Of a stretch of 64,000 nucleotides of DNA, positions 1-64,000 are shown one piece after another. Positions within the stretch are counted from its first letter, which is position 1. Each line of letters opens with the position of its first letter. This DNA comes from Albula goreensis (lineage: Eukaryota; Chordata; Actinopteri; Albuliformes; Albulidae): contig CM040746.1 of the NCBI GenBank assembly GCA_022829145.1, positions 40,928,212-40,992,211 of the forward strand. Direction: 5' to 3'. Under the pieces are notes generated by a model that was not told the DNA's origin, ran no database searches, and saw only the letters and a program-made list of their open reading frames with translations. Made by a program: the position numbers and the translations under genes.

Positions 1-746
1 GCAGTCTGAACTTTCTGAGACCCTGGTCCTTGGTTTAGCAGACTACCACGGGAGACCACTCTTTGTTTTTTGTTTTTTTTTTTTGGGGGAATTAAAATAA
101 ATGAACTTGTATTGCATTGTAGCCCAAAAGGAGCAGTAAGTGTATTTATATTGTGGATTTAGCCGAAGACCCGATGTGCTTTTGCAGAGAACATTAAGTT
201 TGAAACTTGGAACCCCTGCATGAGTGCTGCTGGCCTTTGATGATGCTTATTTGTTTTTAGCGTCTGTGTTTTTTCCTCTGTGGGTTTGGTGCCTGTCCAT
301 TGGGGAGCGTTGCCCTGGAGATGATCTGTGGTGCAGATTGCAGCGCCATTCCCAGAGCTATAAGCATGATGGTTGTCATAGCTCTTTGAATGGTACTGCC
401 ATATGTACTGAAATTCCCTCTCATCCCTTCCACGTAACCTGGGTGACCCTGGCTCAAGGGTCCGCGTCACCGCCGGCAACCGGCCAGCTGCTTTAAAATC
501 ATTTGTTTGTTATTTGGACAGAAACGCTCTGTACGCTCCTCTGCAAGCGGGTGGAACCCTCCGCCCGGCCCCTCCACCCACTGACCTCGACTCAGAGTCA
601 GCACGACCTTGCCTCGACCTTGAGCTGACCCTCCGCCCGGAGGTAGCTCCTAGCTGCGGGAGAATGCGTGAGTTCACCAGAGCTCACTAATGAGCAGGCT
701 GCATGAGAGAGCTCAAATCAATAACAGGAGTGAGAACATCACTGCA

Positions 747-833
<87 letters not shown>

Positions 834-2487
834 GGAGTGGGGAGTGGTGGACACATGGCTTTTCTTTGTGTCTCTGGACTCCTGTTTAATACGTACCCCT
901 AATGCTTATTCATTCTCAACCCACAGAGGCTTGTAAAAAAAATATTGTGGCTAAATCTGATAAGCCGACAAAATGAGTTTTACCGGTACATTCTTTGAGA
1001 CTGGCATCTGTACATTTCCTTTTTATCAGGTTGTAAAGTGAGGAAGAGAGAGGCAGGGCTATGTTTAGCCTCAGAGCCCACGTGAGCGATATTATATTGC
1101 ATGAGAGACATTAAGCAGATAGCTCTCCCCTGAACATGGTGATCACGTACCTCTCCATCCATTTAAGGTATTTACTGCATTCTGAATAACTCCTCCTGAA
1201 CAGCACATCAAAGGGCTGCACTGACATTCTGCCCATTAAGCCTTTAATATCCCATCAGGCCTCCAGCCCTGCAGCGATGATGAGTGTGGACCGTGCCAAA
1301 AGGCCTGCATCCCTTTGAGCTGAAGTTAGTCTAAGGAAACATTTTTAAAAAGCCAAGACAATGGGGGCCGCTTTTGCCTGTAATTTTATTCATGTGTAGC
1401 ATTTTGCTGACCAAGTGAATTGCCAACTTTTATTCAGTGTATTTTATTTATTATATTTATTATTATTTATTTTTTATTGTTATTGTTCAACTGATGTGCT
1501 TTCCCAGTGGACATTTCTTGGCGGAAGAGAAAATTGGAGGAGAAAGGAAATGTTTGTCCCACAAAAATAATGTGAAAGATAATTTATTTGAACACAATCT
1601 CACATGCAACATGCAATAATTATGTTTTTTCTTATGCCGCAGCTGCAGAGGAACACGAGAATATAAATTAAATGAAAGGATCAGCAATGTAATTTCCAGC
1701 TGTCAAAAATATAATCAGATCCGAGCTGGAAACATGAGAGTAAATGTGTTTGCATTTACATTGGCATAGATTGGGCTGCCGGTTTTTGGGTAGGTGGGTG
1801 AAAAGAGCACAGGAGACTGTGATTGCAGGTATTGATTGTGAGGCTGTTTGGAGACAGTAAGTCTAACTAATGTCTGGCAGTCAGGGGAATGGGAAATGGA
1901 ATGGCAGCTAGGTCCGTTTTTCAATAAACTCTTTCCCTGACCTGGATCGTGTTGCAGAATTTCAGATCATTTTCTCTATCCTGAGAGGGCAGGCAACCCT
2001 GCCTCTGTCGACTGTAAGGGCTGCGGAAAATTAAACAGACTCGTTTGGTCTTTTCGTTTTTGTGTGGGTACCTGCAGGGATGTCGGGGCAAATGGTTTGG
2101 CCTCTTTATTGCTTTGGCACATTCTTTTGGTGACCCCCCAGACGTTTTTGTTTTTTTATGTCATTATAAATTATGATGCAGATCTCTCTACCACAGGGCC
2201 TTTAATTCAGACTATAAGATAACAGGGCCTTGGGAGTTTCACTGGGGTACTCACATACAGAAAAACAGACTCAACAATTCCCTGTCTTTTACAGATGTAG
2301 AAACCACTGTGGATGAGCTGTGCCGTCTACCGCGCTGGCTACGTTTGAGTTTTTTTTCTGTTTGGTTACCTGGGAGACAGGGTTTAGATGCTGTGAGTAA
2401 TCACATGGTTAACACTCACAAATGGCCAGAAAGCCAATGTGAGTGAAATGAGGGAATGTCACCCAAAGTCATGAAGTCCAGTGGCAT
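1..2487. other. Gene-free stretch
   Basis: No coding region is supported here. Open frames are short, lack splice context and match no family I recognise. The only distinct structure is the GT microsatellite near 0.75-0.83 kb. Blocks of mixed, non-repetitive sequence around 1.2-1.3 kb and 1.9-2.3 kb could be conserved non-coding DNA, but that cannot be judged from one sequence. Confidence 0.5.
749..831. repeat. (GT)n microsatellite, interrupted
   Basis: About 40 GT dinucleotides with a single interruption (gctcgt) near 791. The short cysteine-valine reading frames across it are artefacts of the repeat. Confidence 0.97.
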
Positions 2488-3271
2488 ACTCCATCAGCAG
2501 CACTGAGAGCATGATAACTCCATCAGCAGCACTGAGAGAGCGATAACTCCATCAGCAGCACTGAGAGAGCGATAACTCCATCAGCAGCACTGAGAGAGCG
2601 TGATAACTCCATCAGCGGAACTGAGAGAGCGATAACTCCATCAGCGGAACTGAGAGAGCGATAACTCCATCAGCAGCACTGAGAGAGTGATAACTCCATC
2701 AGCGGAACTGAGAGCGCGATAACTCCATCAGCAGCACTGAGAGAGCGATAACTCCATCAGCAGCACTGAGAGAGCGATAACTCCATCAGCGGCACTGAGA
2801 GAGCGATAACTCCATCAGCGGCACTGAGAGAGCGATAACTCCATCAGCGGCACTGAGAGAGCGATAACTCCATCAGCAGCACTGAGAGAGCGATAACTCC
2901 ATCAGCAGCACTGAGAGCGTGATAACTCCATCAGCAGCACTGAGAGAGCGATAACTCCATCAGCAGCACTGAGAGCGTGATAACTCCATCAGCAGCACTG
3001 AGAGCATGATAACTCCATCAGCAGCACTGAGAGAGCGATAACTCCATCAGCAGCACTGAGAGCATTGATAACTCCATCAGCAGCACTGAGAGAGCGATAA
3101 CTCCATCAGCGGCACTGAGAGAGCGATAACTCCATCAGCAGCACTGAGAGAGCGATAACTCCATCAGCGGCACTGAGAGAGCGATAACTCCATCAGCAGC
3201 ACTGAGAGAGCGATAACTCCATCAGCAGCACTGAGAGCGCGATAACTCCATCAGCAGCACTGAGAGAGCGA
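2488..3271. repeat. 29-bp minisatellite, about 27 copies
   Basis: A tandem array with a unit of about 29 bp, core GATAACTCCATCAGCAGCAC. Copies differ at a few sites: agcagcac or agcggcac or agcggaac, and agagagcg or agagcgtg or agagcatg. It ends about 15 bp before a second, unrelated array begins. No coding role is suggested, because the unit length is not a multiple of three. Confidence 0.97.
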
Positions 3272-3285
3272 TTACTAACTAAGCG

Positions 3286-4353
3286 ACTAACTGTGAGATT
3301 GAGAGGATGAGGGCACACTAACTGTGAGATTGAGAGGATGAGGGCACACTAACTCTGAGATTGAGAGGATAAGGGCGCACTAACTCTGAGATTGAGATGA
3401 TGAGGGCACACTAACTCTGAGAGGATGAGGGCACACTAACTCTGAGATTGAGAGGATGAGGGCACACTAACTCTGAGATTGAGAGGATGAGGGCACACTA
3501 ACTCTGAGATTGAGAGGATGAGGGCACACTAACTCTGAGAGAGGATGAGGGCACACTAACTCTGAGAGGATGAGGCCACACTAGCTGTGAGATTGAGAGG
3601 ATGAGGGCACACTAACTCTGAGAGATTGAGAGGATGAGGGCACACTAACTCTGAGATTGAGAGGATGAGGGCACACTAACTGTGAGATTGAGAGGATGAG
3701 GGCACACTAACTCTGAGATTGAGAGGATGAGGGCACACTAACTCTGAGATTGAGAGGATGAGGGCGCACTAACTCTGAGATTGAGAGGATGAGGGCACAC
3801 TAACTCTGAGATTGAGAGGATGAGGGCACTAACTCTGAGATTGAGAGGATGAGGGCACACTAACTCTGAGATTGAGAGGATGAGGGCACACTAACTCTGA
3901 GATTGAGAGGATGAGGGCACACTAACTGTGAGATTGAGAGGATGAGGGCACACTAACTCTGAGAGGATGAGGGCACACTAACTCTGAGATTGAGAGGATG
4001 AGGGCACACTAACTGTGAGATTGAGAGGATGAGGGCACACTAACTGTGAGATTGAGAGGATGAGGGCACCTAACTCTGAGAGGATGAGGGCACACTAACT
4101 CTGAGAGGATGAGGGCACACTAACTGTGAGATTGAGAGGATGAGGGCACACTAACTCTGAGATTGAGAGGATGAGGGCACACTAACTCTGAGATTGAGAT
4201 GATGAGGGCACACTAACTCTGAGAGGATGAGGGCACACTAACTCTGAGATTGAGAGGATGAGGGCACACTAACTGTGAGATTGAGAGGATGGGCACACTA
4301 ACTCTGAGAGGATAAGGGCACACTAACTCTGAGATTGAGAGGATGAGGGCACA
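3286..4353. repeat. 31-bp minisatellite, about 36 copies
   Basis: A tandem array with a unit of about 31 bp, core GATTGAGAGGATGAGGGCAC, preceded in each unit by AACTCTGA or AACTGTGA. Several shorter units lack the ATTGAGAG segment, so the array mixes two unit lengths. It directly follows the 29-bp array, and together they cover about 1.9 kb. Confidence 0.97.
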
Positions 4354-4423
4354 AACATTGCTAGCGGGAAGGAGAGATTGATCTGCCGAGTGCTTCACAT
4401 GGAGAGTGATTAAGTCTCCTGAG

Positions 4424-4456
4424 CAGGCAGGCAGGCAGACAGACAGACAGACAGAT
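4424..4456. repeat. (CAGG)n(CAGA)n tetranucleotide repeat
   Basis: Short tetranucleotide run: about four CAGG units followed by five CAGA units. Confidence 0.9.
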
Positions 4457-6580
4457 GGGCATCTCAGATCCAGAGGCAGCAGAGCTTCCTGGGAAAGGGA
4501 AATGGCGACTCAGAGGGAAGCAGATAGATTGCCCTGATAGAGTAAAGAGTTGGTATACAGTGAGATAAAGTGAAATTTTAACCATGGCCTTTTCTCCTGT
4601 GCTGTTGCACTTCCCACACTCTTCTCAATTACGGGCTTCTTACATCGCGTTTACGGTGAGTGTGCCGGGTTCCCAACGCACCTCACATGACTCCCCACGC
4701 ACTGTGAGGTGCGTTTGATCTCCTTAAAAACAAAAACTTGCCCTGGTATTCAAAGCAATCCTAAAAGGCTGATTGGCAGAAATAATTGTGGAAAGTGGCA
4801 CAGCTGGTAATGAAATTGTTGTAATGTATGCATCATTAGTGCACCTCTCGTAGATGCCAGCGTCTCTCAAATGACGTTGTGACATTTAGAATATGTAGCA
4901 CATCTAAGAGTGAGAAGTGTTCTGTGTGTAAAATCTCTTGTCTGGAGGAGGAGTAAACCTATGGAACATGTATTTGGAGCTTTGATGCGCGCATGTGATA
5001 AACACAAGCTATTCCCATTAACATGGCCACCCTGAAGCAAACACAAACACAGCCATTGTAAAAATCTGGACCAGGTCACACCAAGAAACCCAGCCAGTTC
5101 CACATGTACGGCTCTCCAAAAGGAAGTCACCTCTCACTCACGTCTTTTCCACAATGCGGTGCACTTTTGATTAGCTCGGAAACATTTGATGCAGACCTGT
5201 TTGTTTTATTCTGTCAGTGCATCACATAAATACAAAATGCTGCCCTTCTTTCAGACGGATTGTGGGAAGTGTATTATATTTATTCCTGGTTTTAAAAAAT
5301 GCGTAGCTCTAGGCCATGGTGGATAAACTCTTACATCCTCTTATTTCATTGAACATAAATGTGTCTCATGTTTCTCCATTAACTCAATCAGTTTAATGTG
5401 GTCTAGCTGATGGTAAATAAGTAAAATTATAGTACACCAAGTAAAAACCAGAAAATAAAATCCTGACATGATATTTTTTCTTCCCCATAAACTTAAGTGC
5501 TGTTTTCATAGGAGCCATCAAGTTTGCAAGCATAAATGCTGACACGATATGTATATTTTGAACGGTTACTTGAATGTAAGGCTAAATCATTTATAAATGT
5601 TTGGTCACTGGAGTCTCCTGGAATCAAAGACCGTGTAAACGTCAGCTGTCTTTTTTAAATCTTGCATGCGCTGGGCTTCTCTTGCTGAAAAGGGGGTGTC
5701 AGCAGAGGGAGTGTGCCCCCACGGCAGAGTTCATCACTTAGCCGGCAGCTGAATACCTGCTAGGCGGGGCTTATTTACTCTCCCCTTGAGCCTCTACCCT
5801 GTCCTGCACTGCCCTGCCAGCCTAAAGCTTATGGTCTGCTTATAAAGGCCAAATAAGGTGTTTATACCTGCATTATAAATAATTAAAAAAATATCATTTG
5901 TGTTTTAGCAAATAAAAATAAATGCAAGCTGTCAGAATCACCAGATCTTGTAAAATGGTGCTGAGAGGAGTATTTTCAATATAATATTAATGTACAGAAC
6001 ATAATTTACTCCTCCTTAATAACACATTAACTAACATTTATTAAGGTTGAGGTATACATCAGTAATGTGTTTTATACATTTTTTATTATGCAGGTAATTC
6101 GAACTTTGTAACTTGAGTAGCTGCAGCTACCTTGTGGTCATTCTGCATGTTATTTTTGCCAAATTCTCAGTCAGTATGTGAAAGCTTGTCCTCATGTTCA
6201 CTGGCCTGAGTCCTCTGCCTGTTAATATCTCACACAGGCTTTCATCTTCATATAACAGGAAGTTGGAGTCATGTCCAGCAGCTTCATCATTCACCCAGAG
6301 GGCACCTGTCACTGAGCGCCGCCAGTGAGGTCAGCGGTGCCCAGCCTGCTTCCTGGGATCTTTCAGAGCAGATCTTTGAGCCTCTTTTTCTGTCCGTTCC
6401 ACCTGGATGTGTCTTTTTCCAGATGTCTGCTGTTCATTCCGGTCTGTGGAAAAAAAGCTATTGTTTGGGGAATGTTGCGGTACTTCTGTTATTTTTTCAT
6501 TCAGAAATGTAGTTGAAACAAGCAGCTGAAACAAAACCACTGAAACCGCGCTGTGCACATGGGCTGTCACAGCTGCCCTG
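4457..6580. other. Gene-free stretch
   Basis: Unique-looking, moderately AT-rich sequence with no supportable exon, RNA gene or transposon. Confidence 0.45.
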
Positions 6581-6955
6581 TGTTTAGGGGCTGGTCAGAG
6601 GCCTGGCTGTGCTGTGGCAGGGCCAGCACTTAGGGGCTGGTCAGGGCCTGGCTGTGCTGTGGCAGGGCCAGTGTTTAGGGGCTGGTCAGAGGCCTGGCTG
6701 TGCTGTGGCAGGGCCAGCACTTAGGGGCTGGTCAGAGGCCTGGCTGTGCTGTGGCAGGGCCAGCACTTAGGGGCTGGTCAGAGGCCTGGCTGTGCTGTGG
6801 CAGGGCCAGTGTTTAAGGGCTGGTCAGAGGCCTGGCTGTGCTGTGGCAGGGCCAGTGTTTCGGGGCTGGTCAGAGGCCTGGCTGTGCTGTGGCAGGGCCA
6901 GCACTTAGGGGCTGGTCAGAGGCCTGGCTGTGCTGTGGCAGGGCCAGCGTTTAGG
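6581..6955. repeat. 46-bp minisatellite, 8 copies
   Basis: Eight tandem units of about 46 bp, core GGGGCTGGTCAGAGGCCTGG followed by a CTGTGCTGTGGCAGGG segment. Units differ mainly in cagcactta versus cagtgttta near the end. One early copy lacks two bases (tcagggcc). Confidence 0.96.
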
Positions 6956-9900
6956 TTAGACGCACTCAGCCGGACTGGCCTTAGTTTAGCTGGGCAAGGA
7001 AGCTGATGAGCTCAACATCGCCCCAAAACCCACCCCACACATGACCTGGCCTGTCAGAGATCACATCCTCACCAGCTGACCTCTGCGCCCACCTTTATGG
7101 TCTCCTTGGTGATGCTTTCTTCTTTTAGTTCATTTTATTCTGAAAATTTCTCTGAAATATATACACATGATATTTTGGATGTTGTCATTTTTCCAGAGCA
7201 AAAGGCAGTTCATATTGTTTCTTTAACTGTCAATTGCAGGTACACAACAATTGTGTAAATAGAAATTCCAATAAATAAAAGCTCTCACGTATTTGTGTCA
7301 CTTTCCAGTTTGCAAGCATGTCAGTGTGCTCTGCTCCCCATGCACCCAATATCACTGAGGTTGCTCCCTTGGTATTTATATATGCAGAGTAAATGAGTCT
7401 CCATTAGCTTAATAGCCAGGATGATGCTGAATGTCAAGTGACGGGCTAAATGTTTCCAGGTATAAATGGCATTTAACCCCTTGATGGGCTCAGATTGCTC
7501 TGTGTGGTCATGTTCACAGCCAGGCCCTGGCTGGGCTCTGTTCCTCGCACTGTTAGTGCACCCTGGGGCAATGTGGCCCATCATCTGTCTCCCTGCATGA
7601 CCACAGCGCACACGCAGTGGATAGGAAGCATCACCATCAGCAGTGAGGTGAGGAACACATTGGCGTAGGTCTGTGCTGCTTTGAGTTTGTGTTTATCTCC
7701 GTGGAGGAGACGGTCAGTGATCCGGCCTCCGGCCCGCTGCGCAGAGGCTGGAGTTAAAGATGCTCCCTGTGATTTCATTCAGCCAGATAACCCCGCACTG
7801 CGCAGAGAGCAGGGCTGCGCTAGCAAGAGGAGCACAAACTGCTCATCCTCTAATCCATTCATGTGACAGCCGTTTCTTCAGTCAGTGGGGCACCTCACTT
7901 CAGCCACTGAATCAGTGCTGATTTTACAGGCCTTATCTGTACTGTAGGAATCACATGATTTTTTTCCAGTCTGCAAAAAAAAACTACTGACCTTTTCTCT
8001 CATTCTGCCACTTTCTTGCTCAATATTTTTGAATGACTATGTGTTTTCTCATTCATCAAACAGCCAGTTTCCTGTGCACATGCTAGTATGAAATAAGCAC
8101 TTCCTGCCGCGAGACTGCGCTCTGTTTAATGCAACCTGTTGGAAGGAACTGTGTGATTTCTCCTTAAATGAGCAGAAATCAGCATCTGGGCTTGTAGGAG
8201 GGAATGGGCTCTGCACTGATAGCTGGCCCTCATGCTCGGGCGTTTGGGGCGAGGGAACATGCGGGTTCTGAGCAGCAGTGATGACTGAGTTTAAGACAGA
8301 GAAGGCCAACCCAAGCCTTTCCCAGGGTTTGGTTTTCTCGTCATCCTCCTTCAGCTCTCCAGCCATCTGGTGTGGTTTATGAGGAGGAGCTGCGCTGCAG
8401 TCGGCGCGAGGCACTCACGGTTAATGGCGTGTGACTCCATTCTGCAGTTGACAGCTGCGGTCACAGTCGAGTGGTTTCTGTGCGGCAGCTTCAGAGGGGG
8501 GTCACTCATAATGAGTCATTATCGCTAAAAAGATGAGATGCGAGGAACAGTCGGCGCTCAGGCACGGTTTTGCATCTCCAACGCTTTTCTTGCCAGTGGC
8601 TCCTTTACGCACTTGTGAAAGCATGCAGGCTTTAAATTCATCTATTATAAAGGAGAGGTTTTCTGCCCGCCTCGTGGAAATGACAGTGGAAGACGTCCTC
8701 CCAGAAGACCAAGGAGCACAGACCTGCTTCCTCCTTTTTTTGTCCCTGCCTTTATGTGTCAAATATAATTTCGCTTGTCATGTTTGGTCCATTTGGTGAT
8801 ATAAAGTATTTATGGACAAATCATCCATGAAATACCTTTACCTTTGAATTTAACTGAGTGAGGCGCTTTCACATCTACAACAAAAATGACAGGTTTTGGT
8901 CTGCATCGTCTGCACCCCTGATTCCCTCCCACAGGTCCAGTGCACGAGCTCCAGCAAAGTGGTTGGATCTGGGCATAGCTGAGCGAAAGCCCCTGCAATA
9001 TGGGAGCACTTTAGGGTTCTGCTTCATTGATATCTCACCGCACATTTCCTTTTTAAATACGGGAATGTTGGGGGCTCCAATGTTGTTTTTTTTTCTCGGA
9101 GGTAAATTTTAAGACCAATTTCCAAACAGGAATTGCCGTTGCCCTGCTTGTTTATGTAAACAGCTCATAATGGTTTTAGTGCATGGCTGAACGTGGTGGC
9201 TCCGGCCCAGCCCTGACGGAGCATGCCAAGCTCTATACTTCATCTGCTGCAAGAGAGTTTTGAAAAGAGGTTTTCCTCAGTGACTGAAGCCTTACAGTTT
9301 CAAGGGACATGTTTCTGTATGTAACAGAATTTTGTTTCAGCTTTATTTGTTCCTTTAGTAACTTTGTGTGGACTTATGCTTCACAGCATAAGGCATTTTT
9401 TTTACATCTTTTTACACTTGTAAATGTAATGTTTTGGGTGAAAATATCATTTACAAACATTTACAAATGATCAATTATTAAATATACAAACATAATCACA
9501 ATCTAGAAAACTGAAATAAATCTATAAATCTACCAAACAGTCATTAAAACATTTAAATCTAATCATATTACTGGAAAAGAGAATATCCCTTTCAACAATA
9601 TTTTGCTTTTAAATGGATTTTAAATCTTTGTGGCACTGAAAATGTGTTGTTTCACACAATGTGGGGTTCAGAGCAGATAAGCTTAGAGTATATCAGTTGT
9701 CCTTCATTGATGTGGTAAACATCGGCACTCGTGGTTTCTCCATAGAGTAAGACTTGTGTTTACAGCTTTGTAAGATCGTCATGCACATGAACCCTTTATC
9801 TGCAGATCATATTGAGTGCTTTTATGGTTCAGTGTAAGAATTTAACATATGAACACTGACTGCCAAAAAACATCAGCTTGCTTATGGCACTATGGAAAAT

Positions 9901-12900
9901 AGCCCCAAAGAGTGATGTGGTAAAGATTTTATGAAAGTTTTTATTAGATGTTTTGTTTTCGTATGTGGAAAAACATATTTTGTACGCAGTTCTTTCATTT
10001 TCTTGACAATGGCCTTCACATCCAGTATGTCTCGAGGTGGTAGGTGGGAATATGTTTTCCCTTTGTTAAATGTTTTAATGAGAAATCTGCATCTGGCCCA
10101 ATCAAAGGTGTTCCAGAGCCAAAATGCTAGAATCATTCTTCTGAAGGAATTATTCATATTGCAAAATGAAGTACAAGAAACTTGCAAATATAGATGACAT
10201 CAAGGACCACTGCAGTGAGTGTCTTATAAATCTCATTTGATTTTACATTAAGCGTGACATGGGAAGTGTATGCATGGAAGTGTCTGAGTCTGAGTCAGCC
10301 ATACACATGTATATCAGACAGGGCCACCTGCTTTAACACGGGCTTTTCAAACCCACAGACTGCATTCAGGATCCAAAAAACCCAAACCAAAACTTACAGC
10401 AGGAATCGCTTGGATCTGTCTTTATTACTAATCTGACAATCTATGTAATATAATCCAATTTCCTTGTAGATATACACAGATATCTCAGACATATAATATA
10501 ATGGAATATATATAATTTATATTATATAATTTATATCGATGAATATTCATCATAAACCCAATATCCTTGTCAAATATATTATATGTAACTACATTTTTGT
10601 GACTTGTGTGAATACTTTTATGAACTGAAAAATCACTTTTCAGTGTTATACTGTACTAAGCCTGAACAATAGGAACATGCAGGCCTGATTTTCTAAACTC
10701 AGATAATTACAAACAATGGATATACACACAGATAGAGTTACTATACATACATAATTTAAAGGAATTAAGTTTCATTTAAAAGGAGTGACACATTCTTGAG
10801 ACTAAAGAATAACAGATCAGTTAAACCCTATTTTAAAAGCATATTTTTATGTTGTAATTTGTAGTTGAGTTTAAAACAAAACATTCAGTTATTAAGTTTG
10901 TAGTAGTTAAGGCTGCTGAGTTGAATGGTCCATAGGTAAAACAATTCAGACACATTTCATATCAAAAAGAAGAGCATATTTTATGAGCCATCTGGTTCTT
11001 TAATAAAGCTTTGAGGTAGAAACGACGTGCGACAGAAATGCTCACAAATGGAGCTGGATGGATTCACCCCTCTTCATGATCATCCATTTCATAGAGAGAT
11101 GCTTGGCTGTTCTCCACAACACTGCGAAAGAACAGATGTTTCAGTGAGGAGGAACAGAGCTGGTGAACTCTATGTGTGTGCATGTGCATGTGTGAGTGTG
11201 TGTGTGATTTCTGTTCCAGTGGTGAGTGAAAGAGGAAAAACAGTGGCCCCTATCAACCCCATATGCATACCTCTGTGAGAGCGGAAAATGGCCCCTAGAT
11301 CTGCCGTACATTCAGCACTGTGGCCCTTGTAAGGAAACTTTTCTATTCCTTACAAAATAAGCCAAAAACAATGGCCTTCTGGAAAGAAGCTTGCCTGTCA
11401 GCTGAGCCAAGCCCAACTGCGTGAGAGCCAGCGCGCGGCGCTATGTGTGAGCCAGGCGGCTCGGCGCTGGCAGCAGTGTTCTTCATGTCTTTTCATATGG
11501 GATTAAGTTACTTAAACTGTGTTTCTCTGAGCTCCAGGGGGGAAAGGACCAATAAAAACCTGCCTTCCCAACTGCTAAGGCTTAATGTTACGCCACTTAA
11601 GGAGTCCTGTATCAGATTTTTTGTTATTCTTATGCGTTTGACAAGCATGACAACGGCTTTATTGATTTGTTTCTGTGCCTGGGGAATGGGGGTGGGTGGG
11701 TTGAGCTGAAGGTGCATGGCTGCCGTCAGTACTCACTCAGTTCTGCACTGCAATCAGTCAATATCCGGCACCATCTTCAGGGGAAATCTTATGACATGCT
11801 AATCATATGAACCGTATCTGAATTTGTGATCCTATCGATATGCCCCCTAACCTGCTTAATATGAAGTACAGCTTAAACCGATTTAGGTGCATGTTATCCT
11901 TGGATTTCTCAGAATATTAAGCTTTGTAATTTTATGTGTCCAGATATGTCTATGACTCATATCTTACCACAAGAGATTTTGGGAAGACAGACACACATCT
12001 GTGTTTCTTTTTTTTATCCTGTTGCTGAAAGCGACACTCATCCTCTTTGTCCATGCAATTTCAGGTATTCGGTTCTTCACAATGGAAATCACCTGGAGCA
12101 GGAGAAGCTGTCGCTCCAGAATGACACAGAGTCCCAGGAGTCATGCTTCTGACGACAGCAGAGACGTTCCCACGGCGACAGCGGAGCAGGCCCCGGCCTT
12201 GGTCCTGCCGGTGTACAGTGGCGTCCCTCTTCCTATGACACTCTGTGACCGCGGGTCGGAGGGCCTGCTTCTCAGTCACACTCCTTGGGCGGCAGACTCT
12301 GGGAACTCAAAGGAGAGTTGCTTTGGCCAAAGGTATTTCATATGGTTAGATGGTTTCCAGATCAACGAAGGAACAGATTTCAGGCATCGGCATGGATTTA
12401 CTTTGATCAAAAAAGGAAGTAAAGGAGAAAACAGATGGAAACCTTTAAAGATTTTCTGGCTCTTCCCCTTCCTTTCATAGCTAATGGCAAACAATTACTG
12501 AAGAGTTTCAATCATGTCACATACTGTTGCACCAAAATTCCAATGTTGAAATTAAAATTAAAATGTTGAACAAGCCACACTGAACAAAAGACACTCAGTG
12601 CCACTCAGATGCAGGGTAGATTTACTGTCACACTACGTCCTGTAAACATCAGATGGTGATTCTCAAACGCTCCCTCTGCTTCTCACACAGACAGTGGTAC
12701 TGACAGGCAGCAGACATGTTCTGGGTGGGTTTGGTTTTTCAAAACAATCAACAGATCCTCAAAAACTGCAATTAAATTTGGAATAAAACTGGCACACAGA
12801 GGAGTACTCCATGACCAGCTGCTCAGTTCCTCCTCCACTCCCTCACCATTCTCCCCAGCGCCCCTCACCCAGTCTATTGTCGAAGCTTATTTAATTTGAA

Positions 12901-13791
12901 AGTGAGAAATAAAAGTTTTATCTTTAAAAGTGTCAGACTTCTGCTGTGTAATATTGGCCTTGCAATCAGTTCACAGCATCCCTCCGACTCCCCAAACTGA
13001 GTGCTTTCTGCCTTTGCTCATTAAATGACAAAAGGCAGCGAAATGGCACGGGCGGCTGTCAGAAAAGATGACATGGCCAGTTGGCACATGTTGTAATTAG
13101 TTTTGGAAAATGGGAAAATGGCAGAAGGGGCCAGACTGAGCGGGCATGTCGTGAGGATTGAAGAGTGGGCCAGTTGCTGTTAATTTGGGCCGCATCACGG
13201 CTGCTTCCTGCGGCTGAGGCCCGTGACAGTGTGGTATGGGGTGGTACTCCCAAGGGTGAAGATGCTCTTTCCTTCGATCCTGAGACTCTGGCTCTGGTGT
13301 TTTTGGACATACAGCGTATTATTCTGTTGCAGGCTTGAATACATCCTGTCCTGATTCAGACACATTAAACATCACGGCTGCCTATGATTAACCATGCCAG
13401 GAATCTGTCGAGCAGTGAGCTCGTACTGACCAGGTAAATACTGTAGAAAACGCTGAAACGGCTCACGGGCCATGAGGCGGTCAGGCTGTTCTGTTTATTC
13501 ATGAGGAACGGAATTTCCCCCTCCCCCCTCTCTGAAGTAGAAGCCAGCCTTATTTGTGCTGCTGCACCTCGTCCACCCTGCTTACTGACCCCCCCGGCCC
13601 CTGTCCTTCCGCCAAGTTTAACATGATCCATCTAACCCTACATCATGGCCCTCATGATGCCGGTCATACACACATTTCCTGCCTTTCGCCATTTCCACAA
13701 GGAAGTGCTTCCCTTTTTCTGTCTTTTTTCAGCCGTGTTGGGAGTATACATTCTCATTGGGTATTTTTCAGTGGGCAACATTTTTCCTTTA
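6956..13791. other. Gene-free stretch
   Basis: No gene supported. Very AT-rich around 9.4-9.6 kb and 10.44-10.6 kb, the latter with short overlapping TATAAT/ATTATA palindromes. A reading frame of 159 codons at 12,001-12,480 on the plus strand has no recognisable domain or splice context and I do not call it a gene. Near 11,428-11,471 GCCAGCGC and GCGCTGGC form a small inverted repeat. Confidence 0.45.
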
Positions 13792-14270
13792 GGCTTTTCA
13801 CCCTGCACTTAGTCCAGGGCTAAAAGCATTCTTAGAATGTTCTTAGCCCTAGGCTAAGGGAGCTGTTAGCCCCAGGCTATGACAGCTTTCACACTGGCAC
13901 AATGCTGGCACTCTCCAAAGTGGGCTAACCGCGACTTTAGCCTAGGGCTTGCTGGCCCTGCTCCAGAGCAAGGTTAGCCCTGAGCTTGCAGGGTTATCCC
14001 CTGAAAATCGACTATACAGGGGGCTAAAAGCTGCCAGTGTGAAATGGGGTTAAGTAAACAATGGAGTTCCAGAATGTAAACATTAGTTGTGTGTTCCAAC
14101 GGACATTTAGCCCAGGGCTAGTAGAAGTGCAGTGTGAATGTGTAGCCCTGGGCTCAGGTTAACCCTGGGTTAACAATGTGTGTGTGGAAAGGGGCTAAGT
14201 TGTCCAAGGGTCAACTCTTAACCCAGGGCTAAGGATAGCCCTGGGCTAAAAATATGCAGTGTGAAAAGCC
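13792..14270. mobile_element. TA-flanked MITE, 479 bp, non-autonomous
   Basis: The ends are a perfect 10-bp inverted repeat, GGCTTTTCAC at the left and GTGAAAAGCC at the right, each flanked by TA (13,790-13,791 and 14,271-14,272), as expected for a TA target-site duplication. Internally it is built of many direct and inverted copies of AGCCCAGGGCTAA-like words and cagtgtgaaa motifs, so it can fold extensively. There is no transposase frame. A TA duplication fits Tc1/mariner-like or related superfamilies, but the family is not identified. Confidence 0.75.
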
Positions 14271-14272
14271 TA

Positions 14273-16951
14273 CTTTAGTGTTAGCTATGGGCTGTCGCTG
14301 TAGCCTTCCGTTGCCATAGCAACATACTGAAGTAATGGCATGAGAGACATCACAGTGACCGATAAGTGCCATGGCAACCAAAACAGTTCAATACACCACA
14401 GAGCAACTTCTTGGCCACTCCTAATTTTCTGCAAGCTGTCTAAAAGTACAGTCATATTAAAGTACAGAAGCAAGCTGATTACATCCAGTACTAACAGCTA
14501 TCATTTTCATAGTGGCTTAATTAAAATGCTAAATTTTATGTACAAATTAATATCAGAGTGCTTCACCCTTCTTGACAGTGGTTCATGTTTTTCAATATTA
14601 TTGATTAATTCACTCTGGCAGTGTGCATATTGCCATTTATGTATAAAAATGAATACCAGCCAGATACATATAGTATCACTATCTAAAGCAAAATGTAATA
14701 TTTATTAGGCACATGGTAACACTTACTTGTTGTAACATGTGTCAAAGGACTATATAAATATTATGACAGCTCATAACAAATCATTTAGTATAATAAAACA
14801 GAATATAAGATATTGTATGTCATCTTTCCCATGAAAATGTGCTTGGTTGCAGTATATTCTGAGGGTTCCGATGTCTCTGACGTTCTGTGCAGTGCTTATT
14901 ACGTTTTCGGCTCCAAACCCACTGTGCTGAAGTATGCCTGAGCACACAGAAAATTGTAATGTCAGCAGTTTATGGCAGCAATTGATTTTAATTTCAAAAC
15001 CCAGTGTGGTCATTTGCAAACAGCATTTTCCAGTGTTTTAAAGTAAAGTCCACCTCGTTTGAAAACCTTTTCCCCAGCGTGGTGAAGTGCGTTATAAAGT
15101 CTGTTTTCCAGAAGTGCTCGTGCCAAGGGGAGAGGTCTTGTGCAACCAGGCGATGGATTTCATTTCTGTTTTGTTATTTTGTTATGTTCACATGCACAGC
15201 TGGCAGAGGAGTGTAAATCACAAATAAAAATTATGGTAAATACAGTGCAGCCAAATATTTTGGTTTTGTATTTTAAGATAGATTTACTTACATGATATTA
15301 AGTTATTTGCCTCTCATGTTTTATATTAGTATTATTATTACATATGACAAGCAGAATGTATATATTTTGAGCCATGTAAGAATATTTATCTGAAATATTA
15401 GTATTACTGAATTCTCAAATATCAGCTGCCCCCCCAACAGATCTGTCTCAGAGATTTTGACTTCCCGGAGATGGGGTTTCTGTTATTGCTATGTTCTTGT
15501 ATTACATTTTTGCCCCATAATTCAGCCAGGTGTCTTTCTAAATCTGCTGGTGTTGCACATTTTTCCATTTGTGAATTTCCCTGTTTAACTATGGAAAATA
15601 TGCTGCAATGAAACACATAGCATCGTAAGACTGTAGCTCATTTTGTATCTTCAAAATGCTGTGAATTTGCCCCACACACCAAATTAAGATAATGTTTCTC
15701 AGAAAATATATCACATCAGAAAGAAAACAATTTATAGATTGATAGCACTTAATGCACTGCTCAAATTAAAAATTTACCTTTTTCATCTTCAATTTTATAA
15801 AGAACTTCAGATCACAAAGGGATGGAATAACAGGATTGTGTTTTTGTGTCTTTGCCAGCTGTGATCTGAGGGATCTGTGTAGCCATGTCTGCCAAAGAAG
15901 GACAAAGTGCTTAAAAGATTTGTCATGTAGCTTTCATGTTTGCCTGCTAATGCCATAAAAATGCAAAGCAACTCAAACGTTTCCACTTATGGTTTTACTC
16001 TCTTACCTCATGCTCTTACCACATGCTGTTGTGTTTATCTGTGTATTTAAATTCCTCAAGAATTTCAATCTTAACTTGATTGGGGAGTGGGGTGGGGGGT
16101 GGCTGTGTAAGTCAGATTAGAACATTTATAAACCTGAACAGAATCACCTTTCGCCCTTAACTTTAACTCACACATAAATGTTCGTATTTATTTCCACAAA
16201 CTGTGAGCTCAGTAAGCAGTCACGTATACATCACTACACTGTTTGTGAGGGAGGAAAACACTCATTTGAGTGAAGCAAATTCAGGATGCTGTGTTTGGAT
16301 TTGCTTCTTCTTATACTGTACATAGTGATATATTTTATACAAGTGTAATATGGGTCCTGTGTTTTCTTCAGTGGATCTAAAAGAGCAAAGCCATTGCTTG
16401 GCTATTTCCTTCATCCCAGCTGTTTACGGTATTCTGGCTCGGTATAGAAGTCTGATAAAATATACCACACTACGCAGTGAATCTGCTACAGTCTCGCAAA
16501 GCAGGTGATTTAGCTTTTTTTTCCTTTGGTTTTTTTTCATTTTCATTCAAATTTATTTGTGGTGTTGACATCACAGGTGGGCGTTGTGTGATAATTACCC
16601 ACGAGAGCTGCCCCTAAAAGTGTAAAGAGCTGTCCTGCCCCCTCTCTGCACCCTGCCAGCGTACAGGAGCCACACTCCGTTAAGAGGGTCTGTGGAAAAA
16701 ACACCTTCTGTTTGTGTGCGCAAGTCAATCCCACCATGGTTCCCATGGCACCCAGAACTCGCAGCGCTCAGATAGAGAGGAATGTGGGGGAGACCAGCGC
16801 AGTGAGATGAGGCAAGCTGATGTATCTGCGTGAGATCTGCCCGTTTTTATTTATTTCACATTTCTACCAGCTTTCTCCCTAACGCCGGTTTTATTTGTGG
16901 CTCAGAGGAATCTCTGAGGCAGTTCCTCCATTTCTGTACCTGAGCTCACAT
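14273..16951. other. Gene-free stretch
   Basis: AT-rich single-copy-looking sequence. No exon, RNA gene or repeat family that I can support. Short open frames here have no family resemblance. Confidence 0.45.
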
Positions 16952-17143
16952 CCCGACCCCGACCCTCACCCTCACCCTAACCCCACCCTAACCCCTAACC
17001 CCTAACCCCTAACCCCTAACCCTAAACCCTGACCCTGACCCTAAACCCTGACCCTATCCCTATCACTATTCCTAACCCTGACCCTAAACCCTGACCCTAT
17101 CCCTATCCCTATCACTATCCCTAACCCTAACCCTCACCCTGAC
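16952..17143. repeat. Interstitial telomere-like repeat, (CCCTAA)n degenerate
   Basis: About 190 bp of C-rich strand made of CCCTAA and variants (CCCCTAA, CCCTGA, CCCTCA, CCCTAT), with the cleanest run around 16,976-17,030. The vertebrate telomere repeat on this strand is CCCTAA. Unique DNA follows on both sides, so this is an internal block rather than a chromosome end. Confidence 0.9.
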
Positions 17144-17505
17144 CTCTGCAGGAAGCATCCACAGAGCCTCATTTCCTTCTGTCCGTACTGGCAGTCTAAC
17201 ATGGCTGCTGCCTTGAGTTTGGATCACCCTGTCCTGCACAGCCCTGCTTTTCGGGGCTTCACTGAGAATACGAGCTGTGAGACTGAAGCAGTGCTCAGGT
17301 AGGCCTGACCTACCAGGACAACCAGAGAATTACGACCATCTGAGACAAGTACAGAGAGGTATAACACAGTTTCCTCTTTATATTGACCTTATTCACAATC
17401 AAACCTCGGTCAAAGGCTCTATGTACAACACTGACCAATGCAAGAGGAACGTATATGGAATATGAAATGATTGTATTGTGATTCACCATTTTCAGCAACC
17501 TGCGG

Positions 17506-18600
17506 CTGTGTGATTGGGCAGTGCATGTATGGAAGCAGCTGTGATTGGGCAGTGCATGTATGGAAGCAGCTGTGTGATTGGGCAGTGCATGTATGGAAGC
17601 AGCTGTGTGATTGGGCAGTGCATGTATGGAAGCAGCGGTGTGATTGGGCAGTGCATGTATGGAAGCAGCTGGTGTGATTGGGCAGTGCATGTATGGAAGC
17701 AGCTGTGTGATTGGGCAGTGCATGTATGGAAGCAGCTGTGTGATTGGGCACTGCATGTATGGAAGCAGCTGTGTGATTGGGCACTGCATGTATGGAAGCA
17801 GCTGTGTGATTGGGCAGTGCATGTATGGAAGCAGCGGTGTGATTGGGCAGTGCATGTATGGAAGCAGCTGTGTGATTGGGCAGTGCATGTATGGAAGCAG
17901 CTGTGTGATTGGGCAGTGCATGTATGGAAGCAGCGGTGTGATTGGGCAGTGCATGTATGGAAGCAGCTGTGTGATTGGGCAGTGCATGTATGGAAGCAGC
18001 GGTGTGATTGGGCAGTGCAGTGCATGTGTGATGGAAGCAGCTGTGTGATTGGGCAGTGCATGTATGGATTGGATTGGGCAGTGCATGTATGGAAGCAGCT
18101 GTGTGATTGGGCAGTGCATGTATGGAAGCAGCTGTGTGATTGGGCAGTGGAAGCATGTGATTGGGCAGTGCAGCAGCTGTGTGATTGGGCAGTGCATGTA
18201 TGGAAGCAGCTGTGTGATTGGGCAGTGCATGTATGGAAGCAGCTGTGTGATTGGGCAGTGCATGTGATTGGGCAAGCAGCTTGGGCAGTGTGATTGGATT
18301 GGGCAGTGCATGTATGGAAGCAGCTGTGTGATTGGGCAGTGCATGTATGGAAGCAGCTGTGTGATTGGGCAGTGCATGTATGGAAGCAGCTGTGTGATTG
18401 GGCAGTGCATGTATGGAAGCAGCTGTGTGATTGGGCAGTGCATGTATGGAAGCAGCTGTGTGATTGGGCAGCTGTGTGATTGGGCAGTGCATGTATGGAA
18501 GCAGCGGTGTGATTGGGCAGTGCATGTATGGAAGCAGCTGTGTGATTGGGCAGTGCATGTATGGAAGCAGCTGTGTGATTGGGCAGCGCATGTATGGAAG
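17506..18600. repeat. 33-bp minisatellite, about 33 copies
   Basis: A tandem array with a 33-bp unit, core GATTGGGCAGTGCATGTATG followed by GAAGCAGC. Because 33 is divisible by three and the unit has no stop in several frames, long open frames (up to about 420 codons on the minus strand) cross the array. They are repeat artefacts: their non-repetitive flanks resemble no protein. Between about 18,010 and 18,300 units are truncated and rearranged at the repeated ATTGGGCA word, which suggests slippage or unequal exchange there. Confidence 0.97.
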
Positions 18601-19650
18601 TAATTCGGTTCATTACATATGCATTTAGTTCATGCATATACATATATATGACCTGGCTGCATTTGCTGATGTATGTAATGAACTGAATAGATTTTTGTTT
18701 CTTGTGTGGACTCCAGCACAGTAATGACACACGATGCAGTGATGCTGGTGTTCGCATTGCCAGGGATTTCCCATCTGATGTAATGCACTCAGTGGCAATG
18801 GAGCTTTTCCGCAGTCAAATGTTTCTGTCTCCTGCGTGATTTTGGGGCTAATCCCCCTCTCATCTCCTGCCCTACATCTACCCCCACCACCGTGTGGCGC
18901 CCCAGAGCTCAGGGGGCAGGGAAGTCAAGGCACAAATGCCCTGCAAATCTCCCAAGAACTTGTACACAATTTATTTTTTTGTAACTCCTCAGTATTTATT
19001 TTGATGGAATAAGATGGGTATTTTCATGTAAGGCTTCTCTTTCAGGGAGCTAACGTGTATTACTTTTTCTGTTGCTATGTGACAGCTCTAATAAATGATG
19101 ATTATTAAAAGATGGAAATATGTAAAATTCAAAAAAAGTGTGTGTGTTTTTTTTTTTATTTCCCTTTAAATTCATGAGCTTTTATTTATTGCAGGGAGTG
19201 AAACAGGGAGTGGTTTACTGATGTAAACCACATTTTCCCTCACATAGGATTTCTTAAAGGGCTTTAATTGTCTGTCCATAACATTATTCAGGTTAAATAT
19301 GATATAAAATGGAACAATGGGGTTTAACCTCAGCAGTGTGGTAAATATGTTTGAGCTGGGGTTGCTGCAGGAGGGTGGCATTGCAGTCACAGATCCTACT
19401 GTTTCTGCAGGAGACCACTTTAATTGCTTCAGTAAAATACTCACAATATCCAGAGTATAAAGACAGTGTGATCCTGTTTAAGCATGATAAGGACGTAACT
19501 TCTGCAGCGCATAACCAATGAGAAAGCCCCAATCTTACCACCACATCCATTACAAAAAACCCTATGCATTGATAAATATGAAGACTAAAGCATTCAGCAA
19601 GCATTCTAAATCAGTGACATGAATATACATAAAATCTGTTTGTTCATCTT
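18601..19650. other. Gene-free stretch
   Basis: Unique-looking sequence with an AT-rich segment near 18.96-19.17 kb. No gene supported. Confidence 0.45.
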
Positions 19651-20020
19651 CTCCCTGATTCAGGCAGCAGGTCCTGGTTTTCTGCCCTGATTCAGACAGC
19701 AGGTCCTGGTTTATCTGCCCTGATTCAGGCAGCAGGTCCTGGTTTATCTGCCCTGATTCAGACAGCAGGTCCTGGTTTATCTGCCCTGATTCAGGCAGCA
19801 GGTCCTGGTTTATCTGCTCTGATTCAGGCAGCAGGTCCTGGTTTATCTGCCCTGATTCAGACTGCAGGTCCTGGTTTATCTGCCCTGATTCAGGCAGCAG
19901 GTCCTGGTTTATCTGCCCTGATTCAGACAGCAGGTCCTGGTTTATCTGCCCTGATTCAGGCAGCAGGTCCTGGTTTATCTGCCCTGATTCAGGCAGCAGG
20001 TCCTGGTTTATCTGCCCTGA
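19651..20020. repeat. 33-bp minisatellite, 11 copies
   Basis: Eleven tandem 33-bp units, core GCCCTGATTCAGGCAGCAGG followed by TCCTGGTTTATCT. Units alternate irregularly between caggcagc and cagacagc, with one cagactgc. A 160-codon minus-strand frame across it is a repeat artefact. Confidence 0.97.
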
Positions 20021-21766
20021 GCTTGGCATGGCTTCCCTCCCCATTTTGTTTACAGGAGGTGCAGCTCCCAGCTGTGATCACAAAATGCATCATTTCAGTC
20101 CTGGATGCTGATTGGTTACTCAGCCTCCATGGCAGTGCCAGCAGCCTTAATGTGACGTGGCCAAACACAATCTCCATACATCAATTCAGGAGCGGTTTCT
20201 CTCCACTATCATAGATATCCTGGAGATAGAGGCACTGTTTCGTAATCAATCAACATTTGCCCATAACTTTTACCTACAATTAAACAAAAGTATAAAGCTT
20301 TTTCTGTATAAGAACAGTTTGTCAATGTCATGTTTGTGAGAGCTGAACTCATTAAACTGCATCAGGGAAGGTGAATAATGAACACTTGCATTTACCTGTG
20401 AGCCAAAGGTAAGGACAAATCATGACTGAATTCCAACCATTGTAAATAGTAAACAGCAGTAAAAGGTGAGGATTTTAACTACTGGTTCTCTTCAGATACA
20501 ATTTCAGTTGTAAATCAAAGTATGCTGTCTGGTGATATCCATTACATAATATTTTTTTTACTTCTTTCAACCTTACAGATGTGTCACTAATTACGCTCTC
20601 TGTGTCGTCAGCAGAACATGAAGTCAACATGTGCTCCACACGCATGCAGGCAGCCAGGGCTGGCTGGTGGAGACCGATGGAGCTGATGATTGGCTGAAGG
20701 CCTACCTTCCCTGGCAACCCATAGCCAATCATAGCCTCCCCAGCGTAACTGGTAATGGCAGGGTCGGAACACCCAGTCACATGATCCACAGCTGCACCGC
20801 AAATACGGGCCACCCAGAGACCTGGCAATGCAGGGCCTTCCCATCAAATAACTGAATAATTATAATAAACAAACCAATCAAGCTGAGGCCACAACATTCG
20901 GTCCACTTCGGCTGTGTATGTTGGTGTAAATGCCGTAGCGCTGCCTGGCACTGGGAGACTGAGCTTAATCAATGTGGATCACAGGGGATGGGCTGAATCC
21001 AGACCTGAGTTATGCGCCACTTCAGTGCATGTTACAGTGCATAAGTCTGCCATTAGTTACTGACACACGTGTGGGTAACGCACTTCACTGGCGCGTAATT
21101 CAGCTCCATGTTGGGTTCTCATTAATTGGGTAACTGCACAAATAAGCTGCAACCGTATTTATGGAATAAACTAAAAGTTATTCCAAATGTCAGGCTTCCC
21201 CAGCAGGAGTGTGATCAGCACTGTCAGCAGCCAATAGAAACGCTCCTCTGGCAGCAGGGATGGGGAATAAGGGGAAACCACGGTAACCAGACTGTAGATC
21301 AGCTACAGTCACGACTCACAATGGCAACGCAGCTACCCTTTCTGAAAATGACTGAATACATTAGGCAATAATAGGATTAACTGATTACATTCATACTGTG
21401 TGTTTTCATACCGATTTAACAATGAGCGTGTGCAGTCTCTGCCAAGGTAAGTCCCAGACATTAAGGTGAGGGAGGCTTGAGGCCGATCTCACCATCTGAG
21501 CTCTGAGATTGGTGCTGCTGCATTAAAAATGAGGGATTACTGTATTACAGAGTTCATCCCAGCTCAGTCTCTGGGGTGAGAGAATGAAAACGTGATTAGT
21601 AACAAGTGCTAATTAAGACCACAGGCAGAGGATAAGGGCACTGCCATCCTGTGCGGTGGAGAGGTGATCACATGATGCAGCGATGGCGATCACTGCCCTG
21701 GCCATCTGAATGGGTGAGTTTAAACATTTAGTTGAAAAAGTCAAATTAAAACAGGGAAATGTTTTA
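20021..21766. other. Gene-free stretch
   Basis: No supportable gene. Reading frames around 20.5-20.9 kb on both strands overlap one another and show no domain. Confidence 0.45.
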
Positions 21767-21850
21767 ACACACACACTCTCACACACACTCTCTCTCTCAC
21801 ACACACATACATACACACACACACTCAGTCACACTAACACAGACACTCAG

Positions 21851-21886
<36 letters not shown>

Positions 21887-21912
21887 TCACACTAACACAT
21901 GCACTCACACAC
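21767..21912. repeat. (CA)n microsatellite, interrupted
   Basis: CA-rich simple repeat with interspersed CTCT and ctcagtcacact words. The longest pure CA run lies near 21,853-21,882. Confidence 0.95.
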
Positions 21913-21913
21913 A

Positions 21914-22055
21914 CCCAGCTCTGCACACTAAACCCAGCTCTGCACACTAAACCCAGCTCTGCACACTAAACCGAGCTCTGTACACTAAACCCAGCTCTGT
22001 ACACTAAACCCAGCTCTGCACACTAAACCCAGCTCTGCACACTAAACCCAGCTCT
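21914..22055. repeat. 19-bp tandem repeat, 7 copies
   Basis: Seven direct copies of a 19-bp unit, AGCTCTGCACACTAAACCC, with single-base variants (gtacac for gcacac; accgagc once). It directly abuts the CA microsatellite. Confidence 0.96.
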
Positions 22056-24063
22056 GACGTCCTGGTTAGAATGTCTCATAGTTTGCTTTGTGTAATTGCT
22101 CTTAATGACGGTCTTCACATCGATCCAGTGTAATATCTCACTGTGTTCAGCACTCCAATCTTCACGTTCTCACTTTTACTTCTCACAACAGGTGGTCTTT
22201 AAAACAAGAACAAACATTAATAGAGAGTTGTTATAGCAACCCCATGTGTCATTACTTTCCCACTAGTGTATTCCACTAACTGTCAAGCCTGAACTTTAGG
22301 CCAGCAGATTTAGTTATGGTCATAACAGTTCCTGCTCAGAGTGAGGTCACCGGTGCTTTGACCCTATAATATGTCACTAGAGAGGCTGTAACAGAAATAA
22401 TCCACTCACGCAGCGTTACAATAGTTTTTTTAATGACTGTAACATATCATATCTGTACTCTGCGCTGTAATGTGGGCTGTGCATCGTGGATGGTCCACGG
22501 TTTTATTTTCAGCATGAGCCATTCAAAATGAATCATTTCTATTGAGCAGCATTAAATACGGTTACCTTCATTATACAGGGGTTTAAACAGCAGCTCTTGA
22601 ATCTGTGCTGTTTCATGCATTCCTCCAGTACATTCCAGCATTCTGATCATCAGGATTTCAGTCAGAACCCGCAGAAAACCTGAGCATTAACATCAGCCCC
22701 ACAACAATGTGTCCTGATTTTAGTTTTTAAAAAACAGAAGAGAGATGTGGCGTCAATGATCAGTGTTATTCTTGATAAAGTCACACCGCTCATTTGCTCA
22801 TTAACGTTGCAGATGAGATAGCTATGTAGAACTGTAGTATATGCATCTGTATAATTTCTCATGTGCTGCGTGTCAGTATAACGTCACGGCACATGGGAAA
22901 TCATTTTAGGCAGAAATGAAAAAAATGTACATTTATGGATGAAATAGCCACATGTTGACTGGTCTCATAGTCATACGTTTGCAACAGCATATCATATGGT
23001 GATGTGTACAGTAGCTGAAAAATATCAGAATGACAATAAGAAGGCTTAATGATTTTTCACCCATTATACTAACGAGCTTTAGGTCATTTGGCCCATAAAG
23101 AAAAAATTTCAAATTCTACAAATTATATGAGGAAAGATTTATTATGTACAGACAACATACACTGCACACACTAAAATGAGTGAAATCATTAGTCCAGTCC
23201 GGTTAACACTGATTTCTGCATCAGCTTTGAAAATCCCATTTCTGTCAACGTCTAATATAAGACTGATAAATGGTGCTTTGACATTGTGATTCCGCCTTTG
23301 AGCTGGAAATTTTAAATCAGACTCAATCATTATTTTGATTGACAAATATGAGCACAGTGGGGTGAGTACAGATTCCAAAATCATGTCAGACAGCTTGTTC
23401 AAATTTTCTGTTGGTTCCTTCATTTCCTTGAATGGAAATGTGGAGGCTTGCATTCCTTTCCCAGAGAAATTAAGGAATTTTTTGTTCCTTCTTCTTAATT
23501 TGTTGTCCTGTCGTGTTTACACAGGGGACAATCAAAGAAGCCACAATGTTCCTCTTGAATCATTTTTGCATCATTTGTACAGAAACTTTAATTGCAGCGC
23601 ACATAAAATGAGTGCAGATTCACCTTCAAGCTATTAGACCAATCGGCTGACTCATTTCAAATTCTTGCCTGATGAATACATTTTCTCCATACATTCTGCA
23701 ATGTGCATTCGGTTGCAAATAGCTACAATCGAAGGATTGCCAGCAATTAAGAACAATGATTGACCACGGGATCTACACGCCTGTTTCTAATAACCAAAAC
23801 ATCTGTGCTCATTGAGTTACTTTAATCAAATTGGGCAAAGCCATGGTTGATTTTCAGTTCTCGCTCTGATAGACCAAAGCCACAAGACTAACACAAAGCC
23901 AAGCCGTTTCCTCCTCATTTGGCTCCTCTCTGCTCATTCCATTTGACCCAGAGCCCTTTTGCTTTCTTTAAGGGTAAATTAGTCTGGGCACTTCTGAAAA
24001 AGGTAGCATCCTAAACAAAGTATTCATGGTTACTGACTGGAGTCATGTGCCCCCAGCCAACCC
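22056..24063. other. Gene-free stretch, complex sequence
   Basis: No gene supported. The segment 23.0-23.97 kb is balanced in composition and repeat-free, so it is a candidate block of conserved non-coding DNA, but only alignment to other fishes could show that. Confidence 0.4.
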
Positions 24064-24161
24064 CACACACACACACACATGCATGCAAGCGCATACACAC
24101 ATACACACACACACACACACACGCATGCAAACACATACGCATACACACGCACACACACAGA
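24064..24161. repeat. (CA)n microsatellite, interrupted
   Basis: CA repeat interrupted by gcatgcaag and acgcatgcaa words. Confidence 0.95.
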
Positions 24162-24400
24162 AAGGGAGAAGAATAAGAGACATGTCTCCTGATTGGTGTG
24201 AGTACCTGCAGTTGTCGGGGTTTCACGCTGCAGGAGATGGACGAGTCGTAATTGTACCTGATCTGCACAGCCCTTTCATCCAGGGACGCTGCCCTGATTG
24301 TCAGAGATTCGCATTCATTTTCTTGCTGTTTTCCGATTCATCCCAATCTTCAGACACCCTTTGGGATCCTCCTGTGTGATACCGTAAAGAAGCAGAAATG

Positions 24401-24557
24401 CACTTTCCTCTGATGGTCTTGCAGTGTTAAAGCGCTCACACTTTCCTCTGATGGTCTTGCAGTGTTAAAGCGCTCACACTTTCCTCTGATGGTCTTGCAG
24501 GGTTAAAGTGCTCGCATTTTCCTCTGATGATCTTGCAGGGTTAAAGTGCTCACACTT
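24401..24557. repeat. 38-bp tandem repeat, 4 copies
   Basis: Four direct copies of a 38-bp unit, core CTTTCCTCTGATGGTCTTGC followed by AGTGTTAAAGCGCTCACA. The last two copies share AGGGTTAAAGTGCTC. Confidence 0.94.
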
Positions 24558-24561
24558 CACT

Positions 24562-26136
24562 GTGGAAGGTCGGGCTCAGTCTTTCCCCTTCCTGCTCTCT
24601 CCACCTGTGATTAAAAATAAGAAGTGCTAAATCTGCATTAAAACAAATGAGCCTTTGAGCAGAGCGAGCTGTGTTCACCGTTCCATAACTTGTTCCCAGA
24701 CAAGTGGCTTGATTTGTCTTTGAGATGGAAACAATGTGATGTGAAATGCACAGACACAGTGCACTCACGTTATAATTAAACCATGAATACATCCGCAGAA
24801 GTGAAATAACTGTGAAGTGTGCCATCTTTTCAGTCTCCTGCAAAGGAAGCTTTTAAATGTGACCTTCTGGTTTTCATATTGCATGCATGCTGTAAAGTGT
24901 TGCATGCATGCTGTAAAGTGTAAACTCTTTGCTGTAAAGTGTAAACTCTGTGCTGATTTCCCTCAGAGGAGCATGCCGTTATTGTCTGTTTTTATTTTGC
25001 TAATCATTTCCCACCAAGCCCCCTGCTCTTTTCGTCATCACCACCCCATAGCCTTTCAGCTATTTGCATATTCATGTGGGTAATTTAATGATTCTGCCTG
25101 ATATGTTATTACAGTACCCATAATGCATATGACCTTTACAAACCCACACCAGTCACCTTCAGCTTTCCTACGGCTGTCACTGTAGCCTGACTCACCGCAC
25201 CATGTCTGAGCAATGACATCACAGCACTTTAGCGGAGACGCTTTGAGACCTTGACTCTTCCATTCAACTGTTCCTTTGAAACAGTTACTGCTGATCATCT
25301 TCAGATAGACTGTTCTATCTTGTTCAGTGTTGCTGAATTAATTAAGGGGAGAACTAGGAGAGCAATTTTGAAATATAAAATACATTCAGTTCATCCACTT
25401 TTCTGAAAATGTCAAAGGATTGGCGAGTAACTTGTTCTCTTTGAATCTTCCCTTTTAAGAATCATTTTTTGTTTGGCGCACATACATTTTTAAGTCCGTT
25501 AGCTAATGTAGGCCAACATGGTGAACAGGAAAAATGGATTATGCTGGAGAATGTTAGCTAATGTTAACATTTGCCTTCTAGAAAGCAGGTCAGGTGTGCC
25601 ATTAAGCCAGGCGGTAATGGGGAACAGTGTGCTGGGAAGTGGAAGGGGCGGTGGGGGGGGCGGATGGGGGTTTGAAGCCAGTTTTGACAGCACTCCATTA
25701 TACAATCCCAGCATGCACTTCTCTCCTGGAGCAGATTCCCTGACAGCATAGCTTACAGATCAAGATGGAATCGTACCTTTCTGTTTGATTTAGACATATT
25801 GAGTTTCGCACTTGCTGTAAGTCATGGGGGTGGGACTGGGGTGAAGGGAGTCAGGGTGGGGGGGGGTTACTTGAGCTGCCAGCTTTGGTGATGGAGAGCT
25901 GAATCCTAATGAGAACCAGGTTAGTCTGCTGGATACACTCACAGATCCGTGACCAATGCAGCGAAGGCGATCAGGAAATCAGCAGGTCTGCCCCCACCCC
26001 ACCCCTACCCGACCCCCACCCCCAGTTCTGCCCAATTTGTTTGTCAGATACAGAAGGTGTGTCGCTTTTTTCTTTCAGCTTGTTGCTCAATTCACTGCCA
26101 TCATGCTCCGGACCTCACTCACGTATCCTTATGGAC
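24562..26136. other. Gene-free stretch
   Basis: No gene supported. A small cluster of direct repeats (GCATGCTGTAAAGTGT and shorter versions) lies at about 24,880-24,950. G-rich runs occur near 25,645-25,670 and 25,825-25,868. Confidence 0.45.
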
Positions 26137-26317
26137 GCCCCCCGTGTCTCCTAACCCAGCGCCCCCCGTGTCTCCTAACCCAGTGCCCCACATGTCTCCT
26201 AACCCAGCGCTCCCCCATGTCTCCTAACCCAGCGCCCCCCGTGTCTCCTAACCCAGCACCCCACGTGTCTCCTAACCCAGCGCCCCCCATGTCTCCTAAC
26301 CCAGCGCCCCCCATGTC
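26137..26317. repeat. 24-bp tandem repeat, 7-8 copies
   Basis: Tandem units of 24 bp with core GTCTCCTAACCCAGCGCCCC. Variants have cgtgtctcc, catgtctcc or cacgtgtctcc. Confidence 0.95.
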
Positions 26318-26888
26318 TGTGCTACTGAGTGAACTGCTGAACATTTTTTACTGTAGACCTAAGTCTAAAGAGAAACATCTGAGACTTCCATTCCCTCCTG
26401 ATGTTTGACCTCACTGAAACTCCCCTTCTCTCAGATGGCTGGGGTTAATTCCTCTCCAGGAGGTGAGTGACCGGGACGGAGCCGTCCATACATCTGTGCT
26501 AATGAAGAGTAGTGAGTGCTTTCTGGAGATCAATAGTGCCGTGATGGGGAAATCGCCATCATTACCCATTTTAATGGTCCAGCGAGACAGACGCAATAGC
26601 CATCCATGTTGTAATGTCTGTTTAAAAGGCCAATTTGTATAACCCATTGCGTTTGAAATATTACTGGCCATCAGATGACGAGTTATACAGAGCCACTTGA
26701 CAGTTTTGAAGAGATTTATGAGAAAACAACAATGTCTTTTCCAGACAGCTTAGTGGCCCACACCGTCACATGTTGTATTTTAGGCAAAGGACTTCTGAAA
26801 TATAAAACAGCAGCCTGATGGAGCGACAGCACGTTCCACATGCAGGCTCTGATAGCATATAAACCAGAGCACCAGAGTGAATGTGAAC
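26318..26888. other. Gene-free stretch
   Basis: Repeat-free, balanced sequence between two arrays. 26.46-26.70 kb is a candidate conserved non-coding block (inference). No exon seen. Confidence 0.4.
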
Positions 26889-27410
26889 CAGCCCTCTGGT
26901 GCAGAATGCAAACGACACGCCCAGCCCTCTGGTACAGAATGCAAACGACACGCCCAGCCCTCTGATGCAGAATGCAAACGACACGCCCAGCCCTCTGGTG
27001 CAGAATGCAAACGACACACCCAGCCCTCTGGTGCAGAATGCAAACGACACGCCCAGCCCTCTGGTGCAGAATGCAAACGACACGCCCAGCCCTCTGGTGC
27101 AGAATGCAAACGACACGCCCAGCCCTCTGATGCAGAATGCAAACGACACGCCCAGCCCTCTGGTGCAGAATGCAAACCACACGCCCAGCCCTCTGATGCA
27201 GAATGCAAACCACACGCCCAGCCCTCTGATGCAGAATGCAAACCACACGCCCAGCCCTCTGGTGCAGAATGCAAACCACACGCCCAGCCCTCTGGTGCAG
27301 AATGCAAACCACACGCCCAGCCCTCTGGTGCAGAATGCAAACCACACGCCCAGCCCTCTGATGCAGAATGCAAACCACACGCCCAGCCCTCTGATGCAGA
27401 ATGCAAACAA
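26889..27410. repeat. 33-bp minisatellite, 16 copies in two homogenised halves
   Basis: Sixteen tandem 33-bp units, core CAGCCCTCTGGTGCAGAATG followed by CAAACGACACGCC. The left eight copies carry CAAACGACAC and the right ones carry CAAACCACAC, with one clear switch near 27,176. A second variable site (ggtgcag or gatgcag or ggtacag) varies independently. Open frames on both strands (178-257 codons) are artefacts of a unit length divisible by three. Confidence 0.97.
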
Positions 27411-27929
27411 TTCGCCTGCTGGGAAATGCATTTAATTTTAAGGGACATGACTGCCAGGGAATAAAAACAAGCTGCCATTGGCAATGCATTCGGGTTCTTT
27501 TGTGTCATATTGAATTATTGGGCCATATTACAGCCCTGGACTCTATCAGACCTTGCTAATTATGTTTTGTTTAAGAGAGAAGCTTTTTTTGGACTGGGTC
27601 AGTTAGCAGAAGGTCAGGTCAGAATGACTCTCTTTGTCTCGGACCAGCTTCACCTGTGTCGTGTATTGTAAGAGCCCAATCCCACAGGACCGAAGCCAGA
27701 CCTGAGTAATGTGCTGGTTGGGGGTGTTGCCCATACATACTGGTTCTTTTTTTACTGGCAGACTAATGCAGAAAATGCGCTGGAGCATCTTGTAGCACAG
27801 GCCTGGACGCAGCCTGAGTCACCTGTGAGACTCATCTCCGCTCTCGCACTGTCCGAGCCTGATGCATGATGGGAGTCTCATATCACTGTTGGTGTTGCAC
27901 CATGACTCAGGGGCTGTGCCTGGGACACA
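27411..27929. other. Gene-free stretch
   Basis: Unique-looking sequence between two 33-bp arrays. Nothing recognisable. Confidence 0.45.
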
Positions 27930-28260
27930 GACTCAGAACACCACCTGACTCAACATGAACCTGACTCAGAACACCACCTGACACCACCTGACTCAATATG
28001 AACCTGACTCAGAACACCACCTGACTCAATATGAACCTGACTCAGAACACCACCTGACTCAATATGAACCTGACTCAGAACACCACCTGACTCAATATGA
28101 ACCTGACTCAGAACACCACCTGACTCAATATGAACCTGACTCAGAACACCACCTGACTCAATATGAACCTGACTCAGAACACCACCTGACTCAATATGAA
28201 CCTGACTCAGAACACCACCTGACTCAATATGAACCTGACTCAGAACACCACCTGACTCAA
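27930..28260. repeat. 33-bp minisatellite, about 10 copies
   Basis: Tandem 33-bp units, core GACTCAGAACACCACCTGAC followed by TCAATATGAACCT. The central copies are identical to each other, which points to recent expansion or homogenisation. The first units are imperfect (an extra acaccacctg near 27,975). Confidence 0.97.
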
Positions 28261-28390
28261 GAGTGTCTAATGCAATACAATGCACAAATTACATTGTTTT
28301 TCTCATTCCTTTACAAGATGTCTTTCTGGACATTTTCTTTTGTATACAGATGTTTTTTTAACAATGTTGGTAACATGTTAGGGTTCCCAT

Positions 28391-28595
28391 TCATCCAGAA
28401 TTTACTGAACTCATCCTGTATTTCAGTCCATAATTTACTGGACTCATCCTGTACTTCAGTCCATAATTTACCAGACTCATCCTGTACTTCAGTCCATAAT
28501 TTACCAGTCTCATCCTTTTCAGTCCAGAATTTACTGGAATTGTCAACTTTTTCTGTCCAGAATTTACTGGAATTTTCCACTTTTTCAGTGCAGAA
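28391..28595. repeat. Degenerate 33-bp tandem repeat, about 6 copies
   Basis: Units of about 33 bp (one of 30), core CAGTCCATAATTTACTGGAC, decaying into CAGTCCAGAATTTACTGGAA towards the right end. The greater divergence between copies suggests an older array than its left neighbour. Confidence 0.9.
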
Positions 28596-30342
28596 ATGCC
28601 CCCCCTCCCCCCCGGTCCATGTTGATTGTTAAAACATGAGAACCACAATGTATTCACTTACAGTATGAATATGGCAGGTGAACATTCTCACTGAATGCTC
28701 AGACAAACATGAACATAAAACTGCAGGTCAGTTCTGTTCTGAAGGACCCAGGGATTATAGATAGCCATTCTGTTTATTTTGTGGATATTGCTCTACACCT
28801 GTTGTGCATACTAGGAAAATGCTGTCTTTTTTAGGACATGGAAAAAAGCAAGCAGTTAGTGAAGTGTAGCTGAAGTGCTGGTATTAACAGGAAGGGGTTT
28901 CTGGGTTGGGATGGAAGTTTAATAACACATTTTCTGCTGTCAAATGTTCAAGATCCAGCCACCATTTGTTAAAGAGTACAGTGTGGGGAATAAAACATAA
29001 TGAATCAGGAAAAGTTCATCAAGGCCCCTGAGTGCAGAGATCACTGCATGAGTGTACAGTACATCACCATAATGAATTTCAGACAGAAATGTAGCTTGAA
29101 CACGTTTTTTTCTTGGTCTCAATGGAACAAGCAAGATTTGTTACATAAATGAAAAGCACTATTTCAATTTAGCAAGTTAGATGTTAATTGTAGGACAATT
29201 AAAAATGTACACAAATAAGGTGACCTGGACATCTAACTTCATGCCAAAAATCATCCATTTTTATTTCATACTTGAGACGACTGTCTGAGAAAAAAGGGCA
29301 AGGCTTTACTTGAAGTTGGTCTAATCTAAGGTTTAAACACTAAATATAGTTCCTAAGAAAGAGTTGCCCTGTTTGTTCATTTCAATCAGTTCCACTGGAG
29401 TGTTGTGCAGATCCAAAAGCTGCTCTAAAAGTCTCTTTGGTTGATTTAAATGAATAATCTGTGCTCATTATCACAAAAAACTAACATCACCACATGCAAA
29501 AGTGCGTTCTGTGAGGGACACACTCAGGCGCTGAGGCGAGAGCTAACGGATGGGCTAGTGCTCTTGCAGCAACACAGCCACACTGATGACCAAGTCAATG
29601 TTAGCAACAGGAAGTTCTGCTATAATTAATGCAATTTGCTGTGTAATACCTCAACGTGTAACACTTTGAATATGGCACACATTCCTAGTGTTTGTTAATT
29701 TGATAATTTAATAAATGCATTTTTTCATCAATAAGGATCTTTGCTTCCTTATAAATCTGCAAGTGATTAAAGACTGGGAGCCTTAATGTCTTTTTTTAAT
29801 TTTAAAAATCATGTCTTTGCTCTGTCATCATCCGCATGAATATGATTCAGTTTCATTGTACTGCAGTGATTTCAGTGTGGGTTTATACAATGAGACCGCA
29901 CTGCCCAGAAGTATGCACACAAACATTTGAGTCCATCTTCAGGAAGACACTGAAGACGTCTTTCACTCCCCACAAAAATCCAACATTTTGAGTGAAAAAA
30001 ACTTTGAAGTGGCTGGCAGACAGAGTCAGCAGAAATCATAAATCACCACGGCTGGTCATCTCTTCCAGTACAGACGTCTCGTGTGTGGAATCTCAGAAAG
30101 AGTCCAGTTATTTTTACTGGAAAGTAACTTTACTCTATATCTTTGTGATTTATGTCAACTTTTATGGTTGAGAGTGCAGAGCTGTGCTTTTTTTACAGTG
30201 AAGGCCAAAACCAATTTTTATTTTCCCCCCAAATGATATTTAGTGTCGTTTATTCTGAAAACATGAAAGGAGTCACCAAATGCACAGAAGAACGGTAGCT
30301 GAGACCCACCAAGCGCAGCTGGCAGTCATCACTCCAGGATCG
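28596..30342. other. Gene-free stretch
   Basis: AT-rich sequence with no supportable gene or repeat family. Confidence 0.45.
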
Positions 30343-30702
30343 GTGAATGAGGAGAGCCAGGTGAATGAGGACAGCCAGGTGAATGAGGAGACTCAGGTGA
30401 ATGAGGAGAGCCAGGTGAGTGAGGAGAGCCAGGTGATTGAGGAGAGCCAGGTGAATGAGGAGACTCAGGTGAATGAGGAGAGCCAGGTGAATGAGGAGAC
30501 TCAGGTGAATGAGGAGAGCCAGGTGAATGAGGAGAGCCAGGTGAATGAGGAGACTCAGGTGAATGAGGAGAGCCAGGTGAATGAGGAGACTCAGGTGAAT
30601 GAGGAGAGCCAGGTGAATGAGGAGAGCCAGGTGAATGAGGAGAGCCAGGTGAATGAGGAGACTCAGGTGAATGAGGAGAGCCAGGTGTTGAGGACAGCCA
30701 GG
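30343..30702. repeat. 18-bp minisatellite with 36-bp higher order, about 20 copies
   Basis: Eighteen-base units GTGAATGAGGAGAGCCAG and GTGAATGAGGAGACTCAG are interleaved, often alternating, so part of the array has a 36-bp period. Frames on both strands (up to 183 codons, with VNEESQ-type repeats) are artefacts of a unit divisible by three. Their flanks match nothing I know. Confidence 0.96.
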
Positions 30703-31228
30703 TGTCCATGCCTTCACGGCCCTCAGCAGCGCACCCCAACTCAAATGGTAAATGTAATTCCTACTAGTGTTCAACGACAAACTTTCATATCCGATTTTAA
30801 ATTAAACAGTTACACGGATGCACAGACATGAGTAAAACAGCCACATAAATGGCAAGTAAAAATCCAAGTCACATGGCTTTGTCATACATGCGAGTGATCT
30901 CACATCACAGAGATTGTTTGAAATTTAAGATTTTCTTATTTATTTATTATTTAAGTTAGTATTTGAGGAAAGCAGTTTGACTACCACTTTTGTAGTGCCA
31001 TGAAAATATAGTTCATCGTGTTCCCTCTAAGCATGCCAAAGGTCAAAGCAGATAGTCAGACGAAAGGCAGCACAGACTTTAGTTATGCTTTTTATTGCCA
31101 GTTCCAGTATGTGTCATCCCACTGACTGACATTTGCCTTTCCCGTTTAGTGCTGAAATGTAAGAAATACAAGCGGAGAAAGTATCTATAAAAATTTGGCG
31201 GGGATACCTTTCTTTTATATAGCTGTGA

Positions 31229-31364
31229 AAGTGCTGAGCTAAGGGTGGCAGCGTTTCTGTCTGCCCAAGTGCTGAGCTAAGGGTGGCAGCGTTTCTGTCC
31301 GCCCAAGTGCTGAGCTAAAGGTGGCAGCGTTTCTGAACTAAGGGTGACAGCGTTTTTGTCGGCA
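31229..31364. repeat. 38-bp tandem repeat, 3 copies plus a partial
   Basis: Direct copies of a 38-bp unit, core GTGCTGAGCTAAGGGTGGCA followed by GCGTTTCTGTCTGCCC. The last copy is truncated and altered. Confidence 0.93.
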
Positions 31365-32283
31365 CCTCTTTATGCTGGCATGGAACGATCTGAAATGACA
31401 TGACTGCAGACACATTTTCTAATTGCCATTTATTTATCCATATCAGATACCACTAGTGGACAGGAGAAAAGACTGGTCACTGGGGCATGTGAAGGGTGAA
31501 GAGAGCTCTCCTTATGCAGCTAATGAAAGCTCATAAACTGCAGCGTTCATTTCGGATGCGCCGTCTCTGCGCAGCCAATCCTCTCACCCTGTCTGAGAGC
31601 TGTGTTTGGAATTCTGAGTCATCTGCATTTCTGGAGATGTAATTTTCATAATGCATAATTACAGGCCTTTTACTGCAGGGACGTGTTTATGGACCTCAAA
31701 GCATTTCTTAATCACATTTGGATCAAAAAGATTTGATATAAAACTGTCACTGCTGCGAATGGCGATGGCAGCCAATGGACAGCACCAGGAGAAATCAGCA
31801 CAGCTCAGCTACTAAACACTCCATGTGTGGAAAAAGCCAATTTAATACGGCTCCTGACTGCCGATGGAGCCAGGCTTAAGTTAATGAAACGTATTTAGAG
31901 CAGTGAGAGGGGGCTCTGCGAGCGCGGCAGGGTAAACACATGGTACTCTGCCATCGCATAATAAAATCACTCAGTCACCACATTTGTATCAGTAACCCTC
32001 CTTTGGTCCACAGAATCTCTTCAGAATGGACAATGAGAAAATATCGGCCACTTTCAACAATGTGAACTGTTTTGTTCATTTGAATTTTTCCTTCCTCTTT
32101 CACTGATTAAAAATTGATGATCAATTGGCATAACATGAAGCATATTTAATGAATTTAGCATTTTCTTTTCCCCTAATCCAGTCACTTTGTCAGCACCTGT
32201 GGGCGTTTATTGTCAATTTGGCGCTCTGACATCAGCGGCCGTCTTTAGTGGAATGAAGTGCAGCTCTGCTGCCCACCCCCCAT
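31365..32283. other. Gene-free stretch, candidate conserved block
   Basis: 31.54-31.85 kb is repeat-free and contains homeodomain/POU-like AT words (ATGCATAATTA near 31,652). This would fit a developmental enhancer, but that is inference only. No exon seen. Confidence 0.35.
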
Positions 32284-32447
32284 TCCCTCTCTCTCTCTCT
32301 CCCTCTCTCTCCCTTTCCCCCTCTCTCATTCCCTCTTACTCTGCCTCTCTCTCTCATTCCCCCCTCTCTCTCCCTTTCCCTCCCACCTCTCTCATTCCCT
32401 CTTACTCTCCCTCTCTCCTCTCTCTCTCTCATTCACTCTCCCTCTCT
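32284..32447. repeat. CT-rich polypyrimidine tract
   Basis: About 160 bp of almost pure pyrimidine (CT, CCCT, CATT words). The complementary arginine/glutamate-rich minus-strand frame is low complexity, not a gene. Confidence 0.95.
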
Positions 32448-35400
32448 CAATTACTACTATAAAGCCCAATAGCAGCAACACCAAAGGAATTACAGTAGTT
32501 CAGTCAGCTAAACTCATGTATTTGGTTAAATGTTTATTTATGAAGGTGTCATTACATTCGTTTTGGTGGAAGGTTCTGCTCTGGAGGTGCTCCCTGCTAG
32601 GGGTACAGCAGTAACATACCAAACAACAACACAAGTTAGGCAGGGAGCAGAACTTCTGAATCCCCCTGATGACAGACAGAAGCAGAACCCAACAGGTGGA
32701 GGCTGGGGTGGAGGAGGCGAGCAAAACCAAAGAGAATGTAGCATTGCGCATGAGATAGCAGCAAATGAACAGCGGAAATGAGAGGGCTTAAATAGACCGC
32801 CATATTACTGTGTGTGGTGTTGCTGCTCTCTGGGTTTAGCCTCACTGATGCTGATGTAGGCGGTAGCATTTAACATATAGATGGACAGACAGACAAATGG
32901 ATAGATGGGTAGGCCAAACTCCAAGTACACATGAATATTTTGGCATAATAGTCCCAAACAAAATTTTTCACAGACTTTTAAGAAAAAAAAAAAGATTTAT
33001 TTAATAGTAGGTCTATAGGAGATCTATAGGCCTTCAGAAAATAACAGGACAAGATATGGTCAGACGGGTTGACATAGGCTAATAAACCTACCAACTTGCA
33101 ACAATTCATTGCAACATTCTAAATGAACTGCGTTTATGAATTTTTTTTTTCTGGTCGACCAACCACTCAAAACGCTTTTACAAAGTATCAGATAAGTTTA
33201 AAAGTAGTGGTCAAGGATGCAACAACTTAAACTAGAAAACAGCTAGATTTGAACCGTGTTCCTCCAATTCACTGCATCGCACCAGTCCAAATCTTAACAC
33301 GAACATTTCTTCCATCCCGACACCCCCATGGCGATCACCTTGAAGTGAACCACACCCTAGGGGTCCGAAGGAGCAGGCATGGTCCACAGAAACACACACC
33401 AAGGAACCCTGCCCTTCGCTATTGAGAAATAGCCTATGCAAAGGTCATTTAAACTCACTGCCTAAAGTGTAAAGCTGAGTTTACCTATTCTGTCAGTTAG
33501 TCCTACAGACAATAACACCTATACATACTGAATCATTTGGGATTTGTATGATCTTAATGATTCATGTGTGCACGCTATCTGATTGTTGATTAGGATTGAT
33601 AAAATACTTTTTTGTTCTTTGGCTCAGCAATAGAAATATTGGAAATTATCCTAGATAACGGAAATGTTTGTGTGTTCTCTCATCTAAAAATCTTATTTGT
33701 TATTATTTAAATGCATAGTATATCTTATATATAAAGATGAAGATGTGTATATGCTTTTGTTTCAAGAAAACACAAAACACGCATTAATATACCATATCTG
33801 AATAAGCGGTGCTCTACTTGATACTTGACTTTCATATTTTGTATTGTATGTACATATTTTCAATATTTAACAGGAAAACAGTCACCATAAAGCAAGACAC
33901 TTCATTAGTTCCTGATTTGCAGTTATAATTAATTAATAATTCAATTTAATGTTTTAATCTTCTGACTGCAGTGTGCACCACATCAGTCCTTTCCGGTTCT
34001 TTCCAAACCTCTAATCTAACCTATCCAAATAATCAAATCTATCTAAAATCATCACTGCCTAACCGAATTATTTGAACAGCACATGGTTATTATTAGATCT
34101 GCGGTTTCGTGTCGGGCCGCAGATCTTGTGTCGATGGGTTGGGTCTGGTTGCGGAACATATCGTGCGGGTGATGGGGCGGGTACGGTATTGCACGTCGCA
34201 GGGCCGGGGTGGCAGTGGGTCGGCTGGACTCTGGGTGGTGCACAGCCTAATAAAGCAGTATGGGTGGTGTTTGAGGATGGCTGCAGGCCAAGATTCACAC
34301 TGATCCTCAGGCCCAGCCTTGGTTTTAAATGTGAGGCCGGTCCCATATGCCTTAAGGGAAGAGGGGGCTGAGTTAGACACATTACAGAAGTTCTGCTTCA
34401 TGAAACCTGGTCAGTTTCCCTCATGGACAGCAATAATTGTCCCTGTCATTAAACCTGATCACACCGTATGTATTTGTGGCAGTTACACCATAACGGTTAA
34501 CAGGGCTGCTGAACTGGATGTCCACCCCATCCCGTAGGTTGACGGTAAATCGAAAACATAGCTTTATCTTAGCTATGATACCAGCAGCTTATATTGAATG
34601 ATGCATTAAGGAAGTGTGTTAGCATTGCCATGCATAAGGGACTATATTCATACACTCTCCTACCTTTCAAAGTTTTTCAGCACATTACAGTGCGCTTACT
34701 GCAAAGGATCTTCAGAAGTTCACATGATGCATGTATTTGATTTATTTTTACTCATGTTTATTAAATTAGAATGTGCAGATAATTTATTTACTTAACTGCA
34801 CAGTCATTACTACAACAAACCACACATCCTGCAAGCACTGTCAACCCCCTCCAGTCCAAATCCATTAGTGTAACATTTTACAATAATTTCACAAGGGAAT
34901 TATAGAAGCAACTGTCTTATTTTCAGAGGCAACGCACAATTCACCATGATAATTTCACTATCGATTTTCCAATGAGAAGTCATCTTAAGGTAGAAAACTT
35001 TGAAAACTAAAACAGCAAAATGAAGTACAATAAAACCTTTTTAATTTTAAAACAGCTGCAACAGCATCAGACCAAATGAATAAATTATGAAATGGATGAA
35101 ACCATATTCAGATGGTAAAATAATTAAAGACCGTCTGACATTAGCATGTGCACGCTTCGCCCGGATTAAAAAAAGCTTTAAGGCTAAAAGGCTGAGATGA
35201 AAAACGTCAGCTATGAGATTTGTCACCAGAAGGGCATCGGATATAGCTGGAACTACAGCAACAGATTCAAGATGCGCGACAAGGTTTCTCAGCTGGCGAA
35301 TATCCTCATCTGGACCGACCGCTTGGAGGAAATCACCACTCAACCTGAGAATATGGTTCTGCTGATTGGAGCTGAAGAGTGGGGCTGAAGAGCCCTGATC

Positions 35401-36541
35401 AACTGCACTGTCAGAAAGGAGGTGTGCCCTTCTGCAAGCTGGGGGTTCACCTTCCAAACATCTCAAGACCATCAGAACGATGGTCTCAGTGTCGCCCTGA
35501 ACATACAGATGGGAGGCCTCTCTCCCAGCCCTGTTCACCATCAAATGCAGCTAAAGGCACGGCCTGAACATCCAGCACACCATAGAGGCCCTGGGAATTA
35601 CCGTTTTAAGCTTGCAGCTGAACACTTGTTTCCCAGAAAGAGGACACCTCCAGCAAAAGATAGGTAAGCCTATGCCAATTATACAATCATGTAATATTAG
35701 TTCTATATGCCATGCATTTTGTAATGGAGACAATACAAAATTACACTTTGTTACTTGTTTTCATAAGTAGGATGACGAGGACATTTTGTGTCTCTTCAAG
35801 AGTAAGATTTTATTTTGTTTGATTGACGCAGTCTGAGGGCCACTGAAATAGGTTAATAGGTCACATGGGTATCAGACCATAAGCCCTTAATGAGATTGTT
35901 AGGGGGGGACAAAGCTACACCCCCAATTGCTTCAGCACAGATCCAGCACTGGTCTTTAACTTTAGCAGTGTATACACATACATTTAAACAGCGCTGTGGG
36001 TCTGCCATTCCTACAGCTGAAGCTTTCTCAGCTCACTCATCTCCCTTTGTCTGGCTGCTCTTGCAAAACCCATCCCTGCACAAGTGAGATTGGCCCTGTG
36101 TTTTATGGGTACTTCCCCAGTGTCAACAGAGAGATGGGGTTTCACTATGGGAGTCTGAGAGAAGGGGAATTTCTTTATCCAAGTGTATTGATAATCTGAA
36201 ATAACAGGAAGTATACAGACACGCTATTAGCTACAACAATTACATAGCACACAGTGTAGTACAGTTTCTCTGCATAGTGAGTAACAAATCCCACTGAATT
36301 CAGTACAACGATAATAGCATGTCATGTATAAAACATATAATATAACAGCATAAACTAAATAAAGTGCAGCACATTACAAGATTGTCGCCCATTTACAGAC
36401 GACGGGGCATGAATGGTCTAATTGCGCCATCTTGTGGGCAGATGCGTAAACAGCAATATAGTCCACAACAACGTGCTTCTTCTAAACTAACTCTATAGCT
36501 TACCCCTAAAGGTAATGAAACTTGGCTAATTATGTCTTAAT
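32448..36541. other. Gene-free stretch with a GC-rich segment and an unidentified frame
   Basis: No gene supported. A GC-rich segment lies at about 34,095-34,250 and begins with a hairpin: AGATCTGCGG (34,095-34,104) pairs with CCGCAGATCT (34,117-34,126) around a 12-base loop. At 35,047-35,667 overlapping frames on both strands (165 codons minus; 63, 62 and 81 codons plus) look more coding-like in composition than their surroundings, but I recognise no family. It could be a decayed retrocopy or chance. Confidence 0.4.
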
Positions 36542-37454
36542 TGACCCTTCGCTAAGTCTCGCCCCCCTTTGTTACTGTTGCTACGCCTGTCAAGCTTTCG
36601 CACCCGGCACGGCGTTTCCAACGATACCAGTGTAACCAGCTCCATTTTCACTCTGCGTTGTGTTGTGTTGAAAAGTTGGAGACCAACGACGATGTAGCTG
36701 CATCTGTGTTTATTTCCAGTCATCAGCATAAGAGTGTATTTGAAAAAGAAAAGGCGGTGATTTACAATGTGGAACGAATTTCTCCACTTGTCAACAAACC
36801 ATAGCAATTAATGCTTAATTAATTATTAATGGCTTGACGAAACCATTATTAAACACTCGATTCGGTAGTGCATTTTCATACCGGGATATCCATATTACAA
36901 CACTCATGTTTAAACTTGCACAAGTTAGGAAAAGTTAGGAAGGTAGCTTACTGACAGCCTGCAGCTTGGAGTTAGCTTGTCAATCATTTAACATGTCACC
37001 TCAGTTTAGACTCGAATGCATTAAAAATACTAAATAAAAAGCGACATTTGCATTGGTACAGATACTAATAATAAAAACATGCATGATTAATGTGAGGCAG
37101 GGGATTATACATTTCAACTGTAGATTGACATTATCAGTTTTTATGAATAAACTGTATATAAAGCTCATACGGGCTCATACGTCGTTCATCAAAATGTGAT
37201 TGGTAAGGGGAGAAATATGGATGCGCAGGTGACTTAACCCTTTGTTAGACACACTCTGGCGTTTTTAACTTCGGAAAAGCTAAAAATACGACACCACCCT
37301 GCACACTTTGAGGGTATCTGCTGTCGGACCTGCGGGTTCCACATGCACGCCGTTCCCCTGTTCTGAAAGCTTGACAGGCTTCCCGCGCCTAGTTACGGTT
37401 GCTAACGTAGGATTGGACAGTGGCCGTTCTAGGGAGGGGCTTAGCGAAGGGTCA
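36542..37454. mobile_element. Non-autonomous DNA transposon with terminal and subterminal inverted repeats
   Basis: The ends carry a perfect 15-bp inverted repeat, TGACCCTTCGCTAAG at 36,542-36,556 and its complement at 37,440-37,454. A second perfect 15-bp inverted pair lies inside: GCCTGTCAAGCTTTC at 36,585-36,599 and its complement at 37,365-37,379. A loosely matching GTTACTGTTGCTA / GTTACGGTTGCTA pair lies next to it. No transposase frame is present over 913 bp. I see no clear target-site duplication, so the superfamily is open. The left flank is cttaat and the right flank gtttgt. Confidence 0.75.
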
Positions 37455-38860
37455 GTTTGTGCACAACATCGGTAGCATAATCCACAGAACGTGCAGATTT
37501 AAACTTGTCATTTTAAGAACATAATACACAATAACATGTAAGACATTCAGAAAAACATGGAAGAACTACGAGCATTTAAGCATCAATACACGACGCCATC
37601 ACGCATTTCCCTTGTGGCTATACACAATGATATAATTAACTTAAACATTGTAGCGTCAGATTACTTTGTGTCATTCACCAACACCTGCAGGAGACTAATA
37701 AATACCACAACAGTCGGGATATCATAATTTTTTCAGCATTGAAATAAGGGATTACAGCATTGTACCCAAGAGGTTTTTATTAATGTAAAAGTGGTTTTTA
37801 TTAATGACAGAAAAGTCTCAAAATATCAAGTCAAATACATATTACATCAAATACATTTTTATTTTATAGTCTTTGTCTTTCCTCTCTACAAATAGGGGAG
37901 GAGAATCCTCCCTTACCTCTATGGACCAGCTTCTTGTGCATGAGACATTGTAAAATCCTTTAGAGTGGTCAGTAGACCAGGAAAGCATCTTTATAAATGC
38001 AGTCCAGTTAAGTGTTTTCTGTGATGTGAGAAGGAAATTAGGAATACTTTTCAACAATGTATCCACATATGTATCGGGTTAGTTATTGCATCGTCTGTGT
38101 CCCTATTATTACAGTTTAAATATCAATACTACTTCTACTACTACCTCTACTAAATTTACTGCGTTGTCTCGCTTTGGATATCAGCTATTAATTAGCCTCA
38201 TAACGCTTATGTACAGAATTTAACATTATCGAAATTAGATATACAGAAATCTTTAGTTACATCTTTAGCTCAGGGGCGAAAAGCAGTTAATGTGTCCGGG
38301 CTTGCTTAAAACCTGCTGAGGATGATGAACGTAAAGGTATTTTTAGGAACACCTTTTTCTTTAAGACTGTAGCGCTCTCACACAGCTGCGGTGTTATGTG
38401 CTTGTTTCTGATTGGCTTCGGAGACAAATTGCAACAACCTAAATAATTCGTACAGCAACGTAGTGCAGAATAGGAACTCATGTCTATTCAATAGCGCCAA
38501 ACGTCAATTCTGTCATCTCGGATATCGTCCAGTACCTAATTTAGATAGCTATCTATATGCATATAATAGAATAAGTTGAACAAATACTTTTACTCTTTCC
38601 ATCGTATCGAAATAACCCATTTTCATTGCTGACTGTTGGCAGAGTTATTTCTGTCAGTATACCTAACTTAGTTTAAGCGTGTTGTTATATTTAAAAATAT
38701 AGTACCTTGTTGGTACACCAGCTAGTGTGTGGTTGTGAAATTGAGCTCCAATACTCTGTAAATCCCAGTGTGTTACACTGGAACTGGTCCTGCACCATGT
38801 GCTGTTTCTGGCCGGGAGACAGGAAGCGGGAAATGTGGTTTGGCTTGATTAACTCGAAAA
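37455..38860. other. Upstream region of LMAN2
   Basis: AT-rich sequence leading to LMAN2, holding its 5' leader and presumably its promoter. No TATA box stands out. An inverted CCAAT box (ATTGG) is at about 38,411-38,415. A housekeeping-type start is likely, but the start site cannot be fixed. Confidence 0.4.
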
Positions 38861-41457
38861 ATGGCGACAGAAGGGTGTAGAAGAGTAGTTTCTACTTCGT
38901 CTCAGCTTGGTCTGCTTTCCACAATGAACACCTTCAGAGGACTTGTTGTCATATTCTTGCTTTTGGGACTGTCATGTGTGTCTGTAGTCCGTGGGGATAT
39001 CACAGACGGCAACAGTGAGCACTTAAAACGGGAACATTCGCTCATGAAACCCTATCAAGGTAAGTGGAGCTTTCAGACCGGGGTCGACAACTTTCAGCGG
39101 ATACTCCTCCGCTAATGCGGACTGTCAGGCGGTGTGTCCCACGTAACCACCCACCTGAATGTGTCACTCACCTGCACATAAAACTTTTATTTTCTGAACA
39201 TTATGTTGGAGTACGTAGAATGCTGTCTGACCTGTTTACAACGAAAAGGAAACTTCAACCCTTTAATGTTAGTTGTGTTTGTTGGTTTGATGAAGCAAGA
39301 CAGGGGGAGTAACAGCAATTAGGTGTTACTGATTCTACTAATGTTACTAATGATCACCCCATTCCGTGTGGAGTAAGTAACTGACACACAGGTTAACTGG
39401 TGATAAGTTAACTGCAGCTATGTACGGAAGCATCTCTCTAGCTGGGGCTGGGTAGATTTTGCTTGACGAATCTATGTGCAGTCACTTATGTGTCTCGTTC
39501 ATTTGTAACAATAACTCAGTTCCGATAGTATTGAGAAGAAGTCACAGACAAGATAGAGTCTCCTGTGAGAGGCTTTTTGAAGCATTTCCTGTTACAGTAG
39601 ATCTATGAGCTGAAGGCTTTTCGTTTTAGGATCCCAGGTGACTCTCAATCGCATAGGGACCTGTTCCTCGGCGTGAAAGACCTAATTAATGTTACATTAC
39701 ATTTTGAAAAGCCAGCACCATATTTTGCAGGCGTAGGAACAAGTTCGTCGAGCCAGTGGGACTTCTGGGGTAGTACTCTGTTGACCAGCCAGTACATTCG
39801 CCTGACACCTGACGAGCGCAGCAAACAGGGATCGGTATGGAACACAGTGGTGAGTGATGTGTTTTAGAGAAACGCATTCCTCAGTTATAAAAGTGCATGT
39901 TTATCACTTTATTGAGAGGTTAAGTTTGAATAATTACACCCTCTATATTGGTGCCAAACAAATTTATTAACCACTCCATCTCTTTTGTCCCTCCTAATGC
40001 TTCGTAACTCCGTCACATAGCAGGAAGTAAAAGTAGTGATGTAAACAAATTGACCTACGGCATTCTGGATTAGCACCAACGCCTGGGCATGTTTAAAGCG
40101 TCCTAAATCTCCCTGTGAAGTCCCAATAGAGAAAGAATTGAGTCACCATGGAGGGAGAATTATTCACTTATAACTTCAAACTGGAAAAGGAAAAGTATCT
40201 GTGAATGACTTTTTTTTATTATTATGCAGTACCATAAATCCAATTAAATCTGGTTAAAGTCTGTCAGCCCCCAACTGCTGATACACCACATGCAAAATTT
40301 AATCAATCCCTGCCGGATCCTTTGTGCCCCGGAGGTGACGGTGGTTAGCACTTTTTGAGGTGATCTGATTGTGTTGTGTTTGCAGCCTTGCTTTCTCAAA
40401 GACTGGGAGATGCACGTCCAGTTCAAAGTGCATGGCTCAGGAAAGAAGAATCTCCATGGAGACGGCTTGGCCATTTGGTACACAAGAGAAAGACTGCAGC
40501 CTGGTAATCACTCGACATGTTTACTTTACATGCCATACGTATGTGTGCGGTAGGTCATCTTTATGGAATATATCTCAAGTTTTTTTCACTTAACAATCCA
40601 CCTGTTAATTCAAAGAACCGTTTGCGAAGTTGTTATTGAATCTTCAACTTAAGACATGTTGATTCTGATCTTCCATGGATTTCTGACCGAATGAAACCCT
40701 CTTTACCTCTGCTCAGGGCCTGTCTTTGGAAACCAAGACCACTTTGTCGGCCTGGCGGTTTTTGTGGATACGTTCCGTAATGACCTCCACGGGATGGACG
40801 TAAGTGCTTGAGTGGCGAGACTCACGGTGCTCTCTCTCTGCAGGCCCAGTGTTCGGCAGCACGGCCAGCTTCCATGGGCTGGCCATTTTTATAGACACGT
40901 ATCCTAATGATGAGGCTTCTGACGTGAGTTGACTGGCTGAATTTTCCTTCTTTTCATCCTGTCTTTGTGTGTGGGGCTTTGTCCTCTCAGTGGATCCATT
41001 TTCCGTTGGTCTGTGTTGGTCTGTAGTACTCCCATGTACATGTGGGCATATGGCAGATCACATGTTCATATCTGGAGCGACACGTATCTGGCTTAAGGAT
41101 GCAATGGTAGTGCCTGAGGAGAATGATGTCCACTCCTCTCCTCTTCCACCCTCCATGGCATAAAAGGGAAATGTCGAATCCACTGAGTTGAGCTTGAGAT
41201 CTGCCTCAGATTCTCCCACCTGTTTGACCTGTTCTGCGCACTCTGCATAGCACAGGAGCTTTAGCGTCTCTTAGGCTCGCACTGAGCTCAGCGTCTCCAG
41301 CTTGTCAGTGTGTTGTGTGGAGAGTAAAGCTCTACGTGGCACGCTTTGCTTGCACTAGCCCTGCGCTAGCCCTGCATTAGCTTGCAGCCCATCTGCTCAT
41401 CTCACCTCTCTGCTGAAGCACCTTAGCTGGACACATGTCTGGGATTTCAAAAATGAG

Positions 41458-41492
<35 letters not shown>

Positions 41493-44400
41493 AACAGCAT
41501 CTACTCCCCATGTTTTACTCCTCCATGTTAAACACATTAAAAATCCAAATTTGTGAAGAGTTGAAAGGATGAAAAGACCAATGGATTGATTGTTTATTTC
41601 ATTGAAAACCTGAAAGAGTTTCTTAACATTTCAGAAACAAAAAAACCAAGAGATATTTTATGTCAGCATTAGAGCTGCAATGATTAGGCGATGAATTGAT
41701 CAGTCGATTGAAAGAAAATTAATCGGCAACAAATGTGATTGTTCTGTGTTGTCTAATGTGAGAATTTGTTGCTTTTTTTGGTCTTACATTATAGTAAATT
41801 TAATATTTCGGGGTTTTGGACTGTTGGTCAGACAGAACAAGACATTTAATAATGTCACCTTGTGCTCTAGGTCTAGGAAACTGTAATGGGCATTTTTCAC
41901 TTTTTTCTGATGTTTTTATACACCACACAATTAACCGATTAATTGATGGAATAATTGACAGATTAATTGATAATGAAAGTAGTTGTTAGATGCAGCCCTA
42001 GTCAGTATAATGTCTTAATGGATTTGCTAATTATAATAGCTACTAAGTAAAATTTTTTATCTCTAAATAGGTTGTGAAATGGAAAATGTCGGTTAATTTG
42101 TAATGATAATGTAATTATAACTTGCTAATGAATAAAGTGTTGAAATTTATGTCTCCCTTTAATTGTAATACCTTTGTCCTTTTAATTTCATAGCTTTGGT
42201 TAGTGTACTCATTGTGACTGTGTGAATGTAATGTAATGTAATGGTCTACTTCCTATATCAGTCTGGACAGAGTTAGTCTCCTTAAGCATAAGCCCTGCCA
42301 GTCGCTGTGCTGCTTTGTGTGACAGTAGTAGTTTTCCCAAAGCTCACTGTGATGAATCTCTGTGAATAAGAGGAGAAAAAATGAGGAGAGTTTTTTTATT
42401 TGCATTTGTTCATAGAAACTGAATTGTGTGACCTTAAAATAGTTAGTTGGGTACTGTTTTAGTGGATCCAGAACGACTGAACATCTGAAATGTGGTTTTC
42501 TGTACCTGTTTCTGGTCTGAGGCTGTCATGGTGATATAAATAGGTAATAGTCATACTTAATGACAAACCCACATACTAACTGGCCTCTTCATTATTATCC
42601 TAAGCATGGCACACTGTGTGCTCTGCATTCCACTGTGTGCCAAATCTGCTACCACTTGGCATGTTGTTTTAATGTTCATTTATGTCCTCTATAAAAGGTC
42701 AGTGCCTCACACTTGTTTGGCTCAGTGTGGTTCATCAACAGTATCGCTGCCTCACATTGATGTTTTCCCAGATAAAGTAGATTAAAAACTGTTGAGTTTG
42801 AAATGTAATCTGTCTCCTCATAAAATATAGTGCATTGACTTGGTTTTGTCTTTTCTCCCTGCAGTCTTGATTTGCATAGTGTGTATCGATGTCATTTAAA
42901 GTGGCAGTCTTGGTGTTCTTGCCAAAGAGGCAGTGTGTATCCAGGTTTTCATTCCAGAAAATGAACGCTACTGTAATTATTTCAGTCACTCTTTCACCCA
43001 TGTGTGTGTCAGTCTGTAAAGCAGAAAGGGAGCAGCAGTTGTTATAAAACCAAGCGTGCATGTTAAACTGGGGGAAAAAACAATAAAACCCCAGCCCCCC
43101 ATGGCACTCAGTTTGAGACCCCTGACAGAGGTGTTACCTGTTCCCAGCGCTGAGAGCTGCTGCTGGCGGGTGACTGGCTGCAGACAGACACACTGAGCCG
43201 TGAGGTCTCTGTCCTGCAGACAGACACGCTGAGTGCTGAGGTCTTTCTCTGTCCTGCAGACAGACACGCTGAGCGCTGAGGTCTCTCTGTCCTGCAGACA
43301 GACACGCTGAGCGCTGATCTCTCTCTCTGTCCTGCAGACAGACACGCTGAGCGCTGAGGTCTCTCTGTCCTGCAGACAGACACGCTGAGCGCTGATCTCT
43401 CTCTGTCCTGCAGACAGACACGCTGAGCGCTGAGGTCTCTCTGTCCTGCAGACAGACACGCTGAGTGCTGAGGTCTCTCTGTCCTGCAGACAGACACGCT
43501 GAGCGCTGATCTCTCTCTCTGTCCTGCAGACAGACACGCTGAGCGCTGATCTCTCTCTCTGTCCTGCAGACAGACACACTGAGTGCTGAGGTCTCTCTGT
43601 CCTGCAGATAGACACACTGAGTGCTGAGGTCTCTCTGTCCTGCAGACAGACACACTGAGCGCTGATCTCTCTCTCTGTCCTGCAGACAGACACACTGAGT
43701 GCTGAGGTCTCTGTCCTGCAGACAGACACACTGAGTGCTGAGGTCTCTCTGTCCTGCAGACAGACACGCTGAGCGCTGATCTCTCTCTGTCCTGCAGACA
43801 GACACGCTGAGCGCTGATCTCTCTCTCTGTCCTGCAGACAGACACACTGAGTGCTGAGGTCTCTCTGTCCTGCAGATAGACACACTGAGTGCTGAGGTCT
43901 CTCTGTCCTGCAGACAGACACACTGAGCGCTGATCTCTCTCTCTGTCCTGCAGACAGACACACTGAGTGCTGAGGTCTCTCTGTCCTGCAGACAGACACG
44001 CTGAGCGCTGATCTCTCTCTCTGTCCTGCAGACAGACACGCTGAGCGCTGATCTCTCTCTCTGTCCTGCAGCGCTCCTTCCCTTACATCTCTGCCATGAT
44101 CAGCAACGGCTCCCTGCCCTATGACCACGGCAAGGACGGCCGTCCGACCGAGCTGGGGGGCTGCTCCGCCGAGATCAGGAACAAAGACCACGACACGTAC
44201 CTGGCCATTCGCTACTCCAAGGGCCGGCTCACGGTACGTGGAACGTTCTCACTTGGAGGGGATTCTGGGGTGCGCCTCTCCACACTGTCATGTGACTTCA
44301 CTCATTTCAGCGCTAACACATCATCATAACATGGGTAAAAGGTGATGTAAAGGCAAAGATTTCTGCTGTTGCCAGAGGTCCTGCCATTGCCTGGTGACTC

Positions 44401-45643
44401 CTTCACTCTGTATAGCAAACAGCCAGTGAATCTGCTTTGACATCTTTTAGCAGTCCAGTCATAATGAGGTTTTATTATTCTGCCTGGGTCACCTGCTTTT
44501 CTAGTTGTGAAATCACATTCACTACTCTCAGTCATTTCCTTCTTTAAGTGGTCAACTCTGTTTTGGACAGATTATGGTCGACATCGATGACCATAATGAG
44601 TGGAAGGAATGCATTGATATTGGCGGCGTCCGCCTGCCTACAGGATACTACTTTGGAGCTTCATCTGCCACGGGGGACCTCTCTGGTACGTGAGCTACAG
44701 TCCTGAGCAAGCCCAGCCCCAGCCATTGTGCGTGTGCGTGCCTGTCCACACACGCATCTGTGCATGTTTGTCAAAGTTGTTCCCAAACACCTTTTTAATG
44801 AACTTTGATGTGTTTCCCCCTCCCAGATAACCATGACATCATCTCAATGAAGATGTACCAGCTGATGGTGGAGCACACGCCAGAGGAAGACAATCTGGAC
44901 TGGACTAAGATCGAGCCGAGCGTCAGCCTGCTTAAGTCCCCCAAAGGTACCCCACTCTTACTGCTCATGCTGCTGCCCTGATCACATTTCTGTTTTTAAT
45001 GTTGTCATAGAGAATATTTTAATGCAGTTTCTAATATAAATCCATATGGTGTTTTCAGATTTCATCCATACGAAAGAAAAAAAGTGAGATCCCCATGATC
45101 CACTCCTATAAATTATAAACAAAAACGAAAATGTAATTCTGCAGGTCTGAGAGGCAGCTGAAGTAAATATGGGTTATCTGTTGTTTTAAGTTTCAGTGTG
45201 TGTCTCTTGAAAAAGGACAAAACAGGAAGGATAGACAAGGTCAGAGCAGTATGTGTAATAGTATGTAGATAACTGTAAAGCAAAAAGACAGCCAGGGAAG
45301 ATGATTACAGTAAAAGTACATTTTCATTTTATTATGAATTAGGATTATTTATGTATTTTTGTGCGGTATTTTGGGGTCTGCAGTTCTGTTTTTTTTTTGA
45401 CAGTTTTTTTTCTTTCCTTTAATCCTTTCCCTGCTTTTCTCTCTAACACCCCCCTCCCCTTTGGTCTTTATCCCTACTGTAGATAACATTGATGACCCAA
45501 CAGGTAACTTCCGCAGCACTCCTCTCACTGGTTGGAAAGTCTTCCTGCTTCTGCTGTGTGCCCTCCTGGGAATTGTAGTCTGTGCTGTGGTGGGGGCTGT
45601 GGTCTTCCAGAAGAGGCAGGAGAGAAACAAGAGGTTCTACTAG
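38861..45643 (+). CDS. lman2: LMAN2 (VIP36), L-type cargo lectin
   Basis: A single-pass type I membrane lectin that binds high-mannose glycans on cargo cycling between ER, ERGIC and cis-Golgi. Exons: 38861-39059, 39731-39849, 40386-40503, then 40717-40799 or 40844-40923, then 44072-44233, 44571-44685, 44827-44946 and 45483-45643. All introns are GT-AG and phases agree. The product is 357 residues with the downstream fourth exon or 358 with the upstream one (human is 356). The start sits in a strong context (aaaATGG). A signal peptide ends near residue 45, before DITDGNSEHLKREHS. Sugar and calcium residues expected for VIP36 are present: Asp132 (HGDG), Asp163 and Asn167 (DTYPN), His191, Asp194. 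Asn184 (NGS) is a glycosylation site. A transmembrane helix is followed by the tail KRQERNKRFY, which marks LMAN2 rather than LMAN2L. Confidence 0.97.
40717..40799 (+). other. lman2: LMAN2 exon 4a, alternative carbohydrate-loop exon (LMAN2L-like)
   Basis: This 83-nt exon is bounded by ctctgctcag and gtaagt, enters in phase 1 and leaves in phase 0, exactly like exon 4b. It encodes GPVFGNQDHFVGLAVF and then VDTFRND. Compared with 4b it keeps the loop Asp163 and Asn167 but has Phe-Arg where 4b has Tyr-Pro. Its FVGL and VFVDT words recall the paralogue LMAN2L (VIPL). Only one of 4a and 4b can be used in a given in-frame transcript. Reading frame, splice sites and homology are all intact, so it does not look like a decayed copy. 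Confidence 0.85.
40844..40923 (+). other. lman2: LMAN2 exon 4b, canonical carbohydrate-loop exon
   Basis: This 80-nt exon follows ctctctctgcag and ends before gtgagt. It encodes GPVFGSTASFHGLAIF then IDTYPND, the form seen in human VIP36 (HGLAIF-DTYPND). Only 44 nt (40,800-40,843) separate it from exon 4a, which is below the usual minimum for a vertebrate intron. Confidence 0.92.
41461..41488. repeat. Poly(T), 28 nt, in LMAN2 intron
   Basis: Pure T run in the intron after exon 4b. No adjoining SINE body is recognised. Confidence 0.95.
41670..42000. mobile_element. hAT-type MITE, 331 bp, in LMAN2 intron
   Basis: The element starts TAGAGCTGCA and ends TGCAGCCCTA, an inverted repeat with one mismatch. 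It is flanked by near-identical 8-bp duplications, gtcagcat (41,662-41,669) and gtcagtat (42,001-42,008). Subterminal words gattaattgata / aattgatcagtcgatt and AATTAACCGATTAATTG match a widespread fish repeat type that I recall by its ...GATTAATCGGTTAATTG core. No transposase frame. The 8-bp duplication supports the hAT superfamily. Confidence 0.85.
43180..44071. repeat. 36-40-bp minisatellite carrying the LMAN2 exon 5 splice acceptor
   Basis: About 23 tandem units of 36, 38 or 40 bp, each ending CTCTCTCTGTCCTGCAG or a close variant and then starting ACAGACAC(G/A)CTGAG. The last unit's CTGTCCTGCAG is the genuine 3' splice site of exon 5 (44,072). The same polypyrimidine-CAG string therefore occurs 22 times upstream in the intron. 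Long minus-strand frames (271-401 codons) are repeat artefacts. Confidence 0.96.
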
Positions 45644-45666
45644 AAGAAAGGCCTCAAGTGACACAG

Positions 45667-45676
45667 AATAAATAAA
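45667..45676 (+). terminator. lman2: Possible proximal poly(A) signals of LMAN2
   Basis: Two overlapping AATAAA hexamers lie only about 24-33 nt after the LMAN2 stop codon. If used they would give an extremely short 3' UTR. A more distal AATAAA at 47,190-47,195 is the likelier end. Confidence 0.4.
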
Positions 45677-47189
45677 ATAATGTGAACTGTTAAAGATTGT
45701 ATAAAATCACAATGTTTATGTCTTTTGAAGTTCTGGAGTGAGGGGGTGACGTTTGGTATTTCCCTGTTTGACTTGCTGTAGAAGTGGCCCATGATTAACA
45801 GGCGTCTAGCTGACTTAAAAATCAAAAAGGTGGAAGCTGAATTTTTAAACAAGTTTTCTTTTTGTTTTTTTATTTTTGTCTCTAACATTTTTTCTATTTA
45901 AATATTTGTCTTTTATTTCTTTCTGAAAAAGGTGAAAATATTTGAGTTTTAAACTGGAAGTCATTCAGATTCTTGTTTTCAAAAAAACATACAGGTGAAA
46001 TTCGATGATGATCTGTTTTCTGTCCAGCAGCGTGTGTAAAGAATCATTACTGTTTTACTTCTTGTTTAGATTATTTTGTACCCATGCACTTGGATCATGC
46101 TTGTTTACAGATGTATAGAAGGTTGTTGGTTTTATTGTTTTTTTTTAATCGGCTTGTGCTTTAAATGAAATTTCTCTCTTTGAAATGAACCATGGCTCTG
46201 TTTCTAGACTCCGCCTTAAAGCTGTTTTTGAGTGTTAGCCATGTTTCCTTGAGTTTCTTTTGCATTGAGAGTTTTGGGCTGAACGGCGCTGAAGGATTTT
46301 TACAAAAAGCAAGTCTATTGTAATGGCGTAACACTATGTGAGGATATTAAGTGTTATGTTTCACATATGCATGACAGAAATGCACATGATAAATGAGGGT
46401 GCCATCCAGGAGAGGATAACTTTAGACCTTGTGTGAGATCTGATGTATCAAACTTTGTGGTATGCCCTTATGAATGCCAGGTTGAATGGTGGAGATGATC
46501 TGTGTGGCTACATACCCATGCAGATTTCTCTTGGATTGCAGTGTTCAGGTAATATATATTCTCTCTGTCAGAGTATAGAGTCGTCTACCATTAATGAGAG
46601 GTTTTTGTTGGTAGTACTGAACGCAGTCAAGAAAGAGTGTGCTATTAGTTTACTCCATAAAATTCGTCCATGAGTACATGTAGTTGGTGGGAAAAGGCCA
46701 AACTCATACCTAGCTCAGCAGACCATTGGCCGTGTCCTCTCAGCCTGTATCAGTGTTTATGAATGAACATGGAACCTGTCCCTTCAACACAAAGGAACTC
46801 TGCTCCAGCACTTACAGGAGGTGGCATTTGTATTTCGCAAATGCAGTGTTTTTGTCAACAAACATAGCTGCTCGTGTTCTGTAATGTGTTCCTTTTTTAT
46901 ATATAAAAGCTTCTTTGACTGAATCCACAGTGAACTATCAGAGCCCTTAAAAATTACCTGAAAGAGTTTAATACCCCCCCTTTAATTTAAAACAGGGACT
47001 TTTACCAAATAGAGTGCACATTTTTTTCTCTGGATAACTGCAGTCCCATGGCAGCAGGAGGATCCTGCGACGCAGGGAGTCCAGATGCGCGTTTAGTTCG
47101 GTTCTGTGCCAGGGAATCAAGGCAGTCCTGAGTGACATCATGCTCTTTATTAATGATGATACAAATCCAAAAATATTGGGTTCTGATCT

Positions 47190-47195
47190 AATAAA
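47190..47195 (+). terminator. lman2: Probable distal poly(A) signal of LMAN2
   Basis: AATAAA about 1.55 kb downstream of the stop, followed by a GT-rich stretch (gttgttcttgtctttattgg). The intervening 45,677-47,189 is AT-rich, gene-free and best read as LMAN2 3' UTR. Confidence 0.5.
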
Positions 47196-47261
47196 AAGTA
47201 ATTGAAATTCATGAGTTGTTCTTGTCTTTATTGGCGTGAGTGGACTGAGTGAGGGGACTGT

Positions 47262-47510
47262 AATGTCATGCTCATGTCACACTGGGTTTGCACATCTTTT
47301 CTGCCATGGAAAGATGATGCAAGTCAATATTGTATTTTTAAAAAAATGATCTGATTTGATTGGTCAAACACAAGTCACATGGAAAGAGGTCAGATTTGCA
47401 ATTCATTTAAATATGGTCCAAATCCGATTTTAAAAAAATCATATCCATGTGACTTTTTCATGTTGAAGAAAAGATCTGAAACAAATCGTATATGGGAAAA
47501 ATATAGACAC
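47262..47510. repeat. Possible degraded dispersed repeat
   Basis: Diverged copies of GATCTGA/ATCCGATTT and CACATGGAAA/CCATGTGACTT words in inverted arrangement resemble fish palindromic repeats with 'atccgatct' cores. No clean ends or target duplication are visible, so this is a weak call. Confidence 0.3.
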
Positions 47511-47779
47511 CTGCCTGCCTGTCTTTTACAACCGGAATAATCAATCTTTGTGAACTACATCAAAATGTGTGACATACTTATGTTCATACTAGCATTTGCT
47601 GATTAAAGTTTTGTGTCAGAAGAAAAATGAACTGTACCCTCATGAGTTGTGCTGATCGCGCTACAAGATTAGTTTTGTTAATTCCAGTAGGATATAACGT
47701 AACGCAAGACAACGCCTAGAAAACTACAACAACCATTAACCCCTATGGTTCGCAAGATGGAGAAACGGAAACGCCTACT

Positions 47780-47834
47780 ATTGGTGCGCCAGCATTGATT
47801 GGTTAACGCCGAGCGATAGGTTACGTGGCATTGG
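47780..47834 (+). promoter_or_regulatory. tmed9: TMED9 promoter elements: three inverted CCAAT boxes and an ACGTGG core
   Basis: ATTGG occurs at 47,780-47,784, 47,798-47,802 and 47,830-47,834, within 111 bp of the TMED9 start codon. TTACGTGG at 47,821-47,828 directly precedes the last one. ACGTGG next to a CCAAT box resembles unfolded-protein-response elements (UPRE core TGACGTGG; ERSE combines CCAAT with CCACG), but the spacing is not that of a textbook ERSE. UPR control would suit a p24 gene. Confidence 0.4.
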
Positions 47835-47890
47835 TTTCTTTGCGCACACTCAGCTCTCACTACCTGTCTTTTCCAATCACCGGTAGTAAG

Positions 47891-50418
47891 ATGGTGGCCG
47901 TCAAAATGCAGTTTAGCGTGTTTTCTGTTTTGTTGTTTAACGTTTTTTACAATTTGACATCCGCGTTATATTTCCACATAGGAGAGACAGAGAAGAAATG
48001 CTTCATAGAAGAGATTCCGGACGAAACCATGATCATAGGTAATGTTCTCAATTTCCACTGCATGTAACTTGCTGGCTGACGTCGTTAGCTAGCCAGGTCA
48101 GTCGGGAAGGCAATCGGCTAACTAGTTAGCTTGCTAGCTAACTTTATGTATAAAATGTTGTAGCGCTTGGTTGGCAACGTAAAATGTTTCAAAAGCTTGT
48201 ACTAGATCGTGTATTATGTAAAGTCTATTGCTGATCGATCGATAGCTCTGTAAAATAAAAATAAAAAATCAAATTGATTGTACTAGTCGAACCCAACTGC
48301 AGGCTAGCCAGCACTGCTATGATGCTACTGTACTAGCCTTTTCTTAGCTTTAGAGCGATTACATGTTCAACCTGCAACTTCTGCCTTTGTGTGGCAGCAA
48401 GAAATAGTGATTGCATTCGTTAGCTCGATTTCCCCGAACCATCGTGCTGGGTATGGAGTTATCTTGCCAGTTGCAGGTGTTAGTCACAACTTCACCCTCC
48501 ATGGAAGGCCGGGCCATCCCAGCTCACTATCCTTACTTGTATTAGGCACCTTAGCTTGCCTTGCAGTGAGGTCGTGATGCTGTCATGACATTTTGTAGTC
48601 AAATATGTGGGAAAAAACATAGTATCAGATGGAACGTTAGTGAGGATCACCTTATGGCCATACATTTCCGTATACCCTTTTTGTTTTTTTTTTTTTTTTT
48701 GCTTGCTTTGATAAGTTGTTCCTTCGCACCACAAAAGTAGACGAGCACTTCCTGTAGGCATGACGTCTGAGACAACCTAGCTATGCAAATATGTACGACA
48801 GTGTGTGCAGTTAATGAAATGATTCAAATTTAAATGTATTTCAAATACTACTCGGGGGATGTTAGACCAGTTCAGCAACGTCCATTTGTCGAGTAGGCCG
48901 CAGGCAAGCATTTACTGCCAGACAGTAGACGTTTTATTGTACAGTGTTTTTGTGCCCATATGAAGCTTGTCTCTCTGAGTATGCTTATAATCCGTGCTGC
49001 GAGTATGTCAGTTATTTGTGTACATTTTTGGGTGAGAAGCGCGATGTGACATCTGCAAACTCTTCGCTCTTCGTGGATTGATTTTGTCTGATATTTCATA
49101 ATCCATTTGTCTTAAATCCAGGGAACTATCGCACGCAGTTATATGACAAACAGAAGGAGGAATACCTGCCTGCCACCCAAGGGCTTGGAATGTTTGTTGA
49201 AGTGAAAGATCCCGATGAGAAGGTATGCTGCTGGGATTTCATCACTTCTCCACACAGCCCATCCCTGGTCATGAATGTGATGTCCAGGTTTCTGTCAGCT
49301 GAATGCATTCCAACAAGTGAAGTACATTTCCTTTCCTAGATACGGAATATTGATTTTGGTACGTTTGTGTTTGTCCCTGTCAGGTGATTCTGTCTCGTCA
49401 GTACGGCTCTGAGGGCCGCTTTACCTTCACCTCTCATACCCCTGGAGAACACCAGATCTGCCTGCACTCCAACTCGTCCAAGTTTGCGCTTTTTGCTGGA
49501 GGAATGCTGGTGAGAGCGAAAGCAAACCTGGCCAGCTCAGCATGGTCCACAATAACCATGGCAACTACCTTAAAAGATCAGCTTTTTTTTTTTTTTTTTT
49601 TTGAACAGTGATCAAGAAAAAAAAAAAAAAGAATACACCATGTGATGACCTCAGGAGGATTTGCCCAATATTTGTCTGGTCTATAGTATTCTTGCAGAGT
49701 TCTAGGCAGGGTTTGTCTGCATTCTTATTCCAAAAAGTGTAACTCGTGTTCCTTTTTTCAGAGGGTTCATCTGGATATTCAGGTTGGGGAGCACACCAAT
49801 AATTATGCTGAGATCGCGGCCAAAGACAAGCTGACAGAGCTGCAGCTGCGAGTGCGGCAGCTCGTTGAGCAGGTTGACCAGATCCAGAAGGAGCAGAATT
49901 ACCAGAGGGTGAACACCTTTTTCTTCTTTTTCTATATACATTATTGATTCTGAAACACAATTTTCGTTGCCGACACATAGTTGTGTTCTTGTTTTCAAAT
50001 ATTCAGCATTGAAAAGATTTTTGCTTTTAAGAAAAACAATCATAAATTCATTAACCACCATGTTAAACTTGGGCCTTGCTCAAATTTGCATACTGAACAG
50101 GAGCTTCTGCTGTATTTAGTTAGCATTTGTGTAATTTTTTTGCCCTTGTGGATGTATGAAGACAAGCATTGTAAAAGTATTTGACAGCGCGTGATTCGCA
50201 GTGCCCCCTGCTGTTGGAAAGGGGACACTCAGGGTTTGTGTGAACTGTTGGCCTTCCTTGTCTTTCAGTATCGTGAGGAGCGCTTCAGGCAGACCAGCGA
50301 GAGCACCAACCAGAGAGTCCTGTGGTGGTCCATCGTGCAGACCCTCATCCTCGTGGCCATCGGCTTCTGGCAGATGAGGCACCTCAAGAGCTTCTTTGAG
50401 GCCAAGAAGCTCGTCTAG
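47891..50418 (+). CDS. tmed9: TMED9, p24 family cargo receptor
   Basis: A p24-alpha member of COPI/COPII vesicle coats that cycles between ER and Golgi and helps sort cargo such as GPI-anchored proteins. Exons: 47891-48038, 49122-49222, 49384-49509, 49762-49908 and 50269-50418, giving 223 residues (human 235, the difference lying in the N-terminal leader). A signal peptide of about 25 residues is followed by [20 protein letters not shown]. The GOLD domain has its disulfide pair Cys37 and Cys109. NSS at residue 113 is a glycosylation site. A coiled-coil stretch ([20 protein letters not shown]) precedes one transmembrane helix (about 191-211). The tail FFEAKKLV carries the diphenylalanine COPII signal and the KKxx COPI retrieval signal. 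Near-identity of the luminal domain to human TMED9 separates it from TMED4 and TMED11. Confidence 0.97.
49581..49631. repeat. T-run/A-run inverted pair in TMED9 intron 3
   Basis: A poly(T) stretch of about 18 and a poly(A) stretch of about 15 lie about 15 nt apart and could form a weak AU hairpin between exons 3 and 4. Confidence 0.8.
50203..50216. promoter_or_regulatory. CTCF-like motif in TMED9 intron 4
   Basis: GTGCCCCCTGCTG resembles the CTCF core in its GCGCCCCCTGGTGG orientation. Sequence resemblance only. Confidence 0.25.
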
Positions 50419-50888
50419 AATGCACTCTTATTTGTTATTTATGCATTTTCAGTTCATGCAGTACGAGTAAACATCACTCAGCACGTGTCACAATCCCAAA
50501 GATCTGGAATGGTGAAGTCACCTTTAAACTGTGTTTTAACATTGCATTTCCCCTTTCTCTCTGAGGAAAAACATCTGTTTCAGAGTTTATTTTTACCTTT
50601 TTTTTTTTTTTTTTTGTACAGTTTAATATCCTCAATTTATGATTAAAGTTGGACTATGCTGCATCAGTTGACATTTTAAATACCATTTTACAGCTCCTTA
50701 CCTGATGGTGGATGCTGGTACATTTTTACTGCAGCAAGGCGTTGTTTTATGTGTGGTGATTTTGGTCATAATTTTCTGTCCTTTTGTTGTTGATATTGTC
50801 TATTCGGCTGTGATACCCTTCAATGATGTAATTCATGTAAAGGTCGATTGCACTTCTCAAGGACATTTTTGTGTTTCTTTGTGAATCA

Positions 50889-50894
50889 AATAAA
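50889..50894 (+). terminator. tmed9: Poly(A) signal of TMED9
   Basis: AATAAA about 470 nt after the TMED9 stop. The intervening sequence is an AT-rich 3' UTR with a T-run near 50,600. Confidence 0.65.
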
Positions 50895-52540
50895 CCACTG
50901 GAAACGATGTGCCGTAGTTCAATATGGAAAGGACAAAATGCCCCTCGTTTGCTCAGTATCAGTTTTATCATACTCTTACATGTGTGTGGCAAAGGCATTT
51001 TATGTCATGCACATGTTACATGATTCCAAAATTCATTTAAAAAATATTTCCAGCATGTTTCTACATGCTTGGTTGTGATTTGAAGCTCAGCCTTTCTTTA
51101 CCAACAATTTTATAAGTACCCAAAGAGTGGTTGGAAACTCTTAACTGTACATTAGTGATGTAAGTCTGTCGGCTGGTTATTCCATGTTTATTAAAACAAA
51201 AATGAGGTGGGAAACTAGCTTTGGTCTAAATTAGGCAGAAGTATATTATTAGTAAAGACTATTAACATGGTTACCATGGTTTTGAATATGGAACAATTCA
51301 CCATCCAGACATGCAACAGAAAGTTGTGCCATTCATATTTGCTGTGATGTTGTTTGCTTGCTATGTCATGAATAATGTATACAGTCTCTAAAAAAGTAGA
51401 AGACATACAGAAGATTTAGTTACTGTCAGTTTAACTGAACCTACAAGTTGGTTGGGATTTGTTTTGCTAGTAGCTGTGCTGGTGAGGTTATGGAGGCATG
51501 ATGTGTCAGGTTAATATGTTGGAAATTCTCAAATCAGTATTCTAATTGGAACAAAGCTTGGGCGTGGTATTTTCCTGGGGAAATACACAGTGTGTGCTGA
51601 GCTCTGATTGGCTTCACATACACAAACAGAGAGAATCATTGGCTGAAAAACTGTACCTGTATGTGCCCAATGAGGGAACATGATCACCCTCTAATCAACT
51701 AATCAAGGCTAAAGTGTTGGGGTGTAGGTGTACTTACTAACTGTAATAGATCTGTAACGCTTTCCCCCTTTTCAGTGTAGCTTCACAGCTTTCATGTCAA
51801 CGCTCAGGTCAGAATATCTTATGTGCATGGGTTTTTTTTTTTTTTTATTTACAGCTGTGATTAGAGGTTCCTACCCTTGTGTGAACTTGAGTGGAGAGTA
51901 CCATGTACTATGACTTTGGTTTGGCTTTGCCTTCAAAACAGTTTTTGGCACTGTAAAACATTTAAAAGGAAAAGTTTGAATGTATGTACTATAATGACAA
52001 TGGGATTTGTGTGAACTGTATAGTTGAGGTTTCCAAAAAATCTTGGACTTAATATCAAGTCATATTCATAATACTTTCCTGTAGTTTTTTGCTTATTTTT
52101 TCAGAGGGACTTTTGAGAAAATCAGTGTGCACGTGCTTGAACTCTTATTTCACCCCCAACCACTAAAGTTTTCTGGTTAATTATCATGTCAAGTGCTCTG
52201 TTGTAGACTTTCATTGATTTGTTTAGTGTGCCATTTTCTTTCTGCATTTGTATTACTGAGACAGCTCTGGATGATGATTCTTTTTTTATTTTGAAACTGA
52301 TCTGTTTTTTTTTTTTTTTCAGGACAAACAATGGGTAAAAAATGGGTGAAGGTGTTTAGTTTCAAAATATCTTGGGTAATTGACAGTGTTTAAACTTGGA
52401 TGCAAATAATGAAACATTCTCTTGAAGTGAATCTTTGTAAGTAGACTTGAAAATAAAGCCCCCAAATTAGTTTGCTGTGTTTTTAATATACAGACAGGAA
52501 AATGAGACACACTGTTTTCATGTGTGTAAGGGGAAAATGT

Positions 52541-52543
<3 letters not shown>
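50895..52543. other. Intergenic, TMED9 to B4GALT7
   Basis: AT-rich sequence with T-runs (51,832-51,846 and 52,305-52,319). No gene, exon or clear transposon. Confidence 0.45.

Positions 52544-52623
<80 letters not shown>
52544..52623. repeat. (TA)40 microsatellite
   Basis: Pure AT/TA dinucleotide run of 80 bp. Confidence 0.98.
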
Positions 52624-52626
<3 letters not shown>

Positions 52627-53942
52627 ATCATATAGTATTTTGGACCTGCATGATTTTAGGTGTACATTCCAAGACGTTGGTGTGCATATTTATATTCTGT
52701 TGTTACAGGGCTATATGCATGTGCTGTCAGTTTATAGAGAATGATAATATCCAATGAGAACAGGAGGCACACAGGTGGTATACTCCACACTGACCCTTTA
52801 CGCCACCCAGCGGCAGCCAAGAAAATCACATTTCTTAAATACTGTTTACATGTTTACAATGAATCCGAAGTACTGTGGGAGATATCCTACAAAAACTCAT
52901 ACAAATGGGCAGCTAATTCGTATTTTCAGGGCGGAGACGTAAACATCGGTACATCTAAAGTGGCGGTGTACATCATATGACTCTGAAACATAAATGTTAG
53001 TGCTCAAGTGTAGCTTAGGCAAGTATGCAGTGTATGTCTTCTCGGTGTGTACCCAATCATGCACTCACCCATCAGCTTAGTTCTATGTACTTGTGATATT
53101 TTATCTTCTGTTGTGTTATTTGTAATGTACAAATCTTTCGTTATACTGTCGTATTATTTTAACCTGCTCCTAAGCTAACTGTGGTATACTTACGTTGACG
53201 TGAGAAACTAAGATGTTGATTGATGTGCACTGTCCCGTTTAAATAAATAACCGGTGTGATACAGGTATACTGTAGTCCTATTTGACCTAGGAACCTTAGT
53301 TCGTTGTTGAAAGTTTCACTTCGAGTCGTATTTGAAATGCACCCAATTGAAAATAGCCAGCGTGTAGATTTTTTTTTTTACAACTGTGAGGAGAGCGGTA
53401 TGCTCATAGTTTTGTGCGACCGGTTTTTGTAAAATATGTTATCTGACATTATGTTATTTTATCCAGATATGCCTTAGTTATAATGGGTGCCGAATATATT
53501 TCCGAGTGAAGTAATACGCCTTTTAAGTACCTTACCCGTAAACGTTAGTATGAGCTAGATAGCTGCTCTTTTACAAGCTAACTAGGATAGCAAACAGCGT
53601 CTAGCTCGCTGAAACGGAAATGTACGCAACGTTTCCATACTAGCAATCCAAAATGAAATAATTCTCCTACGATATGTAGGTAGCTAGAAAGCAAACGTTA
53701 TATTTGTAACTTACATTAGGATAACTGCAAAATAAGATGTGATAAAGACAGAAAGGAATGGGAAGTTTGCTCTGTAAAACGAATGGATCAAGATGATAGA
53801 AATGGAGGAGCCGAAGTATTTAAGTGTAGCCACAACAGGGTTTTATTGTAGACATAGTTCTTAAGTCTTTTTATTAATTTTTTTTTCTTTAGTGCCGTTT
53901 TTGTCCCGCAAAGTTCACGGAAAGGTAACGCCAGCTGCGAAA
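52624..53942. other. Intergenic and B4GALT7 upstream region
   Basis: No separate gene. A 79-codon frame at 52,741-52,980 has no recognisable motif. The last few hundred bases hold the B4GALT7 leader and promoter. No TATA box stands out. Confidence 0.4.
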
Positions 53943-57993
<4,051 letters not shown>

Positions 57994-58398
57994 CGGCCCG
58001 CGTTCACAGCCGCACGGACCACACAGGGTGACCGGGGAGGGGTGGTGTGGATGGCGCCCCCTGCTGGCTGAACCGGGGTGCATGCTGTCCCAGGGGCATG
58101 AAGGCCCTTCCCCCTCCAGCAACAAGGACACGCCTCCCCATGGCACAGCCAATCGCATATGGGACTCAGTGAGAAGGCGAGGCCTCACGGCCCCTGCTAC
58201 AGTAGTGGTGTCTGGTAAACTGGGCTAGTATTTCCCCTCCTGTCTCTCTTACTGCTTTATAGGTGCCTGAATCGCTGTCAGAGAAAAGCACTGAATCGAG
58301 GACTAAGTTTCAGCTGCTTTTTCATAAAAGGTCATAAAACTGAGCCTCGTTTTAGAATCTCATTAGATGTGAGCGAAGTACAAACTGTGCTTGGTATT

Positions 58399-58433
<35 letters not shown>

Positions 58434-59028
58434 ATGATAGCATTTGGCTATTGATACAGGATGAGTGGCTATACCAGGGTAATTATGAAGAAACAAACAT
58501 GCAGTGAGGGAACAGAGCTGAACTGCATGTGTTTCAGGATTGGTTCTTTTTGTATCGCTCAGTATTACTGTTTCCTTTTTAACGTCTGTATATCATGTAT
58601 TGCAAGACTGTTCTTCTTCCCTAAAAGCACTGGAAAGAATACAACACCTTCTTCAGAGTGAGTGAAAGGGTTGCTGGGTAAGGGGCCTGGAAGATGGTCA
58701 CAGTCCTCAGGCCTTTTTGTGACGTAGTTTCAGGATCCTGCTCTGTTTCGTAGCTCAGCTGTGGAAACTTGTCTCTGAAGCTGAAGGGACAAAAGCACAG
58801 AAATGACATGATCCAATCAGGAACTGAGCAACATGGCAAAAATATAAAACGCATCCCTTTATTTGTTGTGTTCATAACGTGTAAACAGTCTGTGTTAAGC
58901 CTAGTTGGCCTTTCCAAGACAATGGTGAGCAAACGGTACTATATGAGTGTTTGCAAAGTATTTATATAAAGTTCATCCAGAGACCTGACTTGTCATCTTT
59001 TCTCATTCCTCAGTATATTTTATTAAAT
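57994..59028 (+). other. b4galt7: B4GALT7 3' UTR (probable) with an A-run
   Basis: No AATAAA occurs in the first kilobase after the stop. The best candidate signal is ATTAAA at 59,022-59,027. An A-run of about 28 lies at 58,403-58,430. The UTR limits are inference. Confidence 0.4.
58051..58067. promoter_or_regulatory. CTCF-like motif in B4GALT7 3' UTR
   Basis: GGCGCCCCCTGCTGGCT closely resembles the CTCF core read as GCGCCCCCTGGTGG (one internal difference). It lies between the secretory-pathway gene group and the homeobox gene. Confidence 0.35.
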
Positions 59029-59398
59029 ACAGATTTTCAGAATGGTAAATTCACACAAAAATACTTATGTCCATTTTCTTTTAGTGGCAATCATATTTCT
59101 ATATAATTGATGAAAAAGGACAAATTGTCCTTCAGGGTACTGTGTCCCAGATTCTCAGTTCATTTTGTGTAACCGTTTAAAATATTAAAATGGAAATTTG
59201 AAAACGGTAAATATTTGGCTTCCGAAAAGTTATACTTCTTTAAGGTTTTGGACAGATAACCCAGTCCTGTCTGGACCCTGTATTCGCGTACTGAATATCT
59301 TCCCACAAGTCGTTATAAAACAATATTACTATGTAGTAGCAAGGGCTAAGGGCTAAGGGGTTAGCGGCACACCATTTTACACAACTATGACACTAGGG

Positions 59399-59519
59399 GG
59401 CCAGTTTCCCAGACAAGGGTTAGGCCTTCTCCTAGACTTAAACCTTTGTCAGGGCACATCTACATTTATGTATAAACTTTGTTTAAGACTAGGATTACTC
59501 CATGTCCAGGGAATCCGCC
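59399..59519. mobile_element. Short palindromic MITE-like repeat
   Basis: About 120 bp. CTAGACTTAAAC (59,432-59,443) pairs with GTTTAAGACTAG (59,481-59,492) with one mismatch, and the ends GGCCAGTTTCCCAGACAAGG and CATGTCCAGGGAATCCGCC are roughly complementary. It matches a dispersed fish repeat pattern I recall (cagtttcccagacaagg). No coding capacity. Confidence 0.6.
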
Positions 59520-59528
59520 ATTTCTGAT

Positions 59529-62279
59529 CCAGGATCATTCTCTTGTCACTAGCAGAACAAGCAGCTCCTTATATGAGCCTCCGCCGTTTTAAATCGTCAG
59601 TGCTATGTTCGTGTGTCTCTCAAAGAATGAGACGCGCATCGCTCCACTAGATGGCACGATTGTTCTTACATGATGTCGATACCCCTACAGGAAAATAGGT
59701 TTTACCGTGCCAACAGTCTGTATATATTGACGCTTTTTGCCACGATTCCTGTGTAGAATTTTAAATGGACGCTGCCCAGTGCGCAATGTCATAAAGAAAC
59801 GTGCACACAACATGAGTGGGCTTTTTGAACGTTTATAATCAAATTTGTGGTGATTATAAAATTGATATAAGTACTATAGGATATGCTTTTATTCTTAAGC
59901 ATTTAATTTAGAAAATATTTCTGATATTGGTGTTTTTCATATGTGTGTCAGTATCAGTCGGATATTTCTCTGAGCTCACGGGCCATAAATGTAAGTTTCA
60001 GGTGCTCAAAACCATATAGAGGCCCACTAATTATCTCTTTAATCCTAATCATCTGCCGAAAAGCTGCAAATGAGGGCTTTCGAGACGCTTTGAACTCAAT
60101 ATCGCCTGTTCCTCACACAAAGCGGTAACAATAGTGGTGATATGGCCATTCTATTCAAGGTGAAGATTGCGATCTTAACGACAGGGAAACCAGCTACATG
60201 TCGAAACTGACTGTAAATGCGTCCTTGGGGTGCCAGTGTTTTTTTGTTGGTTTTGCACACTTGCTTGAATGATTTTAAAGTAATATGTTAAAGTTTGCAT
60301 AAATATATAGCTATTGTGCTATTACCAGAGCCATTTCAAACAGTCATCCACGTTCATGGTCATTACAGCCAATGCTTGGTTTCAGGTATAAACCAGTTAC
60401 ATTAGCTTACAGTTTATTATTTGGTATATGTGTCAGGTATATCCGTTTTTTATAACAAACCGATAATTGTAGCAGTAACGTTCAGTTTGTGCTTAGCTGT
60501 GAACCCAACAGGTGTATGATAAGAGCTTTTCATGTTTTCAAATCATAACACATTACCATTTTAGACCGTGGGTATGAAAAAAACACGCAAACAAATGATT
60601 TTGCATTTTGTGTTCATAAAAAATTAACAACAGTAAATCAGAATCGTTCCGCACCACTTGCAGTGAATTTACATGTAAAGATTTGCTTTTGACGTGTAGT
60701 ACTGCTTAGTGGCACGATTCATTGGTCGAGGTGATCTGTTCTCTATAGACAATTAAATGCATACAGGGGTAGAATAAATGATTAAAACCTCACTATTTAT
60801 ATGAATTAACGAGGAAGGAGATGGGCACCCTTTGCTTTGAAATGTTTTGTTGTTTCGAATTAGGCAATGATACAAGTTAGGAGATGGAGGTGAAAAAGTA
60901 CCCTGTGTACATAGCTGAGTATTCGCAGTTTTTACAACCAGCTGTGCGCTGTTGATGTTGGCTTCTTATATGAATGGTACCCCTACATATCACCTGTGTG
61001 CCATTTAAGTGCACAATGTACATTTGATTTCACAATAGGTACCTGTTAATAAATCTCGTGACAACGGAAGTGTTAATTGTTTTAAAAAAGGAAAGTTTTA
61101 TATAACAAAAGTATATCACTTATATAAGCAGTATTGATATGAAACACACGTGCTGTATTTTTTATTTTTTTTTACGACTGAGGCACGAGATTAGTCTTTT
61201 CATTTTCTGTTTCCTTAATTTTGTCAACCAACTATATTCGAAACGTGTCGACTGTAATATGCTTGTCCTGAGAGATGTTCTTGTCCAACCGGGCGGTCGA
61301 CGTTTTCAGACAGACTTTAAAAAACCAAACTAATCTTAAACTTGAATTCCTGCGACCAACATTTCCTATTTTTTCAAACTTCTGAAAATGAGATATTTAT
61401 AAGCGCCCACCACAGCTCATTGCTTTGGCTAAACTCAATCTTTAGGCATTCTGTATTCCAGGTAGCAGCCTTAGGCTGGGACTCCATCAGACCCACTTAG
61501 TCTCTTTACGAAGATATGTAATTTAATCAAAAGACTTTCCATTCCAACATATGTGTATCTGAGTATTTTCTGCTCGACTGGAGACATTTATAAAAAGCAT
61601 TATTAAGTAAACATTTATTAAAATTGTCTTATTATTCGAAATTCCAAGACCATGTGCCCTTAAAGACACTAAGTTCGTTTGATCGGATCCTGACCAATGT
61701 ACTTAGATCCCTTATTAGATGCGGCTGTCGAATTATACTAAATTTTACTTGCTAAAATGACCTCCTACGTCACATATATTATTCTACTCAACTAGATTTA
61801 GATTTAGACTATCATTAGTGCGCGCCGTTTCCCAAACTTTTCATCGTCTGTTCTTCTGGTGTTGCAGTCCATTCAGCTCTTTTTGAATACCAAAGTGACC
61901 GTTTTAAATGGGAGATCTCAGACATTTTGGCAAATCAACAATAACCACTCAAGAGCCATGCAGGGATTTAGTTCTCTTGGGCGGATGTCGAATCTGGTGA
62001 TAATGTTGATTAAGCAGGTTACGTTATCTAAAATATAGATCAATAAAAGCCGTTGTTGAACTCCTGTATTTGCTCTCAACTTGATTGGTGATATTTGTCA
62101 CTTCATCAGCGCATTGACAATAAATCCTCTGAAGTCTTTATTAGGAGTTTATCGGGTCGTAGTTGATCCATTAGCACTCGACAATCTGCACCAGCAGCCT
62201 CATCAAGACAACTTTAACCCTAATCTCTTCAAAGAGATTTTTTCGCCTGCATTGTGGCAACACCCCGGGGCCCACTTCA
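59529..62279. other. Upstream region of the NOT-family homeobox gene
   Basis: Gene-free, AT-rich and largely free of tandem repeats, in contrast with the first 38 kb. It probably contains cis-regulatory sequence for the homeobox gene, but no specific site is supported. Confidence 0.4.
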
Positions 62280-62335
62280 TCCAATCCGCGGAGGCGGGGT
62301 ATAAAGCCGTGGTCATTTCAGACTCCAGCACTCAC
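62280..62335 (+). promoter_or_regulatory. Core promoter of the NOT-family gene: CCAAT, GC box, TATA
   Basis: CCAAT at about 62,281-62,285, a GC-box-like GGCGGGG at 62,293-62,299, and TATAAAG at 62,300-62,306. Transcription would start near the TCAGACT initiator-like sequence about 28 bp downstream, about 50 bp before the first ATG. Element order and spacing are classical. Confidence 0.75.
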
Positions 62336-62379
62336 ACTCTCAGGAAAGAGGACCCCGTGACTGACAGAAGGAAAGGGTA

Positions 62380-63196
62380 ATGAGCAGCATGGGAACTGCG
62401 TTTTTCAATGGGCCGTCATATGCTTCACCAATACGCTATGTGTACGGCGAAAGGGACGGTGCGTCAGGACTGCCCAGCAAAGTCGTGGGGACAGGGGGAG
62501 CGCGGAAATGCTCTTTTAGTATTGATGCCATCCTCTCCACGGGTCCCCGGGAACCGAGCCAGCTTGGGATAGAAATGCACAGAGGGACCGCGCTTCCAGC
62601 TCCGCCTGTCCCTCCACTGTGGGTTCCAGCGGGGTACACCACCCCGGGCTCGCCGTACTCTTACCAGTACATGAGCTATCAGCCGAGTCAGCCGAGCGAC
62701 ATCTACCACCACGCTGTGTATAATGAAGGTATGATACGCCTCAAAATATAAATATATGCATTTTTTTATAATTCGTTTCATAATTTATTTCTGTCGTTGA
62801 AGTTTAATTAATATAGACGCAGCAGTAACATTTGCTTGTTTTTTCAAAGGTTTTGATGGGCAGTGTGGGAAGTTGATGTCAAGAAGGAATTATGTACGGA
62901 GAACCTGCAGGAGAATCCGCACTATCTTCACCGATGAGCAGGTAATGAAGCTGGAGGAAGTGTTCAGCAAACAGCGCTACATGACGGGTACGGAGAAGGT
63001 GCTCCTCGCCTCTGCTCTGCGCCTCTCCGAGACTCAGGTGAAAGTCTGGTTCCAGAACAGGAGAACGAGATGGCGCAAAACCCAAGAAGACAAGGCCACC
63101 GGCTATCCGGCAAACAATGGTGGCAACCAGCGTTGTTCCCCTAACGAGGAAGATGAGTTCATTTCAGTGGATGAGGAAGAATCGTTGTCGTCTTAG
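62380..63196 (+). CDS. NOT-family homeobox transcription factor (noto/floating head-like)
   Basis: Two exons, 62380-62728 and 62850-63196, give 231 residues. A second ATG three codons in (agcATGG) has the better start context. An eh1 motif for Groucho/TLE corepressors is at residues 46-52 (FSIDAIL). The homeodomain covers about residues 136-195: RRIRTIFTDEQVMKLEEVF, KQRYMTGTEKVLLA, then QVKVWFQNRR with Gln50 and Asn51. The KQ-YM-GTE signature and eh1 place it in the NOT family, whose noto/flh members specify notochord. The homeodomain continues TRWRK where the family, as I recall it, has IKWRK. The C-terminus is acidic (NEEDEFISVDEEE). It may be true noto or a divergent second NOT paralogue (birds have two), so I give no symbol. 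PROP1, near B4GALT7 in human, was excluded because it is a paired-type protein. Confidence 0.88.
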
Positions 63197-63357
63197 TTAC
63201 AAGAGACCTTGCGTGTTTCGTGTTACCACAAGGCGCAAATGATTGTAATATAATTTAAATTCTTGTTGTACAAGAAGCGTATACCGCAATACTTTCAGAG
63301 ATTTGTAATTTGTATTGCTCCACTGTGTGGAAAAGGGGGAGTTTTGTTTTTTTCTTC

Positions 63358-63363
63358 AATAAA
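63358..63363 (+). terminator. Poly(A) signal of the NOT-family gene
   Basis: AATAAA about 160 nt after the stop codon, followed by T-rich sequence. The short 3' UTR fits a small developmental regulator. Confidence 0.75.
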
Positions 63364-64000
63364 ATACATTTTCTACATCATTTTTCTCAGTTATTGTCGC
63401 TTATGAGTGTAAAACTTGAATCTAAAATAAAGCGTCATAAAAAATCCACTTACCACTAATAGTTTTTGCATTTCCTAATTTTACATGCAGTGAATTAATT
63501 ATGACCCCGTATGTCCAGTTAATGCTATAAAATGATTTTTATTTCGCATACATTTAAAGGTTCACCTAAATATGAAGTATCACACAGAAATGATAACGAT
63601 AACCACGATCATACTGAATATTTCCCCGGCCAACCCGCACTTTCTCACTAATATTTAATAAAGCTATTTCCAAGTGTTCACGTATACGTCCTGTGATGGA
63701 CTGAACTGAAGAAATGTTCTGGAATGCATGCTCCATTAATTATTAGAATGTATTACAACACTGAAATTTTACTAGGGTATTATTAGAATGCAATACAATT
63801 TCTAACGACCTGTAGCAGTGGTTTAGCTGTAAAACATTTGGTTGATTTAAAACTTTTTTTTTTCCAGGTGTACACTTTTATTTTTTAACTTTCTGAGTGA
63901 CGGGAACCGCATCTCAAAATCTGTCTTCAATGATTTCCCCTTTGTCCAAAGGTGTTTATGGTAAACAGGCTAATGCTAGTCAAAGCTCGTTTAGCCTTGT
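63364..64000. other. Downstream region, gene-free
   Basis: AT-rich. An imperfect direct repeat (TTATTAGAATG...ATACAA) occurs near 63,738-63,800. Nothing coding is supported to the window end. Confidence 0.45.

Follow-up and report, generated by a model that had tools for sequence, protein, structure and literature searches.

The analyzed DNA was a 64,000-nucleotide stretch of an Albula goreensis contig (hereafter, the window), and a complete LMAN2 (VIP36) gene is located on the plus strand of this 64-kb window. The coding region, from ATG to stop, occupied positions 38861..45643 (+) and was composed of eight exons, with exon 4 in two versions, 4a and 4b. In the gene model, exons 1 and 2 lay at 38861-39059 (+) and 39731-39849 (+); exon 3, at 40386..40503 (+), ended in phase 1 with the donor CTG/gtaatc; exon 5, at 44072..44233 (+), started in phase 0 and was the downstream partner common to 4a and 4b; and exons 6, 7, and 8 lay at 44571-44685 (+), 44827-44946 (+), and 45483-45643 (+), respectively. 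Apart from the short intron that separates 4a from 4b, the introns spanned 141-3148 nt. Translation gave a protein of 358 residues with 4a and 357 residues with 4b, both isoforms ending, through exon 8, with a C-terminal membrane span and a short tail that terminates in KRFY; the mammalian LMAN2 tail likewise ends in KRFY. The Pfam legume-like lectin domain (Lectin_leg-like, PF03388) was recognized in both isoforms (E values of 2e-88 and 9e-90), with bit scores of 295.9 with 4a, 300.5 with 4b, and 237.5 when exon 4 was left out. The top solved-structure match of the product was canine VIP36 (E = 4e-145), followed by the ERGIC-53 family (2e-41), and isoform 4b, which is orthologous to VIP36, showed 77% identity to the dog domain (PDB 2duo) over 244 aligned columns. 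The 501-bp exon 4 region was single copy in the 932-Mb genome.

Several other features were observed around these exons. Positions 43178-44071 were occupied by a minisatellite (about 23 repeats of a 38-nt unit, some of 40 nt) that ended exactly at the exon 5 acceptor of LMAN2. Its unit repeats this acceptor (tctctctgtcctgcag), and 22 upstream copies of TCTCTGTCCTGCAG constitute decoy acceptors; use of any of the 23 upstream CTGCAG sites in phase 0 would terminate translation within 32 codons. Four weaker matches (67-71%) to the minisatellite were found elsewhere in the genome. About 2 kb downstream of LMAN2, at approximately 47897-50418 (+), lies a gene, probably TMED9, for a cargo receptor of the p24/GOLD family (Pfam EMP24_GP25L, E = 1e-59); thus, two early-secretory cargo receptors are adjacent at this locus. 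In addition, a tandem repeat at about 30330-30720 was coding-like in character, both of its strands having open frames (VNEESQ and HSPGSP repeats).

We recomputed the borders of the two versions of exon 4. Exon 4a (GPVFGNQDHFVGLAVFVDTFRNDLHGMD) is 83 nt in length and lies at 40717..40799 (+), as indicated by translation, tblastn, and the gene model; exon 4b (GPVFGSTASFHGLAIFIDTYPNDEASD), which is the canonical VIP36 form, is 80 nt in length and lies at 40844..40923 (+), as indicated by translation, tblastn, and the gene model; and the intervening GT..AG intron of 44 nt lies at 40800..40843 (+). These coordinates, lengths, AG/GT borders, and the 44-nt gap were all as given in the original prediction, which also named the correct junction partners (40503 and 44072), and its description of both exons as running from phase 1 to phase 0, sharing a GPVFG start, and encoding DTFRND (4a) or DTYPND (4b) was confirmed from the sequence. 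Over 23 gap-free columns, 4a and 4b were equal at 14 of 23 residues and 43 of 69 bases, and residues equal to those of dog VIP36 numbered 19/23 for 4b and 15/23 for 4a. Within the window, a tblastn search with the 4b peptide recovered 4a at an E value of 3e-7, and the exon 4 segment of dog VIP36 recovered 4b at 3e-12 and 4a at 1e-8. Both strands of the window together contained 1576 candidate exons (open, AG..GT-bounded, 68-98 nt, phase 1-0); among these, 4a scored 79 against the 4b peptide and the next best scored 28, setting aside 4b itself and a shortened form of it. When the whole genome was searched with either exon (E<=10), no third copy of exon 4 was seen; both queries led to the same five kinds of places, namely 4a and 4b themselves, an LMAN1-like exon, and a single exon in either of the two LMAN2L-like genes. 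The two exons share several properties of mutually exclusive tandem exons, namely similar length, detectable homology, identical phases, intact splice sites, and usability of each exon alone. The acceptor of 4a scored higher than that of 4b (7.5 vs. 4.0), and the two donors, both with C at position -1, were equal and middling (3.3 and 3.2 of a possible 8.7); these scores are rough, since the matrices were approximate and a small indexing slip affected one weak position of the acceptor scoring. Taken together, it is virtually certain that exons 4a and 4b are real and homologous.

The reading frame remained open with either exon alone. However, the joining of 4a to 4b shifted the frame and produced a stop inside 4b, the omission of both produced a stop early in exon 5, and retention of the 44-nt intron produced a stop at its fourth codon. 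The best branch-point match in this intron was CTCAC, with the A at 40824, which is the 25th intron base and lies 20 nt before 4b; after this position the sole intron adenosine is that of the terminal AG. Weaker candidates were observed at the 12th intron base and within 4a, that is, nearer to the donor or upstream of it; thus, none of them would ease the joining of 4a to 4b. The limit below which a donor and a branch point are sterically incompatible is placed at about 50 nt in excerpted text of two reports (PMC5740500, PMC7969005). On this basis, U1 at the donor of 4a and U2 at the branch point of 4b would be unable to sit together, so that transcripts would be spliced as 3-4a-5 or 3-4b-5, and residual 4a-4b joins would be expected to be removed by nonsense-mediated decay. 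The mutual exclusion claimed in the original prediction thus gained support from the frame and from the donor-to-branch-point spacing (25 nt vs. about 50 nt), and we consider exclusive splicing of 4a and 4b to be likely. Very short human introns near 44 nt are known to splice, and the steric lock may therefore leak. We also considered an RNA structure as the switch and dropped this possibility, because the short intron, like two longer stretches, folded no better than shuffled sequences (z = +0.38, +1.48, and +1.93). A simple motif scan, made with no computed background, found CTCTCT three times in overlapping form within the 44-nt intron as well as TCTT sites, and no GCATG in the scanned stretches.

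Exclusion of this kind is established in other genes. In the alpha-tropomyosin and alpha-actinin genes, exclusive exons are enforced sterically by a branch point that is too near to the upstream donor, as is predicted for LMAN2; these differ from the LMAN2 pair in that the proteins are unrelated, the branch-point layout is another, and regulators are known. A closer parallel is offered by exons 4a and 4b of OGDH, as described in excerpts of PMC7969005, which are likewise tandem homologous exons whose donor-to-branch-point distances (25-41 nt in human OGDH, 25 nt in LMAN2) are shorter than the limit of about 50 nt, and the swap of which alters a Ca2+-linked protein property, as would be expected for LMAN2. 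The OGDH exons differ in having distant branch points, a longer intron, and a large pyrimidine tract, whereas the LMAN2 intron is 44 nt and its branch point lies 20 nt from the exon. According to the available text of PMC5740500, 57 (9%) of 629 human clusters fall under the steric limit, and 377 (60%) of the 629 have exon lengths that are not divisible by three.

To assess selection on 4a, we compared the two exons with sequences evolved neutrally from either one to the observed 4a-4b divergence (20,000 runs each way). The exons differed at 26 bases, 14 of which were third positions; dN was 0.28, and saturation precluded an estimate of dS. An open frame together with 14 or more equal residues was obtained in 0.02% of runs from 4b and 0.015% of runs from 4a (P of about 2e-4), and at least 14 third-position changes were obtained in about 0.7% and 0.6% of runs. 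Because such residue identity is rare under neutrality, these results indicated purifying selection on the encoded peptide during the greater part of the period since the duplication, and that 4a was very probably under selection for long. A recent loss of 4a use would also be compatible with these results.

We addressed the age of the pair by comparison with the paralogs. Besides LMAN2, the genome contains one LMAN1-like gene and, on contigs 4 and 1, two genes resembling LMAN2L. Exon 4 of LMAN2L occupies the same place with the same phase as that of LMAN2, and both LMAN2L exons 4 are 83 nt in length, like 4a, a resemblance that the original prediction did not mention; each LMAN2L locus yielded only a single convincing exon 4. 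Residues equal to each LMAN2L exon 4 numbered 16/23 for 4a, including N6, V15, and V17, and 14/23 for 4b, whereas 4b and dog VIP36 had in common a length of 27 residues together with S6, H11, I15, Y20, and P21. Over the 23 residues, the two LMAN2L copies differed at 1 position, 4b and dog VIP36 at 4, and 4a and 4b at 9. By parsimony and this crude clock, the duplication looks older than the fish-tetrapod split, unless 4a evolved fast, and it may be as old as the split between LMAN2 and LMAN2L. In a tree test with 23 residues and seven sequences, four topologies were compared and none of the four was rejected. The likelihood favored 4a with LMAN2L (logL = -205.12, AU = 0.71), followed by 4a with 4b and dog (-206.42, AU = 0.50), 4a outside both groups (-207.53, AU = 0.14), and a fish-only duplication after the dog split (-208.55, AU = 0.18). 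It is conceivable, though doubtful, that the exon pair predates the LMAN2/LMAN2L split, in which case an ancestral VIP gene would have spliced two sugar-pocket forms, LMAN2L would have kept the 4a type (83 nt, N-V-V), mammalian LMAN2 would show the 4b type, and LMAN2 of this fish would keep both. If so, the divergence of these paralogous cargo lectins would represent the parting of ancestral splice forms.

A further observation concerned the LMAN2L genes, both of which contained a candidate in-frame microexon of 33 nt, bounded by AG and GT, between exons 4 and 5 (minus strand; positions 1381-1413 of locus L029 and 1815-1847 of locus L030). These would encode AQEKRYTPHTQ or AQKRRYTPRTQ, equal at 8 of 11 residues, and in the protein they would fall where exon 4a or 4b of LMAN2 ends; a short motif scan of LMAN2 intron 4 revealed no counterpart. 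Human LMAN2L probably has an isoform with a similar insert at this position, and if so, the loop after the Ca2+ site would be varied by splicing in both paralogs, by different means.

From the sequence evidence, we proposed that exon 4 of LMAN2 was duplicated in tandem long ago and that the two copies, 4a and 4b, were kept by selection and are spliced as one or the other, and we assign this reading a probability of about 0.7. Among the alternatives, it is unlikely that 4a is a recently silenced relic, long functional and now unused in this fish, with 4b alone making VIP36. The dog VIP36 whose structure has been solved carries the 4b-type segment, and at least one lineage thus lacks 4a in its known protein; however, the frame, acceptor, and donor of 4a are all intact, its acceptor is the higher scoring of the two, with an equal donor, and the lectin domain score is barely lower with 4a than with 4b. 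It appears rather improbable that the pair serves mainly to set the dose of LMAN2, with the inclusion of both exons or neither shifting the frame and leading to decay. Joint inclusion, joint omission, and intron retention all stop early, as such a poison-exon control would have it, but the control would not need a lectin-like peptide to be kept, and the loop Asp, Asn, and Asp were retained with no stop in just 1.4-1.5% of the neutral runs; the short intron moreover disfavors the 4a-4b joining on which the control would draw.

Very improbable, in turn, is an origin of 4a in an LMAN2L gene, through copying or conversion, instead of by tandem duplication within LMAN2. This origin would account for the 16/23 residues and the 83-nt length that 4a shares with both LMAN2L exons 4, compared with the 14/23 residues shared with 4b; at the DNA level, however, the bases equal to the two LMAN2L exons numbered 45 and 47 of 69 for 4a and 47 and 46 of 69 for 4b, and third positions were near random in all comparisons. 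As 4a is no closer to LMAN2L than 4b is, a recent transfer from LMAN2L was not supported at the DNA level. Outside the paralogs, two scans of viral contigs (6 and 13 stretches with the pattern) and one of prokaryote contigs (103) yielded no confirmed relative, and none was expected there.

The consequence of exclusive splicing between tandemly duplicated 4a and 4b can be read against the crystal structures. As described in excerpts of PMC3912170, Tyr164 of VIP36 hydrogen-bonds Man(4), the ERGIC-53 counterpart being Phe154, and Tyr164 together with Asp261 accounts for the higher affinity of VIP36; in ERGIC-53, Asn156, which adjoins Phe154, touches mannose directly, its mutation abolishes binding, and residues 155-161 constitute Ca2+-binding loop 1. 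In our alignment, 4b encoded D-T-Y-P-N-D, as in dog VIP36, 4a encoded D-T-F-R-N-D, and rat ERGIC-53 showed D-S-F-D-N-D. Relative to 4b, 4a therefore has Phe for Tyr164 and Arg for Pro165, and its loop 1 is rewritten and one residue longer; the dog VIP36 chain contains the 4b-type segment only. Thus, the mannose-contacting Tyr164 is present with 4b and replaced with 4a by Phe, as in ERGIC-53, in a gene that is still LMAN2. Within the Ca2+/mannose loop, Asp and Asn were invariant among both isoforms, dog VIP36, and rat ERGIC-53, and the equivalent of Asp261 is encoded in a shared exon and is the same in both isoforms. Of the earlier proposal that the swap acts at the Ca2+/mannose site, the part concerning the sugar site held, given the change of Tyr164 to Phe in 4a, and the part concerning a swapped Ca2+ site did not, as the loop Asp and Asn are identical. 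Isoform 4b is the ordinary VIP36 with Tyr at position 164, and isoform 4a would be expected to keep Ca2+-dependent mannose binding but to hold the reducing-side mannose more weakly, differently, or less selectively, which would move it part of the way towards ERGIC-53. The change from Tyr to Phe loses one hydroxyl, and its effect could be small. A further point against this reading is that LMAN2L, which resembles 4a elsewhere, has Tyr at the position of Tyr164. Judged from the sequence comparison, affinity tuning through exon choice is plausible, at slightly less than even odds.

In the literature searched, we found no report of exclusive exon 4 in LMAN2, and a text search with four 4a peptide strings matched no paper. 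In the text available from PMC9830730, LMAN2 appeared only as a differentially expressed gene, and 'LMAN' was absent from the main text of the human exclusive-exon catalogs PMC5740500 and PMC9741552. The pair may already be annotated as two isoforms in fish databases.

Taken together, the sequence features suggest that 4a and 4b are very likely a real new instance of mutually exclusive exons, with a testable consequence at the ligand site. It would add a very short case (44 nt) to the exclusive exons that are enforced sterically. VIP36, VIPL (LMAN2L), and ERGIC-53 differ in the tightness and selectivity with which they bind high-mannose cargo, and the excerpted text of PMC3912170 attributes the difference between VIP36 and ERGIC-53 in part to the residues Tyr164 and Phe154. 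In this fish, a single gene appears able to supply either Tyr or Phe at residue 164 through splicing, and the pair represents a natural experiment on a residue whose role has until now been assessed from crystal structures. If the pair does predate the LMAN2/LMAN2L split, isoform 4a of this fish would be a living intermediate between VIP36 and ERGIC-53 at residue 164. If 4a is used, the choice of exon could give cells a means of setting cargo selectivity in the early secretory pathway.
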